Shown here piece by piece: positions 1 to 64,000 of a DNA stretch of 64,000 nucleotides. A program made the position numbers and the translations under genes. The stretch lies in contig JAFYOS010000006.1 of NCBI GenBank assembly GCA_017560125.1, positions 124,001 to 188,000 on the forward strand, in the 5' to 3' direction. The notes below the pieces were generated by a model. The model had not been told where the DNA came from and ran no database searches. It worked only from the letters and a program-made list of their open reading frames with translations. The DNA is from Bacteroidaceae bacterium (GTDB taxonomy: Bacteria; Bacteroidota; Bacteroidia; Bacteroidales; Bacteroidaceae). The stretch's first letter is position 1; each line of letters begins with the position of its first letter.

Positions 1-121
1 TGTGGCAACGTGCTATTACCGTGTCGTTGCACACGACGATGGCGCCAATGGGTATTTCGCCCTTAGCGTACGCCTTTTCGGCCTCGGCAAGCGCCATTTT
101 CATATATGCGGTATCTTTCAT
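1..121 (-). CDS. tadA: tRNA adenosine(34) deaminase, N-terminal part (runs off the window)
   Basis: Only the first 40 codons are inside the window, read leftwards from an ATG at 119-121. The translation has the shape of the start of the cytidine/deoxycytidylate deaminase fold: a helix rich in Ala and Glu, then KGEIPIGAIVV, which is typical of TadA and related nucleoside deaminases just before the zinc-binding HAE motif (not in the window). TadA converts A34 to inosine in tRNA-Arg(ACG). The gene lies 13 bases downstream of the 77-residue gene at 135-368, so the two are probably one transcript. A different nucleoside deaminase remains possible because the catalytic motif is missing. Confidence 0.75.
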   Translation of the reverse strand, partial: MKDTAYMKMALAEAEKAYAKGEIPIGAIVVCNDTVIARCH

Positions 122-134
122 TGTGGCAGGGTGT

Positions 135-368
135 TTATCGGCGCATATCGTGTTCGTTGAACAGAGTGGGGTAGTCCTCGTCCAAGTTTTTGTAGATGAA
201 CGCCAGTAGCGTTTCGCGCATCCAGTTACTTTTGTTCGTTATCTTATATTTTTTCAGATAATTCTCTATAAGGCGGTCTTCGTCGTCGCTGACGAGAGCT
301 ACGATGCGCTTGTGGCGCACCGTCTGTGTCTTGGCGCTTGTTGGAGTGGGCTTTTTCTTTGTCTGCAT
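135..368 (-). CDS. Small basic protein of unknown function, RHH-like, upstream of tadA
   Basis: 77 residues. The first ~22 residues are rich in Lys, Thr and Arg and look unstructured. The rest has a short strand (RIVALVS), a helix with DDEDRLIENYLKKY, then a second helix around KSNWMRETLLAFI. This pattern resembles ribbon-helix-helix or relaxosome-accessory proteins, but I cannot assign a family. A TATATTTG box on the minus strand at 403-410 lies 35 bases before the ATG, and tadA follows 13 bases after the stop, so it heads a likely two-gene transcript. Acidic patches in the C-terminal half are compatible with a folded domain. Function unknown. Confidence 0.7.
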   Translation of the reverse strand: MQTKKKPTPTSAKTQTVRHKRIVALVSDDEDRLIENYLKKYKITNKSNWMRETLLAFIYKNLDEDYPTLFNEHDMRR

Positions 369-402
369 TTTCGGTAGATTCCAAACAACTTGTATGATAT
401 TG

Positions 403-410
403 CAAATATA
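403..410 (-). promoter_or_regulatory. Bacteroidetes -7 box TATATTTG for the tadA operon
   Basis: The plus strand reads CAAATATA, so the minus strand has TATATTTG, the sigma-ABfr type -7 box, about 35 bases ahead of the ATG at 368. It is back to back with the yraN promoter. No good -33 TTTG was seen. Confidence 0.6.
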
Positions 411-419
411 ACCCTAAAT

Positions 420-451
420 TTTGTAAAATCATTGTAGATAAACTATATTTG
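420..451 (+). promoter_or_regulatory. Promoter of yraN-mmcQ-birA
   Basis: TTTG at 420-423 and TATATTTG at 444-451 are separated by 20 bases, which fits the Bacteroidetes -33/-7 arrangement. The ATG of yraN follows 20 bases after the box. Confidence 0.7.
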
Positions 452-471
452 CTTAATAATACGATATTCTT

Positions 472-837
472 ATGGCACGGCACAATCTGTTGGGAAAAAG
501 AGGCGAAATGCTTGCTGCCCGTTATCTGTTGGGACAGGGGCTCGCTATCCTTGAATATAATTGGCGTAGCGGTCACAAGGAGGTTGACCTCATAGCCAAG
601 GAGCGCGATGTATATGTGTTCGTCGAGGTCAAGACACGTCGCAACGAAAATTACGGCGATGTGCGCGAGGCTGTTACCGACCGCAAAATGCAGAATATAA
701 TAACGGCTGCCGAGGCCTATGTAGAGAGCCACGATATAGATGCCGAGATACGTTTCGATGTGGTTACCGTGGTGCCCGACGGCGACAGCTATTCCATTGA
801 GCATATAAGAGATGCTTTTTATCCCGAAATAGAGTGA
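472..837 (+). CDS. yraN: YraN/UPF0102 family putative endonuclease
   Basis: 121 residues, the normal size for UPF0102. It has GEMLAARYL at 11-19, then EVDLIAK from 37 and FVEVKTRR at 50-57. The acidic residues E37, D39 and E52 with K54 form the PD-(D/E)XK-like nuclease signature. Proteins of this family are cytoplasmic and often sit near DNA repair or ribonuclease genes; their physiological substrate is uncertain. The ATG follows a clear promoter box by 20 bases. Three bases separate it from the MmcQ/YjbR gene, so the two are co-transcribed. Confidence 0.9.
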   Translation: MARHNLLGKRGEMLAARYLLGQGLAILEYNWRSGHKEVDLIAKERDVYVFVEVKTRRNENYGDVREAVTDRKMQNIITAAEAYVESHDIDAEIRFDVVTVVPDGDSYSIEHIRDAFYPEIE

Positions 838-840
838 GGT

Positions 841-1188
841 ATGAACATAGAGGATGCACGCATATATTGTCTGAGCAAGCCCGCAGCCACCGAGGATTTC
901 CCATTCGACGAAACAACGCTTGCTTTCAGGGTCGAAAATAAGATTTTCGCCATTGTCGATTTAGAGAACACCGAGTGGTTCTGTGTGAAATGCGACCCCG
1001 ACAGGGCATTGGATTTGCGCGACCGCTATTCGGCTATAAAACCTGCGTGGCATATGAACAAGCGCTATTGGAATATGATGGATATTGTTCGCATGGAGAG
1101 CGCTTTGGTCAAGGAGCTCATAGACCATTCGTACGAGGAGGTGCTGAAGAAATTACCTAAAAAGACGAGGGCTAAATATGGATTATAG
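841..1188 (+). CDS. MmcQ/YjbR family DNA-binding protein
   Basis: 115 residues, full length for the MmcQ/YjbR (CyaY-like fold) family. Typical features are the opening ARIYCLSKPAATEDFPFDE, the strand NKIFAIVDLE, the CDPDRALDLR segment, and the later motif WHMNKRYW, all of which I recognise from family members. The family folds like a DNA-binding domain, but its cellular role is undefined. Its last 11 bases overlap birA, and it follows yraN by 3 bases, so it is the middle gene of a three-gene operon. No catalytic residues are expected. Confidence 0.88.
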   Translation: MNIEDARIYCLSKPAATEDFPFDETTLAFRVENKIFAIVDLENTEWFCVKCDPDRALDLRDRYSAIKPAWHMNKRYWNMMDIVRMESALVKELIDHSYEEVLKKLPKKTRAKYGL

Positions 1189-1957
1189 TTCTGTAGCCGG
1201 TTACAATATTGCCTTGGTTCCTCTGTCGCGTGTCGATTCCACCAACCTGTATGCCAAGCGCGAAGCTGATGCACTGTTCGGTGCTTCGCCGTCGCCCGAT
1301 ATGGTCGTTGTATCGGCCGACGAGCAGACTGCGGGCAGGGGGCAGCGCGGTACAGTGTGGAATTCGGCCGTAGGCACTAATCTTCTCTTTTCGTTGCTCG
1401 TCCGTCCCGCGTGCTTGCCTGTTGCCGAGAGCTACAGCCTGTCGGTCGTGGCTGCTCTTGCCTTGCACTCGGCAATGCAGTCGTTTGGGCTTGATCCGCT
1501 TATCAAGTGGCCCAACGACATCTATTGCGAAGGTGGCAAATTGGCCGGAATATTGGTCGAGAGCGATTTCCAGGGCGCTCATGTGTCGCAGGCTATTGTT
1601 GGCATCGGACTGAATGTGAACCAAAAGGATTTCGAAGCGATGTCGCGCAAGCCCATCTCCATGTCGATGATTGCGGGGCACGATTTCGACCGCGACACAG
1701 TGCTTGCACGTGTCGTCACCGAATTTGCGCGTTACTATCGCATGCTCGAACAGGATGATACAGAGCAGTTGTTTACCCGATATTATTCGGCGCTCATGTG
1801 GCGCAACGAGCCTGCGCTTTATCGCGATGCATGTGGCGATTTCTATGCCGTGATAGAGGCGGTGCATCGCGACGGGCGCCTGGTGCTGAAGCGCGCCGAT
1901 GGCACGCTCTCAGCCTATTCCTTCAAAGAGGTTACGGTCGTTTCTTTGGGCTATTAA
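1178..1957 (+). CDS. birA: Biotin--[acetyl-CoA-carboxylase] ligase, monofunctional
   Basis: 259 residues. It activates biotin to biotinyl-AMP and transfers it to the lysine of biotin carboxyl carrier proteins. The protein has the STN motif at 21-23, GRGQRG at 53-58 (biotinyl-AMP loop), KWPND at 110-114, the conserved lysine K121 in GGKLAGIL, and GIGLNVNQ at 142-149, followed by a small C-terminal SH3-like domain. There is no N-terminal helix-turn-helix, so it is an enzyme only and not the BirA repressor type. It overlaps the preceding gene by 11 bases and its 3' end overlaps the convergent small membrane gene by 26 bases. Confidence 0.93.
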   Translation: MDYSSVAGYNIALVPLSRVDSTNLYAKREADALFGASPSPDMVVVSADEQTAGRGQRGTVWNSAVGTNLLFSLLVRPACLPVAESYSLSVVAALALHSAMQSFGLDPLIKWPNDIYCEGGKLAGILVESDFQGAHVSQAIVGIGLNVNQKDFEAMSRKPISMSMIAGHDFDRDTVLARVVTEFARYYRMLEQDDTEQLFTRYYSALMWRNEPALYRDACGDFYAVIEAVHRDGRLVLKRADGTLSAYSFKEVTVVSLGY

Positions 1958-2162
1958 GTTCCTCGTTATATTTGCCACGCATGCGGTCGCGCTTTCTCAT
2001 CACGAACCACAGGATTACCAATAACAGGTAAGATACTCCCACTATGCACCATTTTTCTACGGTGTCGAGCTCGTTGTTACGTGGGAAAAAGTATATATAC
2101 ATGCCTGTTGTGTATGCAAACAGCAGTCCCACAACAAGGTTGTGCTTTTTTATTTTCTTCAT
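1932..2162 (-). CDS. Small two-helix membrane protein, conserved in Bacteroidales
   Basis: 76 residues when started at the ATG at 2160-2162, which gives a lysine-rich start before the first hydrophobic helix (about 10-25); a second helix lies at about 42-58, followed by a basic cytoplasmic-looking tail (RKRDRMRGKY). I recall close homologues as short uncharacterised membrane proteins in Bacteroides-type genomes. An upstream in-frame ATG at 2177 is possible but less family-like. The gene converges on birA and overlaps its last 26 bases. A short hairpin (CGCGTT/AACGCG, 2188-2203) lies just upstream. Function unknown. Confidence 0.7.
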   Translation of the reverse strand: MKKIKKHNLVVGLLFAYTTGMYIYFFPRNNELDTVEKWCIVGVSYLLLVILWFVMRKRDRMRGKYNEELNSPKKRP

Positions 2163-2234
2163 TTTATAATATTTCAAAATGGTCTTCCGCGTTTTATAAC
2201 GCGATGCTACGTGGTTTGTTGCGCAGCCTTGGGG

Positions 2235-4274
2235 TTATTTGCGTCGTACGGGGAACTCGGCTATTCTGAGCGTTGTGCAGCCGTAGGGTATCAGTGTAAT
2301 CTCCTTCTCCTCGCCCAGCTCCTGGCTGTTAAGCATCTGTGTGTAGTAGTTGATGCTTCCGGTCGAGTTGCGCGACATCTTCCACTCGTCAATCTTTATT
2401 CCTTTGCATTTTATCTGTATGGGGGCATTTGCGAGCGTCCAGGGGGTGTCGCTTATCTCCTTTTTCTTCACGATGAATGAATTTTTTACATTCTCGGGCG
2501 CAATGTCCTTGTTGTTAAGGGCGTAGTTCCACTCCGTGGGCGATGTTACCTCGTAGTAATATGCTCCCCACTTGTCTATCTCTTTTCCCTCGCATTTGTG
2601 CTTGGTCCAGTTCTCTTCCATGCGCAGGGCATACAACAGCGGGCCGCGTTCCACCACCGCAGCGTTGTCGTACCAACGCGATACGCTTACTTCGGCGTTC
2701 ATGCTCAGTGTCACTTGGTCGCCATCCTTCCACTGGCGGTTGATACATATTGTACCCTCCTTTTTCTCGGTAGCTTCGCTCTTTATGCCGTTGATGGTCA
2801 GTGTGTAACCTTTGCTCCATGCGGGTATGCGGAGCTCAAGGGGGAATGTGGCTGTGCGATGCTTGCGCTTGGGTAGCGATATGTGGAAACGTATCTCCTC
2901 CTCGAAGGGATAGCCGGTGCTCTCTTCAATCGTCACTTGTGCGCCCGAGTCGAGTGTGGTGGTCACCTTCGATGGTGCGTAAATCATTGCAGCCAGTCCG
3001 CCCTCGCTGTTCTTGTACCATAGGTTTTGAGTGAATTTGGGCCATGCCTGGTGCAGGTTGCATGTGCAGCAGGGGTATCCAGTGAGTATGCCGAAGAGTA
3101 TGTCGGTGTCCTCGTGTGGGGTAGAGAAATCGCGCATTTTGCGTGTAACTTCCACCTGGTTTATCTGTTGGTAGTATTGTCTTGCATCGCCCGAGTCGGT
3201 TATCTGTGTGGGTAGCGCGTTGTAGGTTATGCGCTCCAGCAGGTCGGCATATCTGTTGTCGCCGGTTATGCGGTACATCTCTTCCAGTGAATACATCATT
3301 TCGGTTGCCGTACAGAGCTCCGAGCCACGTGTAGGGTCACCGAAGTGCAGCAACTCGTCGCCTGCCCACAAGCCGGTGGGGTAGCCTATGGTGTGGCGTA
3401 TGCGTTGCAATGCTTCGATGGGTGCTTCAAGGTGTTTCTTCTCTCTCGACTGCTGGTAATATATTACCGGCTCCTTGAAACCTTGTCCCAAATTCACGCA
3501 ATGGAGACTGTTCTGGCGGTACAGATGGTTGTCGGTAGTGAAACGGGCTGTCCAGTCGGCCGACTGCTTGTGTATAAGCTCGCCAAGTTTCAGCAGCTCG
3601 GGGTTACCAGTGATGTTGTATATCCAATGCACCATCAGCAGGTTGTCGCCACCGCGTTCCGTTGCCCAAAATGTCCAATTGCCGAGGGGGGTCTTCACGA
3701 GCTGCTTGCTTTGGTATTCGAAATATCGCTCCATGAATTCTATCACTCGCTTGTCGCCGGTTGCCATGTAGTATTGCTGCAATATTTTCAGTGCTACCAT
3801 TCGCGGCCACCAGTCGGCCGAGTTGTTGCGCTGCATGCCGTCGAGATAGGGACGATCGGTATCGGGGCCGAAGTAGCCGTTCTCTTTTTGGCTTGCGAGT
3901 ATTGCTTCCACCCACTTCAAGCACTTTGCTTTCAGGGCGTTGTCGTTCATGATGTATGCCATTGGCAGCGCGCCGTCTATCCAGTATGGGCCACGCTCCC
4001 ATGCGTCGCCCTCGCCGCCGAGCCATGCGTTGTTGTCGCCTACAACCTTTTCGTATATAACATCAAGGTTGCCGGTCATGCCGTCGAGCATTGTCTGCAT
4101 TTGTGCTTTCAGCCATCCGCTTGGCTGAATTGCACCTATGGGCAGTTGGGCATATGGTGTTTCGGTCAGTGGAGCACGGTTGAAAACGGGTTTTACCTCC
4201 TCTTTTCCTTTTGCGTATGATGATGTGACTATGCCAGCGATAGCCAAAACAGAAATAAATGTGCGCAGTTTCAT
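2235..4274 (-). CDS. Secreted GH127-family glycoside hydrolase (beta-L-arabinofuranosidase type)
   Basis: 679 residues with an N-terminal signal peptide (about 1-21). The body is an (alpha/alpha)6-barrel GH127/DUF1680 protein followed by beta domains. The zinc-thiolate active site described for HypBA1 is matched in order: E319-x-C321 (GSELCTATE) and C402-C403 in PCCTCN, with a similar spacing in the second GH127 of this window. Known members remove beta-L-arabinofuranose from plant glycoproteins and pectin, but the family contains other specificities, so the substrate is an inference. The gene stands alone, with a TATCTTTG box 22 bases upstream of the start. No SusC/SusD pair is near it. Confidence 0.87.
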   Translation of the reverse strand: MKLRTFISVLAIAGIVTSSYAKGKEEVKPVFNRAPLTETPYAQLPIGAIQPSGWLKAQMQTMLDGMTGNLDVIYEKVVGDNNAWLGGEGDAWERGPYWIDGALPMAYIMNDNALKAKCLKWVEAILASQKENGYFGPDTDRPYLDGMQRNNSADWWPRMVALKILQQYYMATGDKRVIEFMERYFEYQSKQLVKTPLGNWTFWATERGGDNLLMVHWIYNITGNPELLKLGELIHKQSADWTARFTTDNHLYRQNSLHCVNLGQGFKEPVIYYQQSREKKHLEAPIEALQRIRHTIGYPTGLWAGDELLHFGDPTRGSELCTATEMMYSLEEMYRITGDNRYADLLERITYNALPTQITDSGDARQYYQQINQVEVTRKMRDFSTPHEDTDILFGILTGYPCCTCNLHQAWPKFTQNLWYKNSEGGLAAMIYAPSKVTTTLDSGAQVTIEESTGYPFEEEIRFHISLPKRKHRTATFPLELRIPAWSKGYTLTINGIKSEATEKKEGTICINRQWKDGDQVTLSMNAEVSVSRWYDNAAVVERGPLLYALRMEENWTKHKCEGKEIDKWGAYYYEVTSPTEWNYALNNKDIAPENVKNSFIVKKKEISDTPWTLANAPIQIKCKGIKIDEWKMSRNSTGSINYYTQMLNSQELGEEKEITLIPYGCTTLRIAEFPVRRK

Positions 4275-4296
4275 GGTTTTGTTCGTTATGTTTTCG

Positions 4297-4304
4297 CAAA
4301 GATA
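4297..4304 (-). promoter_or_regulatory. -7 box TATCTTTG for the GH127 gene
   Basis: The plus strand reads CAAAGATA, and the box lies 22 bases upstream of the ATG at 4274. It is divergent from the pyrH promoter. Confidence 0.65.
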
Positions 4305-4369
4305 ATTTTTTTAATTGTTACTGCTCCTTTTTTTTATCCAATTCGGGGCGATAAGATAAAAAATATGTG

Positions 4370-4377
4370 TAGTTTTG
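4370..4377 (+). promoter_or_regulatory. -7 box TAGTTTTG for pyrH
   Basis: The box matches TAnnTTTG and lies 17 bases ahead of the pyrH ATG, in an A/T-rich divergent intergenic region. Confidence 0.6.
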
Positions 4378-4394
4378 TAAAAAAATAGTTCGAT

Positions 4395-5105
4395 ATGGCA
4401 AAATTCAAACGTATTCTTTTGAAATTGAGTGGCGAAAGCCTCATGGGTGAGCAGCGTTACGGCATTGACGTAAAGCGCTTGCAGGAGTATGCCGAGCAGA
4501 TTAAGGAGATTGCTGCTATGGGCGTTGAAATTGGTATTGTAATCGGTGGTGGAAATATCTTCCGTGGTCTTACCGGTGCCGGAAAGGGCTTCGATCGCGT
4601 GAAGGGCGACCAGATGGGTATGATGGCTACAGTCATTAATAGCCTTGCCCTCAGTTCTGCTCTCGAGGCTACAGGCGTATCTACCATGGTGCTGACAGCC
4701 ATCAGAATGGAGCCCGTAGGTGAGTTATATACCAAGTGGAAGGCTATTGCTGCCATGAAAGAGGGTAAGGTGGTTATTATGGCTGCTGGCACAGGCAACC
4801 CCTATTTCACAACCGACACCGGTTCATCGTTGCGTGGCATCGAGATTGAGGCCGACGTTATGCTCAAGGGTACCCGCGTGGATGGCATCTACACAGCCGA
4901 CCCCGAGAAGGATCCCACAGCTACCAAATTCGACGATATCAGCTACGACGAGGTTATCAGCCGCGGCCTGAAGGTGATGGATCTCACCGCAACATCTATG
5001 TGCAAGGAGAATAACCTCCCTATCTATGTGTTCAACATGGATGTAGTAGGCAACCTGAAGAAGGTGATGAATGGCGACCCTATTGGTACCTTTGTTCATC
5101 CGTAA
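4395..5105 (+). CDS. pyrH: UMP kinase
   Basis: 236 residues, the usual length of bacterial UMP kinase (hexameric, cytoplasmic, amino-acid-kinase fold), which phosphorylates UMP to UDP in pyrimidine nucleotide synthesis. Visible motifs are KLSGESLMG near the N-terminus, GGGNIFRG around 50-57, GTGNPYFTTDT near 132-142 and the nucleotide-binding DGIYTADPEKDP. The start is fixed by its position 17 bases after the promoter box. A perfect terminator hairpin follows 21 bases after the stop codon. In many bacteria pyrH neighbours frr or tsf; here it is monocistronic. Confidence 0.97.
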   Translation: MAKFKRILLKLSGESLMGEQRYGIDVKRLQEYAEQIKEIAAMGVEIGIVIGGGNIFRGLTGAGKGFDRVKGDQMGMMATVINSLALSSALEATGVSTMVLTAIRMEPVGELYTKWKAIAAMKEGKVVIMAAGTGNPYFTTDTGSSLRGIEIEADVMLKGTRVDGIYTADPEKDPTATKFDDISYDEVISRGLKVMDLTATSMCKENNLPIYVFNMDVVGNLKKVMNGDPIGTFVHP

Positions 5106-5126
5106 TCAACACCATTGATACATAAT

Positions 5127-5159
5127 AAAAACGCTCACTTCATCGAAGTGAGCGTTTTT
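5127..5159. terminator. Bidirectional terminator between pyrH and the VTC operon
   Basis: A perfect 15-bp inverted repeat (5127-5141 and 5145-5159) with a 3-base loop. Because the arms end in A5 and T5, both strands give a U-tract, so it serves both convergent genes. Confidence 0.92.
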
Positions 5160-5177
5160 ATTGTATATGTAGGACTA

Positions 5178-6854
5178 TTACTCCTTGCCGTCTTTTGTCA
5201 GCAACCATCCGCCGCTCTGTGTGGCAGCCGAGCCGAGTGCATAGTCGCTCTCGCTGAAGGCGTTAACGGTGCCGTTTGTCAGGGTGATGCCGTTTGTGGC
5301 TACTATCGACTTGTCGTACGATTTCATGAGCACAGTACCGCCGTTCTGTGTATATGAGAGGGCCGATACGGCGCGTGTCTTTTTGTCGTCACTGCCTTCG
5401 TTGTAGTTCTTGCCGGTAGAGAGCAGTGTTATTGCTCCGCCGTCTATCACCACATTGCCGTCGGCATTGATGGCTTTGGCGCCTGTGCCATTGCAATTGA
5501 TGCCGATTGTACCATCGGTGATGGTGCAGTTGTTATTGCACTTGAAGCCTGCTGCGGACGAATTGTCGCTGCTTATTGCGCCGCTAACCATTGCTGTGAG
5601 CTTGCCGCCGGTGAAGATGATGTCCTTCTCGCTACTTACAGCTTTCGAACCATTGCCACCGGTGGTTATCTGAACAGTGCCGCCTGTCTGTGTATAGTTG
5701 GCATTGCTCTTGATAGCCATTCCCTTCTCGCCGGTTGTGGTTACCTTCACGAATCCGCCTCTGATGTTAATCGAGGGGTCGATGGTGGCATTTGCAACAC
5801 CATCGTACGAGGTGGTAATACCATCGTCAACGGTGTTTACAGTGATGTTGCCGGCCTCTATAAGTATGTTGCCCTTGCCACAATCGATGCCATCGCCGCT
5901 GGCGTTGATGGTTATTGTGGGCGATGCATCTGCCATTCGTCCTACGCGGAACGACTCGTTGGCATTGAAGCCGTCCTTAGCCGCAGAGAGGATGTTGATG
6001 TTGCCGCTTCTCACGCGTATGTAGTCGTCGCTGCATATTGCGTGACCGCCATAGCTCTTTACGTTGAGCGTGCCGGTGCCACTGAAAATCATCTGGCCTT
6101 CGCTGAAGAATGTACCCTTCTGATCTTCGGGTTCGCCGTTGCTATATGCGGGTTCGTTATATGTTTCGCCGTCGCAAAGGGTGTTTGTCTTGCCGGCAGC
6201 GAGTGTTACATAAATTGTCTTGCCGCTCTGTATGTTTATAGCAGGGCCCTTGGGGTTGGTCAGGGTTAAGCCGTTAAGTGCCAATTGGAATTTCTTCTCG
6301 CTGTATATCTTGAGCGAGCCGTTACTGCAACTACCCGAAACGCGATAGGCCATCTTGCTGCGCGATGAATTTATCATCAAGTGGGTTTTATCTACTACGG
6401 TGTAGCTTACCTGGTCGATGATGTCGGGTGTGATTGTTACTCCTGTTTCGGTGAAAGTGATGGTTGCAATCTTTGATGTGGAGTAGTTCTCGATGAAGTC
6501 GCCCGATTCGTCGTTGTTCTCGTCGGTGATGATGGTCTCGACAATCTCCTTGTAGCTGTTCTTGTCGTTCTCGTCGAACGCTACGCCGAGGTTCTCGGTG
6601 TATGTGAGCTCTTTTGCTCCTGCCGGCTGAGTGAAGCTGATGCTGTCAACCTTGTTTGTCGCAAATTGGCTTGTTACACCGTTTGTGAGCTTTATGGCTA
6701 CGAGCTTTTGCTCGGCGTCGAACTCCATCTGGTGTGTTTCGGCAGTGGTTATGCCCTGATATGTACCGTTGTTATTGGCTACGTAGTATTTGCTTTGCGC
6801 GTGTGCCTGAAGGAATGAGGCGAGGCACAGCATTATTGTTATTCCTTTTCTCAT
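5178..6854 (-). CDS. Secreted Cthe_2159-type carbohydrate-binding beta-helix protein
   Basis: 558 residues. A signal peptide (about 1-20) is followed by a module at ~22-75 ending in KVDSISF, which is shared with three other proteins of this window. From about 170 onwards there are repeated short strands rich in G, N, D and T (ASGDGIDCG, GNITVNTVDDGI, TTTGEKGMAIKS, GGAITLLSTG), the pattern of the right-handed parallel beta-helix of the Cthe_2159 family. The founding member binds cellulose and polygalacturonate. The protein ends without a T9SS-like tail. Its ATG overlaps the stop of the small upstream gene (ATGA, 6851-6854), so translation is coupled. It is the last gene of the VTC-DUF4956 operon. 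A role as surface adhesin or matrix protein is an inference. Confidence 0.83.
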   Translation of the reverse strand: MRKGITIMLCLASFLQAHAQSKYYVANNNGTYQGITTAETHQMEFDAEQKLVAIKLTNGVTSQFATNKVDSISFTQPAGAKELTYTENLGVAFDENDKNSYKEIVETIITDENNDESGDFIENYSTSKIATITFTETGVTITPDIIDQVSYTVVDKTHLMINSSRSKMAYRVSGSCSNGSLKIYSEKKFQLALNGLTLTNPKGPAINIQSGKTIYVTLAAGKTNTLCDGETYNEPAYSNGEPEDQKGTFFSEGQMIFSGTGTLNVKSYGGHAICSDDYIRVRSGNINILSAAKDGFNANESFRVGRMADASPTITINASGDGIDCGKGNILIEAGNITVNTVDDGITTSYDGVANATIDPSINIRGGFVKVTTTGEKGMAIKSNANYTQTGGTVQITTGGNGSKAVSSEKDIIFTGGKLTAMVSGAISSDNSSAAGFKCNNNCTITDGTIGINCNGTGAKAINADGNVVIDGGAITLLSTGKNYNEGSDDKKTRAVSALSYTQNGGTVLMKSYDKSIVATNGITLTNGTVNAFSESDYALGSAATQSGGWLLTKDGKE

Positions 6855-7312
6855 TTCTTTATCAATTTAACGGTTTGTCTGTTGGCGCGGAGCAGATAAA
6901 TGCCTTTGGGAAGGTTGGCGATGCTTATGCTGCCTCCGTCGCTTTCTTGTATTTTCTGTTGAACCATGCTGCCGCTTACATTATATATTGCAATCTCCTC
7001 GCCGGCTTTGCAGTTAACCGCTATTTCGTCCGACGAAATGTACGAGATTAAATCCTTGCCTTCGTTGAAATCCACTTCGCCGATGCGTGTGTAATCGTCG
7101 AAATAGATTTTTGCAATGTCGCTCATCTCTGTACCTATGATTGTACCGTCGTTCTGTGCAATGTTTACAGTGTTTCCGTTGAATGTAATGCGACGGAAAT
7201 TCTGCAACGCAACGGCCTGCTTACCACTGTCGTTCTTCTCGAGGACAATGCGCTGTGCAAATGATGGTATTGCGGCAATGAACAGTATTGCTATTATTAA
7301 GAATCTTTTCAT
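6851..7312 (-). CDS. Small secreted protein with a T9SS-like C-terminal tail
   Basis: 153 residues: signal peptide (1-20), a ~55-residue module ending in DIAKIYF (also in the Cthe_2159 and CotH proteins), and a C-terminal domain from about 95 with the type-A sorting pattern IYNVSG...LPKGIYLLRANRQTVKLIKK. No catalytic domain lies between these two parts. It lies 21 bases downstream of the DUF2490 gene and overlaps the next gene by 4 bases. Its architecture repeats that of the 39470-39943 protein, which is coupled to CotH. An adaptor or anchor for its tail-less partner is my inference; secretion by T9SS cannot be confirmed because no T9SS genes are visible. Confidence 0.8.
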   Translation of the reverse strand: MKRFLIIAILFIAAIPSFAQRIVLEKNDSGKQAVALQNFRRITFNGNTVNIAQNDGTIIGTEMSDIAKIYFDDYTRIGEVDFNEGKDLISYISSDEIAVNCKAGEEIAIYNVSGSMVQQKIQESDGGSISIANLPKGIYLLRANRQTVKLIKK

Positions 7313-7333
7313 TAGCTATCCTTAGTTTTTTTA

Positions 7334-8161
7334 TTAGAGGTCGAATGAGTAGCTTGCGCCGATGGCATGTCCTGCGGGCTCGTCATCGTCGTTTGCATTT
7401 TGGTAAATGTAGAAGAGCGATACCGAGTTCTTCTTGTCTATCTTGTAGTCGGCACCAGCACGGTAACGTATCTTGTCGTGGAAGTGCCACTCATCTACAC
7501 GTGTGAAGAGCTCGGCCGATACGAAAGGTTTGATAGGGCACTTGCGTATATCCCACTTGATAGTCAAGCGCGAACGCAGGGTGGTGTTGTTCTTTGAATC
7601 TTTAAGTTCGGCCTCGGTCTTCTTTGTTTCGGTAGGATTATCAAGGTCGCCGCCTATATACTCCCAACGATACTTGTCTTCCATTGCGGCAGTAGCATGT
7701 GTGTATGTGTACTGGAAGCGTTCGCGAAGAGAAAATTCAAAACGTCCAACATCGAAACTGCCTGTTAAAGAAGCAAATAGACGCTCTTTGTTTACGCGAT
7801 GAGCATTGTCGATATTGTAATTGTAGTGTGCCTCGTCTAAAATTTCTTTTATTGAAATTTTCTCAGGCTCATATGCATTCATGTATATGTATCCGGCATC
7901 TGCTTTCAGCCATTTGTAGGCTTTGTATGAAATGCTTACGCCAAAAGAACGGCGGTCAACAGTTTTCAACCCGTCGGTTGTGCGGAATTCGCCCTCCAAT
8001 CCTAGCTTGACTTTGTCGGAAAGCTTCTTTGACGCATCAATGCTTGTCCATATACCAAAATCGTCGCTATCGTTGTTAGCGAGAACCTGGCAGGGAAGCG
8101 ATGTTATCGCAACTGCCACGGCGTACATGACGCCTCTCTTAATTTTTGATCTTAAATTCAT
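7334..8161 (-). CDS. DUF2490 domain protein, putative outer-membrane beta-barrel
   Basis: 275 residues with a basic N-terminus and signal peptide (to about residue 28, LPCQVLA). The mature part alternates polar and hydrophobic residues in strands (SFGVSISYKAYKWLKADAGYIYM, FEFSLRERFQYTYTH, FVSAELFTRVDEW, KNSVSLFYIYQ) and ends in SYSFDL with a terminal hydrophobic residue, as in outer-membrane barrels and DUF2490 proteins. Function unknown. The start overlaps the DUF4956 gene by 23 bases, consistent with coupled translation in a five-gene operon. A role as an outer-membrane exit or anchor for products of the VTC/DUF4956 pair is speculation from context. Confidence 0.85.
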   Translation of the reverse strand: MNLRSKIKRGVMYAVAVAITSLPCQVLANNDSDDFGIWTSIDASKKLSDKVKLGLEGEFRTTDGLKTVDRRSFGVSISYKAYKWLKADAGYIYMNAYEPEKISIKEILDEAHYNYNIDNAHRVNKERLFASLTGSFDVGRFEFSLRERFQYTYTHATAAMEDKYRWEYIGGDLDNPTETKKTEAELKDSKNNTTLRSRLTIKWDIRKCPIKPFVSAELFTRVDEWHFHDKIRYRAGADYKIDKKNSVSLFYIYQNANDDDEPAGHAIGASYSFDL

Positions 8162-8906
8162 CGCTGGGAGCTTTAGTGATTTGATCTACTGAATTTATTC
8201 CTTTGCTTGTGGGCTTGTAATACATCTTGATGATGGCTGCGTCCTTCAAGAAATCGAGGCCGCCTACCTCTACCTTCACAATGTCGAGGCCAGTACGTTT
8301 TTTAAGGTCGGCAATGAGCTCCTTCTCTTTGTCGGGAGTGATGAGGTTGATGTTATCATACTTGATTATCTTGTATGAGAGGTGTGTGATGAACCAGTTG
8401 CTCTCGCACAACCACAACGAGAAGATAAACAGCAGGTTGGCTACAATCATCTCGACAAAGCTAACCTCCTCGGCAACAAGACCGTTGATGGCACTTACGG
8501 CAATGATTACGAAAAGGTATGTCATTTCGCGGATGGCCACCTGCTCGGTGCGGTAACGTATGATGCTGAAAATAGCGAAGAGTCCCAATGCGAATCCTGT
8601 CTTCAGTTTAACGCCACCCAACAGATAGATAAGCAGGAAGATACTTATGGCTATAAGTGTGAATGTGAAGAAGTAATCACCGCGCTTGCTCTTGGGGTAG
8701 TAGAAGAATCGTACGATTATTCCTACGAAAAGCAAGTTCAAAAAGAAGAATGCCAACAGGTTGAGTGTACCTTCGAGGTTGAATACCGAACCGGCCATTG
8801 CCGATGTGTTGGAAATAGCCTCGTCCAAAAATTCATCGCCAAAGGCATTGGCTACCGTTGTTGCCGTGTTTACTCCGGCTGTCAGTAAGGTTGTCAGGAT
8901 GTTCAT
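8139..8906 (-). CDS. DUF4956 membrane protein
   Basis: 255 residues. An N-terminal amphipathic part is followed by four or five transmembrane segments (about 48-68, 79-98, 105-118, 128-147 and 149-166), with the conserved FAIFSIIRYRTEQ loop near 111-123, then an ~85-residue soluble tail. This is the DUF4956 layout. The family is uncharacterised and, as I recall, is commonly encoded next to VTC-domain polyphosphate polymerases, as it is here (4-base ATGA overlap with the upstream VTC gene). A role in moving or assembling a polyphosphate-type product at the inner membrane is plausible but unproven. Confidence 0.9.
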   Translation of the reverse strand: MNILTTLLTAGVNTATTVANAFGDEFLDEAISNTSAMAGSVFNLEGTLNLLAFFFLNLLFVGIIVRFFYYPKSKRGDYFFTFTLIAISIFLLIYLLGGVKLKTGFALGLFAIFSIIRYRTEQVAIREMTYLFVIIAVSAINGLVAEEVSFVEMIVANLLFIFSLWLCESNWFITHLSYKIIKYDNINLITPDKEKELIADLKKRTGLDIVKVEVGGLDFLKDAAIIKMYYKPTSKGINSVDQITKAPSDEFKIKN

Positions 8907-9685
8907 AGTGTATTATTTTTTTGTATTTTTTCTAATTTGTCAATCAAGTTCAGTCGCTCTTTGAAATTGTTGCGCTTGAGGCTTTTGTTGGTCAGGGCGC
9001 AGCCCATGCAATATTTGCTGAAGCCCGAGCGCTTTATCCTCAGCTTGCGAAATATCTCGAGCGAGGGTGAGTGCACGTTGCCATCTCTCTTCAGCTCGAT
9101 TACCGTTACGTGCTCAAGCTTGCGTCTTTCGTCGGTGAGGAAATTGTGGAACCGCAGATTGAAATCTATCGTCAGGCGCTCGGTCTTGGCCGAATTCACA
9201 AGCGTTATTCTGTTGAACCAGTTTTCTATTGTGGGACGTATCTCGTCGAGCTTGTACCATGCGTGCTTGCCCAGGAAGGGTATTACGCGTTCCTGCTCTT
9301 CGATTAGTGAATCGACGCCGCGCACTTCGATGCGTTTTTTGTTCGTACGTTTGTGGTTGTTCTTGTTCTTCACCTCGAGGAATGTAATCTCGGTGTCTTC
9401 GTATGTGCGGACACGAATTTTTTCACGCACCAGTTTTCCGTTGTGGTGCATTACGTACATTTCGTTGTTGGCGGTATCGAAATAGGTTGTGTGATACGAC
9501 GCTAAACGTATTCCATTGATTTCCTGAATGTAATATTCGCCTTGTACGGCCTTGAGAAAGGCCAATAACTGGTTGATGGTCGCCACATATTTTGTGTCCG
9601 TGCGATTCATCAGTTTAATACCCGACATCTCCTCCAGCGAAATGGGTGGCAGGTCGTTAGCTCGCTCTATAATTTTTTCAATCAT
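8903..9685 (-). CDS. VTC-domain protein, putative polyphosphate polymerase
   Basis: 260 residues from the ATG at 9683-9685; a longer open frame up to 9892 would run across the promoter and is not used. The protein has the triphosphate-tunnel fold signature of the VTC catalytic domain: NRTDTKY at 27-33, TYFDT at 67-71, a basic cluster REKIRVRTY at 87-95, FLEVK at 102-106, and later TIDFNLRF and TVIELKR. These Arg/Lys/Glu residues line the tunnel that binds polyphosphate and metal in the yeast Vtc4 domain. There are no membrane segments; membrane attachment would be via the DUF4956 partner, whose ATG overlaps its stop. First gene of a five-gene operon. Confidence 0.88.
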   Translation of the reverse strand: MIEKIIERANDLPPISLEEMSGIKLMNRTDTKYVATINQLLAFLKAVQGEYYIQEINGIRLASYHTTYFDTANNEMYVMHHNGKLVREKIRVRTYEDTEITFLEVKNKNNHKRTNKKRIEVRGVDSLIEEQERVIPFLGKHAWYKLDEIRPTIENWFNRITLVNSAKTERLTIDFNLRFHNFLTDERRKLEHVTVIELKRDGNVHSPSLEIFRKLRIKRSGFSKYCMGCALTNKSLKRNNFKERLNLIDKLEKIQKNNTL

Positions 9686-9754
9686 TATTCGTGTTGTGGG
9701 GGATAGTTGTTTGTGCTTTTTCCCTCGCTTTCGGCAGTCGCCTACTTTGCAATG

Positions 9755-9762
9755 CAAATATA
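9755..9762 (-). promoter_or_regulatory. -7 box TATATTTG of the VTC operon
   Basis: Plus strand CAAATATA, 70 bases before the VTC start codon. The leader is AT-poor towards the gene. It supports 9685 as the start because the upstream part of the longer frame would precede the transcript. Confidence 0.65.
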
Positions 9763-9855
9763 TATAAAAGATTGTATAAAATATTACTTGGGTGCTCTTT
9801 TTTGCGGTAAATGGTAAAAAAAATGAAACAACCTCTTTTTCTACCCGACTTTTGG

Positions 9856-9863
9856 TATATTTG
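9856..9863 (+). promoter_or_regulatory. -7 box TATATTTG of the HD-domain gene
   Basis: The box lies 27 bases before the ATG at 9891 and is divergent from the VTC operon promoter about 95 bases away. Confidence 0.65.
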
Positions 9864-9890
9864 CAAGCAAATATTTTTCGCATTTCTATC

Positions 9891-10430
9891 ATGGACTATC
9901 AAGCAATAATAGACAAATACTACCCCGAGGATAATGAGCAGAAGCGTATTTTGGTGAAACACAGCCGCATGGTTGCCGATTTTTCGCTCGAGCTTGCTCG
10001 CCGTCACCCCGAACTGGGCTTGGATATGGCATTTATCGAAGAGGCTGCCATGCTTCACGATATCGGCATATTTTTGACCTCGGCTTCCGATATTGGTTGC
10101 ACAGGCGACATGCCATACATTTGCCATGGCTTTTTGGGTGCCGAACTGCTCCGAAAAGAGGGTTTCCCACAGCATGCCCGCGTGTGTGAAAGACACACCG
10201 GCACCGGGCTCACCAAGGAACGTATCGTCGAAAGTGAATGGCCTTTGCCTCAACGCGATATGTCGCCCGAAACCACAGCCGAGCAGTTAATCTGTTTTGC
10301 CGATAAATTCTTTTCCAAGGTTAAATATCTTCACAAGTCGCGCACCTTTGAACAGGTAGAGGAGAGCATGGCTCGCATATCGCCCGAGAGCGTTGCTAAA
10401 GTGCGCGAGTGGGCAGCACTTTTCCTTTGA
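9891..10430 (+). CDS. HD-domain phosphohydrolase-like protein
   Basis: 179 residues from the ATG at 9891; an in-frame ATG at 9792 lies upstream of the promoter box and is rejected. HD-superfamily metal ligands are visible: H24 in LVKHSRMVADF, the doublet in AAMLHDIG (about 62-69), and further His in CHGFLGAELL and CERHTG. Such small HD proteins are usually metal-dependent phosphohydrolases of nucleotides; the substrate is unknown. It is monocistronic, divergent from the VTC operon, and lies 91 bases ahead of lptD, which has its own promoter box. Confidence 0.85.
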   Translation: MDYQAIIDKYYPEDNEQKRILVKHSRMVADFSLELARRHPELGLDMAFIEEAAMLHDIGIFLTSASDIGCTGDMPYICHGFLGAELLRKEGFPQHARVCERHTGTGLTKERIVESEWPLPQRDMSPETTAEQLICFADKFFSKVKYLHKSRTFEQVEESMARISPESVAKVREWAALFL

Positions 10431-10487
10431 AACGTAAATATATGTGCTTTTTTTTGCCGAAATAACGAAATACTCCTTTTTATTTAG

Positions 10488-10495
10488 TAAATTTG
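10488..10495 (+). promoter_or_regulatory. -7 box TAAATTTG of lptD
   Basis: Matches TAnnTTTG and lies 26 bases ahead of the lptD ATG. Confidence 0.55.
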
Positions 10496-10521
10496 CCGAT
10501 TGTACGGAGTACTTTTATTGA

Positions 10522-13293
10522 ATGGATAAGAAACGTCAGTTTAGTAACATATTCAGATTGTTGGTGATATTGCCGTTGGTTGCCTTTGTGTTGCAACCTG
10601 TTACGGCTATATCGGCTTCGTCGTATATGACGGTTTCAACCTCCGTAGCAGATACTTTGGCGGCAGATACCGTGGCGCATCGCACCGATTCGGTGGCCCC
10701 CTCCAAGAAGGATGCAGCCAAAAAAGAGGAGAAAAAGGAATTTCTCGATTCGCCTGTTCATTACGAATCGTCCGACTCCATGGTGTGGGTTATGGGCGGC
10801 AACGCCAATCTCTATGGTAACGGCAAGGTTACATACGACAAGATAGAGCTCGACGCCAGCGTCATATCAATGAACATGGACAGTAGCGTAGTGCATGCTT
10901 TTGGTCGCCCCGATTCGGCCGGCAGCATCACAGGATTGCCTATTTTCAAGGATGGCGGCACCCCGTACGAGTCGGATAAAATCAGCTACAATTTCAAATC
11001 GAAAAAGGGTTACATAAATAATGTATATACCCAGCAGGGCGACGGATTTATGATGGGTAGCGCCGCCAAAAAGGACGACGAAGGTACATTCTTCCTCAGG
11101 AACGGAAAATATACCACCTGCGACGCCGAGAACCCCCATTTCTATTTCGCTCTCACACGAGGCAAGGTGCGCCCCAAGAAGGATGTGGTCTTTGGCCCCA
11201 CCTATCTTGTAGTGGAGGATGTGCCCCTGCCCCTTGCAATCCCCTTCGGATTTTTCCCCTTCACCAGCAGTTACTCTTCGGGATTCATCATGCCCAGCTA
11301 TGGCGATGATTCGGAGCGAGGATTCTATTTGAAAGACGGAGGTTACTATTTTGCCATCAGCGACAAGATGGATTTGCGCGTGACCGGCGAAATCTTCACC
11401 AAGGGCTCATGGGGATTGGCGGCGGCATCGACATATGCCAAGCGTTATCGCTATTCGGGTAGCTTCGATTTCAATTACCTTGTGACCAAAGAAGGCGAGC
11501 GAAATCTGCCCGACTACTCGGTGGGCAAGAACTTCAGAATACAGTGGAGCCACCGTCAGGATAGAAAGGCAAGCCCCAACAGCAATTTTTCGGCAAGCGT
11601 GAATTTCGCAACATCGAGCTACGAGAAGTCCAACCTCTACAGTATATACAACCCCATGCTCAGTTCGCAGAGCGTGAGAACATCGAGTGTGAGCTATTCG
11701 CATACCTTCCCCGAAATAGGTCTTACCGTGTCGGGAACCATGAACGCTTCGCAGAATATTCAGGATTCGACGGTGGCGCTCACCATGCCCAGCTTGAACG
11801 TGTCGCTCGCGCGACTATATCCCTTCAAGCGCAAAAAGAAGATAGGCGATGAGCGTTGGTACGAAAAAATATCGCTCTCCTACAGTGGTCAGATGAGCAA
11901 CAGCATCACCACCAAAGAAGATAAGATTTTCAAATCGAACATCATAAAGGATTGGCGCAACGGTATCAAGCACAATATCCCCATCAACGCCACATTCCAG
12001 TTGTTCGATTATATAAATGTAACCCCCAGCTTCAATTACACCGAGCGCTGGTATGCCTACAAGGTAAATCAGGAGTGGAATCCGCAGATTATGCGTGCGG
12101 CAATGGATACCGTTTATGGCTTCAACCGTGTTTATAACTACAACATGGCTGTCGGCATGAATACCACGCTCTACGGTTTCTATCAGCCCGTCGGCTTCAT
12201 GGCAAAGAGCCGCGTACACACTGTGCGCCACGTCTTCAAGCCCACCTTGTCGTTCAACTATGCTCCCGACTTCGGTGCATCGCACTACGGCTACTACGAC
12301 ACATATACATATACCGACGAGAATGGCGAGGTGCACCTTGTGGAGTATTCGCCCTATCAGGGTAGCATGTACGGCGTTCCCGGCCGCGGAAAGACCGGTA
12401 GCATCAGCCTTGATGTGAGCAACAACGTCGAAATGAAATGGCGCACAAAGACCGATTCGCTTACAAAAGTGAGCATCATCGACGAGCTTGGTGCCAACCT
12501 CTCTTACAACCTTGCGGCCAAAGAGAAGCAGTGGAGTAATCTTAATACCCGTTTGCGTCTGAAATTGTCGAAGAACTATACGTTCAGCATGAATGCCACA
12601 TGGGCTACATATGCCTACGAATTCAACGAGCAGGGACAGGTAATTGTCGGCAATCGCACCGAGTGGTCATATGGTCGCTTCGGTCGCTTTCAGGGAATGA
12701 GCCAGAACCTCTCATACACGTTCAATAACAAGACCTTATCGCGTCTGTTCTCCGTATTCAAGTCGGATAAACCGCAGGAGGCCAAGGAACTTACCCAAGA
12801 GGAAATTGACGCTGCCAACAAGGCTCAGAAGGAGCTGATGGCTACCGCCAAGGCCAAGAAGAGTGGCGTCAGAGCCACAGGTAAGGCCCAGGATGCCAAG
12901 CTTGACGACGAAGGCTACATGCCGTTTAAGTTCCCATGGAATTTTACCGTGTCGTATGGTATCATCATGTCCGAGGATCGTTCGGCCGAAATCAATATCA
13001 AGAATATGAGATACCCCTACAAGTTCACTCAGAACATGAACTTCTCGGGTAACATTGGAATATCGGATAACTGGAAGATAAATTTCGCTTCGGGATACCA
13101 TTTCGAAACCAAGAGGCTGACAACCACCACCATGAATATATCGCGCGACCTGCACTGCTTCGAAATGTCGTGTGGTGTGGTGTTGAGCCCCTACACCTCT
13201 TTCAATTTCAGTTTCAGAGCTACATCGCAGATGCTTGCCGATGCCCTCAAGTGGGATAAGCGCAGCAGCGGCAGCAACGTCGATTGGTATTAG
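10522..13293 (+). CDS. lptD: Outer-membrane LPS-assembly protein LptD-like
   Basis: 923 residues. An N-terminal signal-like hydrophobic segment (about 10-30) is followed by a Lys/Ala-rich linker and an OstA/LptA-like periplasmic domain (about 75-230) with the repeating NGKVTYDKIELDASVIS pattern. The rest is a large beta-barrel with many aromatic-alternating strands and Asn/Ser/Tyr-rich loops, ending in a Trp-Tyr (DWY). This matches the putative LPS assembly LptD of Bacteroidetes, which inserts lipopolysaccharide at the outer membrane. A Lys/Ala-rich insertion occurs at about 755-800 (AKAKKSGVRATGKAQDAK). Monocistronic, with a terminator hairpin 44 bases downstream. Confidence 0.88.
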   Translation: MDKKRQFSNIFRLLVILPLVAFVLQPVTAISASSYMTVSTSVADTLAADTVAHRTDSVAPSKKDAAKKEEKKEFLDSPVHYESSDSMVWVMGGNANLYGNGKVTYDKIELDASVISMNMDSSVVHAFGRPDSAGSITGLPIFKDGGTPYESDKISYNFKSKKGYINNVYTQQGDGFMMGSAAKKDDEGTFFLRNGKYTTCDAENPHFYFALTRGKVRPKKDVVFGPTYLVVEDVPLPLAIPFGFFPFTSSYSSGFIMPSYGDDSERGFYLKDGGYYFAISDKMDLRVTGEIFTKGSWGLAAASTYAKRYRYSGSFDFNYLVTKEGERNLPDYSVGKNFRIQWSHRQDRKASPNSNFSASVNFATSSYEKSNLYSIYNPMLSSQSVRTSSVSYSHTFPEIGLTVSGTMNASQNIQDSTVALTMPSLNVSLARLYPFKRKKKIGDERWYEKISLSYSGQMSNSITTKEDKIFKSNIIKDWRNGIKHNIPINATFQLFDYINVTPSFNYTERWYAYKVNQEWNPQIMRAAMDTVYGFNRVYNYNMAVGMNTTLYGFYQPVGFMAKSRVHTVRHVFKPTLSFNYAPDFGASHYGYYDTYTYTDENGEVHLVEYSPYQGSMYGVPGRGKTGSISLDVSNNVEMKWRTKTDSLTKVSIIDELGANLSYNLAAKEKQWSNLNTRLRLKLSKNYTFSMNATWATYAYEFNEQGQVIVGNRTEWSYGRFGRFQGMSQNLSYTFNNKTLSRLFSVFKSDKPQEAKELTQEEIDAANKAQKELMATAKAKKSGVRATGKAQDAKLDDEGYMPFKFPWNFTVSYGIIMSEDRSAEINIKNMRYPYKFTQNMNFSGNIGISDNWKINFASGYHFETKRLTTTTMNISRDLHCFEMSCGVVLSPYTSFNFSFRATSQMLADALKWDKRSSGSNVDWY

Positions 13294-13336
13294 TGCCACG
13301 CGGCCCTTTGCTGTTGCAGCAATGCTACAAAATAAT

Positions 13337-13369
13337 ACACCCTTGGATGCACATGGCTTCCAAGGGTGT
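13337..13369. terminator. Terminator hairpin between lptD and ung
   Basis: ACACCCTTGGA and TCCAAGGGTGT form an 11-bp perfect stem with an 11-base loop between convergent genes. The U-tract is weak on both sides (AATCTTT to the right). Confidence 0.7.
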
Positions 13370-13392
13370 TAATCTTTATCTGTGGGTCTTGC

Positions 13393-14055
13393 CTACCAGT
13401 CTATAGGTTCTTTTCCGTTCTTTGTAAGGTAGTCGTTGGCCAACGTGAAATGGTGGTTGCCGAAAAATCCCGCATAAGCCGACAGGGGCGAAGGGTGGGG
13501 TGATGACAATACCAAGTGATTGTTCCTGTCGATGAATTCGCCCTTGCGTTGTGCGTAGCTGCCCCATAGAATGAATACGAGGTTCTTGCGCTTTTCGGCA
13601 AGTGTGCGTATTGCGGCGTCGGTAAATTCCTCCCAGCCTTGGCGTTGGTGCGAGCCAGCATTGCCGGCACGTACGGTGAGGGTTGCGTTAAGCAGCAACA
13701 CTCCCTGGTCGCTCCAGCGTGTGAGATCGCCATCGGCGGGTATAGGCTTGCCTGTGTCCGCCTCTATCTCCTTGAATATATTTACAAGCGAAGGCGGCAT
13801 TTTTACCCCCTTGTTCACCGAGAAGCATAGTCCGTTGGCCTGGCCTACACCGTGGTAGGGGTCCTGCCCAAGGATAACTACCTTTACCTTATCGAAGGGG
13901 CAATGGTCGAATGCGTTGAATATGAGTCGTGCCGGTGGGTATATGGTTGTAGTTGCATATTCGCTGCGGACAAAATCTGTCAGTTTGGCAAAATAGGGCT
14001 TTTCGAACTCGGTGGCGAGCTCTCTTTTCCAGCTATCCTCTATTCTTACATCCAT
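13393..14055 (-). CDS. ung: Uracil-DNA glycosylase, family 1
   Basis: 220 residues, standard length. It removes uracil from DNA at the start of base-excision repair. GQDPYHG at 63-69 carries the catalytic Asp65. NLVFILWGSYAQRK contains the uracil-binding strand, and HPSPLS at 187-192 is the Leu-intercalation loop with His187. All key residues are present. It lies 13 bases downstream of asnA on the same strand, so co-transcription from the asnA promoter is likely. Confidence 0.97.
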   Translation of the reverse strand: MDVRIEDSWKRELATEFEKPYFAKLTDFVRSEYATTTIYPPARLIFNAFDHCPFDKVKVVILGQDPYHGVGQANGLCFSVNKGVKMPPSLVNIFKEIEADTGKPIPADGDLTRWSDQGVLLLNATLTVRAGNAGSHQRQGWEEFTDAAIRTLAEKRKNLVFILWGSYAQRKGEFIDRNNHLVLSSPHPSPLSAYAGFFGNHHFTLANDYLTKNGKEPIDW

Positions 14056-14068
14056 TTGAAGTGGCGCA

Positions 14069-15106
14069 TTAAATCAGGTGAATACCAATCTCTTTGCAAC
14101 CGTCGCGCATCTCCTGAGGCCATATACTTGCCTGTATCTCGCCGATGTGTGCCTTTTGCAACAACAGCATACACAGACGCGACTGTCCCAAACCGCCACC
14201 AATCGACAGGGGTAGCTCGTCGGCTAGCAGACGTCTGTGGAAATAGAGCTCTTTTCTCTCCTCCTTGCCCGAGATGGCAAGCTGGTGAAGCAGTGCAGCC
14301 TTATCGACGCGGATACCCATAGACGACAGCTCGATGGCACATCCCAATATGGGCGACCAAATGAACATGTCACCGTTCAGACCGCAGAAACCATCTTCGT
14401 TGGGGGTGCTGTAGTCGTCGTAGTCCGGTGCACGGTTGTCGTGCTTTGTGCCGTCGCCAAGCTCGCCGCCGATACCAATGATGAACACAGCCTTATGCTC
14501 TTTGGTGATGGCGTTTTCGCGCTCCTTGGGGGTCATATTGGGGTATAGACGACGCAGCTCCTCGGAGTGGATGAAGAAAATATCCTTGGGAAGCATGGGC
14601 TTCAACTGGGGATAGTATTCGCACAGTGTATATTCGGTGCGTATGATAGCCGAATAGATGTCTTTCACAATGTCGCGCAGGAAGGTTACGTTGCGCTCCT
14701 CGGCGGTAACAACGCGCTCCCAGTCCCACTGGTCAACGTAGAGCGAGTGCAGGTTGTCGAGTTCCTCGTCGGCGCGTATGGCGTTCATGTCGGTGTATAT
14801 GCCATGGCCCTGCTTGATGTTATACTCGGCAAGTGTCACTCGTTTCCATTTAGCCAACGAGTGAACAACCTCGGCAACAGCGCCGTTCATGTCCTTTATG
14901 GGGAAATTTACCGCATTTTCCACGCCATTGAGGTCGTCGTTAAGACCGGTGCCGCGCAACACGAACAGGGGGGCTGTCACGCGTCGCAAACGCAATGTCG
15001 ATGAGAGATTATTTTGGAATGTCTCTTTTATCTGTTTAATTGCCAATTCGGTCTGTTTCAGATCCAATAATGGTTTATATGCTTGTGGTAAATCGTATAT
15101 TTTCAT
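14069..15106 (-). CDS. asnA: Aspartate--ammonia ligase
   Basis: 345 residues from the ATG at 15104-15106 (MKIYDLPQ...), the length usual in Bacteroidales; an in-frame ATG 16 codons upstream is disfavoured because it lies nearer the promoter box and lengthens the N-terminus. It makes asparagine from aspartate, ammonia and ATP and is related to class II aminoacyl-tRNA synthetases. Characteristic segments include SSTLRLRRVTAPLFV, WDWERV, the EDGFCGLNGDMF region and the class II-like C-terminus LSIGGGLGQSRLCM. Promoter TATCTTTG at 15130-15137. Followed by ung. Confidence 0.97.
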   Translation of the reverse strand: MKIYDLPQAYKPLLDLKQTELAIKQIKETFQNNLSSTLRLRRVTAPLFVLRGTGLNDDLNGVENAVNFPIKDMNGAVAEVVHSLAKWKRVTLAEYNIKQGHGIYTDMNAIRADEELDNLHSLYVDQWDWERVVTAEERNVTFLRDIVKDIYSAIIRTEYTLCEYYPQLKPMLPKDIFFIHSEELRRLYPNMTPKERENAITKEHKAVFIIGIGGELGDGTKHDNRAPDYDDYSTPNEDGFCGLNGDMFIWSPILGCAIELSSMGIRVDKAALLHQLAISGKEERKELYFHRRLLADELPLSIGGGLGQSRLCMLLLQKAHIGEIQASIWPQEMRDGCKEIGIHLI

Positions 15107-15129
15107 TTTGTCGTAACTGATTATTTCTG

Positions 15130-15137
15130 CAAAGATA
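15130..15137 (-). promoter_or_regulatory. -7 box TATCTTTG of asnA-ung, in a repeat-like context
   Basis: The plus strand reads CAAAGATA, 24 bases upstream of asnA. About 30 bases further upstream (plus 15159-15175) the minus strand has AAGCGAGCTTTTT, the same core found in the promoter-bearing repeats at 18.2-18.5 kb. Confidence 0.65.
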
Positions 15138-15235
15138 ATGTAAGCTAAGCGCAATACAAAAAAAGCTCGCTTTTTTTTATTGCCATGGTGCCGCCTGTCT
15201 TATTCAAATATAGTGCAAGTGGTGTTTAAGGGTAA

Positions 15236-15274
15236 AATATTATGGCCCACACACATCGTGTAGGCCATAATATT
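15236..15274. terminator. Terminator hairpin downstream of the aldo/keto reductase gene
   Basis: AATATTATGGCC (15236-15247) pairs perfectly with GGCCATAATATT (15263-15274), with an extra ACAC/GTGT pairing in the loop. It lies 15 bases after the stop at 15289 on the minus strand and is followed there by TTTTA. Confidence 0.7.
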
Positions 15275-15288
15275 CTATATTCAAGCGG

Positions 15289-16722
15289 TTATCGCATCCA
15301 AATATATGTGGTTGTGTCGAATTCGCGCTCCTGTTTCAAATCCTCCACAAAGCGGTCTATGCGTTGCATCTGTCTGGGGATGTTTATTCTTTGCGGGCAC
15401 AGGCTCACACACTTGTTGCAACCGATGCAGTGGTTGGCCTGTCGCAGCTTGGGCACCGAACGGTCGTAGCCTACGAGGAAAGCGCGTCGTGCCTCGCGGT
15501 AATTGGCATCCTGCGATGTGATGGGCATGCGGCCCTCGTTGATGCACTTGTTGAAGTGAATCATGATGCCCGGTATATCCAGTCCATAGGGGCAGGGCAT
15601 ACAATATTTACAGTCGTTGCATGGGATGGTGGGGTAGCGCAACAGCTCCTGAGCTGTCGAATCGAGGAAATCCATATCCTCCTGCGACAGTGGCTCCAGC
15701 GGCGAGAAGGTTTCCACGTTCTCTTTCAGGTGCTCCATAAAGGGCATACCGCTCAGCACCGACAGGATGCCGGGGCGTGTGCCTGCAAATCGGAACGCCC
15801 ACGATGCAACCGACATGTCGGGGCGGCGCTCCTTCAGCTTCAGTGCAAGGTGCTCGGGTACGTTCGACAGGCGTCCACCAAGCAGCGGTTCCATGATGAC
15901 GGCGGGGATATTGCGTTTCTCGAGCTCGCCGTACAGGTAGTCGGCATTGATGTTACGGGGGTGCTCCTCCTGTGCGTGCTTCCAATCCACATAGTTCAAC
16001 TGTATCTGTGCGAAGTCCCATGTGTATTTGCCTTCGTCGTGCAGTTTCAGTAGATGATCGAATACCTTAACATCGCCGTGGAACGACCAGCCGAGGTTGC
16101 GTATGCGTCCCTTCTTGCGGTCTTCTATAAGGTCGTCCAGTACACCGTTGTTGATGAAGCGCTCCTCGAACTCCTCGATGCCTTTACCCATGCCCACTCC
16201 GTGCAACAGCAGGTAGTCGATGTAGTCCATCTGCAGTTCCTTGAACGAATTGTTGTACATGGCCAGCGTCTTTTCGCGACTCCACGAATCGGGGGTGAGG
16301 TTCGATATCTTTGCAGCGATGTAAAATTTCTCTCTGGGGTGACGATTGAGCGCAATACCTGTAACACGTTCGCACTCGCCGTCGCAATATACGGGCGCAG
16401 TGTCGAAGTAGTTTACACCATGCTCAATGGCGTAATCGACAAGCTCGTTTACACCCTCTTGGTCTATGATGCCGGTCTCCTTGTCGCGCAACGAGAACCA
16501 TCGCAGACAGCCGTAGCCCAGCAACGATACTTTGTCGCCGGTGGTGGGTGTGGTGCGATAGGTCATGCCACCGCTTTTCTCCTTTTTATATGTGGTGATC
16601 GCCTTGTTCGATGTCTCTTTCTTGCCACATGCTATGAGCGATGTCGCACCCACAGTTGCTGTGGCAGCCTTGAAGCGGTTTATAAATTCGCGACGGCTTA
16701 TATTTTTCTTGTTCTTTTCCAT
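15289..16722 (-). CDS. Aldo/keto reductase with C-terminal 4Fe-4S domain, Tat-type signal
   Basis: 477 residues. The N-terminus has a Tat-like SRREFI motif (9-14) followed by a short hydrophobic stretch and Cys32 in a lipobox-like context (LIACG), so export with lipid attachment is possible. The barrel has the AKR catalytic set near D107, Y112 and K138 (FDTAPVY, AAKIS) and the downstream H in the LLLHGVG strand. The C-terminus holds clostridial-type cysteine motifs, CNDCKYCMPCPYG and CIGCNKCVSLCP, giving two [4Fe-4S] sites. Such 4Fe-4S AKRs are presumed oxidoreductases with unknown substrates. It is 10 bases downstream of the polyferredoxin gene; electron transfer between the two is an inference. 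Confidence 0.88.
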   Translation of the reverse strand: MEKNKKNISRREFINRFKAATATVGATSLIACGKKETSNKAITTYKKEKSGGMTYRTTPTTGDKVSLLGYGCLRWFSLRDKETGIIDQEGVNELVDYAIEHGVNYFDTAPVYCDGECERVTGIALNRHPREKFYIAAKISNLTPDSWSREKTLAMYNNSFKELQMDYIDYLLLHGVGMGKGIEEFEERFINNGVLDDLIEDRKKGRIRNLGWSFHGDVKVFDHLLKLHDEGKYTWDFAQIQLNYVDWKHAQEEHPRNINADYLYGELEKRNIPAVIMEPLLGGRLSNVPEHLALKLKERRPDMSVASWAFRFAGTRPGILSVLSGMPFMEHLKENVETFSPLEPLSQEDMDFLDSTAQELLRYPTIPCNDCKYCMPCPYGLDIPGIMIHFNKCINEGRMPITSQDANYREARRAFLVGYDRSVPKLRQANHCIGCNKCVSLCPQRINIPRQMQRIDRFVEDLKQEREFDTTTYIWMR

Positions 16723-16732
16723 GGCAATAATA

Positions 16733-18214
16733 TTATATGGTTCTGTGGGTTACGTGTCCTTCGACATAGATAGCGCTGAAGGGGCGTGCGGGACACAGGT
16801 TCTCGCAGGCGCCACAGCCGATGCAACGCTCTACGTTCACCACCGGCACTTTGGGCGATTTCTTGTTGTTGGGGTCGGAGTGAACAAGTGTGATGGCTTT
16901 CACGGGGCAGTGGCGTTCGCAGTTGCCACATTTTACGTCGTCGGTCATCGTTACACAGTTTTCTCTTATCACAACAGCGTGTCCAATCTGTGTGGCCGAT
17001 TTGTCCTCCTTGGTTATCAATCTGATAGCTCCGGTGGGGCACACCTCGCTACATTTTGTACATTCGGGACGGCAATAGCCCTTTTCGTACGACATTTCGG
17101 GCTGCATCAGGGTGTTCAGCTTGCCCGAGGGGCGCAACACCTCGTTGGGACACACCGATACGCACAACTGACAGCCGGTGCAATGGGCAGCCATGTTGCG
17201 TACGCTTTGCGCGCCCGGAGGCACGATGCGTGTTTCGCGTTCGGGTACCTGCTTCTCCTCTATGACAGCATAGCCGGCAATAGCCTTTTTCTCTTCGGCC
17301 TTGGCCCATGCGCCCACGGTGAGCACTGTTGCCGCCGACAGGAATCCGCGACGCGAAATATCGCTGTTGTTCTTGCTCGCCTCGCAAGCAGCGCCTTTGC
17401 GCTTAATGGCATACGATATAGCGCCCTTCTTGCAGTTCTCCAGGCAATCCATGCAGGCAACGCAACGGCTGTAGTCAATCTTGTGGTTATTGCTATCTAT
17501 ACATGCGGCCTTGCAGTTACGTGCACACAAACCGCAGTCTATACATTTCTCTGTGTTTATCACCGGTTTCAGTAGCGAGAAACGCGAAAGGAATCCCAAT
17601 ACCGTACCCACTGGGCATATGGTGTTGCAGTATGTTCGGCCACCGCGCCATGCCAATATAGCCACAACGAGCAGTGTTACAACCGCAATGGCAAATGTAG
17701 AAATGCTTCTAATCCACACGGGTGCTGTGTAGAACGCATAGCTGTCGGCACGCTCGGCAAAGTAGGCGAGTATGTTGTTCGCACCAATCCATATGGGCGA
17801 CAACAGGTTCTGTGCAATGCGGCCATAGGCGCTGTATGGAGCCAGCAAGGCTACCGCCGACCCGATGCCGGCTATTATGGCAGCGACGAACAGTGCCAAC
17901 ACCGTGTATCGCAGGATGTTTTTTGCGGGCGAGAATGTGTATCTGTTCTTCTTGCTCTTGCGACCGAAGAATGCAAAAATATCCTGCATCACTCCAAGCG
18001 GGCAGATTGTTGAGCAATATACCCTTCCCAACAACAGGGTGATAATTACAAGGGCGGCTACCACTGCTACATTCATAGCCAGCAGCGCAGGCAAAAACTG
18101 TATTTTTGCCATCCAGCCCAAATAGGCATGCACACTTCCCGTGAAATCGAGAAAAAGCAATGTGGTCGCCACAAAGAACAACGCAGCGACAGCAATTCTT
18201 AATTTGCGTAACAT
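16733..18214 (-). CDS. Membrane polyferredoxin (NapH-like) with six Fe-S motifs
   Basis: 493 residues from the ATG at 18212-18214. The longer frame to 18259 starts inside the promoter repeat and is rejected. About four or five N-terminal transmembrane helices carry two NapH/RsxA-like CxxxCP motifs (GRVYCSTICP, GRTYCNTICP). Then follow ferredoxin-type motifs CIDCGLCARNC, CVACMDCLENC, CTGCQLCVSVCP, CRPECTKCSEVCP, CGNCERHCP and CIGCGACENLCP. A SRRGFLS Tat-like sequence sits in the middle (about 312), preceding a hydrophobic segment, which hints at an internal fusion of a membrane ferredoxin with a translocated polyferredoxin. Likely electron transfer to the downstream AKR; donor unknown. Confidence 0.87.
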   Translation of the reverse strand: MLRKLRIAVAALFFVATTLLFLDFTGSVHAYLGWMAKIQFLPALLAMNVAVVAALVIITLLLGRVYCSTICPLGVMQDIFAFFGRKSKKNRYTFSPAKNILRYTVLALFVAAIIAGIGSAVALLAPYSAYGRIAQNLLSPIWIGANNILAYFAERADSYAFYTAPVWIRSISTFAIAVVTLLVVAILAWRGGRTYCNTICPVGTVLGFLSRFSLLKPVINTEKCIDCGLCARNCKAACIDSNNHKIDYSRCVACMDCLENCKKGAISYAIKRKGAACEASKNNSDISRRGFLSAATVLTVGAWAKAEEKKAIAGYAVIEEKQVPERETRIVPPGAQSVRNMAAHCTGCQLCVSVCPNEVLRPSGKLNTLMQPEMSYEKGYCRPECTKCSEVCPTGAIRLITKEDKSATQIGHAVVIRENCVTMTDDVKCGNCERHCPVKAITLVHSDPNNKKSPKVPVVNVERCIGCGACENLCPARPFSAIYVEGHVTHRTI

Positions 18215-18244
18215 TATGATAAAATAGACTAATTTGTTATTTTG

Positions 18245-18310
18245 CAAATATACGCACAAACGAGCGAGAAAAAATGAAGCTTGCTTCTTTTTTTTTCAAA
18301 GCGAGTGCAG
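18245..18310 (-). repeat. Promoter-bearing repeat, copy 1 (minus orientation)
   Basis: Read on the minus strand it runs CTGCACTCGCTTT, a hairpin GAAGC-AA-GCTTC, CTCGCTCGTTTG, then TATATTTG (plus 18245-18252). It is the first of two tandem copies whose plus-strand sequence is nearly identical from CAAATATAC to GCGAGTGCAG. Its -7 box would fire into the polyferredoxin-AKR operon 31 bases away. Confidence 0.75.
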
Positions 18311-18327
18311 TCCATATTCGATTTTTT

Positions 18328-18391
18328 CAAATATACAAACAAACGAGCGAGAAAAAACGAAGCAGCTTCTTTTTTTTCACAGCGAGTGCAG
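18328..18391 (-). repeat. Promoter-bearing repeat, copy 2 (minus orientation)
   Basis: Same layout as copy 1: CTGCACTCGCT at the far end, an AGAAGCTGCTTCG hairpin in the middle, then CTCGCTCGTTTG and TATATTTG (plus 18328-18335). The hairpin sequence differs from copy 1 while the flanks are conserved. Confidence 0.75.
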
Positions 18392-18433
18392 AATTTATTT
18401 CATTGAACAGGTTATTATATTGCTTGTTTGTGC

Positions 18434-18459
18434 TATCTTTGAGGTAAACCTCAAAGATA
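18434..18459. promoter_or_regulatory. Perfect 26-base palindrome made of two facing -7 boxes
   Basis: TATCTTTGAGGT and its complement ACCTCAAAGATA are separated by AA. Each end is a perfect TAnnTTTG box, so two convergent start sites could fall in the centre. The left half is preceded by GCTTGTTTGTGC, as in the tRNA promoter module. Confidence 0.7.
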
Positions 18460-18461
18460 TT

Positions 18462-18526
18462 CTGCACTCGCTGTAAAATAATCAAGCGAGCTTGTTATTA
18501 TTTAGCTCGTTTGTACTATCTTTGCC
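18462..18526 (+). repeat. Promoter-bearing repeat, copy 3 (plus orientation), driving tRNA-Arg
   Basis: CTGCACTCGCT, then AAGCGAGCTT within an imperfect AATAATC...TTATTATT hairpin, then GCTCGTTTGTAC and TATCTTTG (18517-18524). It is the inverse orientation of copies 1 and 2 and ends 13 bases before the tRNA. The stretch 18215-18538 holds only these repeats and no gene. Confidence 0.75.
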
Positions 18527-18538
18527 AGCCGAAATAAT

Positions 18539-18612
18539 GGTTCCGTAGCTTAGCTGAATAGAGCGTCAGATTCCGGTTCTGAAGGTCGTGGGTTTGAATC
18601 CCACCGGGATCA
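18539..18612 (+). tRNA. tRNA-Arg (anticodon CCG)
   Basis: A full cloverleaf is visible: acceptor GGTTCCG/CGGGATC with G-U pairs, D-arm GCTTAGCTGAATAGAGC, anticodon stem TCAGA/TCTGA with loop TTCCGGT (anticodon CCG, reads CGG), and T-arm GTGGG-TTTGAAT-CCCAC. Discriminator A at 18612; the CCA end is not encoded. The promoter is repeat copy 3. Confidence 0.95.
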
Positions 18613-18659
18613 CAACAGCCACGAGGAAAGCCGACAAAGGTTTTTCTTGTGGCTGTTGT
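18613..18659 (+). terminator. Terminator of tRNA-Arg
   Basis: CAACAGCCAC pairs with GTGGCTGTTG around a loop containing a secondary GAGGAAA/TTTTTCTT pairing. It begins directly after the tRNA. Positions 18660-18810 are AT-rich with no visible gene. Confidence 0.75.
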
Positions 18660-18810
18660 ATTGATAATCAATTACTTTTTTAATCGCTCGGCTGATATTA
18701 TTTTCTCAAAAAGCAATAAAATGCATAATTAACAATCTGTTAACATATTTTATATAAATAATATTTTCGCCTTAAAAATAATATTATTAATTAAGTATGA
18801 TAAGAATTAC

Positions 18811-18818
18811 TAATTTTG
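18811..18818 (+). promoter_or_regulatory. -7 box TAATTTTG of the BspA-like gene
   Basis: The ATG at 18828 would be almost at the transcription start, so the ATG at 18855 (37 bases after the box) is preferred as the start codon. Confidence 0.6.
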
Positions 18819-18854
18819 CTGTATTAAATGAATAAGTACTTAAAAAACAATATT

Positions 18855-21800
18855 ATGAGAAAAAATTACATTAAACAATTATTTATTGCGTTGGCTGTCA
18901 TGCTGTGTAGCGCGACGGCCGGAGCGTACGAAATTGTAGTAGATGATATCTACTATAAAATTATTTCTGAAGATGAATTAACGGTAAGTGTCGAAAATTG
19001 CAACAAAAATCTTACCGGTGATGTTGTTATTCCATCGACAGTTACATACAACGGCAAGGAGTATAAAGTTGTTGAAATATTGAACTATGCTTGTAAAAAT
19101 GTCACAGGCATTACAAGCGTAACAATCCCCGGCACCGTTGAAAGCATTGGCTACAGTGCCTTTGCCGGTTGTACCGCTATTACGAGCGTCACATTGGGCG
19201 ACGGCGTTGTCAGTATAGAACAGCGAGCTTTCGATGACTGTACTAATCTTGCAAATATCGTAGTACCCGCCACTGTGACAAGAATAAGCGCTTCGCTCGA
19301 AAAAACAGCATGGTATAACAGCCAGCCCGATGGCCCTCTCTATTTAGGAAATGTATTTTTTGAGTATAAAGGTGGAGTACCTGAAAACACATCTGTGAAG
19401 ATAAAAGATGGTACAGTCGGTATCGCATACGGTGCTTTCGAAAATGAGTACAATTTGACAAGCATTGACATCCCTAATAGTGTTAAGGCTATATCTACTT
19501 GGGCGTTTTATGGTTGTAAGAATCTTACAAGTGTAAAGCTTCCCAATAGCCTTACTTATATATCTAATTCAGTATTTGCGAATTGTAGTAGCCTTGCAAA
19601 TATCGAAATCCCCAGCAGCGTTACAAGTATAGGAAATGGTGCTTTTGAAAATTGCACAAGCTTTACAAGCATCGACATCCCTAATAGTGTTATAAGCATA
19701 GGTAACAGCGTTTTCAAAGGTTGCACCAATCTTGCCAATATAACAATACCCAATAGCGTTGTTTCTATGGGTGATAATGTGTTTACCGACACTCCATGGT
19801 ACAACAACCAGCCCAATGGTGAGCTTTATGTCGGAAAGATATTGTACGCATACAAAGGCGACATGCCCGCCGGCACGTCGATTAACGTCAAAGAGGGTAC
19901 TTGGGGCATTGCAGCCGGTGCCTTCATTAACTGTGTCGGTCTTGCAAGCATTGATATTCCTAACAGCGTTACCACTATAGGATATTCGGCCTTCTCTGGT
20001 TGCACCGGGCTTAGCGCTATTGAAATACCCGATAGCGTCACAAGCATAGGAACTTACGCTTTCAGCAAATGTACCGGTCTTACCACTATTAAATTCCCTA
20101 ACACTGTTACTGAAATTGGTGATGGAGCGTTGTATGGATGTAATAGCCTTACAAGCATCTATATGCAAGGAACAACCCCGCCGGTACTGTTTGGTAATTC
20201 TTCATACCCCGAAATTGTTGCATACACTCAATACGAAAACATCACTCTTTATGTGCCCCGTACTGCATTGGATGCATACAAAAATGCCGATGGTTGGAAG
20301 AATCTTAAGAACATCGTAGGTTATGGTCCTTTGAGAAAAAAAGACATCTTCGAAGCAGATGGTGTTTATTACAAAGTGCTGTACGAATCACCTTTACGCG
20401 TGGCCGTTACTTATAAAGGAGATTACGTCTCGGAGTATAGCAATGAATACTCAGGCGCTGTTGTAATCCCATCGACCGTTATATGCGAAAACGATACATG
20501 CAGTGTGATATATATAGACATGGAAGCGTTTGAAGGTTGCACCGGTCTTACAAGTGTAGAAATTTCTAATAGCGTGACAGGTATAGACTACCGTGCGTTC
20601 TATGGTTGTACCAGTCTTACAAGCGTAACCATTTCAAGCAATCTCATTGATATAAATGCCAATGCCTTCGTAGGTTGCGACAACCTTGCCAACATCTATT
20701 TAAATGGTAAAACTCCTGCAAGTGCAATGAGCAATGCTTTTACAGCGTCTCATTATTCAAATACCACTGTCTATGTGCCCAGAGGTTCATTGGAAACATA
20801 TAAAGCGGCGCATACGTGGAAAGATTTTGCAAACATCGTAGAGCACGGCCCCTTGGCAGTGGGTACCACTTTCGAGGTTGACAGCATTTGTTACAAAGTG
20901 ACCTCCGATTCACTTATAACGGTTGAAGTGGCCAAATTGGGCTCTGCTAATGGTAGTGCGTACACAGGCGATGTCGTAATCCCTGCTGCTGTTACATACG
21001 ATGGTGTTACATATAGTGTCACCGGCATTGGTGATAAGGCCTTCTATCGTTGTAGCACTGCTTTTACAAGTATTGTAATTCCCAATAGCGTAACAAGCAT
21101 AGGAAAAAATGCTTTCGAGAATTGCACGGGTCTTATAAATGTAGAAATCCCCAGTAGCGTTACAAACATAGGGAAAAGTGCTTTCTATCGTTGTAGCGCT
21201 CTTGCAAGCATCGTAATCCCTAATGGCGTTAAGACCATAGAAAGCAGTACGTTCCGTCGTTGTGAAGGTCTTACAAGCGTTGTAATAGGTAACGGTGTGA
21301 CAACCATAGGAGATTATGCGTTCGAGTCTTGCTCATCTCTTAAAGATTTATATATAGAAGATGGCGAAACAACCCTTGCGTTAGGGTTTAACGCGTCAAG
21401 TTCTAATTCATCAGGAACAGGAGAAGGCCTGTTTTATGATTGCCCGTTGGAAAATGTCTATATAGGTCGTAATCTTAGCTATGATGCATCTCAAAAATAT
21501 GGATATTCTCCATTCTACGAAAAAGCAACATTAAAATCACTTACAATCGGTGATAATGTTACAAGCATAGAGAATAAAGCATTCTATGGTTGCAGTGCTC
21601 TTACCAGCCTTGTAATAGGCAATGGTGTTACAACCATAGGAAATTATGCGTTCGACGGTTGTAGCGCTCTTACTAGCGCAACAATAGGTAGCAGTGTAAC
21701 AAGCATAGGAACATGTGCGTTCAACCGTTGCGCCGGTCTTACCAGCCTTGAAATACCTAACAGCGTTAAAACTATAGGGCTTTATGCGTTCAGTGGTTGT

Positions 21801-23453
21801 AGCGCTCTTACCAGTCTTGAAATACCTAATAGCGTTACATTTATAGATGAATTGGCATTTTCCGATTGCTCAAGCTTAGCTAATATTGTTGTTGCCGAAG
21901 GAAATAGCGTTTACGATTCTCGCAATAATTGTAATGCTATAATAGAAACAGCAACAAATACTCTTGTTGTCGGTTGTAAAAATAGTGTGTTTCCGAGTGG
22001 TATTACAAGCATAGGAGCGTATGCTTTCTATGGCTCTACAGCTATTACAAGCATCGACATCCCCGCGAGCGTTACAAGCATAGGTGTATGTGCTTTCAAC
22101 GGTTGCACCGGTCTTACAAGCATTGAAATTCCCGATGGCGTTACAAGTATAGGTTCACGCATGTTCTATGGTTGTAGTGCTCTTGCAAGCATTGAAATCC
22201 CTAATAGCGTTACAAGCATTGGTAGCGAGGCTTTCTCAGGTTGCAGTAGTCTTGCAAGCATTGACATCCCTAATAGTGTAACAAGCATAGATTGGGGCGT
22301 GTTCTATGGTTGTAGTGCTCTTACAAGCATTGAAATTCCCGATAGCGTGACAGGAATAAGTAACGAGATGTTCTCTAATTGTAGTGCTCTTGCAAGCGTT
22401 AAAATCCCTAATGGCGTTACATATATAAATGCGTATGCGTTCTATGATTGCACTTCCCTTGCAAGCATTGAAATCCCCAATAGCGTGACAAACATTAACC
22501 GCTATGCGTTCTATAATTGTAGCAGTCTTACCAGTGTAAGGCTCCCCGAAAGCCTATTGTTTATAGAAAATGCTGTATTCTATGGATGCGACAGCCTTAC
22601 AAGTATATATGCAACGGGAACCACTCCTGCAATTGTTTATGCCACGGGTGGTGGCAATATTACACTGGTTAGCGATTATACAGCCACCACTCTCTATGTG
22701 CCTCGCGGTTCATTGGCAGCATACCAATCAGCGAATGGTTGGAATTATTTCACAAATATCGTAGAGTACGGATTGGCTGCCGGTGATGTATTTACCGTTG
22801 ATGGCATCAGTTACCGAGTTACTTCCGATTCGTTGCTCACCGCCGAGGTTACATGCAAGGCAAATGAAAGTTCGGAATATGGCATCGAATATGCCGATGG
22901 ATATTCGGGCACAGTTGTAATCCCCGATGCTGTTTCATGCGAGGGTCTTACCTATAGCGTAACAGCCATTGGCGAGAGCGCATTCGCAGGTTGCACCGCA
23001 CTTACCAGCGTTGAAATCCCTGCGAGCGTCACAAGAATAGATATGAGTGCTTTCGTAGGTTGCAGCTCACTCACAAACGTTAATCTGACCGGCAGCACAC
23101 CTCCTGTGCTCGATAACGGTAGCTTCGCCGACAGCCAGTATGCCGATGTGGTTGTACGCGTGCCCGACGATGCAGTGGATGCCTACAAGGCGGCAGATGC
23201 TTGGAAGGAATTTAAGAACATCGTAGGTTCCGATGTTACCTTCATCGAGCAGGTAGAGGACGACGCTACCGCCTTCGAGGCGACAGCGGGTGGCTTGGTG
23301 CTCACCGCAGCCGATGGCAAGCCCGTTGCAGTTTATTCTATTAACGGCGCCCTCGTAGAAAAGATAGATAGCTATGCCGGTGAGGAGATTACTCTCGAAA
23401 AGGGTGTTTACATCCTCCGCGTGGGCAGCGTCACCGTCAAGGTAAAGATGTAA
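18855..23453 (+). CDS. BspA-like leucine-rich repeat surface protein
   Basis: 1532 residues. Signal peptide (about 1-24, ends TAGA), then about fifty LRR_5-type repeats of ~23 residues with the consensus LTSIEIPNSVTSIGxxAFxGC. The repeats are cut into four blocks, each opened by a small beta module (FxVDGxxYKVTSDSLxxVEV...VVIPxxVTY), and most blocks close with TLYVPRGSLxAYKxAxxWKxFxNIVxxG. Within block 1 a 45-residue insertion is present twice (WYNxQPxGxLYxGxxxxxYKG). The C-terminal ~55 residues form a T9SS-like tail (VYSINGALVEKI...GVYILRVGSVTVKVKM). BspA-type proteins bind fibronectin, fibrinogen or other bacteria; ligand unknown here. The gene is visibly more AT-rich than its neighbours. 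Confidence 0.9.
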   Translation: MRKNYIKQLFIALAVMLCSATAGAYEIVVDDIYYKIISEDELTVSVENCNKNLTGDVVIPSTVTYNGKEYKVVEILNYACKNVTGITSVTIPGTVESIGYSAFAGCTAITSVTLGDGVVSIEQRAFDDCTNLANIVVPATVTRISASLEKTAWYNSQPDGPLYLGNVFFEYKGGVPENTSVKIKDGTVGIAYGAFENEYNLTSIDIPNSVKAISTWAFYGCKNLTSVKLPNSLTYISNSVFANCSSLANIEIPSSVTSIGNGAFENCTSFTSIDIPNSVISIGNSVFKGCTNLANITIPNSVVSMGDNVFTDTPWYNNQPNGELYVGKILYAYKGDMPAGTSINVKEGTWGIAAGAFINCVGLASIDIPNSVTTIGYSAFSGCTGLSAIEIPDSVTSIGTYAFSKCTGLTTIKFPNTVTEIGDGALYGCNSLTSIYMQGTTPPVLFGNSSYPEIVAYTQYENITLYVPRTALDAYKNADGWKNLKNIVGYGPLRKKDIFEADGVYYKVLYESPLRVAVTYKGDYVSEYSNEYSGAVVIPSTVICENDTCSVIYIDMEAFEGCTGLTSVEISNSVTGIDYRAFYGCTSLTSVTISSNLIDINANAFVGCDNLANIYLNGKTPASAMSNAFTASHYSNTTVYVPRGSLETYKAAHTWKDFANIVEHGPLAVGTTFEVDSICYKVTSDSLITVEVAKLGSANGSAYTGDVVIPAAVTYDGVTYSVTGIGDKAFYRCSTAFTSIVIPNSVTSIGKNAFENCTGLINVEIPSSVTNIGKSAFYRCSALASIVIPNGVKTIESSTFRRCEGLTSVVIGNGVTTIGDYAFESCSSLKDLYIEDGETTLALGFNASSSNSSGTGEGLFYDCPLENVYIGRNLSYDASQKYGYSPFYEKATLKSLTIGDNVTSIENKAFYGCSALTSLVIGNGVTTIGNYAFDGCSALTSATIGSSVTSIGTCAFNRCAGLTSLEIPNSVKTIGLYAFSGCSALTSLEIPNSVTFIDELAFSDCSSLANIVVAEGNSVYDSRNNCNAIIETATNTLVVGCKNSVFPSGITSIGAYAFYGSTAITSIDIPASVTSIGVCAFNGCTGLTSIEIPDGVTSIGSRMFYGCSALASIEIPNSVTSIGSEAFSGCSSLASIDIPNSVTSIDWGVFYGCSALTSIEIPDSVTGISNEMFSNCSALASVKIPNGVTYINAYAFYDCTSLASIEIPNSVTNINRYAFYNCSSLTSVRLPESLLFIENAVFYGCDSLTSIYATGTTPAIVYATGGGNITLVSDYTATTLYVPRGSLAAYQSANGWNYFTNIVEYGLAAGDVFTVDGISYRVTSDSLLTAEVTCKANESSEYGIEYADGYSGTVVIPDAVSCEGLTYSVTAIGESAFAGCTALTSVEIPASVTRIDMSAFVGCSSLTNVNLTGSTPPVLDNGSFADSQYADVVVRVPDDAVDAYKAADAWKEFKNIVGSDVTFIEQVEDDATAFEATAGGLVLTAADGKPVAVYSINGALVEKIDSYAGEEITLEKGVYILRVGSVTVKVKM

Positions 23454-23474
23454 TCCCATATCCCTATACAGATA

Positions 23475-23516
23475 ACACCGGTCAACCCCGTTGCGGCGTT
23501 GACCGGTGTCTTTTTT
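23475..23516 (+). terminator. Terminator of the BspA-like gene
   Basis: ACACCGGTCAAC and GTTGACCGGTGT form a 12-bp perfect stem followed by C and T6. It separates two convergent genes, with the next stop codon only 6 bases away. Confidence 0.92.
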
Positions 23517-23521
23517 CAGCC

Positions 23522-26500
23522 CTACATGGCTCTTTTGTCGTAGTCGCCCTCTACCATACATTCGCACAGCAGAAATTGGGCGTCGCTTCTAACCGTTCCG
23601 GCCATGGCGAACGACACGAAACGATAGGCCCTTGTGCGCTTGGTGCGTGCTATCAGGTCGCGCACCATAGTGTAGTTGGGCTTCACGGCACGCGCGCCGT
23701 TTACAATCTCCTTGCCGCCAACCACTTCCCAATGTACGCCGTCCATGCTGCCAAGCAGGTAGAACCCGAATTTGTTGCACTGCATAGTGGCTCTCAGTGC
23801 CGCATCCCTCACCCGTTTCAGTCCGCTTGTGCCGAATGTGCAGCCATGCATGACCATCGCAACGGGCATGTCGTTTTTCTGTTTGTTGTGGTTGTCGAAT
23901 GTGTGGCGTCTATATTTCGTGGTGTCGCCCTCTATGTATCGGCTGCCCAATAGTAGCGTTTCGGGGTAGTCTATCGTGCAACAGTAGCGACCATCGGCGG
24001 TGCTCCACGTGCCGCTCTTCATATTATATACATAGGCGTAGTCGTAGTTGCCGTTGCACACATACAGCAGGTCGCTGTTGTAGTCGTATGCAGTGAATGC
24101 CTCGTTCAGATAGTCGGCAAATGGCGCCTTTGTGGCTATGAGGCCCCTCGCTGCAATGTCGCATATTCTTGTTGTTACATCGTCGGCAGCTGTCAGCTCG
24201 GCAGTGTGCAGTCCGGCGATGGCTTGCGATATGTTTGCCGCTTCGTTGCCGTTTATAAGCATCACCCCTTTTGCCGTCAGGAACACCACGCCGCGCGTAG
24301 TGACGGTTACTCCCTTGTTGTGGCATATTTCGCGCGACGCGGGCACCTGCGACAGATAGCTGCCGGCCCCCGAGGTGTCCAAGGTCATGAACCACACCCC
24401 CTTTTTGGTGAATACATACAAGGGGTGCTGTCCGAACTGCCCCTGCGACACGGCCACCGTGTTGCTGCACAGCGCCACAATATCGGCATCGAATGAGTAT
24501 GTGTTCTTGGCCGGGAAGAAGAGCGGGTTATCTACATCGGATACTCGCAATACGTTTTTTCGTGTGTATATGCGGTTTTCCTTTACGTTGTTCAGCGTGA
24601 ATCCGACGATTTTATCCTCCGAATCGAAGCGTGCCGTCACATCGCTTGTGCCATCGGCTACGTGCCACCCATCGCCACCAACCTCTATGGGGCGCAGTCC
24701 GTCGAATTCGTTTGTGCTCTCCTTGACGGTTACGGTGATGGTGGAGCCGTCCTGCAGTTTGCTGTAGTCGGCAGCAGAGCCTTCGTCGCTCCACTCCTCC
24801 TCGTTCACATGTATGCCCTCGATGAAGATGTCGATGTGGAAATCGCCCGGCTTTACCGTGCCGCCATCTATGGCAACTCCGCCGGCGAGGGTATATGATA
24901 GCGTCCATCGTTTCCCCGATGAATTGTAGGTGAATGTATATGTGCCCGAAATGTTGGTGCCGGCCTCTCCAAGCTGACGGCCCAGTTGAGCCCTCGCTCC
25001 GGTGAGGAAACCGTTGCGTTCCCGCACGTTGTGGATGGAGGCAGCGAGCGAGGTGCCCGATTTCCATTCGATGCTCACATCCTGCTCCTTGCCGGCCACG
25101 ACATCGCCCACATAATAGCTCAGGTTGCGCAGTTTGTGTGCCGTCAGCGGGAAATCCCTATACACAATGGCGCTACCGTTGAAACGGGTGGTGTATGCGG
25201 CATAGACGCGCAGATTGGTGGCCCTTGCATCGGGGTAGGACAAGTATGGCGACATGTGATAGGTGTCGTCGCCCGCGCCCGACAGTTTGGGAGTGCTGTC
25301 GGTGGTTACAATGTGTCGTTCGCCATCGTCGGTGGCAATGGTTACCACCGAGGTTATCTGCTTCAGTTTGCTGGTGGTGTCGTCGCTTCGTCCCGCTCTG
25401 GTGTATTGCATGTATGCGTCGCGCAGTCGTTCGCTCACGCCACCAAAATGCATTTTGTTGTTGTATATGTAGCAGTAATTGGAGCCTGCGAATTCGTGGG
25501 GCTGCTCGTTCATGGGCAACGAGGTCTGCAAGGCCAGTTGCGACGGCGATGTATTCTTCAGGCACCACACTTCGTTGCCCTCGATGTCGTACTCGGCTAT
25601 CTTGTAATAGAGCGAGGCCTCGGCCACCTCCTCGCGTATCTTCGAAACGCTCTTTTTTACATATCGTTCGTAGCTGCTCGATACATCTATTCGCACCGAA
25701 CCGCCGTTTTCTATGCTCGATTCGGGGTATTTGCTCTCGTGTCCCATAATCGATGCGGTGGCGAAAATGTCGATGCTCATAATGATATCCTTCCAATCGC
25801 TCAGCTCCATTTCGTCGAACGAAAATTGCGGTACGAAGCCCTTGACCATGGTGCAATATCGAGCCCTCTTTGCTACCGCAGACTGGGGCATGGAGATGAA
25901 ATTATGGTTGTCGCGGCCGGCGGTCACCTCACCCTCTTGTCCGAGCCATGCTGTAAGATTCTCCTTCTCGAAGCCTTCGCCATCCTCCACGTAGTATATG
26001 GGCGAAAATGCCACGTAGTTGCCGTCGAACAGCCTTATGGCCATGCGTATGAGCGTTCGGTCGATGAAGGCTCTCTTCTCGTACAGGCCGGTGAGGCAGG
26101 CATCGAAAAAGCTTTTCGATACGTTGCTCCATTTCAGTCCCTGCTCGCTCTCCTGCAGCTCCAGTCGGTCGGCATAGTATTTGTTCTCGGTGAATGTGGC
26201 GGCGTGTGTGGGCAATAGCGATATTTTCAGTCGCGGCAGCTCGGGCAGCTTGCCCAAATAGCGGTACGCGTCGCCGCTGTACAGGGCATAGAGAACCCCG
26301 TCGGTGCAGTTTATAATGACGATATTCCCCATGAAGGCAAGCGACTCCACGCCGGTTATCTCCCTGCCGCCTATGACGATGTAATTGGTGAGCGATTTCT
26401 CTTTGTTGCGCACCACCAGCCATTTGTCGGCCTTCGCGTGGTAGTACTCCGTGTAGCTGTTGGCCTCTATGGCCGTACCCTTCGATGGCGGGGCAATTAC

Positions 26501-26617
26501 CTTTGTCGCTCCCGCTTCGCATGTGAGGTTGTGCAATATCCTGCACTCGCCATCCTTAACGGCTCTCGCCTCGCTGCTGCTTGTAACCCCGGATATGGGG
26601 ATGGTTATCTTCTGCAT
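23522..26617 (-). CDS. Orphan phage-type virion (tail/stabilisation-like) protein
   Basis: 1031 residues from the ATG at 26615-26617, chosen because a TACATTTG box (26630-26637) lies between it and the longer in-frame ATG at 26641. No signal peptide. It opens MQKITIPISGVTSSSEARAVKDG, has beta-strand repeats throughout, and in the last third shows DNPLFFPAKNTY, VAVSQGQFGQHPLYVF, GVWFMTLDTSG, VPASREICHNKG and RGVVFLTAKGVMLI. I recall this combination from beta-propeller-like structural proteins of Bacteroidetes phages and prophages, and the end (SLRATMxCxKFGFYLLGSMDGxxW type) fits as well. A beta-rich domain of ~130 residues (about 545-675) looks inserted. None of the neighbours is phage-like. 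Alternative: a domesticated adhesin. Confidence 0.6.
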   Translation of the reverse strand: MQKITIPISGVTSSSEARAVKDGECRILHNLTCEAGATKVIAPPSKGTAIEANSYTEYYHAKADKWLVVRNKEKSLTNYIVIGGREITGVESLAFMGNIVIINCTDGVLYALYSGDAYRYLGKLPELPRLKISLLPTHAATFTENKYYADRLELQESEQGLKWSNVSKSFFDACLTGLYEKRAFIDRTLIRMAIRLFDGNYVAFSPIYYVEDGEGFEKENLTAWLGQEGEVTAGRDNHNFISMPQSAVAKRARYCTMVKGFVPQFSFDEMELSDWKDIIMSIDIFATASIMGHESKYPESSIENGGSVRIDVSSSYERYVKKSVSKIREEVAEASLYYKIAEYDIEGNEVWCLKNTSPSQLALQTSLPMNEQPHEFAGSNYCYIYNNKMHFGGVSERLRDAYMQYTRAGRSDDTTSKLKQITSVVTIATDDGERHIVTTDSTPKLSGAGDDTYHMSPYLSYPDARATNLRVYAAYTTRFNGSAIVYRDFPLTAHKLRNLSYYVGDVVAGKEQDVSIEWKSGTSLAASIHNVRERNGFLTGARAQLGRQLGEAGTNISGTYTFTYNSSGKRWTLSYTLAGGVAIDGGTVKPGDFHIDIFIEGIHVNEEEWSDEGSAADYSKLQDGSTITVTVKESTNEFDGLRPIEVGGDGWHVADGTSDVTARFDSEDKIVGFTLNNVKENRIYTRKNVLRVSDVDNPLFFPAKNTYSFDADIVALCSNTVAVSQGQFGQHPLYVFTKKGVWFMTLDTSGAGSYLSQVPASREICHNKGVTVTTRGVVFLTAKGVMLINGNEAANISQAIAGLHTAELTAADDVTTRICDIAARGLIATKAPFADYLNEAFTAYDYNSDLLYVCNGNYDYAYVYNMKSGTWSTADGRYCCTIDYPETLLLGSRYIEGDTTKYRRHTFDNHNKQKNDMPVAMVMHGCTFGTSGLKRVRDAALRATMQCNKFGFYLLGSMDGVHWEVVGGKEIVNGARAVKPNYTMVRDLIARTKRTRAYRFVSFAMAGTVRSDAQFLLCECMVEGDYDKRAM

Positions 26618-26629
26618 ACTCTTTTTGGG

Positions 26630-26637
26630 CAAATGTA
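26630..26637 (-). promoter_or_regulatory. -7 box TACATTTG before the orphan phage-type gene
   Basis: Plus strand CAAATGTA, 12 bases ahead of the ATG, which would give a very short leader of roughly 5-8 bases. If real, the gene is transcribed by the host polymerase from its own promoter. Confidence 0.5.
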
Positions 26638-26695
26638 GCATGCGGCGCCTGTCGGCTGTTTGCGGTTTTTACATTTTCGCTTTTCGTGGGGGTAA

Positions 26696-26737
26696 AACAA
26701 TACGTGCCCGAAATAATGTTTTCGGGCACGTATTGTT
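26696..26737. terminator. Terminator downstream of the ADP-ribosylglycohydrolase-family gene
   Basis: AACAATACGTGCCCGAAA pairs over 18 bp with TTTCGGGCACGTATTGTT around a 6-base loop. It lies 16 bases after the stop at 26754 on the minus strand and is followed there by TTTTACC. Confidence 0.85.
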
Positions 26738-26753
26738 GTCTGTTGCGGCGGGG

Positions 26754-28283
26754 TTATTTCCTTGTCTTCTTGAATGTTACGGCGTCCACGATGTTTATGC
26801 TTGCGCCCTCCACGGGGTTCAGCCAGCGCAGCGTTACGCTATGGTTGCCCGGCTTGAGCTCGAAATTCCAATAGATGTCGAGGCGGCGATGGCGGTAGTT
26901 CACGGGCATGGTGAAACGCTCGGTCTTGCCACCGTCCAATGTAGCCTCAATCTCGGCAACGTAGTCCCTTTGTCCCTTCACATAGCCATTTATCAGCAGT
27001 CCGGCGCAGTCGGCGCTGAAGGTGTATGCTTCGCTCAGTGTCTTGTCTATGGGCAGACGCTCGGCGGGTGCAAGGCCGGGGAAGCTCTGCTCGTAGTGTA
27101 CAGCCTTGGGCTTCTGGCATTTGATGGTAACCTCCTTGTCGGTTACCTTACCCTTGTTGCGCTCAATCATCTTGAGTGCATGGTCGAAGCTCATTTTGTA
27201 TGTGTCGTTGAGCGAGTAGGGGATGTATGCGAAGTTCATGTCCTCGGCCTGTTTCAATGGGGTAATCCACTCCTCGGGTATCTTCGAATAGCCCATAGCT
27301 GTGGCCAAAATACCTGCCGCCGATGCGGGGTTGCAATCCGAGTCCTGTCCACAGCGTGTGGAGATGTCTATGGTCTTTGCGAAATCGCCCTCGCCATATA
27401 GCAGTCCGAACAGCACGTAGGCGCAGTTTATCACGGCGTCGATGTTCAAGGGTGCCAATGCGCCCTCGCCACAGCCCACGTCGCTTGTTCCCCAGCGCTC
27501 TTCGCACAACTGCCATCCGCGGCGCCAGTCGTCGCGGTTGTTGCGCCATATATCGATGACATCCTTCATGCAACGATAGAACTTGCTCTTGCTGGGGATT
27601 GTCTTCAGCGCCTCGGTGACGATGAATTCCACATCGTCGCTTACGAAGGCGATTGAGTACATGGCGCCTATATACACGCCACCATACCAACCGTCGCCAT
27701 AGTTCATTATGTGTCCTATCTTGTCGGATATCTTCGATGCGGCGTTGGGCATTCCGGGCGTCATTATTCCCGCGTAGTCGGCCTCAATCTGATAGTCGAT
27801 GTCGTCGGCGTGGGGGTTGTTGCGCCAATGTCCCGATGCCGGGGCGGGTATGCCTCGCAATATGTTGTAGCGCGCTGCTTGGTTGGCGTGCCACAGGTAG
27901 TAGCCGGCGTTGGCAAATGTGTGGGCGAAGGAATCGACCGGAGCATCGAGGCCCAAGCGGTCGAACACACCTACGAATGTAAGGTCCATGTATATGTCGT
28001 CGTACAGCGTGGGCACGCGCTTCATGGTGTTTGCCACGTAGTCGGGCTCGCCCCAGGGGATAACCCTGCTGTCGTCAATCATGCGACCGCGATACTGGAA
28101 TTCGGTGGGGCCGCCATATGTGCAGCCCAGTACCTGTCCTGCCCATGCGCCCTTAATCTTGTCCATCAGCACCTCGCGGCTCATTGTTACTCGCGAGGGC
28201 AGCTTGTCGCCCGCCATGGCTGTTGCTGTCAGCGTCAGTGCGGCAGCGAAGGTTAAAATGGTTTTTCCGTTGAATATTCCCAT
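26754..28283 (-). CDS. Secreted ADP-ribosylglycohydrolase-family protein
   Basis: 509 residues. Signal peptide (1-24, TATAMA-G), then a DraG-like fold: GAWAGQVLGCTYGG at 45-58, DDIYMD at 95-100 and the metal-binding CGQDSDCNPASAAG at 311-324. The C-terminal ~110 residues are a beta-sandwich (LDGGKTERFTMPVNYRHRRLDIYWNFELKPGNHSVTLRWLN) resembling carbohydrate-binding modules. True DraG enzymes remove ADP-ribose from arginine; here export and the lectin-like tail point to a sugar or glycan substrate, which is an inference. It starts 18 bases after the GH127 gene, so they form an operon. Terminator immediately downstream. Confidence 0.85.
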   Translation of the reverse strand: MGIFNGKTILTFAAALTLTATAMAGDKLPSRVTMSREVLMDKIKGAWAGQVLGCTYGGPTEFQYRGRMIDDSRVIPWGEPDYVANTMKRVPTLYDDIYMDLTFVGVFDRLGLDAPVDSFAHTFANAGYYLWHANQAARYNILRGIPAPASGHWRNNPHADDIDYQIEADYAGIMTPGMPNAASKISDKIGHIMNYGDGWYGGVYIGAMYSIAFVSDDVEFIVTEALKTIPSKSKFYRCMKDVIDIWRNNRDDWRRGWQLCEERWGTSDVGCGEGALAPLNIDAVINCAYVLFGLLYGEGDFAKTIDISTRCGQDSDCNPASAAGILATAMGYSKIPEEWITPLKQAEDMNFAYIPYSLNDTYKMSFDHALKMIERNKGKVTDKEVTIKCQKPKAVHYEQSFPGLAPAERLPIDKTLSEAYTFSADCAGLLINGYVKGQRDYVAEIEATLDGGKTERFTMPVNYRHRRLDIYWNFELKPGNHSVTLRWLNPVEGASINIVDAVTFKKTRK

Positions 28284-28301
28284 CAGTATGTATTTTTGTT
28301 G

Positions 28302-30788
28302 TTATTCTATTATTGCCTCCAAAATTCCTACGCAGGCATCCTTCTGCGGTGTCATGTGCAGGCGTATGGCATCGGCTGTTATTGCTGCCGCGGGGTGCAC
28401 CATGTTGTATTGGTTTTCCAGTATGCCGAATGTATCGGTCACATAGGGCTGGAATTCGTGCCATTTACCATCGTGGCGATATTCCATTCTCCACGACAGG
28501 GGCAGTTTCACGCCGGCGTTGTCGTTGTACCAATATACCGACACGCTCTCTATGGGCATCTCCTTGTTCAGGGTAATTTCGACCTGCTGTTCGCGACCAA
28601 TCTGTGACCAGCTTGTCCAGCGAGGGATGCTTGTGTCGTGCGAGCTCGAGGGGCGTTTGCCATCGACAACGGCTATCAGCTCGTCGTTAATGAATGTGTG
28701 CGATGCCTTTATGTCGCGCACGTTGTCGGCCAGTTTCACCATGCTTTTGCGTACGGTTGCCGCGTCGCGTGCAAACCACACGTTCATGGCGTCGTCGCCT
28801 CGGTTGTTCCAAGCGTAGTAGGGCACCAAGGTGAGCTTCGATTTGGCCTCCTCGTCGGCTGTTGCGTAGTCGGCATCTATCTCTATGGCGGGAATGCCTT
28901 TCAGTATGCCGTCGGCAATTACTGTTACATTCTCCTTGGCCTCGTAGTCGCCAATGAAATAGTGGCTCACAGGCTGGTCGTTGTCGGCAGCCTCGGCGCA
29001 ATATACAAGCGGGCCACGGGTTATACATACTCTGTTGCTGTCGGCCTTAACGCGCTCGTCGGCTACAGAGAGGCGCATGGGCATGGGCAGTTCGAGCTCC
29101 ACCTTGTCGCCGTTGTTCCATTTGCGGGTGATGGGCAGGAATCCGTCTATCGCTTTGCCACGCACGCGCTTGCCATTGATGGTGGCGGTATATTTGTTGT
29201 CGTTCTTGTCGGCATATCTGTAGAGCTCGCCGGCCACGAAGCGGTCGCCGTCGCACCATGTGGGAATGCGCAACCACAGTGTGAATTCCGCACCGTCGTT
29301 CTCGGGTGCCACCTCTATCGATACGTTGCCGTTGAAGGGGTAACCGCCATCTTGCACCAGAGCTACGTTGCCCGATGCCAGGGGTATGTTTACGCTGCTA
29401 CCTGCATAGAGAGCACAGAAGATGTCGTCGTCGGTGTGCGAATATATCATACCCGATATCTGCGGAATGAGGCGTGCGAGGTTCGATGGGCAGCATGCTG
29501 TTCCGAACCAGGGCGAGCGACCGGCGCGACCGTGGTTGAAGGTCTTTCGGCCATCGGCCTCGAGCGGGTTCACATAGAAAAATCTGTTACCCTCGATGTT
29601 CACTCCGGCAAGTACGTTGTTGTAGAGCGATACCTCGGCTACATCGACATACTTGGCGTCGCCCGACATCAGGAACATGCGGTAATTGAAGAATACATTA
29701 CCCACCGCCGAACAGGTTTCGTTGTATGTTTCTTTATTGGGGAGCATATACTCGGGGCCGAAGCCTTCGATATTGGGCACTGCTCCCAAGCCGCCGGTTA
29801 TGTGCATCTTCTTGTTTACAATATCGGCCCAAATGGCTTCGAGCGCCGGAGCAAATGTGGTGTCACCGGTGATGGCTGCAATGTCGGCCATGCCAGAATA
29901 GAGATATGTGGCGCGCACGGCGTGGCCCACGGCGGTTCTCTGCTCGCGTGCGGGCAGGTGCTGCTGGGCATATTCGGGGGTGGTCGAGCTTATGCCTTCG
30001 GGTATGTAGGTCACTCCGCGAATGTCTATGAAGCGCTTGGCCATCTCCAGGTAGAGGCTGTCGCCTGTGATGCGGAACATCTTGACCAGCGCAAGCTCTA
30101 TCTCTTGGTGGCCGGGTGCCTGGTTCACGGGCTTGCCGCCGTTGTATGCCTCGTTGCCTTCGAAGAATACGTTGTTTATGTGGCGTGCGCTCTTTTCTGC
30201 CACGTCGAGCCATTTGCGCTTGCCTGTTGCCTGGTAGTAGGCGATGGCCGCCTCGTACATGTGGCCCATGTTATACAGCTCGTGACTGAAAAGTACGTTC
30301 GAGTAGGGGGTCTTGCCTGTGCCCCAGCGGTTGCCGGGGTTTCTCATCTCCTCGGGTACCGAGTGGTGCTCATACAGGTAACCATCCTCGGCCTGTGCCT
30401 CGGCAATGATGTCTATAATGGAATCCATCTGGTTTTCGAGAGCTTCGTCCTTCTCCAATGTGAGCAGATAGGCTGCTCCCTCCATCACCTTGAACAGGTC
30501 GGACGATACATAAAAGGGTAGGGGAATGAGCTTCTCTATCTTCTTTTCTTTCAGGTAGGCTGCTGTGCGGCGCAGGTTCTCTACCGCGGTTTCGGTTTTT
30601 CCCAACGAGAAGGGTACCAGCGTCTCCTTTTGTGTTTTCAGACGGGGCAACCAGAAATTGTCGGTCAGTGCCACCTTTTCGAACGAAATGGGGTTGAGCG
30701 CCTCTTCGACCTTGCGTGCGCCACTGTCGCTACACGATGTGAACGATGCTATTATTGCACCGGTAAGTAGTGTTCTGAATATCTTCAT
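28302..30788 (-). CDS. GH127-family lipoprotein (beta-L-arabinofuranosidase type)
   Basis: 828 residues. Lipoprotein signal with lipobox FTSC (Cys19). The zinc-thiolate active-site residues are E357-x-C359 in YNETCSAVG and C432-C433 in GTACCPSN, matching those of the other GH127 in this window. A C-terminal beta region after about 690 (SSHDTSIPRWTSWSQ, VSVYWYNDNAGVKLP, WRMEYRHDGKW) has the look of a CBM32/F5-8C-like module. It would act at the outer surface or in the periplasm on L-arabinofuranosyl or related linkages; substrate not determinable. Two-gene operon with the ADP-ribosylglycohydrolase family gene; no SusC/D nearby. Promoter TACCTTTG 26 bases upstream. Confidence 0.9.
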   Translation of the reverse strand: MKIFRTLLTGAIIASFTSCSDSGARKVEEALNPISFEKVALTDNFWLPRLKTQKETLVPFSLGKTETAVENLRRTAAYLKEKKIEKLIPLPFYVSSDLFKVMEGAAYLLTLEKDEALENQMDSIIDIIAEAQAEDGYLYEHHSVPEEMRNPGNRWGTGKTPYSNVLFSHELYNMGHMYEAAIAYYQATGKRKWLDVAEKSARHINNVFFEGNEAYNGGKPVNQAPGHQEIELALVKMFRITGDSLYLEMAKRFIDIRGVTYIPEGISSTTPEYAQQHLPAREQRTAVGHAVRATYLYSGMADIAAITGDTTFAPALEAIWADIVNKKMHITGGLGAVPNIEGFGPEYMLPNKETYNETCSAVGNVFFNYRMFLMSGDAKYVDVAEVSLYNNVLAGVNIEGNRFFYVNPLEADGRKTFNHGRAGRSPWFGTACCPSNLARLIPQISGMIYSHTDDDIFCALYAGSSVNIPLASGNVALVQDGGYPFNGNVSIEVAPENDGAEFTLWLRIPTWCDGDRFVAGELYRYADKNDNKYTATINGKRVRGKAIDGFLPITRKWNNGDKVELELPMPMRLSVADERVKADSNRVCITRGPLVYCAEAADNDQPVSHYFIGDYEAKENVTVIADGILKGIPAIEIDADYATADEEAKSKLTLVPYYAWNNRGDDAMNVWFARDAATVRKSMVKLADNVRDIKASHTFINDELIAVVDGKRPSSSHDTSIPRWTSWSQIGREQQVEITLNKEMPIESVSVYWYNDNAGVKLPLSWRMEYRHDGKWHEFQPYVTDTFGILENQYNMVHPAAAITADAIRLHMTPQKDACVGILEAIIE

Positions 30789-30813
30789 GGTGTTAATTTA
30801 TGTGCAAACTGTT

Positions 30814-30821
30814 CAAAGGTA
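30814..30821 (-). promoter_or_regulatory. -7 box TACCTTTG of the GH127-ADPRH operon
   Basis: Plus strand CAAAGGTA; the ATG is at 30788. Confidence 0.6.
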
Positions 30822-30980
30822 CTTAAAAAAATGACACCCCTCTCTGTTTGCACCCTCTCTTTTTGCTTTTTGCTGTAATTTAGCCTTCTTTTAATGGTTT
30901 TTTTGCGTCGAAAATAGAGCGTTTCGGATTTATATTCATACCTTTGCATACGAAAATATTTATCTGTAATAATAAATACT

Positions 30981-32018
30981 ATGAGGACTATTTCAATCTT
31001 TATGCTTATCATTGTTGCAATGGTAGCAATTGTTTCGTGCTGCGGCGGTGCAAATAAGAATGCCGAGGCACAGTGTGATGGTAAGAAATATTGTTTGCCC
31101 GTAGCGTTGCAGCTCTACAGCGTGCGCGATGCAATGGCTAACGATTTCAAGGGTACCTTGCAGAAGGTAAAGGAGATGGGTTACGACGGTGTTGAGTTCG
31201 CCGGTCTTTTCGGTAATACCCCCGAGCAGGTTAAGGCTATGTGTGCCGAGATTGGCTTGACCCCCATTTCTGCTCACGTTCCTTTGGCCGACATGCTTGC
31301 CGATGTAGATAAGGTTATTGCCGACTACAAGGCGCTTGGATGTAAGTACATCGTTGTACCTTACGTAACCGAGGAGCGTCGTCCCGGTGGTGAGCTTTTT
31401 ATGCAGATGATCGAGGAGATTCGTTCTATCGGTCAGAAGGCCAAGGATGCCGGTCTTGTATTGCTCTACCACAACCACGACTTCGAGTTCAAGCAGGTTG
31501 AGAACGGCGAGTTCGGTCTCGATTACCTCTACAGCTCAATCCCTGCCGATCTGTTGCAGACCGAGCTCGATGAGTGCTGGGTGAAGTATGCTGGTCAGGA
31601 TCCCGTTGCTTACCTTCAGAAGTATGCAGGTCGTGCGCCCGTTGTTCACTTGAAGGACTACTATGTAGAGGGCGAGCAGGTTGGCGATCCCTATGCTCTC
31701 ATCGGTTTGAACGAGGATGAGAAGAAATCGAACAGCGCATTCGAATTCCGTCCTTTGGGCTACGGTGTGCAGGATGTAGCCGCTCTTGTTAAGGCTGCCG
31801 GCGACGCTGGTTGTGGCTGGCTCATCGTTGAGCAGGATCAGCCCAGCATGGGTAAGACTCCTATGGAGTGTGTAGCTCTCGGTATGGAGTATCTGGCCAA
31901 GGCTAAGGCTCAGGTTTGTCAGGATGCTTGCACTATGAAGGATGCTTGCAAGGACAAGAAAGAGTGCTGCCCCAAGAAGGCTGCTTGTGAAGGCAAAAAG
32001 GAGTGCAATAAGAAATAA
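30981..32018 (+). CDS. Sugar-phosphate isomerase/epimerase-like TIM-barrel lipoprotein with Cys/Lys-rich tail
   Basis: 345 residues. Lipobox IVSC (Cys20) after a hydrophobic N-terminus. The body is a xylose-isomerase-like TIM barrel (ALQLYSVRDAM, GYDGVEFAGLFG, ISAHVPL, LLYHNHDFEF, LDECWVKYAG, VHLKDYY, EQDQPSMGKTPMECV). Members act on sugars with a divalent metal; the conserved Glu, His and Asp positions for metal are visible (E at GVEF, H in YHNHDFEF, D in ELDE). The last ~33 residues are an unusual tail with regularly spaced cysteines and lysines (CQDACTMKDACKDKKECC...). Monocistronic, facing the Gfo/Idh/MocA gene across a shared-type terminator. Substrate unknown. Confidence 0.85.
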   Translation: MRTISIFMLIIVAMVAIVSCCGGANKNAEAQCDGKKYCLPVALQLYSVRDAMANDFKGTLQKVKEMGYDGVEFAGLFGNTPEQVKAMCAEIGLTPISAHVPLADMLADVDKVIADYKALGCKYIVVPYVTEERRPGGELFMQMIEEIRSIGQKAKDAGLVLLYHNHDFEFKQVENGEFGLDYLYSSIPADLLQTELDECWVKYAGQDPVAYLQKYAGRAPVVHLKDYYVEGEQVGDPYALIGLNEDEKKSNSAFEFRPLGYGVQDVAALVKAAGDAGCGWLIVEQDQPSMGKTPMECVALGMEYLAKAKAQVCQDACTMKDACKDKKECCPKKAACEGKKECNKK

Positions 32019-32038
32019 TCTTTCCGCTGTATAAATAG

Positions 32039-32074
32039 AACCGGGGCAGCCCAAAAGGCTGCCCCGGTTTGTTT
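32039..32074 (+). terminator. Terminator between the isomerase and the oxidoreductase genes
   Basis: AACCGGGGCAGCC and GGCTGCCCCGGTT form a 13-bp stem with loop CAAAA, followed by TGTTT. Confidence 0.88.
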
Positions 32075-32098
32075 ATAGGGTAATCGGTGCGATTTTTT

Positions 32099-33409
32099 TT
32101 ATTTCAGTTCGTAGGGTTTGCGATACTCGTAGTGGAGCTTCGAATTGGCCTCGGTGTCGTTGTTCATGAATTTCTCGACGATGGGGTTCCATACGAGAGG
32201 ACGGTCGAGCTCGTATGCGATGTTACCAAGGGTACACATTGTGCATGAGCTGTGGCCTGTTTCGATGGGAACGCTCGGGTCGCGACGCGAACGTATGCTG
32301 TCGATGAAGCTCTGATAGTGGGGCACGTTGGTTTCGTACATTCTCTGCTCGTCAACCTTGGTGGGCATGAATTCGGGTGACGATGCAAGGTATTTGCCGC
32401 GTCCTACAATAATCCAGCCGTTCTCGCCATACACTTTTACTGCCTGGCCGTGGCCGAAATTCATCTGTGCCACCTCGATGCCGTTGTCGTAGCGGAATGT
32501 GAGGCAGTCGTAGGGGCTTGCCGAGGGAGGAAGTATCTCCGAGGGACCCGAACCGTCCTTACCAATGCACCACTGTGCCACGTCGAACATGTGTGCTCCC
32601 CAGTCGGTGGTGAAGCCGCCACCCATGCCCTGGTACCAGCGCCATGCGCCCCAGCACTCATCGTGACCGTTGGCTGTGAGCAAGGGGTTGAGCTCGTGGT
32701 TGTAGTGGAATTTTTCCGAGAGGGGGCCCAGCCACAAATCCCAGTCGAGGCCGGCGGGAACCTCCTGCTTGGGCAGGTTATAGGGCTTGGGGCCGTCGCC
32801 TACGTAGGCCTTGATGAGCGATACTTTGCCCAGACGGCCTTCGCGTACTACGTTTGCCGCGTGGATGAACTCGCGCATTGAGCGCTGCATGCTACCTACC
32901 TGCAGTATGCGGGTGTTCTCGCGTACCACCTTTTTCAGCATCTGGCCTTCGTATATGGTAAATGTAACAGGCTTTTCGAGATAGACATCCTTACCCGCAC
33001 GGCAGGCTGCGATAGCCATGAGCGCATGCTGGTGGTCGGGGGTTGCTATCACTACAGCGTCGATGTCCTTGCGTGCGAGGAGCTCCTCGTAGCGGATATA
33101 CATCGTAAGCTTGTTCTTTATCTTGTTGTCGGCATAGTATTTGTTTACGCGCTCCTCGAAACGGTTGCGTTTGATATCGTAAATGTCACATGCCGCCACA
33201 ATGCGTACATCGGGGATGGTGATGAAACCGTTCATCAGGTAGATGGCCTGCTGTCCAAGACCGATGAAACCAATATTTATCTTATCGTTCGCGCTTCCCT
33301 TTTTGCTTTTGGGCTCAGCGGGTGTGATAGCGTTCACTGCCGACGGTATCATCATTGCCGATGTGCCGAGTGCCGACAGGCGCAGGAAATTTCTTCTTGA
33401 TATGCTCAT
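32099..33409 (-). CDS. Gfo/Idh/MocA family oxidoreductase with Tat signal
   Basis: 436 residues. N-terminal SRRNFLR Tat motif (4-10) with a hydrophobic stretch to about residue 26. Rossmann glycine motif GFIGLGQQAIYL, the EKPVTF cofactor-binding motif, and a C-terminal alpha/beta substrate domain with WDLWLGP and GGGFTTDWGAHMFDVAQW, as in exported Bacteroidetes members. They oxidise or epimerise sugars or glycosides with bound NAD(H) in the periplasm, sometimes as NAD-dependent glycosidases (GH109-like), which is possible here but not proved. No TAnnTTTG box was found directly upstream. Convergent with the TIM-barrel lipoprotein. Confidence 0.9.
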   Translation of the reverse strand: MSISRRNFLRLSALGTSAMMIPSAVNAITPAEPKSKKGSANDKINIGFIGLGQQAIYLMNGFITIPDVRIVAACDIYDIKRNRFEERVNKYYADNKIKNKLTMYIRYEELLARKDIDAVVIATPDHQHALMAIAACRAGKDVYLEKPVTFTIYEGQMLKKVVRENTRILQVGSMQRSMREFIHAANVVREGRLGKVSLIKAYVGDGPKPYNLPKQEVPAGLDWDLWLGPLSEKFHYNHELNPLLTANGHDECWGAWRWYQGMGGGFTTDWGAHMFDVAQWCIGKDGSGPSEILPPSASPYDCLTFRYDNGIEVAQMNFGHGQAVKVYGENGWIIVGRGKYLASSPEFMPTKVDEQRMYETNVPHYQSFIDSIRSRRDPSVPIETGHSSCTMCTLGNIAYELDRPLVWNPIVEKFMNNDTEANSKLHYEYRKPYELK

Positions 33410-33587
33410 AGTAGTAATAAAAAGTTAGTTTTTGTAAAAGTATGAAAAATATCAATATGGTGGTTGCAAAACGCCGAAAACTTTGTGAAATAGTGCTTTT
33501 TTGCTGTTTTAAGCGCTTTATATATGGAAAAATGAAATTTTTTCAAAAAAAAGTGGCTCAACTATTGCGTATGTAAAAAAAACGCCT

Positions 33588-33595
33588 TACCTTTG
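33588..33595 (+). promoter_or_regulatory. -7 box TACCTTTG of tRNA-Glu
   Basis: A TTG at 33565-33567 sits 20 bases upstream as a -33 element; the tRNA starts 17 bases after the box. Confidence 0.65.
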
Positions 33596-33612
33596 CATTG
33601 CAAAAATGAAAC

Positions 33613-33687
33613 GGCGCTTTCGTCTAGTGGCTAGGACACATGCCTCTCACGCATGGAACACGGGTTCGATTCCCGTAGGCGCTACCA
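33613..33687 (+). tRNA. tRNA-Glu (anticodon CTC)
   Basis: Acceptor GGCGCTT/AGGCGCT (with G-U pairs), D-arm GTCTAGTGGCTAGGAC, anticodon stem CATGC/GCATG with loop CTCTCAC (anticodon CTC, reads GAG), T-arm ACGGG-TTCGATT-CCCGT, discriminator A, and an encoded CCA (33685-33687). Confidence 0.95.
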
Positions 33688-33690
33688 AAA

Positions 33691-33717
33691 GGATAGGAAT
33701 TTTTCCTGTCCTTTTTT
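33691..33717 (+). terminator. Terminator of tRNA-Glu
   Basis: GGATAGGAA pairs with TTCCTGTCC (one G-U) and is followed by T6. Confidence 0.85.
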
Positions 33718-33745
33718 ATTTGTAGCTTTTTTCGTGTATATACAA

Positions 33746-33779
33746 ATATAGCCACACAGATGCGTCTGTGTGGCTATAT
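33746..33779 (-). terminator. Terminator of clpB
   Basis: A 15-bp perfect stem (ATATAGCCACACAGA / TCTGTGTGGCTATAT) with a TGCG loop, 14 bases after the clpB stop. Confidence 0.85.
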
Positions 33780-33793
33780 AATTTTCGGTAGGT

Positions 33794-36382
33794 CTAGTTT
33801 TTGAACGTGAGCATGTCGTTCTCGCTATCGACGGTTACGGGGTGCTCCCTGTTTATGGTGCCGGCGATTAGCTGCTTCGACAGCTCGTTGAGCATGTAGC
33901 GCTGTATGGCCCTTTTAATTGGGCGGGCGCCGAACTGCGGGTCGAAGCCTTCGTTGGCGAGCGTCGATATTGCTGCGGCTGTAACGTGCAGCGTCACTCC
34001 GTTCTCGGCAAGGCGGTCGGTGATGTTCGATACCTGCAGGCGTACAATCTGCTCTATCTCGTTGCGGTCGAGCGGGGTGAACATTATTGTTTCGTCTATT
34101 CTGTTCAGGAATTCGGGGCGTATGCTCTTCTTGAGCATCTCCATCAGCTGCTCTTTGGTCTCCTCGATGATTGCCTCGCGGTTGCCGTTGTTTATCTTCT
34201 CGAACTGCTCTTGTATGTATCCGCTGCCCAGGTTGCTGGTCATTATTATAATGGTGTTCTTGAAATTGACCACGCGTCCTTTGTTGTCGGTCAGTCGGCC
34301 GTCGTCGAGCACCTGAAGCAATATGTTGAATACATCGGGGTGGGCCTTCTCAATCTCGTCGAAGAGCACCACCGAGTAGGGCTTTCTTCGTACGGCTTCG
34401 GTCAGCTGTCCTCCCTCGTCGTATCCTACGTATCCCGGAGGGGCGCCTATCAGTCGCGATACCGAGAATTTCTCTTGATATTCGCTCATGTCTATGCGTG
34501 TCATCATGGTGTCGTCGTTGAACAGGTAGGCTGCAAGTGCCTTGGCCAGCTCGGTCTTTCCAACGCCTGTTGTTCCCAGGAATATGAACGAGCCTATGGG
34601 ACGCTTGGGGTCCTGAAGGCCGGCGCGGCTGCGGCGAACGGCGTCGCTGACGGCTGCTATGGCTTCGTCCTGTCCTATTACGCGCTTGTGTAGCTCCTCT
34701 TCGAGGGTGAGCAGTTTCATGCTTTCGCTTTGCATCATCTTGCTTACGGGGATGCCTGTCCAACGCGATACTACATCGGCAATATCTTCGGCTGTTACCA
34801 CCTCTTTAATCATGGCGTCGCCATCCTGCGTTTCGTGCAGCGCGCGTTCGGTGGCGGCTATGCGGTCGTTCAGTTCCTTTAGTTTGCCGTAGCGTATTTC
34901 GGCTACCAAGCCGTAGTTGCCCTCGCGCTCGGCCTTTTCGGCCTGGTGCTTGAGCTCCTCTATCTGCTGCTTGTCGTTCTGTATGATGTTGGCGAGCTCT
35001 TTTTCGTGCTGCCATTTGGCGCGACGCTCCTGTTCCTGCTCCTTCAGCTCGGCTATTTCGCTGTTGAGAGCGGCGAGCTTGGTCTCGTCCTTTTCTCGCT
35101 TTATGGCTTCGCGCTCAATTTCGAGCTGTTTCAGGTGGCGCGATATCTCGTCAAGCTCCTCGGGTAGCGAGTCGCGCTCCATGCGCAGCTTGGCGGCGGC
35201 CTCGTCTATCAGGTCGATGGCCTTGTCGGGCAGGAAGCGCTCGGTGATGTAGCGGTCGCTAAGGTTGACGGCAGCTATGAGTGCGTCGTCCTGTATGCTC
35301 ACCTTGTGGTGGCTTTCGTAGCGCTCTTTCAGACCGCGCAGGATGGAAATGGTGCTCATCTTGTCGGGTTCGTTCACCATTACCGTCTGGAAACGGCGTT
35401 CGAGCGCCTTGTCCTTTTCGAAATATTTCTGGTACTCGTCGAGGGTGGTGGCGCCTATTGAGCGCAGTTCGCCACGGGCTAGCGCCGGTTTCAGTATGTT
35501 TGCGGCGTCCATGGCGCCTTCGCCCTTGCCCGCGCCTACGAGTGTGTGTATCTCGTCGATGAATAGTATGATATTGCCCTCCGATTTCAGCACTTCGTTG
35601 ATGACGGCTTTCAGTCGCTCTTCGAATTCGCCCTTGTACTTCGCTCCGGCTACCAGGGCTCCCATGTCGAGCGAGTATATTTGTTTGTTGCGCAGGTTTT
35701 CGGGTACATCGCCGCGCACGATGCGGTGGGCCAGTCCCTCCACGATGGCGGTTTTACCGGTTCCTGGTTCGCCTATCAGTATGGGGTTGTTCTTGGTGCG
35801 GCGGCTCAGAATCTGCAATATGCGACGTATCTCGTCGTCGCGGCCGTTGACGGGGTCGTGCTTGCCGTTGCGGGCTGCTTCGTTCAGATTTATGGCATAT
35901 TTGCTGAGCGACTGGTAGCTCTCTTCGGCGGTCTGCGAGGTTACTTTTTCGCCCTTGCGCAGTTCGGCGATTGCCGATTTCAGTTCCTTTTCGGTGACGC
36001 CGGCATCCTTCAGTAACTTGGCGACAGGGCTGTTTGTGGTCAGAAGCGCAAGCAGCATGGGTTCGATTGATGTGAATTCGTCGCCCATCTCCTTGGCTAT
36101 GGTTGTGGCCTTGCTCAGCACCTCGTTGCTTTCGCGGCTCAGGTAGGGCTCGCCACCCGATACTTTGGGGCAATTTTTTTCCATTCGTTCGGCCTCTTGC
36201 TTTATCAGCTGCGCGTTGGCGCCTGTTTTTTGTAGAAGGAACGATGTTATCTGCTCGCCTACGGTTAGTATGGCGCTCATTATGTGTGCGGGTTCTATCG
36301 CCTGCTGACCGAGCGCCTGCACTCTGTTGACGGCGCTCTGAATGGCCTCTTGTGCTTTAATTGTAAAATTGTTGAAGTTCAT
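33794..36382 (-). CDS. clpB: ATP-dependent disaggregase chaperone ClpB
   Basis: 862 residues from the ATG at 36380-36382; the longer frame upstream runs through the regulatory region and is rejected. Clp-N double repeat (1-145), AAA+ module 1 with Walker A GEPGTGKT at 204-211, a long coiled-coil M domain (about 405-520), and AAA+ module 2 with Walker A GTTGVGKT at 603-610. It unfolds aggregated proteins with DnaK after heat stress. The coiled-coil domain separates it from ClpA/ClpC. It has a good Shine-Dalgarno sequence, which is rare in this window, and a candidate operator at 36441-36471 in its leader. Confidence 0.97.
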
Positions 36383-36390
36383 AATCAATA

Positions 36391-36398
36391 TCTCCTTT
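36391..36398 (-). promoter_or_regulatory. Strong Shine-Dalgarno of clpB
   Basis: The minus strand reads AAAGGAGA 8 bases ahead of the ATG. Almost every other gene in the window has only an A-rich region there, so strong initiation may matter for heat-shock expression. Confidence 0.6.
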
Positions 36399-36440
36399 CG
36401 AATGAATATGAACAAATAGTGCTCCAATATGGTTTTGAGT

Positions 36441-36471
36441 GACAAAATGTCTATATATAGGACTTTTTGTC
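36441..36471. promoter_or_regulatory. Candidate operator upstream of clpB
   Basis: GACAAAATGTC (36441-36451) and GACTTTTTGTC (36461-36471) form an 11-bp inverted repeat with one mismatch around a 9-base TATATATAG spacer. No TAnnTTTG box is visible for clpB, so this region may contain an alternative promoter or repressor site. Confidence 0.45.
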
Positions 36472-36494
36472 TGTTTGTGGGTGCGTTGTGGTAC

Positions 36495-36526
36495 AAAAAA
36501 GGCTGCACCACTGAAATGGTGCAGCC
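36495..36526 (-). terminator. Terminator of ribH
   Basis: GGCTGCACCA and TGGTGCAGCC form a 10-bp stem (36501-36510, 36517-36526); on the minus strand a T6 run follows (plus A6, 36495-36500). Confidence 0.9.
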
Positions 36527-36545
36527 CTGTATGTGGTTGCAGTTG

Positions 36546-37031
36546 TTATTTTCCGAACTGAGCAATCATATGCAGTGCGGTCACCGCGCACTCGTCGCCC
36601 TTGTTACCCAAGCGACCGCCGCTGCGCTCCTGCGCCTGTTTCAGGTCGTTGGTGGTGATGAGGCCGAATATCACGGGGGTGTCGCCTGTTACGTTCAACT
36701 GCGACAGTCCGGCTGTAACGCCTTCGCAAATGTAGTCGAAGTGGGGGGTGTCGCCTCTGATTACGCATCCGATGGCTATTATGGCGTCGTACTTGTTGCT
36801 TTTTACAAGGCGTGAAGCGCCATAGATGAGTTCAAAACTGCCGGGAACGCTGAAGGTGTCTATGTTCTCTGTCTCAACGCCGTTGGCGATAAGTGTATTT
36901 ATGGCTCCGTCGCGCAAAGCGTATGTGATGTCGGAGTTCCACTCTGAATAGACCACTGCTATGTGGCGTCCATTGCCCGAAGGTACCTTGGTGGGATCGT
37001 AGTCCGAAAGGTTGTGTAATTCAGTTGCCAT
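36546..37031 (-). CDS. ribH: 6,7-dimethyl-8-ribityllumazine synthase
   Basis: 161 residues, standard size. It condenses ribulose-derived 3,4-dihydroxy-2-butanone phosphate with the aminopyrimidine to give lumazine, the substrate of riboflavin synthase (ribE at 58255 in this window). Motifs are [13 protein letters not shown] with the substrate-binding [12 protein letters not shown] and the catalytic loop [11 protein letters not shown] with its His. A terminator hairpin lies just upstream and one just downstream, so it is probably a single gene or weakly read through from the TPR gene. Confidence 0.97.
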
Positions 37032-37053
37032 GTTGTTTCTGTTTTATGGTAAT

Positions 37054-37093
37054 AAAAAAGGACTGCCGCATTTTGTTCGACGTGGCAGTCCTT
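37054..37093 (-). terminator. Terminator between the TPR gene and ribH
   Basis: AAGGACTGCC and GGCAGTCCTT form a 10-bp stem with a 16-base loop; a T6 run follows on the minus strand. It stands between two minus-strand genes only 81 bases apart. Confidence 0.8.
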
Positions 37094-37112
37094 ATTATAT
37101 ATAAGTGCTATG

Positions 37113-37784
37113 TTATTTTACACGGTTGATGTACTTGTCGATGTCCATAGCCTGAATAGATGCGAAGTATTTGTCCTTAATCTGGGTATATACCTTGAGT
37201 GCATCCTCTTTCTTGCCCTGCTTCTCGTAGATGATACCGGCCTGCAACAAGCAGTAGGGGCTGATGGTGTTGTTGTCGGCTGCTTTTGCTGCCTCGATGA
37301 ACTTGCCAACAGCTGCCGAAAGGTCGCCTGTGTTAGCGTAGCAGTTACCAAGTGCGCTCAATACGCCGGGGGCAACCATGTTGTCGTCGCCGTCGAATGC
37401 CTTCAAGTAGGGGATTGCCTCCTCGTAACGGCCTGTCTGTGCAAGAGCAAGACCTGCATATGCGTTAGCTATGTTTGCTGTGGGTGTGCCGCCGAATTCG
37501 TCGATTACCTGGATGAGACCCATGTTACCCTGCTCGTCGCCGTTGAGAGCCTTGTCGAACTCCTGTGCTGCGAAATATTTCTCTGCCTGGAAGATAGCTG
37601 CTGCCGCTGCTTTTGCTTTGGGCTCAACTACATAATCCTGATAAAGGATTGTACCTGCAACGATAACTACGATAGCTGCAATGGCAGCAAGAATCTGTTT
37701 CTTGTATTTGTTGATAAATGCTTCTGATTTGCCTACTACCTCTTCTACATTGATAGCTTCGGGCTGTGTGTTCTGTTCTTTCAT
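37113..37784 (-). CDS. Membrane-anchored tetratricopeptide repeat protein
   Basis: 223 residues. A short cytoplasmic start, one transmembrane helix (about 30-48, ILAAIAAIVVIVAGTILY), an Ala-rich helix, then TPR units from about 70: IANAYAGLALAQTGRYEEAIPYL, SALGNCYANTGDLSAAVGKF, LLQAGIIYEKQGKKEDALKVY. The arrangement resembles YfgM-like periplasmic chaperone partners and other N-anchored TPR adaptors. Role unknown. A TACTTTTG box (37835-37842) precedes it, and the divergent recF gene lies 215 bases away. Confidence 0.85.
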   Translation of the reverse strand: MKEQNTQPEAINVEEVVGKSEAFINKYKKQILAAIAAIVVIVAGTILYQDYVVEPKAKAAAAAIFQAEKYFAAQEFDKALNGDEQGNMGLIQVIDEFGGTPTANIANAYAGLALAQTGRYEEAIPYLKAFDGDDNMVAPGVLSALGNCYANTGDLSAAVGKFIEAAKAADNNTISPYCLLQAGIIYEKQGKKEDALKVYTQIKDKYFASIQAMDIDKYINRVK

Positions 37785-37834
37785 TTTTTTATGTGTTTTT
37801 ATTATTTTCGATGGTTTGATTAAATTCTGAATTG

Positions 37835-37842
37835 CAAAAGTA
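37835..37842 (-). promoter_or_regulatory. -7 box TACTTTTG of the TPR gene
   Basis: Plus strand CAAAAGTA, 51 bases upstream of the start codon. Confidence 0.55.
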
Positions 37843-37917
37843 ATTCTTTTATCTTTAGAAAAGAAAAAATCTGTATGTTTTTTTGTCGCAGGCGTGAATA
37901 TTCTCGCATTTTTTTGC

Positions 37918-37925
37918 TACGTTTG
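37918..37925 (+). promoter_or_regulatory. -7 box TACGTTTG of recF
   Basis: 75 bases before the recF ATG, in a divergent region with the TPR gene. Confidence 0.5.
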
Positions 37926-37999
37926 CTTGATTTAATATGCTAAGATGAGTTATTTTTGCAGAAATTTAGTGTCGCATATATCGAAAAATTCCGAATAGA

Positions 38000-39106
38000 A
38001 TGTTACTGAACGAAATATCTATCTTCAATTATAGAAGCCTGTCTTCGGTGGAGCTGTCGCTGTCGCCCAAAATAAATTGCTTTATAGGCAGCAACGGTGT
38101 CGGCAAGACCAATCTGCTCGATGCGGTCTATTATCTCTCTTTTTGCAAGAGTGCTATCGGTGCATCGGATAGTCAGCACATAAAACACGACGAGCTGTTC
38201 TTTCTCATACAGGGTTCGTATGTTTCCGATGTAGGCGTAAACGAGGAATTTTCGTGTGGATTAAAGCGTGGCGACAAAAAACAGTTCAAGCACAATAAAA
38301 AGAGCTACGACAAGCTGTCGGAGCATATAGGCCGTGTGCCGCTTGTGATGATTTCGCCTGCCGACCACAATCTCATTTCGGGCGGAAGCGACGAGCGTCG
38401 CCGTTTTATCGATGTAGTCATTTCGCAGTACGACAAGGAGTATCTTCATGCGCTAATACGCTATAACAGAGCGCTTACGCAGCGCAATGTGATGTTGCGT
38501 AGCGGTCACGAGCTCGACCCTGAAATGATGGAACTTGTGGAGCAGATGATGATAGCCGAGGCGGTCAAGGTGTACGAGGGACGCAAGAGCTTTGTGGAGC
38601 ATCTGATACCCATCTTCCGTCATTTTTATCAGGAGATTGCCGGCCTCGACGAGGATGTGAGCCTCTCGTACCGTTCCAATTTGTCCGACGAGTCGTTTGC
38701 CGAGCAGTTGGCTGCGTCGCGATACGATGACCGTCGCGTGGGCTACACCACCAAGGGTGTTCACAAGGACGAATTGGTGATGCAGTTGAATGGCTATGCT
38801 ATTAAAAAAGAGGGTTCGCAGGGGCAGAACAAAAGCTATCTCGTGGCATTGAAATTGGCGCAATTCGATTTCCTGCGTCGATGCAGCGGCGAGACGCCCA
38901 TACTGCTGTTGGATGATATATTCGACAAGCTCGATTCGCGCAGGGTAGAGCAGATTGTGAAACTGGTGTCAGGCGAGCGTTTCGGACAGATATTCATCAC
39001 CGATGTGAACCGCGACCACATCGATTCCATTCTCGAATGTGTCGATGGCGATTATAAACTGTTCGAGGTAGCGGCCGGAAATGTAAATTTAGTGAAGGAA
39101 AAATGA
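38000..39106 (+). CDS. recF: DNA replication and repair protein RecF
   Basis: 368 residues. ABC-type ATPase that helps load RecA at gaps. Walker A GSNGVGKT at 30-37, the signature region EGSQGQNKSYLVALKLAQ, and Walker B LLLDDIFDKLD are all present, as is the ITDVNRDH D-loop/H-loop region near the C-terminus. The stop overlaps the DUF721 gene by 4 bases (ATGA), so the two are translated together, a common pairing in Bacteroidetes. Confidence 0.96.
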   Translation: MLLNEISIFNYRSLSSVELSLSPKINCFIGSNGVGKTNLLDAVYYLSFCKSAIGASDSQHIKHDELFFLIQGSYVSDVGVNEEFSCGLKRGDKKQFKHNKKSYDKLSEHIGRVPLVMISPADHNLISGGSDERRRFIDVVISQYDKEYLHALIRYNRALTQRNVMLRSGHELDPEMMELVEQMMIAEAVKVYEGRKSFVEHLIPIFRHFYQEIAGLDEDVSLSYRSNLSDESFAEQLAASRYDDRRVGYTTKGVHKDELVMQLNGYAIKKEGSQGQNKSYLVALKLAQFDFLRRCSGETPILLLDDIFDKLDSRRVEQIVKLVSGERFGQIFITDVNRDHIDSILECVDGDYKLFEVAAGNVNLVKEK

Positions 39107-39393
39107 AACGAGGTGGTGTGAAATCAATCAGCGAGCTTGTGAAGGCAACGTGTCGCGAAGAGGGGCTCGAAACTCCGTTGAACGAGTATCGCCTTGTCAA
39201 TGGCTGGTCGCAGGTGCTTGGTCCCACGGTAAAATTCTATACCAAAGAACTTTACATAAGAAACCAGGTGCTCTATGTGCAGGTGACATCGTCGGTGCTC
39301 AGGCAGGAACTGATGATGAACCGCAAGACGCTTGTTCATCGCCTGAATGAGCATGTTGGAGCCCAGGTAATCACCGATATAGTGCTCCGTTGA
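39103..39393 (+). CDS. DUF721 protein (DciA-like)
   Basis: 96 residues. It has the DUF721 core: a helix-rich start, VNGWSQVLGPTVKFYTKELYIRNQVLYVQVTSSVLRQELMMNRKTLVHRLNE. DUF721 proteins related to DciA are predicted helicase-loading partners, which fits the coupling to recF (4-base overlap), but no helicase-related evidence is present here. Followed by a perfect hairpin. Confidence 0.88.
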   Translation: MKRGGVKSISELVKATCREEGLETPLNEYRLVNGWSQVLGPTVKFYTKELYIRNQVLYVQVTSSVLRQELMMNRKTLVHRLNEHVGAQVITDIVLR

Positions 39394-39396
39394 TGG

Positions 39397-39418
39397 TCGC
39401 ACGGCAATTGCCGTGCGA
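39397..39418 (+). terminator. Palindromic hairpin after the recF operon
   Basis: Perfect palindrome (TCGCACGGCAA / TTGCCGTGCGA), 3 bases after the DUF721 stop. The following AATTTATTATAG is only a weak U-rich tract. Confidence 0.65.
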
Positions 39419-39457
39419 ATTTATTATAGATTTATCTATAACTTCGGGTAAATGATG

Positions 39458-39465
39458 TATCTTTG
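39458..39465 (+). promoter_or_regulatory. -7 box TATCTTTG, nearly touching the next start codon
   Basis: The box ends 4 bases before the ATG at 39470. A start site at the normal distance would fall at or inside the start codon, so the message would be leaderless or nearly so. No good -33 was seen. Confidence 0.5.
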
Positions 39466-39469
39466 CAAC

Positions 39470-39943
39470 ATGAAACGTATTTTTAATATCAAAGTGGCCA
39501 TTTTGCTGGCCCTGATGTTTGTTGCCGGTAAGTCGTCGGCACAAACCCCATTGTATCTAATGAACACGTCGGGAGCCTTGTACTCCTTTGTACTCGAGGA
39601 GAAACCTCGCTTCTGGCATTCATCTTCGTTGCTCCACATTAAGACCGAGAGCTTGAAGATAAATTTTGTGCTTAACAAGGTATCTCAGATATTTTGGGAT
39701 AACGAGATTCCTACATCCATAAAAGAGACTGTCGAGGAGAAGGCCAAGTTCAGAATAGACGATAACAAGCTGTATATTTCGGGCGCACCGGCAACCGAAA
39801 TATTCATCTATTCGCTCAAAGGCAACCTTTGTGCTAGAATAGAGGCGGCCGACAGCGAGCAGGTGGTCGATATTACAGAATTCGAGGCGGGAACATATTT
39901 GGTGAAGGTCGATGATTTTACATTTAAATTCATTAAGCGATGA
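39470..39943 (+). CDS. Small secreted protein with a T9SS-like tail, coupled to CotH
   Basis: 157 residues. Signal peptide (about 1-25, ends KSSA-Q), a ~60-residue module ending KVSQIFWDN that aligns with the corresponding module of the Cthe_2159, CotH and 6851-7312 proteins, then a tail with IYSLKGNLCARI...FEAGTYLVKVDDFTFKFIKR. There is no other domain. It has the same size and plan as the small protein of the VTC operon, and in the same way its stop overlaps the start of a tail-less larger protein (ATGA, 39940-39943). Role as adaptor or anchor is inferred. Confidence 0.8.
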   Translation: MKRIFNIKVAILLALMFVAGKSSAQTPLYLMNTSGALYSFVLEEKPRFWHSSSLLHIKTESLKINFVLNKVSQIFWDNEIPTSIKETVEEKAKFRIDDNKLYISGAPATEIFIYSLKGNLCARIEAADSEQVVDITEFEAGTYLVKVDDFTFKFIKR

Positions 39944-41616
39944 CGAAGAAAGCACTATTATTCATATTGGCCGCCATCGCCATGCTTTTGCCTGCCCATG
40001 GCGCACAGGATTCTATTTTCGTGCAGTTGAAGGACGGCACCGTGCTAGCATATGAATATGCCGAGAACGACACGGTATCCGTCGATGAAACATATATCAA
40101 TATCTCCGACACCACTTTCTATTCGGGCTATGTGCGCAGGATTGTCTTCGACAGGTCGGTACTTGGTCGCGAATCGAGCATGCAGCTGATGTCGTTCAAA
40201 TTGCGCCATACGGACGAGGGCAACGAAGCGCTGCTCAACAAGACCTTCTCGGCAGATATTGACGACCTTACGAACAAAGATACTATCAGCTTCATCATTC
40301 CTTACCTCACCAACTACAAGCTGAAGCCATTTTTCATGGCCAATTCGCACAAAGTGAAGGTATATGCCAACGACGAACTGATAACCTCGGAAGAGAGCGT
40401 TGTGGATTTCACCAATCCGGTTACAATCCGTCTTGAATATGGCGACGCAGCTCCCAGGGAGTATGTCGTGTGCTTGAAGAACTCGGGCTTGCCTATTGTG
40501 GTGATTGATACCCCCAACGGTCAGGCTATCGCCAGCAAGAGCACATGGGTCGAACGAAGCTCGATGACCATCTATCGCCCCGACGGAGGCATCGACTACA
40601 GCTCGGGCACCGACTACATGAACATCAGCGGTCGTGGAAACAGCACATGGAGCTATTCGAAAAAGCCCTATAACATCAAGCTTAATGTGAAGAAGGCGAT
40701 ACTTGGAATGCCCAAGCACAAGCGTTGGTGTCTGCTTGCCAACTACATCGACCGCACACTGATTAGAAACGCCGTGGCATTTGAACTGGCCAAGATGACC
40801 TCGATGGACTGGACGCCCAATGGTCGTTTCGTGGAGCTTGTGGTTAACGGCAAGGCGTTGGGTAACTATTATTTGTGCGAGGCTATCCGCATAGACAACG
40901 ACCGTGTGAACATAAACGAGATGGGTCCGAACGACATTTCGGGCGAGGCTATCACCGGCGGCTATCTGATGGAGCTCGACAGCTACTACGATGCCGAGTG
41001 GAAATTCAAGACATCGTATTTCAAGATGCCTATAAACATGAAGGAGCCCGACGACGATGTTATCAACAGCTATCAGTTCTCGTACATAAAATCGTACTGC
41101 AACGATGCGGAAAAAATGCTCTACAATGGTTCGTACAACTCATTTGCCGAGTATTTCGATATGAACACACTTGTCGATTGGTACATACTCAACGAGGTGA
41201 TATACAATCCCGAGCCCAAGCATCCCAAGAGTAGCTACATGCATAAGGACAAGAACGGCAAGCTGCGCATGGGCCCCGCATGGGACCACGACTGGGAAAC
41301 ATTTACCCCGCACACCAGCCTTGTGAACAAGGAGGCCATGTGGTTCGGCAAGCTGTATAAATTGCCCGAATTCGTGAAATTGCTCAAAGAGCGTTGGAAC
41401 AAGCTCAAGAAGCCGTTTGCTTCGGTAGCTGGCTTCATCGAGGAAACCCGCGAGGAGATAAGGCTCTCGTGGCAGTTCAACAATTCTGTGTGGGGCACCA
41501 TCAGCAATGGAGTAAATGGTGATATATCGCTTCCCTATGACCAGGCTGTGGATCGTCTTAAAAATTCGCTCCTAAACAGAATCAATTCGTTGGATGTAAT
41601 AATAAATTCATTGTAA
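39940..41616 (+). CDS. CotH kinase family protein, exported
   Basis: 558 residues. Signal peptide (about 1-22), shared module at ~24-72 (DGTVLAYEY ... YVRRIVFDRS), an immunoglobulin-like region (about 82-190), then the CotH kinase domain: SGRGNSTWSYSKKPYNIKL at 230-248, DRTLIRNAVAFELAK, VVNGKALGNYYLCEAI, and GPAWDHDWETF at 445-455 with the DxD metal site. Characterised CotH kinases phosphorylate extracellular or spore-coat proteins on Ser. The protein has no T9SS-like tail, but the coupled upstream gene does. CotH, VTC, DUF4956 and Cthe_2159 genes are associated in other bacteria, so this locus may cooperate with the 5.2-9.7 kb operon. Confidence 0.9.
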   Translation: MTKKALLFILAAIAMLLPAHGAQDSIFVQLKDGTVLAYEYAENDTVSVDETYINISDTTFYSGYVRRIVFDRSVLGRESSMQLMSFKLRHTDEGNEALLNKTFSADIDDLTNKDTISFIIPYLTNYKLKPFFMANSHKVKVYANDELITSEESVVDFTNPVTIRLEYGDAAPREYVVCLKNSGLPIVVIDTPNGQAIASKSTWVERSSMTIYRPDGGIDYSSGTDYMNISGRGNSTWSYSKKPYNIKLNVKKAILGMPKHKRWCLLANYIDRTLIRNAVAFELAKMTSMDWTPNGRFVELVVNGKALGNYYLCEAIRIDNDRVNINEMGPNDISGEAITGGYLMELDSYYDAEWKFKTSYFKMPINMKEPDDDVINSYQFSYIKSYCNDAEKMLYNGSYNSFAEYFDMNTLVDWYILNEVIYNPEPKHPKSSYMHKDKNGKLRMGPAWDHDWETFTPHTSLVNKEAMWFGKLYKLPEFVKLLKERWNKLKKPFASVAGFIEETREEIRLSWQFNNSVWGTISNGVNGDISLPYDQAVDRLKNSLLNRINSLDVIINSL

Positions 41617-41685
41617 TTCCTGTTTGCCGGTTAACAATTCTATCCGTAGTATGTTAATCAATCAGTATGGTAAATATGGAATAAA

Positions 41686-42939
41686 ATGGTACGTTTAAGA
41701 ATGAACGCAACAACATTGCGCCTGATGATTTTGAGCTTCCTCGAATTTGCTGTTTGGGGAGCATACCTTACATCCATGGGCATTTATCTGTTCAAGGTGG
41801 GTGTGGGCGAAAATCTTGGTTGGTTTTTCTCGGTTCAGGGAATAGCATCGATATTCATGCCGGCAATAGTCGGTGTCATTGCCGACAGATGGGTGCCGGC
41901 ACAGAAAATGCTGTCGCTGTGCCACATATTGGCCGCCTTTTTTATGGCTGTTACCGGTTATGTGGGTATGGTCATGGGCGATAATGTCGATTTTGCAAGC
42001 CTGTTCATTCCCTATATGTTCAGCGTGGCGTTTTTCATGCCCACCATAGCCCTTTCCAATTCCGTTTCATATACGGTGCTCGGTGGCGAGGGTATGGATA
42101 CGGTTCGTGCGTTCCCCCGCATCAGGTTGCTTGGAACGGTGGGCTTTGTGGCCTCCATGTGGATTGTCGATCTGCTGGGGTTAAAGGAATCATATAATCA
42201 GTTCTTTGCATCGGCTGTGTGGGGTGTGCTCATGGCGCTCTATTCGCTCACCATGCCGCCCTGTCCGCTGAACAAGGCGCGTGGCGACAGTCGCTTCTTC
42301 TCCATCATGGGTATAGATGCCTTCAGATGCATGGCCGATAGACGCATGGCTCTCTTTTTCCTATTTGCTATGCTGTTGGGTGCTGCCCTGCAGATATCGA
42401 ATGGTTATGCGGGTGCCTATCTAAGCAGTTTCGCATCCAATCCCGAGTATATCGATTCGTTTGCAGTGCGCCATCCAGTGATAATGACATCGCTGTCGCA
42501 GATATCCGAGATGTTCTGCATCCTGCTCATCCCGTTTTTCCTTGGCCGCTACGGCATCAAGCGTGTGATGATAATCTCCATGCTTGCATGGGCTTTGCGC
42601 TACATGTTCCTTGGCCTCGGTAATCCCGGCGACGGTGCGTGGCTTTTTGTAATCTCTATGCTGGTCTATGGAGTGGCGTTCGATTTCTTCAATATATCGG
42701 GCTCGCTGTTTGTGAATTCCGTTGCCGACAAGAGCGTGCGCTCGGGAGCCCAGGGGCTCTTCATGCTCGTGACAAACGGGCTTGGCGCATCGGTGGGAAT
42801 GATTGTGGCGCAAAAGGTGGTGAATATGGCATTGGCTACCGCCGGCTGGTCGCTTGCATGGTATATTTTTGCAACCTATGCCTTGGTGATAGCTGTGCTC
42901 TTTATACTATTTTTCAAAGATAAGGTAAGTACAAACTAA
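41686..42939 (+). CDS. MFS transporter, nucleoside permease (NupG/XapB) type
   Basis: 417 residues with about 12 transmembrane helices. The start SFLEFAVWGAYLTSMG and the IADRWVPAQKML loop are typical of the nucleoside:H+ symporter branch. It probably imports nucleosides; the exact substrate is not determinable. The ATG at 41701 (MNATTLRL) is a possible alternative start, since homologues begin near it. The bifunctional nuclease gene starts 6 bases after its stop, so the two share a transcript. Ends in a short cytoplasmic tail. Confidence 0.87.
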   Translation: MVRLRMNATTLRLMILSFLEFAVWGAYLTSMGIYLFKVGVGENLGWFFSVQGIASIFMPAIVGVIADRWVPAQKMLSLCHILAAFFMAVTGYVGMVMGDNVDFASLFIPYMFSVAFFMPTIALSNSVSYTVLGGEGMDTVRAFPRIRLLGTVGFVASMWIVDLLGLKESYNQFFASAVWGVLMALYSLTMPPCPLNKARGDSRFFSIMGIDAFRCMADRRMALFFLFAMLLGAALQISNGYAGAYLSSFASNPEYIDSFAVRHPVIMTSLSQISEMFCILLIPFFLGRYGIKRVMIISMLAWALRYMFLGLGNPGDGAWLFVISMLVYGVAFDFFNISGSLFVNSVADKSVRSGAQGLFMLVTNGLGASVGMIVAQKVVNMALATAGWSLAWYIFATYALVIAVLFILFFKDKVSTN

Positions 42940-42945
42940 TTATAT

Positions 42946-43536
42946 ATGGTAGAACTATATGTCTCCGAAATATTGGCCCGCGCATCGGGCGACCGCACAT
43001 ACATAATGATGCTCCAAGAGAAGGACGGCATGCGCAAATTGCCGGTCCTCATAGGGCCATTGGAGGCAACGGCCGTCGCATTCGTTAAGAAGAATGGCAA
43101 CGGCGGGCAGGGCTTGATGACACACGACCTGTTTCGGAATTTTTCAATGGCATGCGGCTATGCGCTCAAGTGTGCCACCATATACAAAATAGAGGAGGGC
43201 ACCTTCTATTCCAATCTGTTGTTCGATAGTGGCGAGGCGATGGTGAAGATAGAGGCGCGCATTTCCGATGCAGTGGCGGTGGCAATGCGATGCGACGCCC
43301 CCATATACATAGAGGACGAACTGCTCAACATGCTGTGCATAAAAGAGGAATGGGAGAATGCCTTCTCCATCCCCATCACACTGGCCGGCACCGACACCCT
43401 GCGCGAGGTGATGGAGCGCGCTGTCAAGGACGAGAACTACGAGCTTGCAATGAAGCTGAAAAAGGAAATAGATGCAAGGATGGAGCGCAGAAGCACCTCG
43501 ACCGAAAAGGGGACATCCGAGGAGGGCGGCAACTGA
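42946..43536 (+). CDS. Bifunctional nuclease family protein (DUF151) with UVR motif
   Basis: 196 residues. DUF151 core in the N-terminal ~135 residues (LPVLIGPLEATAV, AKNGNGGQGLMTHDLF-type segment, AVAVAMRCDAPIYIEDELL). After a linker comes a UvrB/UvrC-like motif (AVKDENYELAMKLKKEIDARME) that often mediates protein contacts, then a polar tail. Family members show DNase/RNase activity in plants and bacteria; the role here is unknown. It is the second gene of an operon with the nucleoside permease, which gives a loose nucleic-acid salvage theme. Confidence 0.9.
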   Translation: MVELYVSEILARASGDRTYIMMLQEKDGMRKLPVLIGPLEATAVAFVKKNGNGGQGLMTHDLFRNFSMACGYALKCATIYKIEEGTFYSNLLFDSGEAMVKIEARISDAVAVAMRCDAPIYIEDELLNMLCIKEEWENAFSIPITLAGTDTLREVMERAVKDENYELAMKLKKEIDARMERRSTSTEKGTSEEGGN

Positions 43537-43563
43537 GCCATGTGCGGTTGCTCTGCACATGGC
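43537..43563 (+). terminator. Hairpin after the bifunctional nuclease gene
   Basis: GCCATGTGC and GCACATGGC form a 9-bp stem immediately after the stop codon. There is no U-tract, so termination is uncertain. Confidence 0.45.
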
Positions 43564-43610
43564 GAGGCCAAAAAGCCCCTTGCGACATATATATGAATGA
43601 TAAAAATAAG

Positions 43611-43618
43611 TAATTTTG
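43611..43618 (+). promoter_or_regulatory. -7 box TAATTTTG of the rsmE operon
   Basis: 31 bases before the rsmE ATG. Confidence 0.6.
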
Positions 43619-43649
43619 CCATCACAGGCACACAAATACAATATAGATA

Positions 43650-44351
43650 ATGGCACTGTTTTTTGCACCCGATATTGAAACTACATGGGAACTGCCCGAG
43701 GAGGAGTCGGCCCACTGTCTGCGCGTGTTGCGATTAGGCGTCGGCGATGAACTCGAGGTTACCGACGGCAAGGGTAAAATATTTAGAACAAAAATAGTTT
43801 CTACCGCAGGCAAGCGATGCACGGTAGAGGCACTCGATGTGAAAAGCATCGAAAAGGGTTGGAATGGCAATCTTACAATAGCCATTGCGCCCACCAAGAA
43901 CATGGATCGCATGGAGTGGCTCGCCGAGAAGGCTACCGAAATAGGATGGGACAGGGTGTCGTTCCTGAACTGCCGTTTTTCGGAGCGCAAGGTGGTGAAG
44001 ACCGACCGCATAGAGCGAATAGTGGTATCGGCCATGAAGCAGTCGCTCAAATTCCATAAACCGCAGGTTGACGAAATGGTCGATTTCAAGAAATTCATAG
44101 CGGCCGAGCGTCCCGGAGCAAAATTCATTGCCCATTGCTACGACGAGGATAAGCGCCTGCTGAAGGATTGCCTTGTCCCCGGCGAGGATGCAACGGTGCT
44201 CATTGGCCCCGAGGGCGATTTCAGCAAAGAGGAGGTCGAGAGCGCAATGAAGGCCGGTTTTATACCCGTCAGCCTGGGCAATTCGCGTTTGCGCACCGAA
44301 ACCGCCGGATTGGTGGCGTGCCACACATTTATTCTTAAAAACGAACGCTGA
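43650..44351 (+). CDS. rsmE: 16S rRNA (uracil(1498)-N(3))-methyltransferase
   Basis: 233 residues, usual length. SPOUT-class enzyme that methylates U1498 of 16S rRNA. Motifs are HCLRVLRLGVGDELEVTDGKG in the N-terminal PUA-like part and the knot region LIGPEGDFSKEEVESA plus SLGNSRLRTETAGL. Its stop shares one base with the truA start (TGATG), and it heads a four-gene run rsmE-truA-eamA-DUF3256. Confidence 0.96.
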   Translation: MALFFAPDIETTWELPEEESAHCLRVLRLGVGDELEVTDGKGKIFRTKIVSTAGKRCTVEALDVKSIEKGWNGNLTIAIAPTKNMDRMEWLAEKATEIGWDRVSFLNCRFSERKVVKTDRIERIVVSAMKQSLKFHKPQVDEMVDFKKFIAAERPGAKFIAHCYDEDKRLLKDCLVPGEDATVLIGPEGDFSKEEVESAMKAGFIPVSLGNSRLRTETAGLVACHTFILKNER

Positions 44352-45100
44352 TGCCACGATATTTCATCTATTTATCATACGATGGCAGCAATTACCATGG
44401 TTGGCAGATTCAGCCCAATGCTCCCACCGTGCAAGAGAGCCTCGAAAAGGCTCTTTCGCTGTTGATGCGTACCCCTGTTTCGGTTACAGGCGCCGGCCGC
44501 ACCGATACCGGTGTAAACGCCTCGATGATGGCCGCCCACGTCGATTTTGAAAGCGAGATAGACTGCAAACAGACGGTCTATCGCCTGAACAGAATGTTGC
44601 CACCCGATATTGCTGTCCATTCCATCCGTCGCGTTACCGACGAGGCGCATGCAAGGTTCGATGCCACATCGCGTCGCTATCGCTACTATATATCGACGGC
44701 GAAGAACCCCTTCAATCGCCGCTACACATGTCGCGTGACGGGCGAGCTCGATTTCGATGCAATGAACAGGGCTGCAACCATTTTGTACGACTACATCGAT
44801 TTCACCAGCTTCAGCAAGCTGCATACCGATACCAAGACAAATAACTGCAAGGTGACATTGGCGCGTTGGATACAGCAGTCGCCTAGTGAATGGGTATTCG
44901 AGATAGAGGCCGACCGTTTTTTGCGCAATATGGTAAGAGCCATTGTGGGCACACTGCTGATGGTTGGTCGTGGAAAAATAACAATAGACCGTTTCAGGGA
45001 GATTATAGAAAAAAAGGAGCGCTCCGAGGCCGGTGATTCCGCATTGGCACAGGCGCTGTTTCTTGAGGAGGTCAAATATCCTGAGGAGATTTTCAAATGA
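44351..45100 (+). CDS. truA: tRNA pseudouridine(38-40) synthase
   Basis: 249 residues, standard TruA. YDGSNYHGWQIQPN near the N-terminus and the catalytic Asp52 in GAGRTDTGVNA; further conserved RYRYYI and RNMVRAIVGTLL. It converts U38-U40 in the tRNA anticodon loop to pseudouridine. Overlaps the next gene by 4 bases. Confidence 0.97.
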   Translation: MPRYFIYLSYDGSNYHGWQIQPNAPTVQESLEKALSLLMRTPVSVTGAGRTDTGVNASMMAAHVDFESEIDCKQTVYRLNRMLPPDIAVHSIRRVTDEAHARFDATSRRYRYYISTAKNPFNRRYTCRVTGELDFDAMNRAATILYDYIDFTSFSKLHTDTKTNNCKVTLARWIQQSPSEWVFEIEADRFLRNMVRAIVGTLLMVGRGKITIDRFREIIEKKERSEAGDSALAQALFLEEVKYPEEIFK

Positions 45101-45993
45101 TTTGGGTAGCATTGGCATTTATGTCGGCAGCACTGTTGGGCTGTTACGACTTTTTTAAGAAAATATCGTTGAAGGAGAATGCCGTCATTCCGGTGTTGTT
45201 CCTTAATACACTTTTTTCGGCGCTTATTTTTCTGCCGTTCATACTGCTTTCGCGTACAGGTGTCATCGACGCGGGCATGTTTCATGTGCCCGAGGCAGGT
45301 TGGCATGTGCACATATTCCTGTTCATAAAGGCTGTCATAGTGCTCAGCTCGTGGATATGTGGATATTTCGCCATGAAGCACCTTCCCATTACCATCGTGT
45401 CGCCCATTCAGGCAACGCGCCCGGTGATGGTGCTGCTTGGAGCTCTGCTGCTTTTTGGTGAGCAACTGAATTTATATCAGTGGATTGGTGTGTCGGTGGC
45501 CATAGTGTCGTTTTTCCTGTTGGGCAAGAGCGGCAAGCGCGAGGGCATCGATTTCCAGCGTAACCGCTGGGTGGCCATGGTGGTGGCGGCTGCCATGCTA
45601 GGCGCGGTGAGTGCCCTCTACGATAAATTCCTTATGAGCTTCCTGGCGCCCATGCTTGTGCAGTCGTGGTTCAATATATACCAGGCTGTCCTGATGGCTG
45701 TCATCATGCTTGTGCTGTGGTATCCCACCAAGGAGAGCACCACACGTTTTCAGTGGCGATGGAGCATATTGTGCATATCGCTCTTTTTGGGCATTGCCGA
45801 TTTCTGCTATTTCTCGGCATTGGCCGAGCAGGATGCCCTCATTGCAGTCGTTTCCATGATACGCCGTGGTAGTGTGATTGTTTCGTTTGCCTTCGGCGCC
45901 CTTGTTTTGCGTGAAAAAAACCTAAAAAGCAAGGCTTTCGATTTATTACTTATAATAATAGGATTGTTATTCTTATATTTGGGCTCAAAATGA
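45097..45993 (+). CDS. EamA/DMT family transporter
   Basis: 298 residues with ten hydrophobic helices in two EamA halves, the second beginning near residue 150. Substrate unknown; the family covers metabolite and amino-acid exporters. Start overlaps truA by 4 bases and stop overlaps the DUF3256 gene by 4 bases (ATGA), so translation is coupled at both ends. No signal for regulation was seen. Confidence 0.88.
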   Translation: MIWVALAFMSAALLGCYDFFKKISLKENAVIPVLFLNTLFSALIFLPFILLSRTGVIDAGMFHVPEAGWHVHIFLFIKAVIVLSSWICGYFAMKHLPITIVSPIQATRPVMVLLGALLLFGEQLNLYQWIGVSVAIVSFFLLGKSGKREGIDFQRNRWVAMVVAAAMLGAVSALYDKFLMSFLAPMLVQSWFNIYQAVLMAVIMLVLWYPTKESTTRFQWRWSILCISLFLGIADFCYFSALAEQDALIAVVSMIRRGSVIVSFAFGALVLREKNLKSKAFDLLLIIIGLLFLYLGSK

Positions 45994-46604
45994 GAAAATT
46001 TATTTACATATTCACTCTGCTTCTTGTTGCTGCGACAGCCGAGCTCGCCGCACAGAATATGCGTACCCTGTTTGTGGGTATGCCCGATACGATATTCCCG
46101 TTGCTCACGGCAACCAACCGTGCCGATTGTGTCGATTTCGTCGATGCCGGAATGCGCGCCCGTGTAAGCAACCGTTTGGATGGCAAGAGCGAATTGTTGC
46201 GGCTCACCGACGATTTTCTCGAAATGAAAATGAGCAATCATAGCACATTGCAGATGAAATTGCTCCCGAGAAGCGCCGGAGATACCATCGTATGCATGGT
46301 GAAGACCGTGTGTGCCGAGTCGTGCGACAGCCGCATATTGTTCTATACCAAGGATTGGAAGCAGTTGCCACAGCAATTTGCCTATCCTCCGATAAAGGAT
46401 TTCTTTGTGGCGGCCGATTCCTTGGATACCGTGCTCACGATAGCCGATATCTATCTTGTGAAGCTCAATTTGTCTTCGTCGGATGCGAGCATGGTGGCGG
46501 AATACACTATGCCTTCGTACATGTCGTCAGGCGATTCGCTGTTTGTGGCGCGTCGTGCTCGCAATTTGATATATAAATGGGACGGCAAGCAGTTCAAACG
46601 TTAA
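45990..46604 (+). CDS. DUF3256 family exported protein
   Basis: 204 residues. Signal peptide (about 1-21, ends AELAA). The mature part matches DUF3256 in its opening NMRTLFVGMPDTIFPLLTATNRADCVDF and in its middle MKLLPRSAGDTIVCMVKTVCAESCDSRILFYTKDWKQL; the end is YKWDGKQFKR. The family is confined, as far as I recall, to Bacteroidetes and has no known function. Last gene of the rsmE run; the M60 gene follows after 41 bases and may be read through. Confidence 0.88.
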   Translation: MRKFIYIFTLLLVAATAELAAQNMRTLFVGMPDTIFPLLTATNRADCVDFVDAGMRARVSNRLDGKSELLRLTDDFLEMKMSNHSTLQMKLLPRSAGDTIVCMVKTVCAESCDSRILFYTKDWKQLPQQFAYPPIKDFFVAADSLDTVLTIADIYLVKLNLSSSDASMVAEYTMPSYMSSGDSLFVARRARNLIYKWDGKQFKR

Positions 46605-46645
46605 TCCCATTAAAGGTTCAACCTCAAGAATATAAATAAAATACT

Positions 46646-49600
46646 ATGACACTGAAAAATTTTTTGTTGGCAGCCGTTGCACTCATGTGTAACCTAGCCT
46701 TTGCGACAGCGCAAAATTATGTAGCGCCCGACGACGCGGGCGTTTATCGTATCATCAACCTGAAGTACAATCTGGCCATGGCACAGGATTTTACGGGCGG
46801 TGGAATGATATGTGACGAGATTGGTGACGACAACGCCTACACCCAATTGTGGCAATTGACCAAGAAGGGCACGGGATGGACGTTCCGCAACGTCTATACG
46901 GGCGATTATATAAAAGGCGCAGGGGCTTTCTACAACCAGGTGATGACAACCGCCACTGCCACCACCTACTATCTGAAAGAAAATTCGCTCAAGGCAAATA
47001 GCTACAATATGTGGCACAATACCACACAGTCCTATTCGCTGCACTGCGATAACGACAATAACATTGTGCCTTGGTACAGAGGCAGCGACGAGATAAGCGC
47101 CTCGGAGTGGGGCTTTGTGAAAGTGGCGCTCTCCGACAGTACGATTGAGGCTGCCCGTGCCAAATATCAGGCATATAAAAATATCATAGGCAACAGCGAT
47201 GAGTATTGCAACGGCTACATGTCGTTCTACACCGACGCCGCCTGCACCGCCCTCAAGCCCGAATATGCCTCGCTAACCGATGCGGAACTGAGCGAGGCTA
47301 TGAGTGGCTACAGCGACGACCTTATCGCCGTGGCTCTTAAAATAAAAAATAATAACTGGAAGGAGTACGAAAAGGAATTCCGCATACACACATACGAACC
47401 CTATTCCGATGTCGATGTATGGGCCAAACGATTGATTATGACTCAATACTCCTATCTAAGCAACCCCACCGGCATTTACGGCAATTCGGGCGACCTCATA
47501 TACGTGTTCGTGGGCGAGGATATTCCCGAGGATGCCTCGTTGCAGATAGACCGTGTGTATATGAATGCCATTTCGGGCACACGCACCGAGCTTAAAAAGG
47601 GTATGAATATCATTCCCGTAGGTCGCGGAAATTCGATGCTCTACATTCTCTATACGGTTGATACTACCGGCGAGAAGCTGCTTGCCGACTACGATTCGCT
47701 CGATATACACATCGAGGGTGGTGTGCTCAATGGCTATTGGGACAGAGATCGCCACACCGATGCCGATTGGGTGAAAATCACTCGCAATCTGGCCACATAC
47801 AAATATATTCAGGTGAAGGGCCACAAGGTTATGCTCAACATGGACAAGGCCGCGCTCACTGCATCGAACTGCGTTCCCGAGAAGATTACCGAGTGTATAG
47901 GTTGGTGGGATACCATCACCGAGTGGATGCACGAGCTCATGGGCTTCGAAATGGATGGTACATTGGAGCGTTTCAACAACCTTCATGTGGCACGCACCCG
48001 CGACGACGCAACCACCATGTCGTCGGGCTCCTACAACACCAATTACCCGCCTAAATCCCTCGCCGGAATGATGTCCTACGAGAAGATGATGGATGGTTGC
48101 TATTTCTGGGGACCTGCCCACGAGATTGGTCACGCCAACCAGAAAGCAATCAACATGATTGGCAATACCGAGGTCAGCAACAACCTCTTCTCGAACATGG
48201 TGCTCTACAAATTAGGTCGCTATATGTCGCGCGGTGGAATCATTTCGGAGACATCGGCCAATTACGAAAATAGGGTGCCCTATTCATACCAGTTCAATGT
48301 GAACCTGATGCACACAACGCGAATGTTCTGGCAGCTCTATATGTACTACTATGTTGTAGGTAACGACCCCCAGTTCTTCCAAAAGGTATTTATTTCGCTT
48401 CGCAACGATCCCATGAAGCGAAGCACAAGCAGCCTGAATTACGGCTCGAACGACCTGCTGAAATTTGTGGAAAAATGTTGCGAGGCGGCACAGGAAGACC
48501 TCACTACCTTCTTCGATGCATGGGGCTTCTTCGTTCCCATGAACAATCTTCTTGTCGATGATTATGGCGAATACAAACTGACCTCGACCGCTGCTATGAT
48601 TAAGAGTACAAAAGAGAAAATCGCGCAATATCCCAAAAAATGCGGTGCGATAGAATTCATAGAAGACCGCATTGCTAATTATCCTCGTACCGATGGCGTC
48701 GATGGCGTTCGCTTGCCCATCGACTACAACGTGGGCGAAACGGGCGATGTGGGACAATTTACCGCCTACCTTCCCGATTCGATAGGTACAAAAGCATCGG
48801 GCTACATCTATTCCAAGTTCGGTAGCAAGGTGGTATTCTCCAAGGGTACAGGCGCGGTAGGTTTCCGCTTCTACAGCATGGAGGACAGCCTTCTCTCGTT
48901 CTGCAATACTTACGAATATACACTCCCCGATGAGATAGCAAAGCGCGAACTGAAAATGGTGGCGGTGTCGGCCGATGGCAGCGAGAGCGAGGTGGTGTCG
49001 GTATATAACGGCAGCGAAGAGGATCAGTTGGCCGCGCTCAACGAGGCTATTGAGCTCGCAGCTAAATATGTGAAGCTCAAGGATGCAACCGGAAAAAAGG
49101 TGGGTTATTACTATGCCTACGCAGTCGATTCGTTGTCCAAGTACTACAACGCGGCAAAAGCGGCTGTTACCAACAGCGACCAGTCGGAGCATACATACGG
49201 CGAGTGGGCGAGCATCCTTGCCGATGAGTTCCAGACGCTGTTGAAAGACAATAATGCTATTATAAAAATCAGCCCAAAGAATTACTACCGTTTCAACAAC
49301 GCGTCGTATATAAAATATTCAGCGTTGCTTGGCAACAACGGAGTAATGTCTTGTGCGCTCTCCACGGGCGCGGGTACAAGGTTTGCATTTGTGCCTATAG
49401 CGGGTAGCGATATGTTCTATCTGAAAAATATCAATGGCAATTATATCGACTACGTTTCGCAGAGCAAGGATGTGACCGCCAAGGCCACTTCTACCTCGTC
49501 GGCGGCCAAATTTAAGCTGCACGACATGGGCGAGGGTAAATATGCAATTCAAAAAGAGAATTCGGGATATGGCTATCTCCATTGCACCTCGAGCTATAAG

Positions 49601-50089
49601 CTGGTAGGCTGGTCGAACGACAATAATACTTCGCGTTGGACTATCATCTGCATGGAGGATAACCAGGGCGCAGAATATAAAGAGGCGTTCGAAGCGGTGA
49701 TAGCCGAGGCTGCCAATCTTGTAAATGAGATTGTGGATACGGCGAAGACCACGGCCAATGGCATTGTGCTTTACGAATATGTTGTTCCCACCGACGACCG
49801 TTTGGCCGAGTATGTGGCGCAGCTGATGAGCGAGATTGCCGCAGCCGAGGCACTATGTGGAAAAGGCCCCGCAGTTCTTTTCCCCGATGCCGGCGATAAA
49901 CTGGCTGAGGTAGCTGCTCTTGTAAAGGGCGCATATACCATTGCAACGGGCATTGAAAACATTACCATTGACGAGGCGCTCGCTTCGTGCAGTCCCGTGT
50001 ACGACATGAATGGCCGCCGCGTAACGGATATTGCAAGCGGAAATATCTATATCGTAAATGGTAAAAAGGTACGTATAATCCGTAAATAG
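46646..50089 (+). CDS. Secreted M60-family (enhancin-like) metallopeptidase with lectin-like modules
   Basis: 1147 residues. Signal peptide (1-22), a beta-trefoil-like N-terminal module (about 30-160), a middle part with an immunoglobulin-like segment (about 250-400), the M60 catalytic domain with HEIGHANQ at 492-499 (zinc ligands H492 and H496, E493 catalytic) and E509 as a likely third ligand. After about 880 there is a second trefoil-like region (YYRFNNASYIKYSALL ...), and it ends in a short T9SS-like tail (VYDMNGRRV ... IYIVNGKKVRIIRK). M60 enzymes cleave mucin-type O-glycoproteins, so host mucin is the likely substrate, by inference. Confidence 0.88.
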   Translation: MTLKNFLLAAVALMCNLAFATAQNYVAPDDAGVYRIINLKYNLAMAQDFTGGGMICDEIGDDNAYTQLWQLTKKGTGWTFRNVYTGDYIKGAGAFYNQVMTTATATTYYLKENSLKANSYNMWHNTTQSYSLHCDNDNNIVPWYRGSDEISASEWGFVKVALSDSTIEAARAKYQAYKNIIGNSDEYCNGYMSFYTDAACTALKPEYASLTDAELSEAMSGYSDDLIAVALKIKNNNWKEYEKEFRIHTYEPYSDVDVWAKRLIMTQYSYLSNPTGIYGNSGDLIYVFVGEDIPEDASLQIDRVYMNAISGTRTELKKGMNIIPVGRGNSMLYILYTVDTTGEKLLADYDSLDIHIEGGVLNGYWDRDRHTDADWVKITRNLATYKYIQVKGHKVMLNMDKAALTASNCVPEKITECIGWWDTITEWMHELMGFEMDGTLERFNNLHVARTRDDATTMSSGSYNTNYPPKSLAGMMSYEKMMDGCYFWGPAHEIGHANQKAINMIGNTEVSNNLFSNMVLYKLGRYMSRGGIISETSANYENRVPYSYQFNVNLMHTTRMFWQLYMYYYVVGNDPQFFQKVFISLRNDPMKRSTSSLNYGSNDLLKFVEKCCEAAQEDLTTFFDAWGFFVPMNNLLVDDYGEYKLTSTAAMIKSTKEKIAQYPKKCGAIEFIEDRIANYPRTDGVDGVRLPIDYNVGETGDVGQFTAYLPDSIGTKASGYIYSKFGSKVVFSKGTGAVGFRFYSMEDSLLSFCNTYEYTLPDEIAKRELKMVAVSADGSESEVVSVYNGSEEDQLAALNEAIELAAKYVKLKDATGKKVGYYYAYAVDSLSKYYNAAKAAVTNSDQSEHTYGEWASILADEFQTLLKDNNAIIKISPKNYYRFNNASYIKYSALLGNNGVMSCALSTGAGTRFAFVPIAGSDMFYLKNINGNYIDYVSQSKDVTAKATSTSSAAKFKLHDMGEGKYAIQKENSGYGYLHCTSSYKLVGWSNDNNTSRWTIICMEDNQGAEYKEAFEAVIAEAANLVNEIVDTAKTTANGIVLYEYVVPTDDRLAEYVAQLMSEIAAAEALCGKGPAVLFPDAGDKLAEVAALVKGAYTIATGIENITIDEALASCSPVYDMNGRRVTDIASGNIYIVNGKKVRIIRK

Positions 50090-50110
50090 AAGAGCTTATC
50101 GCTTGATATA

Positions 50111-50150
50111 AATGCATTGAGGGGACGCCGTCGCGTCCCCTCAATGCATT
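50111..50150 (+). terminator. Perfect 18-bp hairpin after the M60 gene
   Basis: AATGCATTGAGGGGACGC and its complement with a CGTC loop. No U-tract follows (AGTGTAG). Positions 50151-50339 hold only AT-rich leader sequence and a possible TATCTTAG box near 50231; I see no gene there. Confidence 0.7.
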
Positions 50151-50339
50151 AGTGTAGTAACGAAACTGTGGTCGCTTTTGTTAATAATATATTTTTTTTC
50201 TCTTTGGTTTGCTTTTCTTTCGTATATGAAGTATCTTAGCGTTTTGATACAGGGTGCACTGCGGTGGCGTTTCGCATGGCATAAACCATTGTTTTTCACC
50301 CGTTGACAGATTTTACGAATCCCTAAGATAAATGCTACG

Positions 50340-51338
50340 ATGAAAGAATCTTGGAAAAAATGTGGTTACGTTGACGAACCTGTTCCCTCGGATATAAACA
50401 TCAAGGACGAAATAAGACGCATGTGCAGCGAGAAGAATGCTGTCATTCTTGCCCACTATTATACATCAGGCGATATTCAGGATGTTGCCGATTTCGTAGG
50501 CGACAGCTTGGCCTTGGCACAGCAGGCGGCAAAGACCGATGCCGATATCATTGTGATGTGCGGTGTGCACTTTATGGCCGAAACAAACAAGGTGCTTTGC
50601 CCCGATAAGAAGGTGTTGCTTCCCGACCTGAATGCCGGCTGCTCGTTGGCCGATACATGCAAGGCCGAGGATTTGGCCGAGTACAAGAAGGAGCATCCCG
50701 AATACAAGGTTGTGGCCTATGTGAATACTTCGGCTGCGGTTAAGGCGTTGACCGATGTTGTTGTTACATCGTCCAATGCGCGTCAGGTGGTCGATAGCTT
50801 CCCCAAGGACGAGAAGATTCTTTTTGCTCCCGACAAGAACCTCGGTGGCTATCTCAATGCGATTACCGGTCGCAATATGCTTCTGTGGAACGGCGGTTGC
50901 CATGTGCACGAGCGCTTTTCAATAAGCGGCATCGTGGAGCTCAAGGCTAAATACCCCCAGTCCAAGGTGCTTGCCCATCCCGAGTGCAAAAGTGGCGTGC
51001 TTGCCCTTGCCGATTTCGTGGGTTCTACGGCAGCCATACTGAAATATGCCCAGACCGACGACTGCGATACATATCTTGTCGTTACCGAGAGCGGCATCCT
51101 GCACGAAATGCAGAAGAGCATGCCGCAGAAGCAATTCATCCCAGTTCCCCCCGAGCTTGTATCCGATGGCTCATGCTCGTGCAACGAGTGCGATTATATG
51201 CGCATGAATACCATGGAGAAGCTCTACAATTGCCTTAAACACGAGTGGCCCTACGTGGAGCTCGACGAGGCTATGCGCGAGGATGCTTTGCGCCCCATCG
51301 AGAGAATGCTCGAAATATCGGCTACCCACAAATTGTAG
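50340..51338 (+). CDS. nadA: Quinolinate synthase
   Basis: 332 residues. It joins iminoaspartate and dihydroxyacetone phosphate to quinolinate in NAD synthesis with a [4Fe-4S] cluster. Conserved Cys are visible in MCGVHFMAETNKVL, GGCHVHERFS and the CSCNECDYMRMNT end, with three of these serving as cluster ligands in the family. LAHPEC and the YTSGDIQDVADFVGDSL start are also typical. No nadB/nadC nearby, and no riboswitch was recognised upstream. Confidence 0.97.
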   Translation: MKESWKKCGYVDEPVPSDINIKDEIRRMCSEKNAVILAHYYTSGDIQDVADFVGDSLALAQQAAKTDADIIVMCGVHFMAETNKVLCPDKKVLLPDLNAGCSLADTCKAEDLAEYKKEHPEYKVVAYVNTSAAVKALTDVVVTSSNARQVVDSFPKDEKILFAPDKNLGGYLNAITGRNMLLWNGGCHVHERFSISGIVELKAKYPQSKVLAHPECKSGVLALADFVGSTAAILKYAQTDDCDTYLVVTESGILHEMQKSMPQKQFIPVPPELVSDGSCSCNECDYMRMNTMEKLYNCLKHEWPYVELDEAMREDALRPIERMLEISATHKL

Positions 51339-51505
51339 CCTTTTTGTAAATAGAAATATAGTAGCTGCGTGCCATCTCCTGTTATGTGGCGCGCAGCTCT
51401 TTTTTAATGCCTGTTTGCCGGGCGAGGGTGGTTGCCAAGGCTTGCCTGCGTGGCGATATTCCATTTTTTTGCCCGTCGGATGATACATCGTATCTATAAA
51501 TTTAA

Positions 51506-51513
51506 TACTTTTG
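51506..51513 (+). promoter_or_regulatory. -7 box TACTTTTG of queA
   Basis: 17 bases upstream of the queA ATG. Confidence 0.55.
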
Positions 51514-51530
51514 ACCTCTGATTTTAATAA

Positions 51531-52751
51531 ATGTCTATGAACAACATCAAAAATATAGAAATAGCCGAGTACGATTATCCCTTGCCCGATGAACGCATAG
51601 CCAAATATCCGTTGGCCAAGCGCGACAGTTCCAAATTGCTCATATACAACAAAGGAGCAGTCAGCGAGGATACCTTTTCGGCCCTTCCGCAGTACGTTCC
51701 TTCGGGGGCGCTCATGATTTTCAATAACACGAAGGTTATTCAGGCGCGTCTGCGATTCAGCAAGGTGACGGGTGCTCAGATTGAGATATTCTGTCTCGAG
51801 CCCGAAGCGCCGGCCGATTATCTGCAGATATTCCAACAGACCGAAAGCTGCGTGTGGCAGGTGCTCGTGGGCAATTCCAACCGTTGGAAAAACGGCACAT
51901 TGTCGCAGACGGTCGATGTCGATGGTCGCACGGTAACCCTCACCGCCGAGCGTATAAGTGCACCGGCAGCGGTGAACCTTGTGCGTTTCAGTTGGGACGG
52001 TGGTGTCACATTCGCCGAACTGCTCGAAAGGGTAGGTGAGCTCCCCATCCCTCCCTATCTTAACCGCAAGACCGAAGAGAGCGACAAGAGCACCTATCAG
52101 ACGGTTTATTCCAAGGTGAAAGGTTCTGTTGCGGCTCCCACCGCCGGGCTACATTTTACCCCCGAGGTGTTCTTGGCGCTGAAAGAGGCCGGCGTTACAT
52201 GCGAGGAGGTAACCCTTCATGTGGGTGCGGGTACATTCAAGCCGGTGAAGAGCGACATCATTGGCGACCACGAAATGCACGAGGAGTATATCGAGGTGCG
52301 CAAGGAGCTCATTTCGCGCATAATAGAGGCCGACGCCTCTGTCGTGGCCGTCGGCACAACCTCGGTTCGTACAATAGAGAGCCTCTATTTCCTCGGCGAG
52401 AAGGTATATGAGAATCCCAATATCGCCGAGAATGAACTGCGTGTCTATCAGTGGACGCCATACGAGCGCGAGCATACGCTTCCGGCGTTGGATGCACTGA
52501 AGGCGCTCTACGACTACATGCAGCGCAACGACCTCGACCGCATACACACCCACACACAGATAATGATAGCCCCCGGATATACATATCGCATAGTGAAGGC
52601 TATTGTCACCAATTTCCATCAGCCCAAAAGCACACTGCTGCTGCTTGTGTCGGCGTTTGTGAAGGGCGACTGGAAGACCATTTACGACTACGCATTGGCA
52701 CACGATTTCCGCTTCTTGAGCTACGGCGACAGCTCACTGCTCATTCCGTAG
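51531..52751 (+). CDS. queA: S-adenosylmethionine:tRNA ribosyltransferase-isomerase
   Basis: 406 residues. It forms epoxyqueuosine in tRNA from preQ1-modified tRNA. The DYPLPDERIAKYPL start, GALMIFNNTKVIQARL, VAAPTAGLHFTPEV and LHVGAGTFKPVKS motifs, and IVKAIVTNFHQPKSTLLLLVSAF are typical QueA signatures. An ATG two codons downstream (51537) is an equal start candidate. Single-gene unit with a promoter box and a bidirectional terminator. Confidence 0.96.
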   Translation: MSMNNIKNIEIAEYDYPLPDERIAKYPLAKRDSSKLLIYNKGAVSEDTFSALPQYVPSGALMIFNNTKVIQARLRFSKVTGAQIEIFCLEPEAPADYLQIFQQTESCVWQVLVGNSNRWKNGTLSQTVDVDGRTVTLTAERISAPAAVNLVRFSWDGGVTFAELLERVGELPIPPYLNRKTEESDKSTYQTVYSKVKGSVAAPTAGLHFTPEVFLALKEAGVTCEEVTLHVGAGTFKPVKSDIIGDHEMHEEYIEVRKELISRIIEADASVVAVGTTSVRTIESLYFLGEKVYENPNIAENELRVYQWTPYEREHTLPALDALKALYDYMQRNDLDRIHTHTQIMIAPGYTYRIVKAIVTNFHQPKSTLLLLVSAFVKGDWKTIYDYALAHDFRFLSYGDSSLLIP

Positions 52752-52792
52752 TCGCTCATTCGTTTCGTTCATCGTAATAATATGATGCAATA

Positions 52793-52824
52793 ATAAAAGC
52801 CCGGCAAAACTGCCGGGCTTTTAT
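52793..52824. terminator. Bidirectional terminator between queA and the 1201-residue gene
   Basis: A 14-bp stem (ATAAAAGCCCGGCA / TGCCGGGCTTTTAT) with a 4-base loop AAAC; T4 or A4 ends serve both convergent genes. Confidence 0.9.
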
Positions 52825-52843
52825 CTGTTATGTGGGTATTCGA

Positions 52844-55800
52844 TTACTTAACGAATACTTTTGCTGTCTTAACTACACCGTTAGCGTAAACCTTCTTCAC
52901 GATGTTGATGCCCTTAACGGGTGCATCGATAGCAGTTCCGCCTATTGTGTAATATGTGGTTGATACAATCTCGTCGCCTTCGCCCTCTGCTACAGGACCG
53001 CCGATTGAAGTGGGGTCGCTCACTTTGCGCAGTGTCCACTGTGACGAAGCGTCCGAACCTGACCAGTAAACAATGTCGCCACACTCGCCGCTACCGCCGC
53101 TGTTGCCCTCCATGTGCAATGAAGCGTTGCCGTGCGAGGGATGCCACAGGTCGAACTTGTATGCGCCCTGTTTGCGTACGATGTAGGGCTCCTCAGCCTC
53201 TGCAGTAAGGCCGATATCCTGTGAACGAGCGCCATCGACGCTGGTGCCTGCATACTGACCAACCTCGCAGCTCTTGATGAAGTAAGCGTTTGCAGCCTGC
53301 TCTGCTGTGATAACCTCGTCGGCCAACCACTGCTGTACCTTCTCGCTGTTAGCAGCCGAGATGAACTGGAACTTGAAGTAGATGGGAGCGTTCTCGTAGT
53401 CTGTAGGACCGTCTGCCCACCAGAGGCTGTACTGGCTTGTGCAGTTGGGGCTGCCTGTTTCGTAGTCGTTGTAGTATGTACAGATAGCCTTTGTCTTGCC
53501 TGTGTTGGCGAGGAATTTCTCGTTGGCAGACTCGATGATGTAGAAGCCCTCTGTCATGGGATTGATTTCTGCCGATTCGGCTGAGCTTACAGCAGCCTCG
53601 AGCAAGGGAAGGGTCGCCTTGGCTGTTGCATTGTCGTTCGACTCGATGGCTGCCTGTGCCTGTGCAAGTGCCGATGCAAATGCTCCGGCCGATGCTACAG
53701 AATAGTAACCGGGGTCGTTGCTTACCTTGATACCCATTTCCTGAGCCGAAGCAACCAATGACTTCAACCAGTAGCAGTAGGGGTTGTTCATTGTTGCCTT
53801 GTAGATGTACCATTCACCCTCGCCATCCTTGTCGTTAGCGTCGAGGCTGGGAACAGAGAATGAAGCCGCCTTGCTGCCCCAATCCTGGAAAATAAGGTAA
53901 GGACACTGTACATCGGGTGTCTCAATTGTGTCGTTGGGATATGTGTAGCCGCGGAATGTAGAATCTCTGTACTCGTAAAGCACGAATGTAGATTCGAGGT
54001 CGGGGTTGTTTGCAGGTACGATGTCAATCTTGGCTGCAAGATCCTTGTTTGCTGTTGCTGTGCAAGAGCCCCAGCCGTCAGCCTCTTCGGTGCTTCTCCA
54101 GTAGTAACCATCGGCCAACGACTGGATGAGGTATTTGTCGTTTTCGGCCTTGCGGATAGAGAATATAGCGGGCGCGCCAATTTTCTCGCCGTAGGGTACC
54201 ATACCTGTGTAGTATTTGGGATAACCGGTGCCGCTACCGTCAGAGGGGTCGCAGTTCAAAAGACCTACGAGTGTATAGAAACCATCGTCGGTAATCTGTG
54301 AAACGTCTGTAACCTTCTCGCCGAGCTGTGTATTGTAGAAATCGGGGAGATCTACATCGGCGGGCTCGTATCTTACACCGGCCTTGCCTACCACGAAGTC
54401 GGTGGGAGTGTTCACACCGTTCTTACGGCCGTACTGAACATACTTGAATGAGCTGATGGGCGCGGGGAATGTAATCTCGATGAACGAGTAGTCGGGGTTA
54501 GCGTCGTATTCGGGGCTCTGGTTGGCGCTCCACACTGCGTGGTAGTGTGTGTTGAGGTCGCCGTCGCAAAGTGCGGGGTAACCTACCTTGTCTCCTGAGC
54601 CGCCCTCTACCATATATACCGAGTTGGCATAGAAACTTTCCGATGTGAGCTCAATTTTCTTGCCGTCGGCTCCATAGAATTCCATTTCGGCAAATGTGGG
54701 GAATACATAGCTTGTACCGCTGTAAACGCCCATGTTGTTGGTTTTGAAGAATGTGAAACGAAGTGTCTGAACCTCGTCGGTGATGTTGTACATGGGAGAT
54801 TCCCATTTGTAACCACCGTAGCTCTGCAATGTGCCGGGGAGTCCGTCCTCGGTTGTTCCTACGCGGAAGGGCAGGTTCTTCACGTTCTTCACCTCCGAAG
54901 CCCAGAAATTGTCGATAGCCTTGAAGATGCTTGCGATAGCCTGGTCGATGTCGGCCAATGACTGGTAGTTGTCTATAACGGTCAAAGCCTCGTCGGCTGT
55001 ATTGCGCATCATGTCGAGTGCATCCTCGCTGAATGAGCCCTCAATCCAGTTGGGAGCCGATGATGTGAGGATTTCGTCGTTGTCGGCTGCATCGTAGAGA
55101 GCGTCGATTGAATCGACATATGCCCAGATGGTTACAGCTGCGTATGCTGCTGTCAATACGTTGAGCTCGCGCTTGCACGAGATGATGTCCGATGCGGCAG
55201 CGTTGGGATTGCTTACAAGTGCGTTTGCCTTGGCAACAGCTGTTGCGAGTGCATCGTATTCGCCGTTGTCCTCCTCCTCAACAAGGCCAATCTCGTCGAT
55301 ACGTCTTTGTGCATCGTCGATGTTTACCTGCAACTGCTCTGTGATGGCAGCACCGTTGATGTTGGCTTTGTAGATGGTCCATGAGTATGATACGGGACGC
55401 TGGAAATTGTTCATTATCTCTTCGTTGTTCTCGGCGATGAGCATTTTACCCCATGCGTCTGCACCAAGAATCCATGAGCCTTCGTTCATGGTGAGCTGGA
55501 AATTACCCTCGGTCTGGTCGCACTCGTTGAAGTAGATGAACGATGCCTTCAGCTCGTCGTTTGTCCAATGAGCCCATGTGCCTCTATCAACCGATGAGAG
55601 CTGTGCTACATAGTGGTTGTTGTTCAACCAGCAAATTTTATATACATCCTCGTTGTTGGCATCTGCTACAAGATAGAATGCCGATGCTGCCGAAGCGGTC
55701 TCTGCAGCGCCGTAGGGTGAGTGGAAATATACATCGCCCTCGCAGGTGCGTGCCGATTCGCCTTCAACCACGAAGTCGGGGGCATTACCCTTGATGATGA

Positions 55801-56449
55801 AGAGAGCACCATCCTCTTTCAGCTCCTCAACCGATGTCACCTGCTCGCCGATAGAGAACTCCTGCTCGGGGAAGGGGAGGTACTCTGTGCCGGGGGTGAT
55901 ACCCATGTAGGTGATAAGGTTCTTGTAGTAACGTGAACGTGTGTTCCAGTTGAACGAGAATTCGCTTACGGGGCTCTCCAGGTCGAGCTCAATGTAGTGG
56001 TAAGCGTGAGGCATGCCACCCTTGGAGTATGTACTGTGGAAATAGGTAAGCTCGTTCTGGTCGTTGAGCGCCTCAACGCCGCCACCGTCGCCAATCTGGG
56101 CTGCATTGGTGGTTGCTGTGTAGGGTACGAGCTCGCCGTTACCGTTGTATATGCGAAGCTCACTCATTGTGAAGAAGGGGAAACCAGTACCGTTGTAGGC
56201 CGAAATACCGTCGTAGCTGTTGCTTGTGAGCTCGTCGACGGTGTTGGTCGAAATAACGGTGAAGCGGAGCTTTGTTACGGCTTCGTCCAGTTTGTAAACA
56301 TCAGATCTGTACACGTAGTTTTGTACAATCTTTTCACCGGGTAGTCCATCGGCTGTGGTCAGCGTGATGGGCCACTGTGTGGTCTCTTGTGCGAAGCCTG
56401 CAAGCGCAAACAGCGACAAAAGAGCGGTTAAAAGTGAATTTTTTCTCAT
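52844..56449 (-). CDS. Large secreted protein with duplicated beta-sandwich modules, function unknown
   Basis: 1201 residues. Signal peptide (1-20). Two related units are visible: residues ~22-200 and ~520-720 each contain TTADGLPG or TTEDGLPG, a strand LRFT, a Tyr-rich HS/HYHxxxS...YSFIEI/HYIELDL segment and SxFxxxWNTRS or YVQYGRKN, reminiscent of discoidin-like (F5/8C) modules. Each is followed by a trefoil-like region with a Trp-rich pattern. A helical linker (~385-500, IDEIGLVEEED, FIVAR-like) separates them and another lies near 930-985. C-terminus has a T9SS-like tail (YYTIGGTAI ... KKVYANGVVKTAKVFVK). No catalytic domain recognised; an adhesin or glycan-binding protein is likely. Promoter TATCTTTG at 56492-56499. 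Confidence 0.75.
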   Translation of the reverse strand: MRKNSLLTALLSLFALAGFAQETTQWPITLTTADGLPGEKIVQNYVYRSDVYKLDEAVTKLRFTVISTNTVDELTSNSYDGISAYNGTGFPFFTMSELRIYNGNGELVPYTATTNAAQIGDGGGVEALNDQNELTYFHSTYSKGGMPHAYHYIELDLESPVSEFSFNWNTRSRYYKNLITYMGITPGTEYLPFPEQEFSIGEQVTSVEELKEDGALFIIKGNAPDFVVEGESARTCEGDVYFHSPYGAAETASAASAFYLVADANNEDVYKICWLNNNHYVAQLSSVDRGTWAHWTNDELKASFIYFNECDQTEGNFQLTMNEGSWILGADAWGKMLIAENNEEIMNNFQRPVSYSWTIYKANINGAAITEQLQVNIDDAQRRIDEIGLVEEEDNGEYDALATAVAKANALVSNPNAAASDIISCKRELNVLTAAYAAVTIWAYVDSIDALYDAADNDEILTSSAPNWIEGSFSEDALDMMRNTADEALTVIDNYQSLADIDQAIASIFKAIDNFWASEVKNVKNLPFRVGTTEDGLPGTLQSYGGYKWESPMYNITDEVQTLRFTFFKTNNMGVYSGTSYVFPTFAEMEFYGADGKKIELTSESFYANSVYMVEGGSGDKVGYPALCDGDLNTHYHAVWSANQSPEYDANPDYSFIEITFPAPISSFKYVQYGRKNGVNTPTDFVVGKAGVRYEPADVDLPDFYNTQLGEKVTDVSQITDDGFYTLVGLLNCDPSDGSGTGYPKYYTGMVPYGEKIGAPAIFSIRKAENDKYLIQSLADGYYWRSTEEADGWGSCTATANKDLAAKIDIVPANNPDLESTFVLYEYRDSTFRGYTYPNDTIETPDVQCPYLIFQDWGSKAASFSVPSLDANDKDGEGEWYIYKATMNNPYCYWLKSLVASAQEMGIKVSNDPGYYSVASAGAFASALAQAQAAIESNDNATAKATLPLLEAAVSSAESAEINPMTEGFYIIESANEKFLANTGKTKAICTYYNDYETGSPNCTSQYSLWWADGPTDYENAPIYFKFQFISAANSEKVQQWLADEVITAEQAANAYFIKSCEVGQYAGTSVDGARSQDIGLTAEAEEPYIVRKQGAYKFDLWHPSHGNASLHMEGNSGGSGECGDIVYWSGSDASSQWTLRKVSDPTSIGGPVAEGEGDEIVSTTYYTIGGTAIDAPVKGINIVKKVYANGVVKTAKVFVK

Positions 56450-56491
56450 AAAATAATTTAGTTTAATTATTCCGTTATGTTATTAACGGTG

Positions 56492-56499
56492 CAAAGATA
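56492..56499 (-). promoter_or_regulatory. -7 box TATCTTTG of the 1201-residue gene
   Basis: Plus strand CAAAGATA; the ATG follows 42 bases downstream. The leader is AT-rich. Confidence 0.6.
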
Positions 56500-56640
56500 T
56501 ATATTTTTTTATAAATAAATTATTTATAACCATGCAGTTTTCTTATAAGGGCCGTACGGCGTAAAGCATATTTTTGTTTTTATAAAACTTTTTCACTATC
56601 GCATTTGTTTATGCTCATGGATTGTTTTTTACCATGTATG

Positions 56641-57213
56641 ATGCGTGTGGTTGTATGTGTGATGATTGTCGTTTCGCTCTTTGTTCTTGTTTCTTGCGCC
56701 GCCGAGAAACGGGAGCGCCCTTCTGTGGGCTGCAAGGCCGAGGGGGAGCCCCTTGTCGTGGCTCTCTTCTTTGTTGATGCATGCGAGGGACGTGTCATGC
56801 TGGGGCCGGTTCGTGTGGTTGGTGCCGACTGCGATAACAGCTTCTGTACATTGGCGGCCCCCTTCTCTTCGTGGCTCCATAGTTACGCCTCGCTGCGACC
56901 GGGAGTGGCCGATAAAAGGGTGGTGCGTATGTATGCCGCCACCCGCGGCTTTTCGATAGCCCATCCTGCATGCTGGCGCTTTATCATGTTGACCGGCAGG
57001 TCGCCGGGCAACGATAGGTTGTCTGTCGAGGTCAATTATTCCTATAGCTTCGACGATGCTTCGGGGTGTGGCTATGTCGAGGGCATGGAGCGCCTTTCGC
57101 TTTGTGGCTTCGACGATGAGCGCGAGATTGTATTTTCGAACGACACCCTGCCCTTTTCGGTAATTTGCGTAATTGTTCCCTATTGCCGATATTTTAACGC
57201 TTATTATATGTGA
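56641..57213 (+). CDS. Cysteine-rich hypothetical lipoprotein
   Basis: 190 residues from the ATG at 56641 (ATG at 56638 and 56605 are alternatives). The hydrophobic start VVVCVMIVVSLFVLVSC ends in a lipobox at VSC. The mature protein has about ten Cys, spread across it, and a patterned sequence (VVALFFVDACEG, VVGADCDNSFC, RLSVEVNYSYSF) with many Val and Asp, so it looks like a genuine folded domain. I do not recognise the family. Codon usage resembles that of the neighbouring real genes, which favours it over the antisense frame 56629-57264. No promoter box was found upstream. Confidence 0.55.
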   Translation: MRVVVCVMIVVSLFVLVSCAAEKRERPSVGCKAEGEPLVVALFFVDACEGRVMLGPVRVVGADCDNSFCTLAAPFSSWLHSYASLRPGVADKRVVRMYAATRGFSIAHPACWRFIMLTGRSPGNDRLSVEVNYSYSFDDASGCGYVEGMERLSLCGFDDEREIVFSNDTLPFSVICVIVPYCRYFNAYYM

Positions 57214-57221
57214 TATTTTTG
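57214..57221 (+). promoter_or_regulatory. -7 box TATTTTTG of the SIMPL gene
   Basis: Immediately after the stop of the lipoprotein gene and 55 bases before the SIMPL start. Confidence 0.5.
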
Positions 57222-57276
57222 TTATTCGAATTATTATTGCGAATATTGCACTTCGAAAATGCAAATTACGAAAATT

Positions 57277-57978
57277 ATGAAAAATTATAGAACGGAGGCC
57301 ATCATATTGGCGCTTGGCGTTGTGTTGTTCGGCTTCATATTGGCCGGTGCTATGAATCGCTTCATCGAGAAGGAGCGTGTGGTAAGTGTAAAAGGTCTTG
57401 CCGAGAAGGATGTAAAGGCCGACCTTGTTGTGTGGCCGCTGGTCTATAAAGAGGCGGGTAACGATCCTGCCGCTATGTACGAAACGCTCACTCGCAAGAA
57501 TGCCATCATTGTAGATTTCCTAAAATCGAAGGGAATCTCCGACAGCGAGATAAGTGTGTCGCCTCCTTCGGTGTTCGATAAGCAGGGCGAGCGCTATTCG
57601 TCGGACAACAGCCCTTATCGTTACAAGGCTACCAGTGTGATAACCGTCACTTCGGACAAGGTGGATGCTGTGCGTGCCATGATGCTCGATCAGGCTGAAC
57701 TGATGAAGCAGGGTATAGCCATTGTGGGCGACGAGTACCAGTATCGCGTTACATACGAATTCACTGCGCTCAACGATATTAAGCCGGCGATGATTGAAGA
57801 GGCTACCAAGAATGCCCGTAGTGCTGCCGAAAAATTTGCCAAGGATTCCGATAGTCGTTTGGGCAAGATACGTAATGCCAATCAGGGTACATTCTCTATA
57901 ACCGACCGCGATGATAATACCCCCTATATCAAGCATGTAAGGGTGGTTACCACGGTTGTATATTATCTCGAGAACTAG
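57277..57978 (+). CDS. SIMPL/DUF541 domain protein, membrane-anchored
   Basis: 233 residues from the ATG at 57277 (an ATG at 57259 adds six residues). N-terminal transmembrane segment (about 7-29, AIILALGVVLFGFILAGAM), then the SIMPL domain from VVSVKGLAEKDVKAD, with SDSEISVSPPSVFD and KATSVITVTSDKVDAVRAM. The family occurs in the periplasm or outer envelope of many bacteria; its biochemical role is unclear. Own promoter box upstream. Positions 57979-58222 contain no gene that I can support. Confidence 0.88.
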   Translation: MKNYRTEAIILALGVVLFGFILAGAMNRFIEKERVVSVKGLAEKDVKADLVVWPLVYKEAGNDPAAMYETLTRKNAIIVDFLKSKGISDSEISVSPPSVFDKQGERYSSDNSPYRYKATSVITVTSDKVDAVRAMMLDQAELMKQGIAIVGDEYQYRVTYEFTALNDIKPAMIEEATKNARSAAEKFAKDSDSRLGKIRNANQGTFSITDRDDNTPYIKHVRVVTTVVYYLEN

Positions 57979-58222
57979 CCCTCCGCATCGGTCGGTCTAT
58001 TCACAGCCGGGGCATGCGGTTGTGCTGTTGTGGTTAGGCGATGGCTTCGGCTGTCGCCTTGTCGTTGTTACCCGTTGTCAATGGCTCGAAAATGAGCTTG
58101 CCCATGCCTTTGATTGCCTCTTCCGCATAGCACGATATTGCAAACGTAACGATAAGCCATGTTTTTTCATTCAATTGTGTAATTTTCTTTTGATAAACCC
58201 CTTTTGTTCTGTTAGTTTTTAG

Positions 58223-58230
58223 TAAGTTTG
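58223..58230 (+). promoter_or_regulatory. -7 box TAAGTTTG of ribE
   Basis: 24 bases ahead of the ribE ATG. No FMN riboswitch was recognised upstream. Confidence 0.55.
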
Positions 58231-58254
58231 CATAAAATTTAAATTGCGATAATT

Positions 58255-58854
58255 ATGTTTTCCGGAATAGTAGAAGAATTTGCCACCGTAACGGGGCTTG
58301 TAAAAGAACAGGAGAATTTGCATCTAACGCTTACATGCTCGTTTGTGGGCGAATTGAAGATAGACCAGAGTGTATCGCACAACGGCGTGTGCCTTACTGT
58401 AGTGAAGATTACAGATGATACATATACCGTCACTGCAATGAAAGAGACACTCGAGCGCTCTAACCTCGGTATGCTGCAGGTGGGCGACAAGGTGAATGTG
58501 GAGCGCAGCATGATGATGAACGGTCGCCTCGACGGCCATATCGTGCAGGGACACGTGGACGAAACTGCCGAGTGTGTCGAGGTGCGCGATGCCGAGGGTA
58601 GCTGGTACTATACCTTCCGCTACAAGAAGGATGATGTGATGGCTGCCAAGGGATATATGACCGTCGATAAGGGTTCGGTATGCGTAAACGGCGTCAGCCT
58701 GACGGTGTGCAACCCCACAGACGATTCGTTCACCGTGGCTATCATCCCCTATACCTACGAGCACACCAATTTCCATACATTGAAGGTCGGTTCGGTGGTT
58801 AATATCGAGTTCGACATCATTGGAAAGTACATTGCTCAGATGCTTAAACGCTAA
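58255..58854 (+). CDS. ribE: Riboflavin synthase, alpha subunit
   Basis: 199 residues made of two lumazine-binding barrels: MFSGIVEEF opening and the duplicated HNGVCLTV and VNGVSLTV motifs with surrounding DGHIVQGHVDETAE. It disproportionates two lumazines to riboflavin and the pyrimidine. The product of ribH (36546-37031), 21 kb away, supplies its substrate. The nitroreductase gene follows after 5 bases, so FMN-dependent use of the product in the same transcript is a plausible link. Confidence 0.97.
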   Translation: MFSGIVEEFATVTGLVKEQENLHLTLTCSFVGELKIDQSVSHNGVCLTVVKITDDTYTVTAMKETLERSNLGMLQVGDKVNVERSMMMNGRLDGHIVQGHVDETAECVEVRDAEGSWYYTFRYKKDDVMAAKGYMTVDKGSVCVNGVSLTVCNPTDDSFTVAIIPYTYEHTNFHTLKVGSVVNIEFDIIGKYIAQMLKR

Positions 58855-58859
58855 CGACC

Positions 58860-59402
58860 ATGAGCCATTTTCTTGATCTTGTCAATGCGCGCCAGAGCGA
58901 CCGAGCCTATGAGCCCGGACGCACCATTGAGCGCGAGGTGCTTGAGCGTATCATCGAGGCGGCACGTTTGGCGCCGTCGGCATGCAACGGTCAGCCGTGG
59001 CACTTTACGGTTGTGACCGAGCAACCCCTGTTGCAGGAGGTGGGCAAGGCTACGGCAAGTCTTGGCATGAACAAATTTGCGAAGGACGCATCGGCGCTTG
59101 TGCTCATAACGCACGAAACGACCAATATCACCTCGCGCCTGGGTTGCGGCATCAAAGACAAGGATTTCCCGATGATGGACCTTGGCATTGCATCGGCCTA
59201 CATGACGCTGGCTGCCGAGGCCGAAGGCGTAGGTTCGTGCATACTCGGATGGTTCGACGAGAAGAAAATAAAGGAGCTCACAGGTATTCCCAAGAACAAG
59301 CGCCTCATGCTCATCATCACACTCGGTTATGCAGCTAAGCCCAAGCGCAAGAAGGTGCGCAAGGAGTGGGACAAGGTGGTTTCGTTCGAACGTTACAAAT
59401 AG
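58860..59402 (+). CDS. Nitroreductase family flavoprotein
   Basis: 180 residues, compact single-domain nitroreductase. RQSDRAYEPG opening (FMN-binding R and S), RIIEAARLAPSACNGQPWHFTV and MDLGIASAYMTLAAEAEGVGSCILGWFD are FMN site motifs of the family. Basic C-terminus. It reduces nitro compounds or quinones with NAD(P)H; substrate unknown. Five bases after ribE and 25 bases before the GH2 gene. The GH2 gene could be read through because no terminator is visible between. Confidence 0.92.
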   Translation: MSHFLDLVNARQSDRAYEPGRTIEREVLERIIEAARLAPSACNGQPWHFTVVTEQPLLQEVGKATASLGMNKFAKDASALVLITHETTNITSRLGCGIKDKDFPMMDLGIASAYMTLAAEAEGVGSCILGWFDEKKIKELTGIPKNKRLMLIITLGYAAKPKRKKVRKEWDKVVSFERYK

Positions 59403-59427
59403 ATAATGTGAATTTAAATTATATATT

Positions 59428-62400
59428 ATGAAAAAACAATTTATTATGTGCATGACGCTGTTGTTGGTGGCAGTGTGTGCAACAATTTTCCCCGTGTCGG
59501 CACAAAGCGGTACCGACGTTGTGGGTTTTTCCAAAGCGCCTATAATCCCTACGGCAAAGGATGGTAAGGTCGAGTGGAAATATACAACAACCTCACCCGC
59601 TAACACATGGATGAATAAGAATTTCGACGATTCATCGTGGTCAACAGGTTATGGTTCGTTTACAAACAGTGGTACCTACAAAGGAACCACATGGAATACA
59701 TCGGACATCTGGTTGCGCAAGGAATTTGTCCTCGAGGGCTATACCGAGCAGATTGTCGACAGCTTGTTGCTCGTGGTACATCACGACTACGATTGCCAGA
59801 TATACCTGAATGGTGTGCTTGCTTTTGATCATGGTGGTTATGTATCCGATTATACCGATTTTGCGATAAAGGATGCAGCCAAGAATGCCATCGTTATTGG
59901 TGGCTCGAATGTGATAGCAGTTCACTGCTACAACGACGGTTCTCCCCAAACAATCGACGTGGGCCTTTATCGTCACACATTCAGCACATTCAAGACCTTT
60001 ATGAGCACAGCCGATGTTGAGCCCGCTACATGGAAGTATGTGCAGGAGGCTCCCGACTCACTCACATGGATGACTCCTTCGTTCAACGATTCATCATGGA
60101 ACGAGGGACAGGCAGGTTTCGGTAAGAACCGTACCACTCACCCCGTGAACAGCCAGTGGACAGAAAACGACATATGGCTCAGAAAGAACGTTAGCTTCGA
60201 GGGCGTTACAAAGGCCGACCTCAAGTCGCTTTCAGTGAAGGTTGTACGCGATTGCGTGTGCCAGATCTATTTTAACGGTGTTCTTGCCGCTTCGCTCGAG
60301 AAAAACGGTATCAAGACCGAGAGCGTAGCTGTATCGCAGGAGGCTTTGGATGCTATTTCGCCCGATGGCGAGACAACCATCGCTGTTCATTGCTACCGCA
60401 CCAATTCGTTGAAGTACTTCGACCTTGCACTCAGCTGTCAGGCGACAGGTGCTATCAAGAAGATTGCTTGGGAGAAGAAAGAGGCTCCTTTGATGAGTAT
60501 CTTCGCCGACGACGTTGATGTGAACAATGTATGGGGCGAATATCCCCGTCCTCAGATGGAGCGTAAGGAGTGGAAGAGCCTCAATGGTATTTGGGATTTC
60601 CAGCCCCTCTTCGCTGACCGCGAGGGCATGCCCGCTGATGCATACAGCATGGAGATTCTTGTTCCCTTCCCCGTGGAATCTGCTCTTTCTGGTATCATGA
60701 AGGAGTACAACCGTTTCGCATACAGACGTTTCTTCACCGTTCCCGAAGAGTGGGAGGACAAAAACCTTCTGATACACTTCGAGGCTGTCGATCACGAGTG
60801 CGAGCTCTTTGTCAACGGCCAGAGCGTGGGTAAACACGATGGTGGTTACGATCCCTTTACATTTGATGTGACAAAATATCTCACCGACGAAGGCGAGCAG
60901 GAGCTTGTACTGAAGGTTTACGACCCCACAGACCTCGGTGGCCAGCCCCGTGGTAAGCAGACACTCAGCCCCGGCGGTATCATGTACACATCGACATCGG
61001 GTATATGGCAGAGCGTGTGGATGGAGCCCGTTGAGGATATCTACGTAGATAAATTTACAGTTCTTCCCAATGTTGACGAGGGTACTGTAGCGGTTAATGT
61101 AACCGTGGAAGGCGACAGCGAGGCACAGGTGTTGATCGAGGTGCTCGATGGCGATGCAGTTGTGTCAACAGCCACTTCTGTTCAGGGCAAAAAGACTGTT
61201 ATCCCCGTTCCCGATGCAAAATTGTGGTCACCCGACTCACCCTTCCTCTACGACCTCAATATTAAGGTTCTCTGCGATGGCGATACACTCGACAAGGTGA
61301 AGGGATACTTCGGTATGCGTAAGATTTCTCTTGGCAAGGATGATGGCTACACAAGAATCTATCTCAACAACCAGCCTATATTCAATATCGGTCCTCTCGA
61401 TCAGGGATTCTGGCCCGATGGTATCTACATTGCGCCCACCGATGCAGCTATGCTCTACGACATCCAGTCGACCAAGCAGATGGGCTTCAATATGATTCGT
61501 AAGCACATCAAGGTTGAGCCCCGTCGTTGGTACTACCATTGCGACCGATTGGGTATGCTCGTATGGCAGGATATGCCTTCGGGTAACTCGTACGGTGGTG
61601 TAGGCCTCGACCAGCCTCAGTTCAAAAAGGAGATGACTGCGATGATCAATAATCTCTACAACGCCCCCAGTATCATCATGTGGATTATCTTCAATGAGAG
61701 CCAGGGCCGTCACGATGTAGAGACACTTGTGAAATATGTGAAATCGCTCGATGGCTCACGCCTTGTGAACCAGGATAGCCAGTATGGCGTTCACTCAACC
61801 TATGTGGGCGATGTATGGGATATTCACCAGTATCCTAATCCCGCTTGTGTAATTTGTCCCAACAAGAACCTTGCAACCGTGTGCGGTGAGTATGGTGGTC
61901 TTAAATATAAAGAGAATGGCCACGTATGGGGCTCGGGCGATTGGGGATATGCTACCATGGGCAGCCGTAAAGAGCTCATGGATACATACGAGCAATATGT
62001 ATTCGACCTTGTGAAATTCCGCGATTGCTTTGGTATGTGCGGTGGTGTTTATACACAGATTACCGATGTCGAGATCGAGATTAACGGTCTTATCACATAC
62101 GACCGCGCAGTTGTTAAGGTCGATTTCGATAGAATGGCCGAAATCAACAGCCGTTTGGTGAAATCTATGCTCAAGAAAGATACAATTATCGCTACAGCCA
62201 GCGAGGGTGGCGAAATGTGGAAAATGACAACCACTACACCTGCCGATAATTGGTATGCAACCGATTTCAACGACAGCAACTGGAAGACCAAGAAATCGGG
62301 CTTCGGTACAGCAGGTACACCCAATTCAACCGTAGGTACTACATGGAATACATCAGATATCTGGATTCGCAAGAATTTCCGTCTTGATGGCATGAACCGT

Positions 62401-62898
62401 GCTATGGCCGACAGCCTTGTAATGCTTCTGAACCACGACGAGGATTGTGAAATATACGTTAACGGCGTTAAGCTCGCTTCGTTCGAGGGTTACAAGAACG
62501 GTTATATTGTGGTTGATATCACTACAAACGTGAAAAATGCTCTGAAATACGACGAGGATAACGTAATTGCTATCCATTGTCATCAGACAAGTGGCGGCCA
62601 GTATATCGATGCCGGAATCTATCTTCTTTCAAAGGAAGGTCTTACCACCTCGGTGAAGAATATAGTTGCCGATGGTGCTCCCGAGGTTGCGGTCGATAAA
62701 AAGAATAAAAAAGTGACTGTTGCCGGTGGCGGCTTCGGCGAGAATACACGCGTCGATATCATTTCGGCGGCCGGTTCGCTTCTTAGCAGCGCAGTGGTGG
62801 GTAATGCACCCGCCGACCTTTCGGCGCTCACTTCGGGCGTGTATGTGCTCCGTTTTATCGATGGTAGCAGACGATATACATGCAAGGTAGTCCTCTAA
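59428..62898 (+). CDS. Exported glycoside hydrolase family 2 protein flanked by three jelly-roll modules
   Basis: 1156 residues. Signal peptide (1-26). Two N-terminal GH2-like sugar-binding modules (about 45-185 and 200-335) and one C-terminal (about 928-1066) share FDDSSW, TxWNTSDIWLRKxF and CxIYxNGV. Between them is the enzyme: sugar-binding domain (~375-535), immunoglobulin-like domain, and the TIM barrel with the acid/base NE at 756-757 (FNESQG) and nucleophile E821 in VCGEYGG. The C-terminus has a T9SS-like tail (GVYVLRFIDGSRRYTCKVVL). GH2 includes beta-galactosidases, mannosidases and glucuronidases; substrate is not deducible. Terminator after it. Confidence 0.88.
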   Translation: MKKQFIMCMTLLLVAVCATIFPVSAQSGTDVVGFSKAPIIPTAKDGKVEWKYTTTSPANTWMNKNFDDSSWSTGYGSFTNSGTYKGTTWNTSDIWLRKEFVLEGYTEQIVDSLLLVVHHDYDCQIYLNGVLAFDHGGYVSDYTDFAIKDAAKNAIVIGGSNVIAVHCYNDGSPQTIDVGLYRHTFSTFKTFMSTADVEPATWKYVQEAPDSLTWMTPSFNDSSWNEGQAGFGKNRTTHPVNSQWTENDIWLRKNVSFEGVTKADLKSLSVKVVRDCVCQIYFNGVLAASLEKNGIKTESVAVSQEALDAISPDGETTIAVHCYRTNSLKYFDLALSCQATGAIKKIAWEKKEAPLMSIFADDVDVNNVWGEYPRPQMERKEWKSLNGIWDFQPLFADREGMPADAYSMEILVPFPVESALSGIMKEYNRFAYRRFFTVPEEWEDKNLLIHFEAVDHECELFVNGQSVGKHDGGYDPFTFDVTKYLTDEGEQELVLKVYDPTDLGGQPRGKQTLSPGGIMYTSTSGIWQSVWMEPVEDIYVDKFTVLPNVDEGTVAVNVTVEGDSEAQVLIEVLDGDAVVSTATSVQGKKTVIPVPDAKLWSPDSPFLYDLNIKVLCDGDTLDKVKGYFGMRKISLGKDDGYTRIYLNNQPIFNIGPLDQGFWPDGIYIAPTDAAMLYDIQSTKQMGFNMIRKHIKVEPRRWYYHCDRLGMLVWQDMPSGNSYGGVGLDQPQFKKEMTAMINNLYNAPSIIMWIIFNESQGRHDVETLVKYVKSLDGSRLVNQDSQYGVHSTYVGDVWDIHQYPNPACVICPNKNLATVCGEYGGLKYKENGHVWGSGDWGYATMGSRKELMDTYEQYVFDLVKFRDCFGMCGGVYTQITDVEIEINGLITYDRAVVKVDFDRMAEINSRLVKSMLKKDTIIATASEGGEMWKMTTTTPADNWYATDFNDSNWKTKKSGFGTAGTPNSTVGTTWNTSDIWIRKNFRLDGMNRAMADSLVMLLNHDEDCEIYVNGVKLASFEGYKNGYIVVDITTNVKNALKYDEDNVIAIHCHQTSGGQYIDAGIYLLSKEGLTTSVKNIVADGAPEVAVDKKNKKVTVAGGGFGENTRVDIISAAGSLLSSAVVGNAPADLSALTSGVYVLRFIDGSRRYTCKVVL

Positions 62899-62916
62899 TA
62901 TATATAAGGATACATA

Positions 62917-62952
62917 AAACAAATGGCACCGAATATTCGGTGCCATTTGTTT
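62917..62952. terminator. Bidirectional terminator between GH2 gene and rnpB
   Basis: A 36-base perfect palindrome (AAACAAATGGCACCGAAT and complement), 18 bases after the GH2 stop and just after the 3' end of the RNase P RNA on the other strand. T/A runs lie at both ends. Confidence 0.88.
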
Positions 62953-62959
62953 TTGTAAA

Positions 62960-63308
62960 AAAGCAGTCAACCTGTAAGCCGGGTTCTGTACCCCCAAAGG
63001 GGTGTCTGTCATTCATCTATTCCCGATGTCACCATCGGGCTAAAGCGTTCTACCCTCCGACTCGGGCGAGCAACCCTCAAACGTCGGTTTACGCGAACTT
63101 GCAGCTCCCAAGACGCACGGCTCGTACATCGCTGCACGACCGGTGGGCTCTTACCCCACCTTCTCACCCTTACCCTTACGGGCGGTTGTTTTCTTCTACG
63201 TTACTCTGTCTTCGCAGACAGCTTTCTGTTAGGAAGTGGAATGCTCTGTGCTGCCCGGACTTTCCTCCCTTGCCTGTGGCAACGGCGACAGACCGTTCGA
63301 CTGCTGTT
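62960..63308 (-). ncRNA. rnpB: RNase P RNA (class A)
   Basis: About 349 nt on the minus strand. The 3' part contains ACAGAACCCGGCTTACAG and the 5' part GAGGAAAGTCCGGGC, the universal RNase P core sequences. The ends pair as P1 (AGCAGTC at 63299-63305 with GACTGCT at 62962-62968). It processes the 5' ends of tRNAs. Exact ends are approximate by a few bases. A TACCTTTG box (63317-63324) precedes it. Confidence 0.93.
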
Positions 63309-63316
63309 TTGCGCTG

Positions 63317-63324
63317 CAAAGGTA
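63317..63324 (-). promoter_or_regulatory. -7 box TACCTTTG of rnpB
   Basis: Plus strand CAAAGGTA; transcription start expected about 6 bases downstream, at the RNA 5' end. Confidence 0.65.
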
Positions 63325-63505
63325 AGCATTGTGTCGTGTAATTAAAAATTTTCTTCTTCATTTCTTTTCGGTGTGTGGTTTTTCGCGCTGTTAAACAAAT
63401 GTGAAAAGCCCTGCAACAACGTCAAAGATGTGTTAATTCGATTAGTTAATTGTTAAATGATGGCAAAAAACAGTCTTTTGTGCTACAAGTGGCTGTTTTT
63501 GCGCT

Positions 63506-63513
63506 TATATTTG
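63506..63513 (+). promoter_or_regulatory. -7 box TATATTTG of the HtrA gene
   Basis: 54 bases before the htrA-like ATG. Apart from this box I see nothing in 63325-63567. Confidence 0.6.
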
Positions 63514-63567
63514 CGTCGTGAATGATTTATTTATCTGTCGAAATTAACAAAACATTTAAATATAGTT

Positions 63568-64000
63568 ATGAAAATAGGAATTAAAAATTTGTTTTCAGTT
63601 GTGGCTGTTGTCGCTGTAAGTGCAACGGTGGCGTCTGTTACAACTTATAAAGTGATTGAGAAAAGTAGTTTGGCTCAAGCAGGGGAGGTGCAAAATGTAG
63701 AGCCGATAGGCATACAGGCGCACAAGGCTTCCATTATGCCTTCCATCGTGCCTGTGAAGAACGTCGATTTGACCGATGCGGCCGATAAATCGTTGCATGC
63801 TGTGGTTCACATAAAATCGACAAAGAATAGCCGGACGGCTACCATTCGTCGTGCTCCCGATATCTACGATTTCTTCTTTGGCGACGGCATGGGACGTCAG
63901 CAGGAGGTTAGAACACAGCCTCGCGTCGGCTTCGGTTCGGGTGTCATCCTCTCCGAAGATGGCTACATTGTTACCAACAACCATGTGATTGATGGTGCCG
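63568..64000 (+). CDS. HtrA/DegQ-type periplasmic serine protease, N-terminal part
   Basis: The first 144 codons are in the window; the rest runs off the end. Signal-anchor hydrophobic segment (about 8-22), a linker, then the protease domain start with SLHAVVHIKS, the phylum-typical acidic insertion YDFFFGDG, and GFGSGVILSEDGYIVTNNHVIDGA, in which the His of the catalytic triad lies in TNNHV. The Asp and Ser of the triad and any PDZ domains are outside the window. Periplasmic quality-control protease. Confidence 0.9.
   Translation, partial: MKIGIKNLFSVVAVVAVSATVASVTTYKVIEKSSLAQAGEVQNVEPIGIQAHKASIMPSIVPVKNVDLTDAADKSLHAVVHIKSTKNSRTATIRRAPDIYDFFFGDGMGRQQEVRTQPRVGFGSGVILSEDGYIVTNNHVIDGA

Follow-up and report, generated by a model that had tools for sequence, protein, structure and literature searches.

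The window analyzed here, a stretch of 64,000 nucleotides from a Bacteroidaceae assembly (GCA_017560125.1, contig JAFYOS010000006.1, positions 124,001 to 188,000), contains two loci in which a small gene encoding a protein with a T9SS tail directly precedes the gene of a large, tailless protein (Table 1). Locus 1, on the minus strand, runs in the order VTC-domain protein, DUF4956 protein, DUF2490 protein, small protein 1 and Cthe_2159-type beta-helix protein; locus 2, on the plus strand, consists of small protein 2 followed by a CotH protein. A reading of the sequence alone had reported a 4-base overlap between the small and large genes of pair 1 and the same arrangement at 39470-41616, and the coordinates confirm both, the genes of pair 2 sharing the 4 bases 39940-39943. 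The VTC, DUF4956 and DUF2490 genes of locus 1 overlap as well.

Elsewhere in the window, a BspA-type leucine-rich-repeat protein of 1541 aa (18828-23453) carries a T9SS-like tail at its own C-terminus. This tail scores 17.9 bits against TIGR04183 (cut-off 23) and lies above the cut-off in the genome scan with frame neighbors.

Table 1. Features of the two loci, in window coordinates.
Feature	Position	Strand	Description	Evidence
Large protein 1	5178..6854	-	558 aa: signal peptide, N-terminal module, Cthe_2159-type beta-helix; without lipobox, without tail	
Best Cthe_2159 stretch in large protein 1	5799..6356	-	residues 167-352	Pfam
N-terminal module of large protein 1	6633..6794	-	residues 21-74	profile match E 2e-7, signal peptide included
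Stop/start overlap of pair 1	6851..6854	-	4 bases (ATGA)	
Small protein 1	6851..7312	-	153 aa: signal peptide, beta module, T9SS type A tail	TIGR04183, AlphaFold2
T9SS tail of small protein 1	6854..7048	-	residues 89-153 (about), seven strands	TIGR04183, AlphaFold2
Module of small protein 1	7094..7255	-	residues 20-73; strand-strand-turn-strand, twice	pLDDT 88-96 in ten-residue blocks, 21-70
DUF2490 protein	7334..8161	-	same operon as pair 1	Pfam; gene order in relatives
DUF4956 protein	8139..8906	-	same operon as pair 1	Pfam
VTC-domain (polyphosphate polymerase-like) protein	8903..9892	-	same operon as pair 1	Pfam
Small protein 2	39470..39943	+	157 aa from ATG 39470; 163 aa from 39452	TIGR04183 23.9 bits; small-protein profile E 6e-35
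Module of small protein 2 (approximate)	39542..39700	+		alignment
Tail of small protein 2	39716..39940	+	begins at a PT/SI site fitting the published cleavage consensus	
Large protein 2	39940..41616	+	558 aa: signal peptide, module-like N-terminus, CotH domain; without lipobox, without tail	
Module-like N-terminus of large protein 2 (weak)	40006..40149	+	residues 23-70	E 0.036
CotH domain of large protein 2	40627..41580	+	residues 230-547	Pfam

Tails and modules of the two pairs

Both small proteins match the type A tail model TIGR04183 above its cut-off of 23 bits (small protein 1, E 6e-9, 35.7 bits; small protein 2, E 3e-5, 23.9 bits), and against the Pfam tail model PF18962 (cut-off 27) small protein 1 scores over the cut-off (33.4 bits) and small protein 2 under it (19.7 bits). 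Among the 18 TIGR04183 matches in the whole genome at E <=1, no other has an open frame as short as those of the two small genes (154 and 163 aa; the next measures 325 aa), and the two are the sole full-length matches genome-wide to a small-protein profile, which contains both. The AlphaFold2 model of small protein 1 (mean pLDDT 87.9) is confident in the module and in the tail and uncertain in the linker; with a pTM of only 0.47, the relative placement of module and tail has low confidence. Signal peptides of the small proteins were assigned by reading, and the model of small protein 1 has an N-terminal helix. The module and T9SS-like tail that the sequence-only reading gave the small protein are confirmed, behind a probable signal peptide. 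Its description of the protein as nearly all sorting tail is an overstatement, as the module accounts for about 40% of what follows the signal peptide.

PorU removes type A tails and joins the cargo to surface polysaccharide, and a PorU gene is present in the window's genome. The PT/SI site of small protein 2 lies directly behind its module. The motif PT/x[IV] was found in 17 of 108 small proteins of the family and 2 of 43 of the order, against 57 of 2903 random windows; since it is enriched in the family only, we place the cut by its position. If the tail is cut directly behind the module, the mature small protein would be the module alone, held on the surface. Short tails like those published for Prevotella intermedia cargo occur, by reading, in family members.

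The body of large protein 1 is a Cthe_2159 domain (PF14262; E 7e-54, 183.3 bits, cut-off 25.8) and that of large protein 2 a CotH domain (PF08757; E 1e-35, 124.2 bits, cut-off 23.8), a family assignment made by profile. TIGR04183 has no match in either protein, and a lipobox cysteine with an acidic stretch is absent from both (by pattern in large protein 1, by reading in large protein 2). A tail of their own was rejected for the large proteins on the missing TIGR04183 match and on the results of a home-made tail profile, which at E 0.1 recovers 105 of 111 small proteins (some of which it was trained on) and all 8 positive controls.

The N-terminus of large protein 1, signal peptide included, matches the small-protein profile at E 2e-7, and a profile-to-profile comparison aligns the small and partner module families over 53 columns (E 4e-5, with a probability of only 70%). 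The N-terminus of the CotH protein reaches E 0.036 with a 75-residue module model and falls outside E 0.1 with a trimmed 50-residue model. We discarded the longer profile because it extended into the beta-helix body and matched 9 of 34 lipoproteins without any small gene (E 0.01), and used the 50-residue profile in its place. These profile matches support a module common to the small proteins and the beta-helix partner that is weak in the CotH protein. The large neighbors had been described earlier as tailless proteins sharing the N-terminal module: the lack of a tail stands for both and the module for the beta-helix protein, with the module of the CotH protein remaining weak.

Small genes and lipid anchors in the family

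We surveyed 151 genomes of the family (the window's own included), 90 of which have a VTC gene. The small gene and the beta-helix gene occur together at 62 of the 90 VTC loci, the small gene alone at 4, the beta-helix gene alone at 10 and neither at 14, several of these last being cut by contig ends. By reading, the 10 beta-helix proteins that stand alone are lipoproteins; acidic residues follow their cysteine, and they show no module. Loss of the T9SS as the reason for these lipoproteins was rejected, since 9 of the 10 genomes concerned have PorU. PorU was found in 64 of 66 family genomes bearing a small gene and also in 20 of 24 VTC genomes without one.

A wider comparison covered 158 non-redundant beta-helix proteins, including paralogs outside the VTC operon and proteins of named Bacteroidales, a set biased to strong PF14262 and VTC matches from which truncated proteins (L016, the second frame of L098, L220 and L203) were left out. 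Signal peptides and lipoboxes were called with a home-made pattern, with classes set by hand for L139 and L224 (plain signal peptide) and for L002, L150 and L275 (lipoprotein). A small gene lies directly upstream of 103 of the 158 proteins, at a gap of exactly -4 in 64. After hand correction none of the 103 is a lipoprotein; the uncorrected pattern calls one of them (L139) a lipoprotein owing to a cysteine in the mature chain. Forty proteins are lipoproteins, none with a small gene upstream, and 15 are neither. The 50-residue module profile reaches 0 of the 40 lipoproteins at E 0.1. At E 0.01, the trimmed profile matches 103 of 103 paired proteins (a circular figure, because nearly all of the 100 training rows were drawn from that set), none of the 40 lipoproteins, and five proteins among the 15 others (L013, L219, L237, L244 and L312).

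On a tree of the beta-helix proteins, the lipoprotein state changes 9 times, with 5 supported independent contrasts, of which 2-4 are informative (mean 3.5): in these the small gene moves opposite to the lipoprotein state, and in no contrast do the two change together (median p of the sign test, 0.125). The independent contrasts are too few, and their direction, together with the CotH proteins, is consistent with small genes and lipid anchors excluding each other. The two nearest relatives of the window's CotH protein in the genus (45% identity) are lipoproteins by reading, without a small gene or a tail, and so is a second CotH protein of the window's own genome. Eight longer CotH proteins, seven from the genus and one from the window's genome, end in a T9SS tail of their own by the home-made tail profile (eight tested). 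We also observed, by reading, a CotH subfamily among L169-L193 whose members have plain signal peptides but lack all four other features: tail, lipobox, module and small gene.

Several beta-helix proteins depart from the two main classes. Six of the 40 lipoproteins have a small gene downstream; for L223 and L225 that gene belongs to the next beta-helix gene, and the exceptions are L086, L088, L270 and L276, whose downstream small gene is unshared. By reading, L270 apparently has a module too. Among the 15 beta-helix proteins that are neither paired nor lipoproteins, a small gene lies downstream of L013 and L068. A T9SS-like tail ends L091 (home-made profile, E 0.004) and, by reading only, L237, and L239 gives a weak tail-profile match (E 0.015). 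L229-L232 have dockerin-like tails by reading, confirmed by Pfam for L230 and L231. A module is present without an adjacent small gene in L219 and L312, and is at most doubtful in L234 and L241. L240 has no recognized module, small gene, tail or lipobox.

Some VTC operons have a small gene and no adjoining beta-helix gene (L073, L077, L081, L084, L261, L267 and L269, of which L267 is the same locus as L084, and L261, L267 and L269 belong to the named loci); L264 resembles them, with the contig ending there. In such operons the small protein may have another partner.

Pairs and a natural fusion across Bacteroidales

A profile of 24 small proteins was run on 295 genomes of the order, the window's own included. 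At E 1e-12 it reached 51 genomes from 36 genera (34 family codes among the matches listed), though some of the matches extend over no more than the tail half of a longer protein; for single genomes as many as five stand-alone copies are listed (G300, G284). From these we took 43 distinct stand-alone small proteins, 29 as loci and 14 new ones from 20 chosen regions, picked by profile with their neighbors ignored; the total is at least 43, and a 193-aa match (L390:4438-5019) was excluded. In 39 of the 43, the next gene downstream encodes at least 200 aa, at a gap of -4 to 124 bases and exactly -4 in 18; in the remaining four no such downstream gene was seen, one of them being at a contig end. 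All 39 partners have a plain signal peptide by the home-made classifier. The sequence-only reading had named other Bacteroidales pairs as something to look for, and such pairs are present: 39 of the 43 small genes have a large neighbor of secreted type, and the module profile matches 25 of the 39. A chance neighborhood, in which a short T9SS cargo happens to lie beside a secreted protein, draws on the size of the small gene and nothing further; contradicted already by the recurrence in family and order, at 62 of 90 VTC loci and 39 of 43 order small genes, it is scarcely credible and was rejected.

By reading, 13 of the 39 partners are beta-helix proteins and 26 have other bodies, including FISUMP, CotH, lamin-tail, PCMD, fasciclin, laminin-G with GDPD, SusD, GH43, heparinase II/III-like and alkaline phosphatase. 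Pfam and NCBIfam each covered 20 of the 39, in different sets: Pfam gave a family over the cut-off for 13 and none for 7, and TIGR04183 matched 0 of the 20 at E 0.1. The home-made tail profile, run on the 22 complete partners, matched 1 of these 22 and 1 of the 103 paired beta-helix proteins at E 0.1, and none at 0.01. The module profile, whose training rows are all beta-helix proteins and come mostly from one family, reached 25 of the 39 partners at E 0.1, 13 of them among the 26 with other bodies; many of the partners that it missed apparently have a single repeat (by reading). It also reached 13 of 1005 controls, 11 of which are module proteins (nine duplicate or truncated beta-helix proteins, one small protein and one second module protein in a small-gene operon), the other two (L137 and L163) being unexplained. 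That such pairs recur in many Bacteroidales while the large partner varies widely suggests that a second protein can supply the secretion signal.

The small protein could instead act on the large one as a secreted chaperone or inhibitor and be displayed for some other reason. Small size, the gene overlap and a shared beta module would suit a chaperone pair, but the partners come from unrelated families, and to our knowledge homologs of these families need no such helper; we consider this very improbable. At one locus (L382), the small gene is followed by two module proteins in a row, at 850-2541 (fasciclin) and 2569-4077 (502 aa), so that one small protein may serve two partners.

A Bacteroidales MAG (L244; SUXO01000025.1) has a fusion in one 674-aa frame that contains, in order, a signal peptide, a small-type module, a Dockerin_1 domain, a partner-type module and a beta-helix, with no internal signal peptide. 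The DUF4956 protein of this locus is 70% identical to that of the window. Because L244 lacks the tail and a second signal peptide, a sequencing frameshift alone cannot produce the fusion, which was seen once among 80 loci. An alignment meant for folding L244 placed small-protein modules on its second module and was left unused. Dockerin_1 replaces the tail in the small proteins L109, L113 and L126 by Pfam, and in L142 by reading. Dockerin type I also stands at the C-terminus of some beta-helix proteins (L230, L231).

These dockerin-tailed small proteins and the tailless, lipobox-free L244 would suit holding better than export, as in a reading that gives the small protein no role but anchoring: the large protein would cross the outer membrane by another route, and the small protein, exported alone by the T9SS, would catch it at the surface through the modules. 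The sequence evidence for this is the same as for the main reading given below. No other export route is visible, with plain signal peptides in 39 of 39 partners and no tail in those tested, and on balance we think an anchor-only role unlikely.

Distances among the small-protein modules and among the partner modules have a partial correlation of 0.48, against 0.48 for the beta-helix body and 0.45 for DUF2490. Co-divergence of the two modules was rejected as specific evidence, since the body and DUF2490 correlate equally well. That module distances track the partner module no better than DUF2490 agrees with regulated stoichiometry without contact, in which two independent proteins of one pathway are translationally coupled, the large one acting in the periplasm. 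Stop/start overlaps often serve translational coupling, and the VTC, DUF4956 and DUF2490 genes likewise overlap. Left unexplained are the shared module family and its absence from lipoproteins (0 of 40), the unrelated bodies behind like small proteins, and the fusion, and stoichiometry without contact is in our view quite unlikely.

A proposed export signal or anchor supplied in trans

Our preferred reading, to which we give a probability of roughly 60%, is that the small protein supplies in trans the T9SS export signal, the surface anchor, or both, for a tailless large protein, through the modules. It draws on the co-location of the genes, the sharing of the module (weak in CotH), the lack of tail and lipobox in the large proteins, the exclusion with lipid anchors, the fusion and the recurrence. 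The two-component T9SS cargo proposed in the sequence-only reading is thereby supported in part, by the lipid-anchor exclusion, the unrelated bodies across the order and the natural fusion; against it stand small genes without a module-bearing neighbor in some genomes.

As a mechanism, both proteins would enter the periplasm through Sec, as their signal peptides, read from the sequence, suggest, and their N-terminal modules would bind one another there. The tail of the small protein would bring the pair to the T9SS translocon, and PorU would cut the tail just behind the module and join the module to surface polysaccharide. The mature small protein would then be little more than a docking module holding the large protein on the cell, and the pair would substitute for the lipid anchor used by the same kinds of large protein in relatives. 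In a variant, the large protein would leave by another route and be captured at the surface, the small protein acting only as anchor.

Known type A cargo of Prevotella intermedia has short and long CTDs, with the tail removed at a PT/GI consensus and the cargo joined to surface glycan (PMC11969387), and PorV is the binding partner of type A tails within the SprA translocon (PMC10994853). The small proteins resemble this cargo in their tail and, by reading, in their signal peptide, and small protein 2 in its PT/xI site. In known cargo, however, the secreted protein bears the tail itself, whereas the window has the tail on a small protein of its own, encoded next to a tailless large one. Type B CTD proteins with PorP-like holders (PMC9143113) provide a surface protein held non-covalently by a second protein, as proposed here; in their case a beta-barrel does the holding and the protein that it holds bears a CTD, whereas the window's large proteins have no CTD and would be held by a small type A cargo. 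The Cthe_2159 and CotH lipoproteins of relatives, with acidic residues behind the cysteine, resemble surface lipoproteins that carry a lipoprotein export signal (PMC5080379); the window's proteins differ in having no lipobox. In the open-access T9SS literature, to the extent of the text consulted and with subscription papers and preprints outside its scope, we found no description of a CTD lent by a neighboring protein, and a text search of the available text of two T9SS reviews (PMC10202324, PMC5445135) found no wording for it.

T9SS cargo is predicted by finding a tail on each protein (PMC11969387). If a tail can be lent, proteins that have a plain signal peptide and no tail would wrongly be counted as periplasmic, possible examples being arabinanase-like, alkaline phosphatase, heparinase-like, SusD-like and CotH proteins. 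The module would then offer a short tag with which proteins could be displayed on Bacteroidales cells, and whether the T9SS exports a bound complex becomes testable. A broader proposal, which we hold about evenly balanced between right and wrong, is a general in-trans sorting device of Bacteroidales: a module of about 55 residues would tag unrelated proteins, one module-plus-tail protein per pair would pass them to the T9SS and fix them to surface polysaccharide, and display would switch between lipid anchor, own tail and borrowed tail.

Polyphosphate polymerase and DUF4956 genes also occur together, with CotH in the group, beside Gram-positive pel operons (PMC7112168). Unlike those groups, the operon of the window adds DUF2490, the small protein and the Cthe_2159 protein. 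The VTC and DUF4956 genes (8139-9892) and the CotH gene (39940-41616) lie 30 kb apart in the window, with a small protein at each place.
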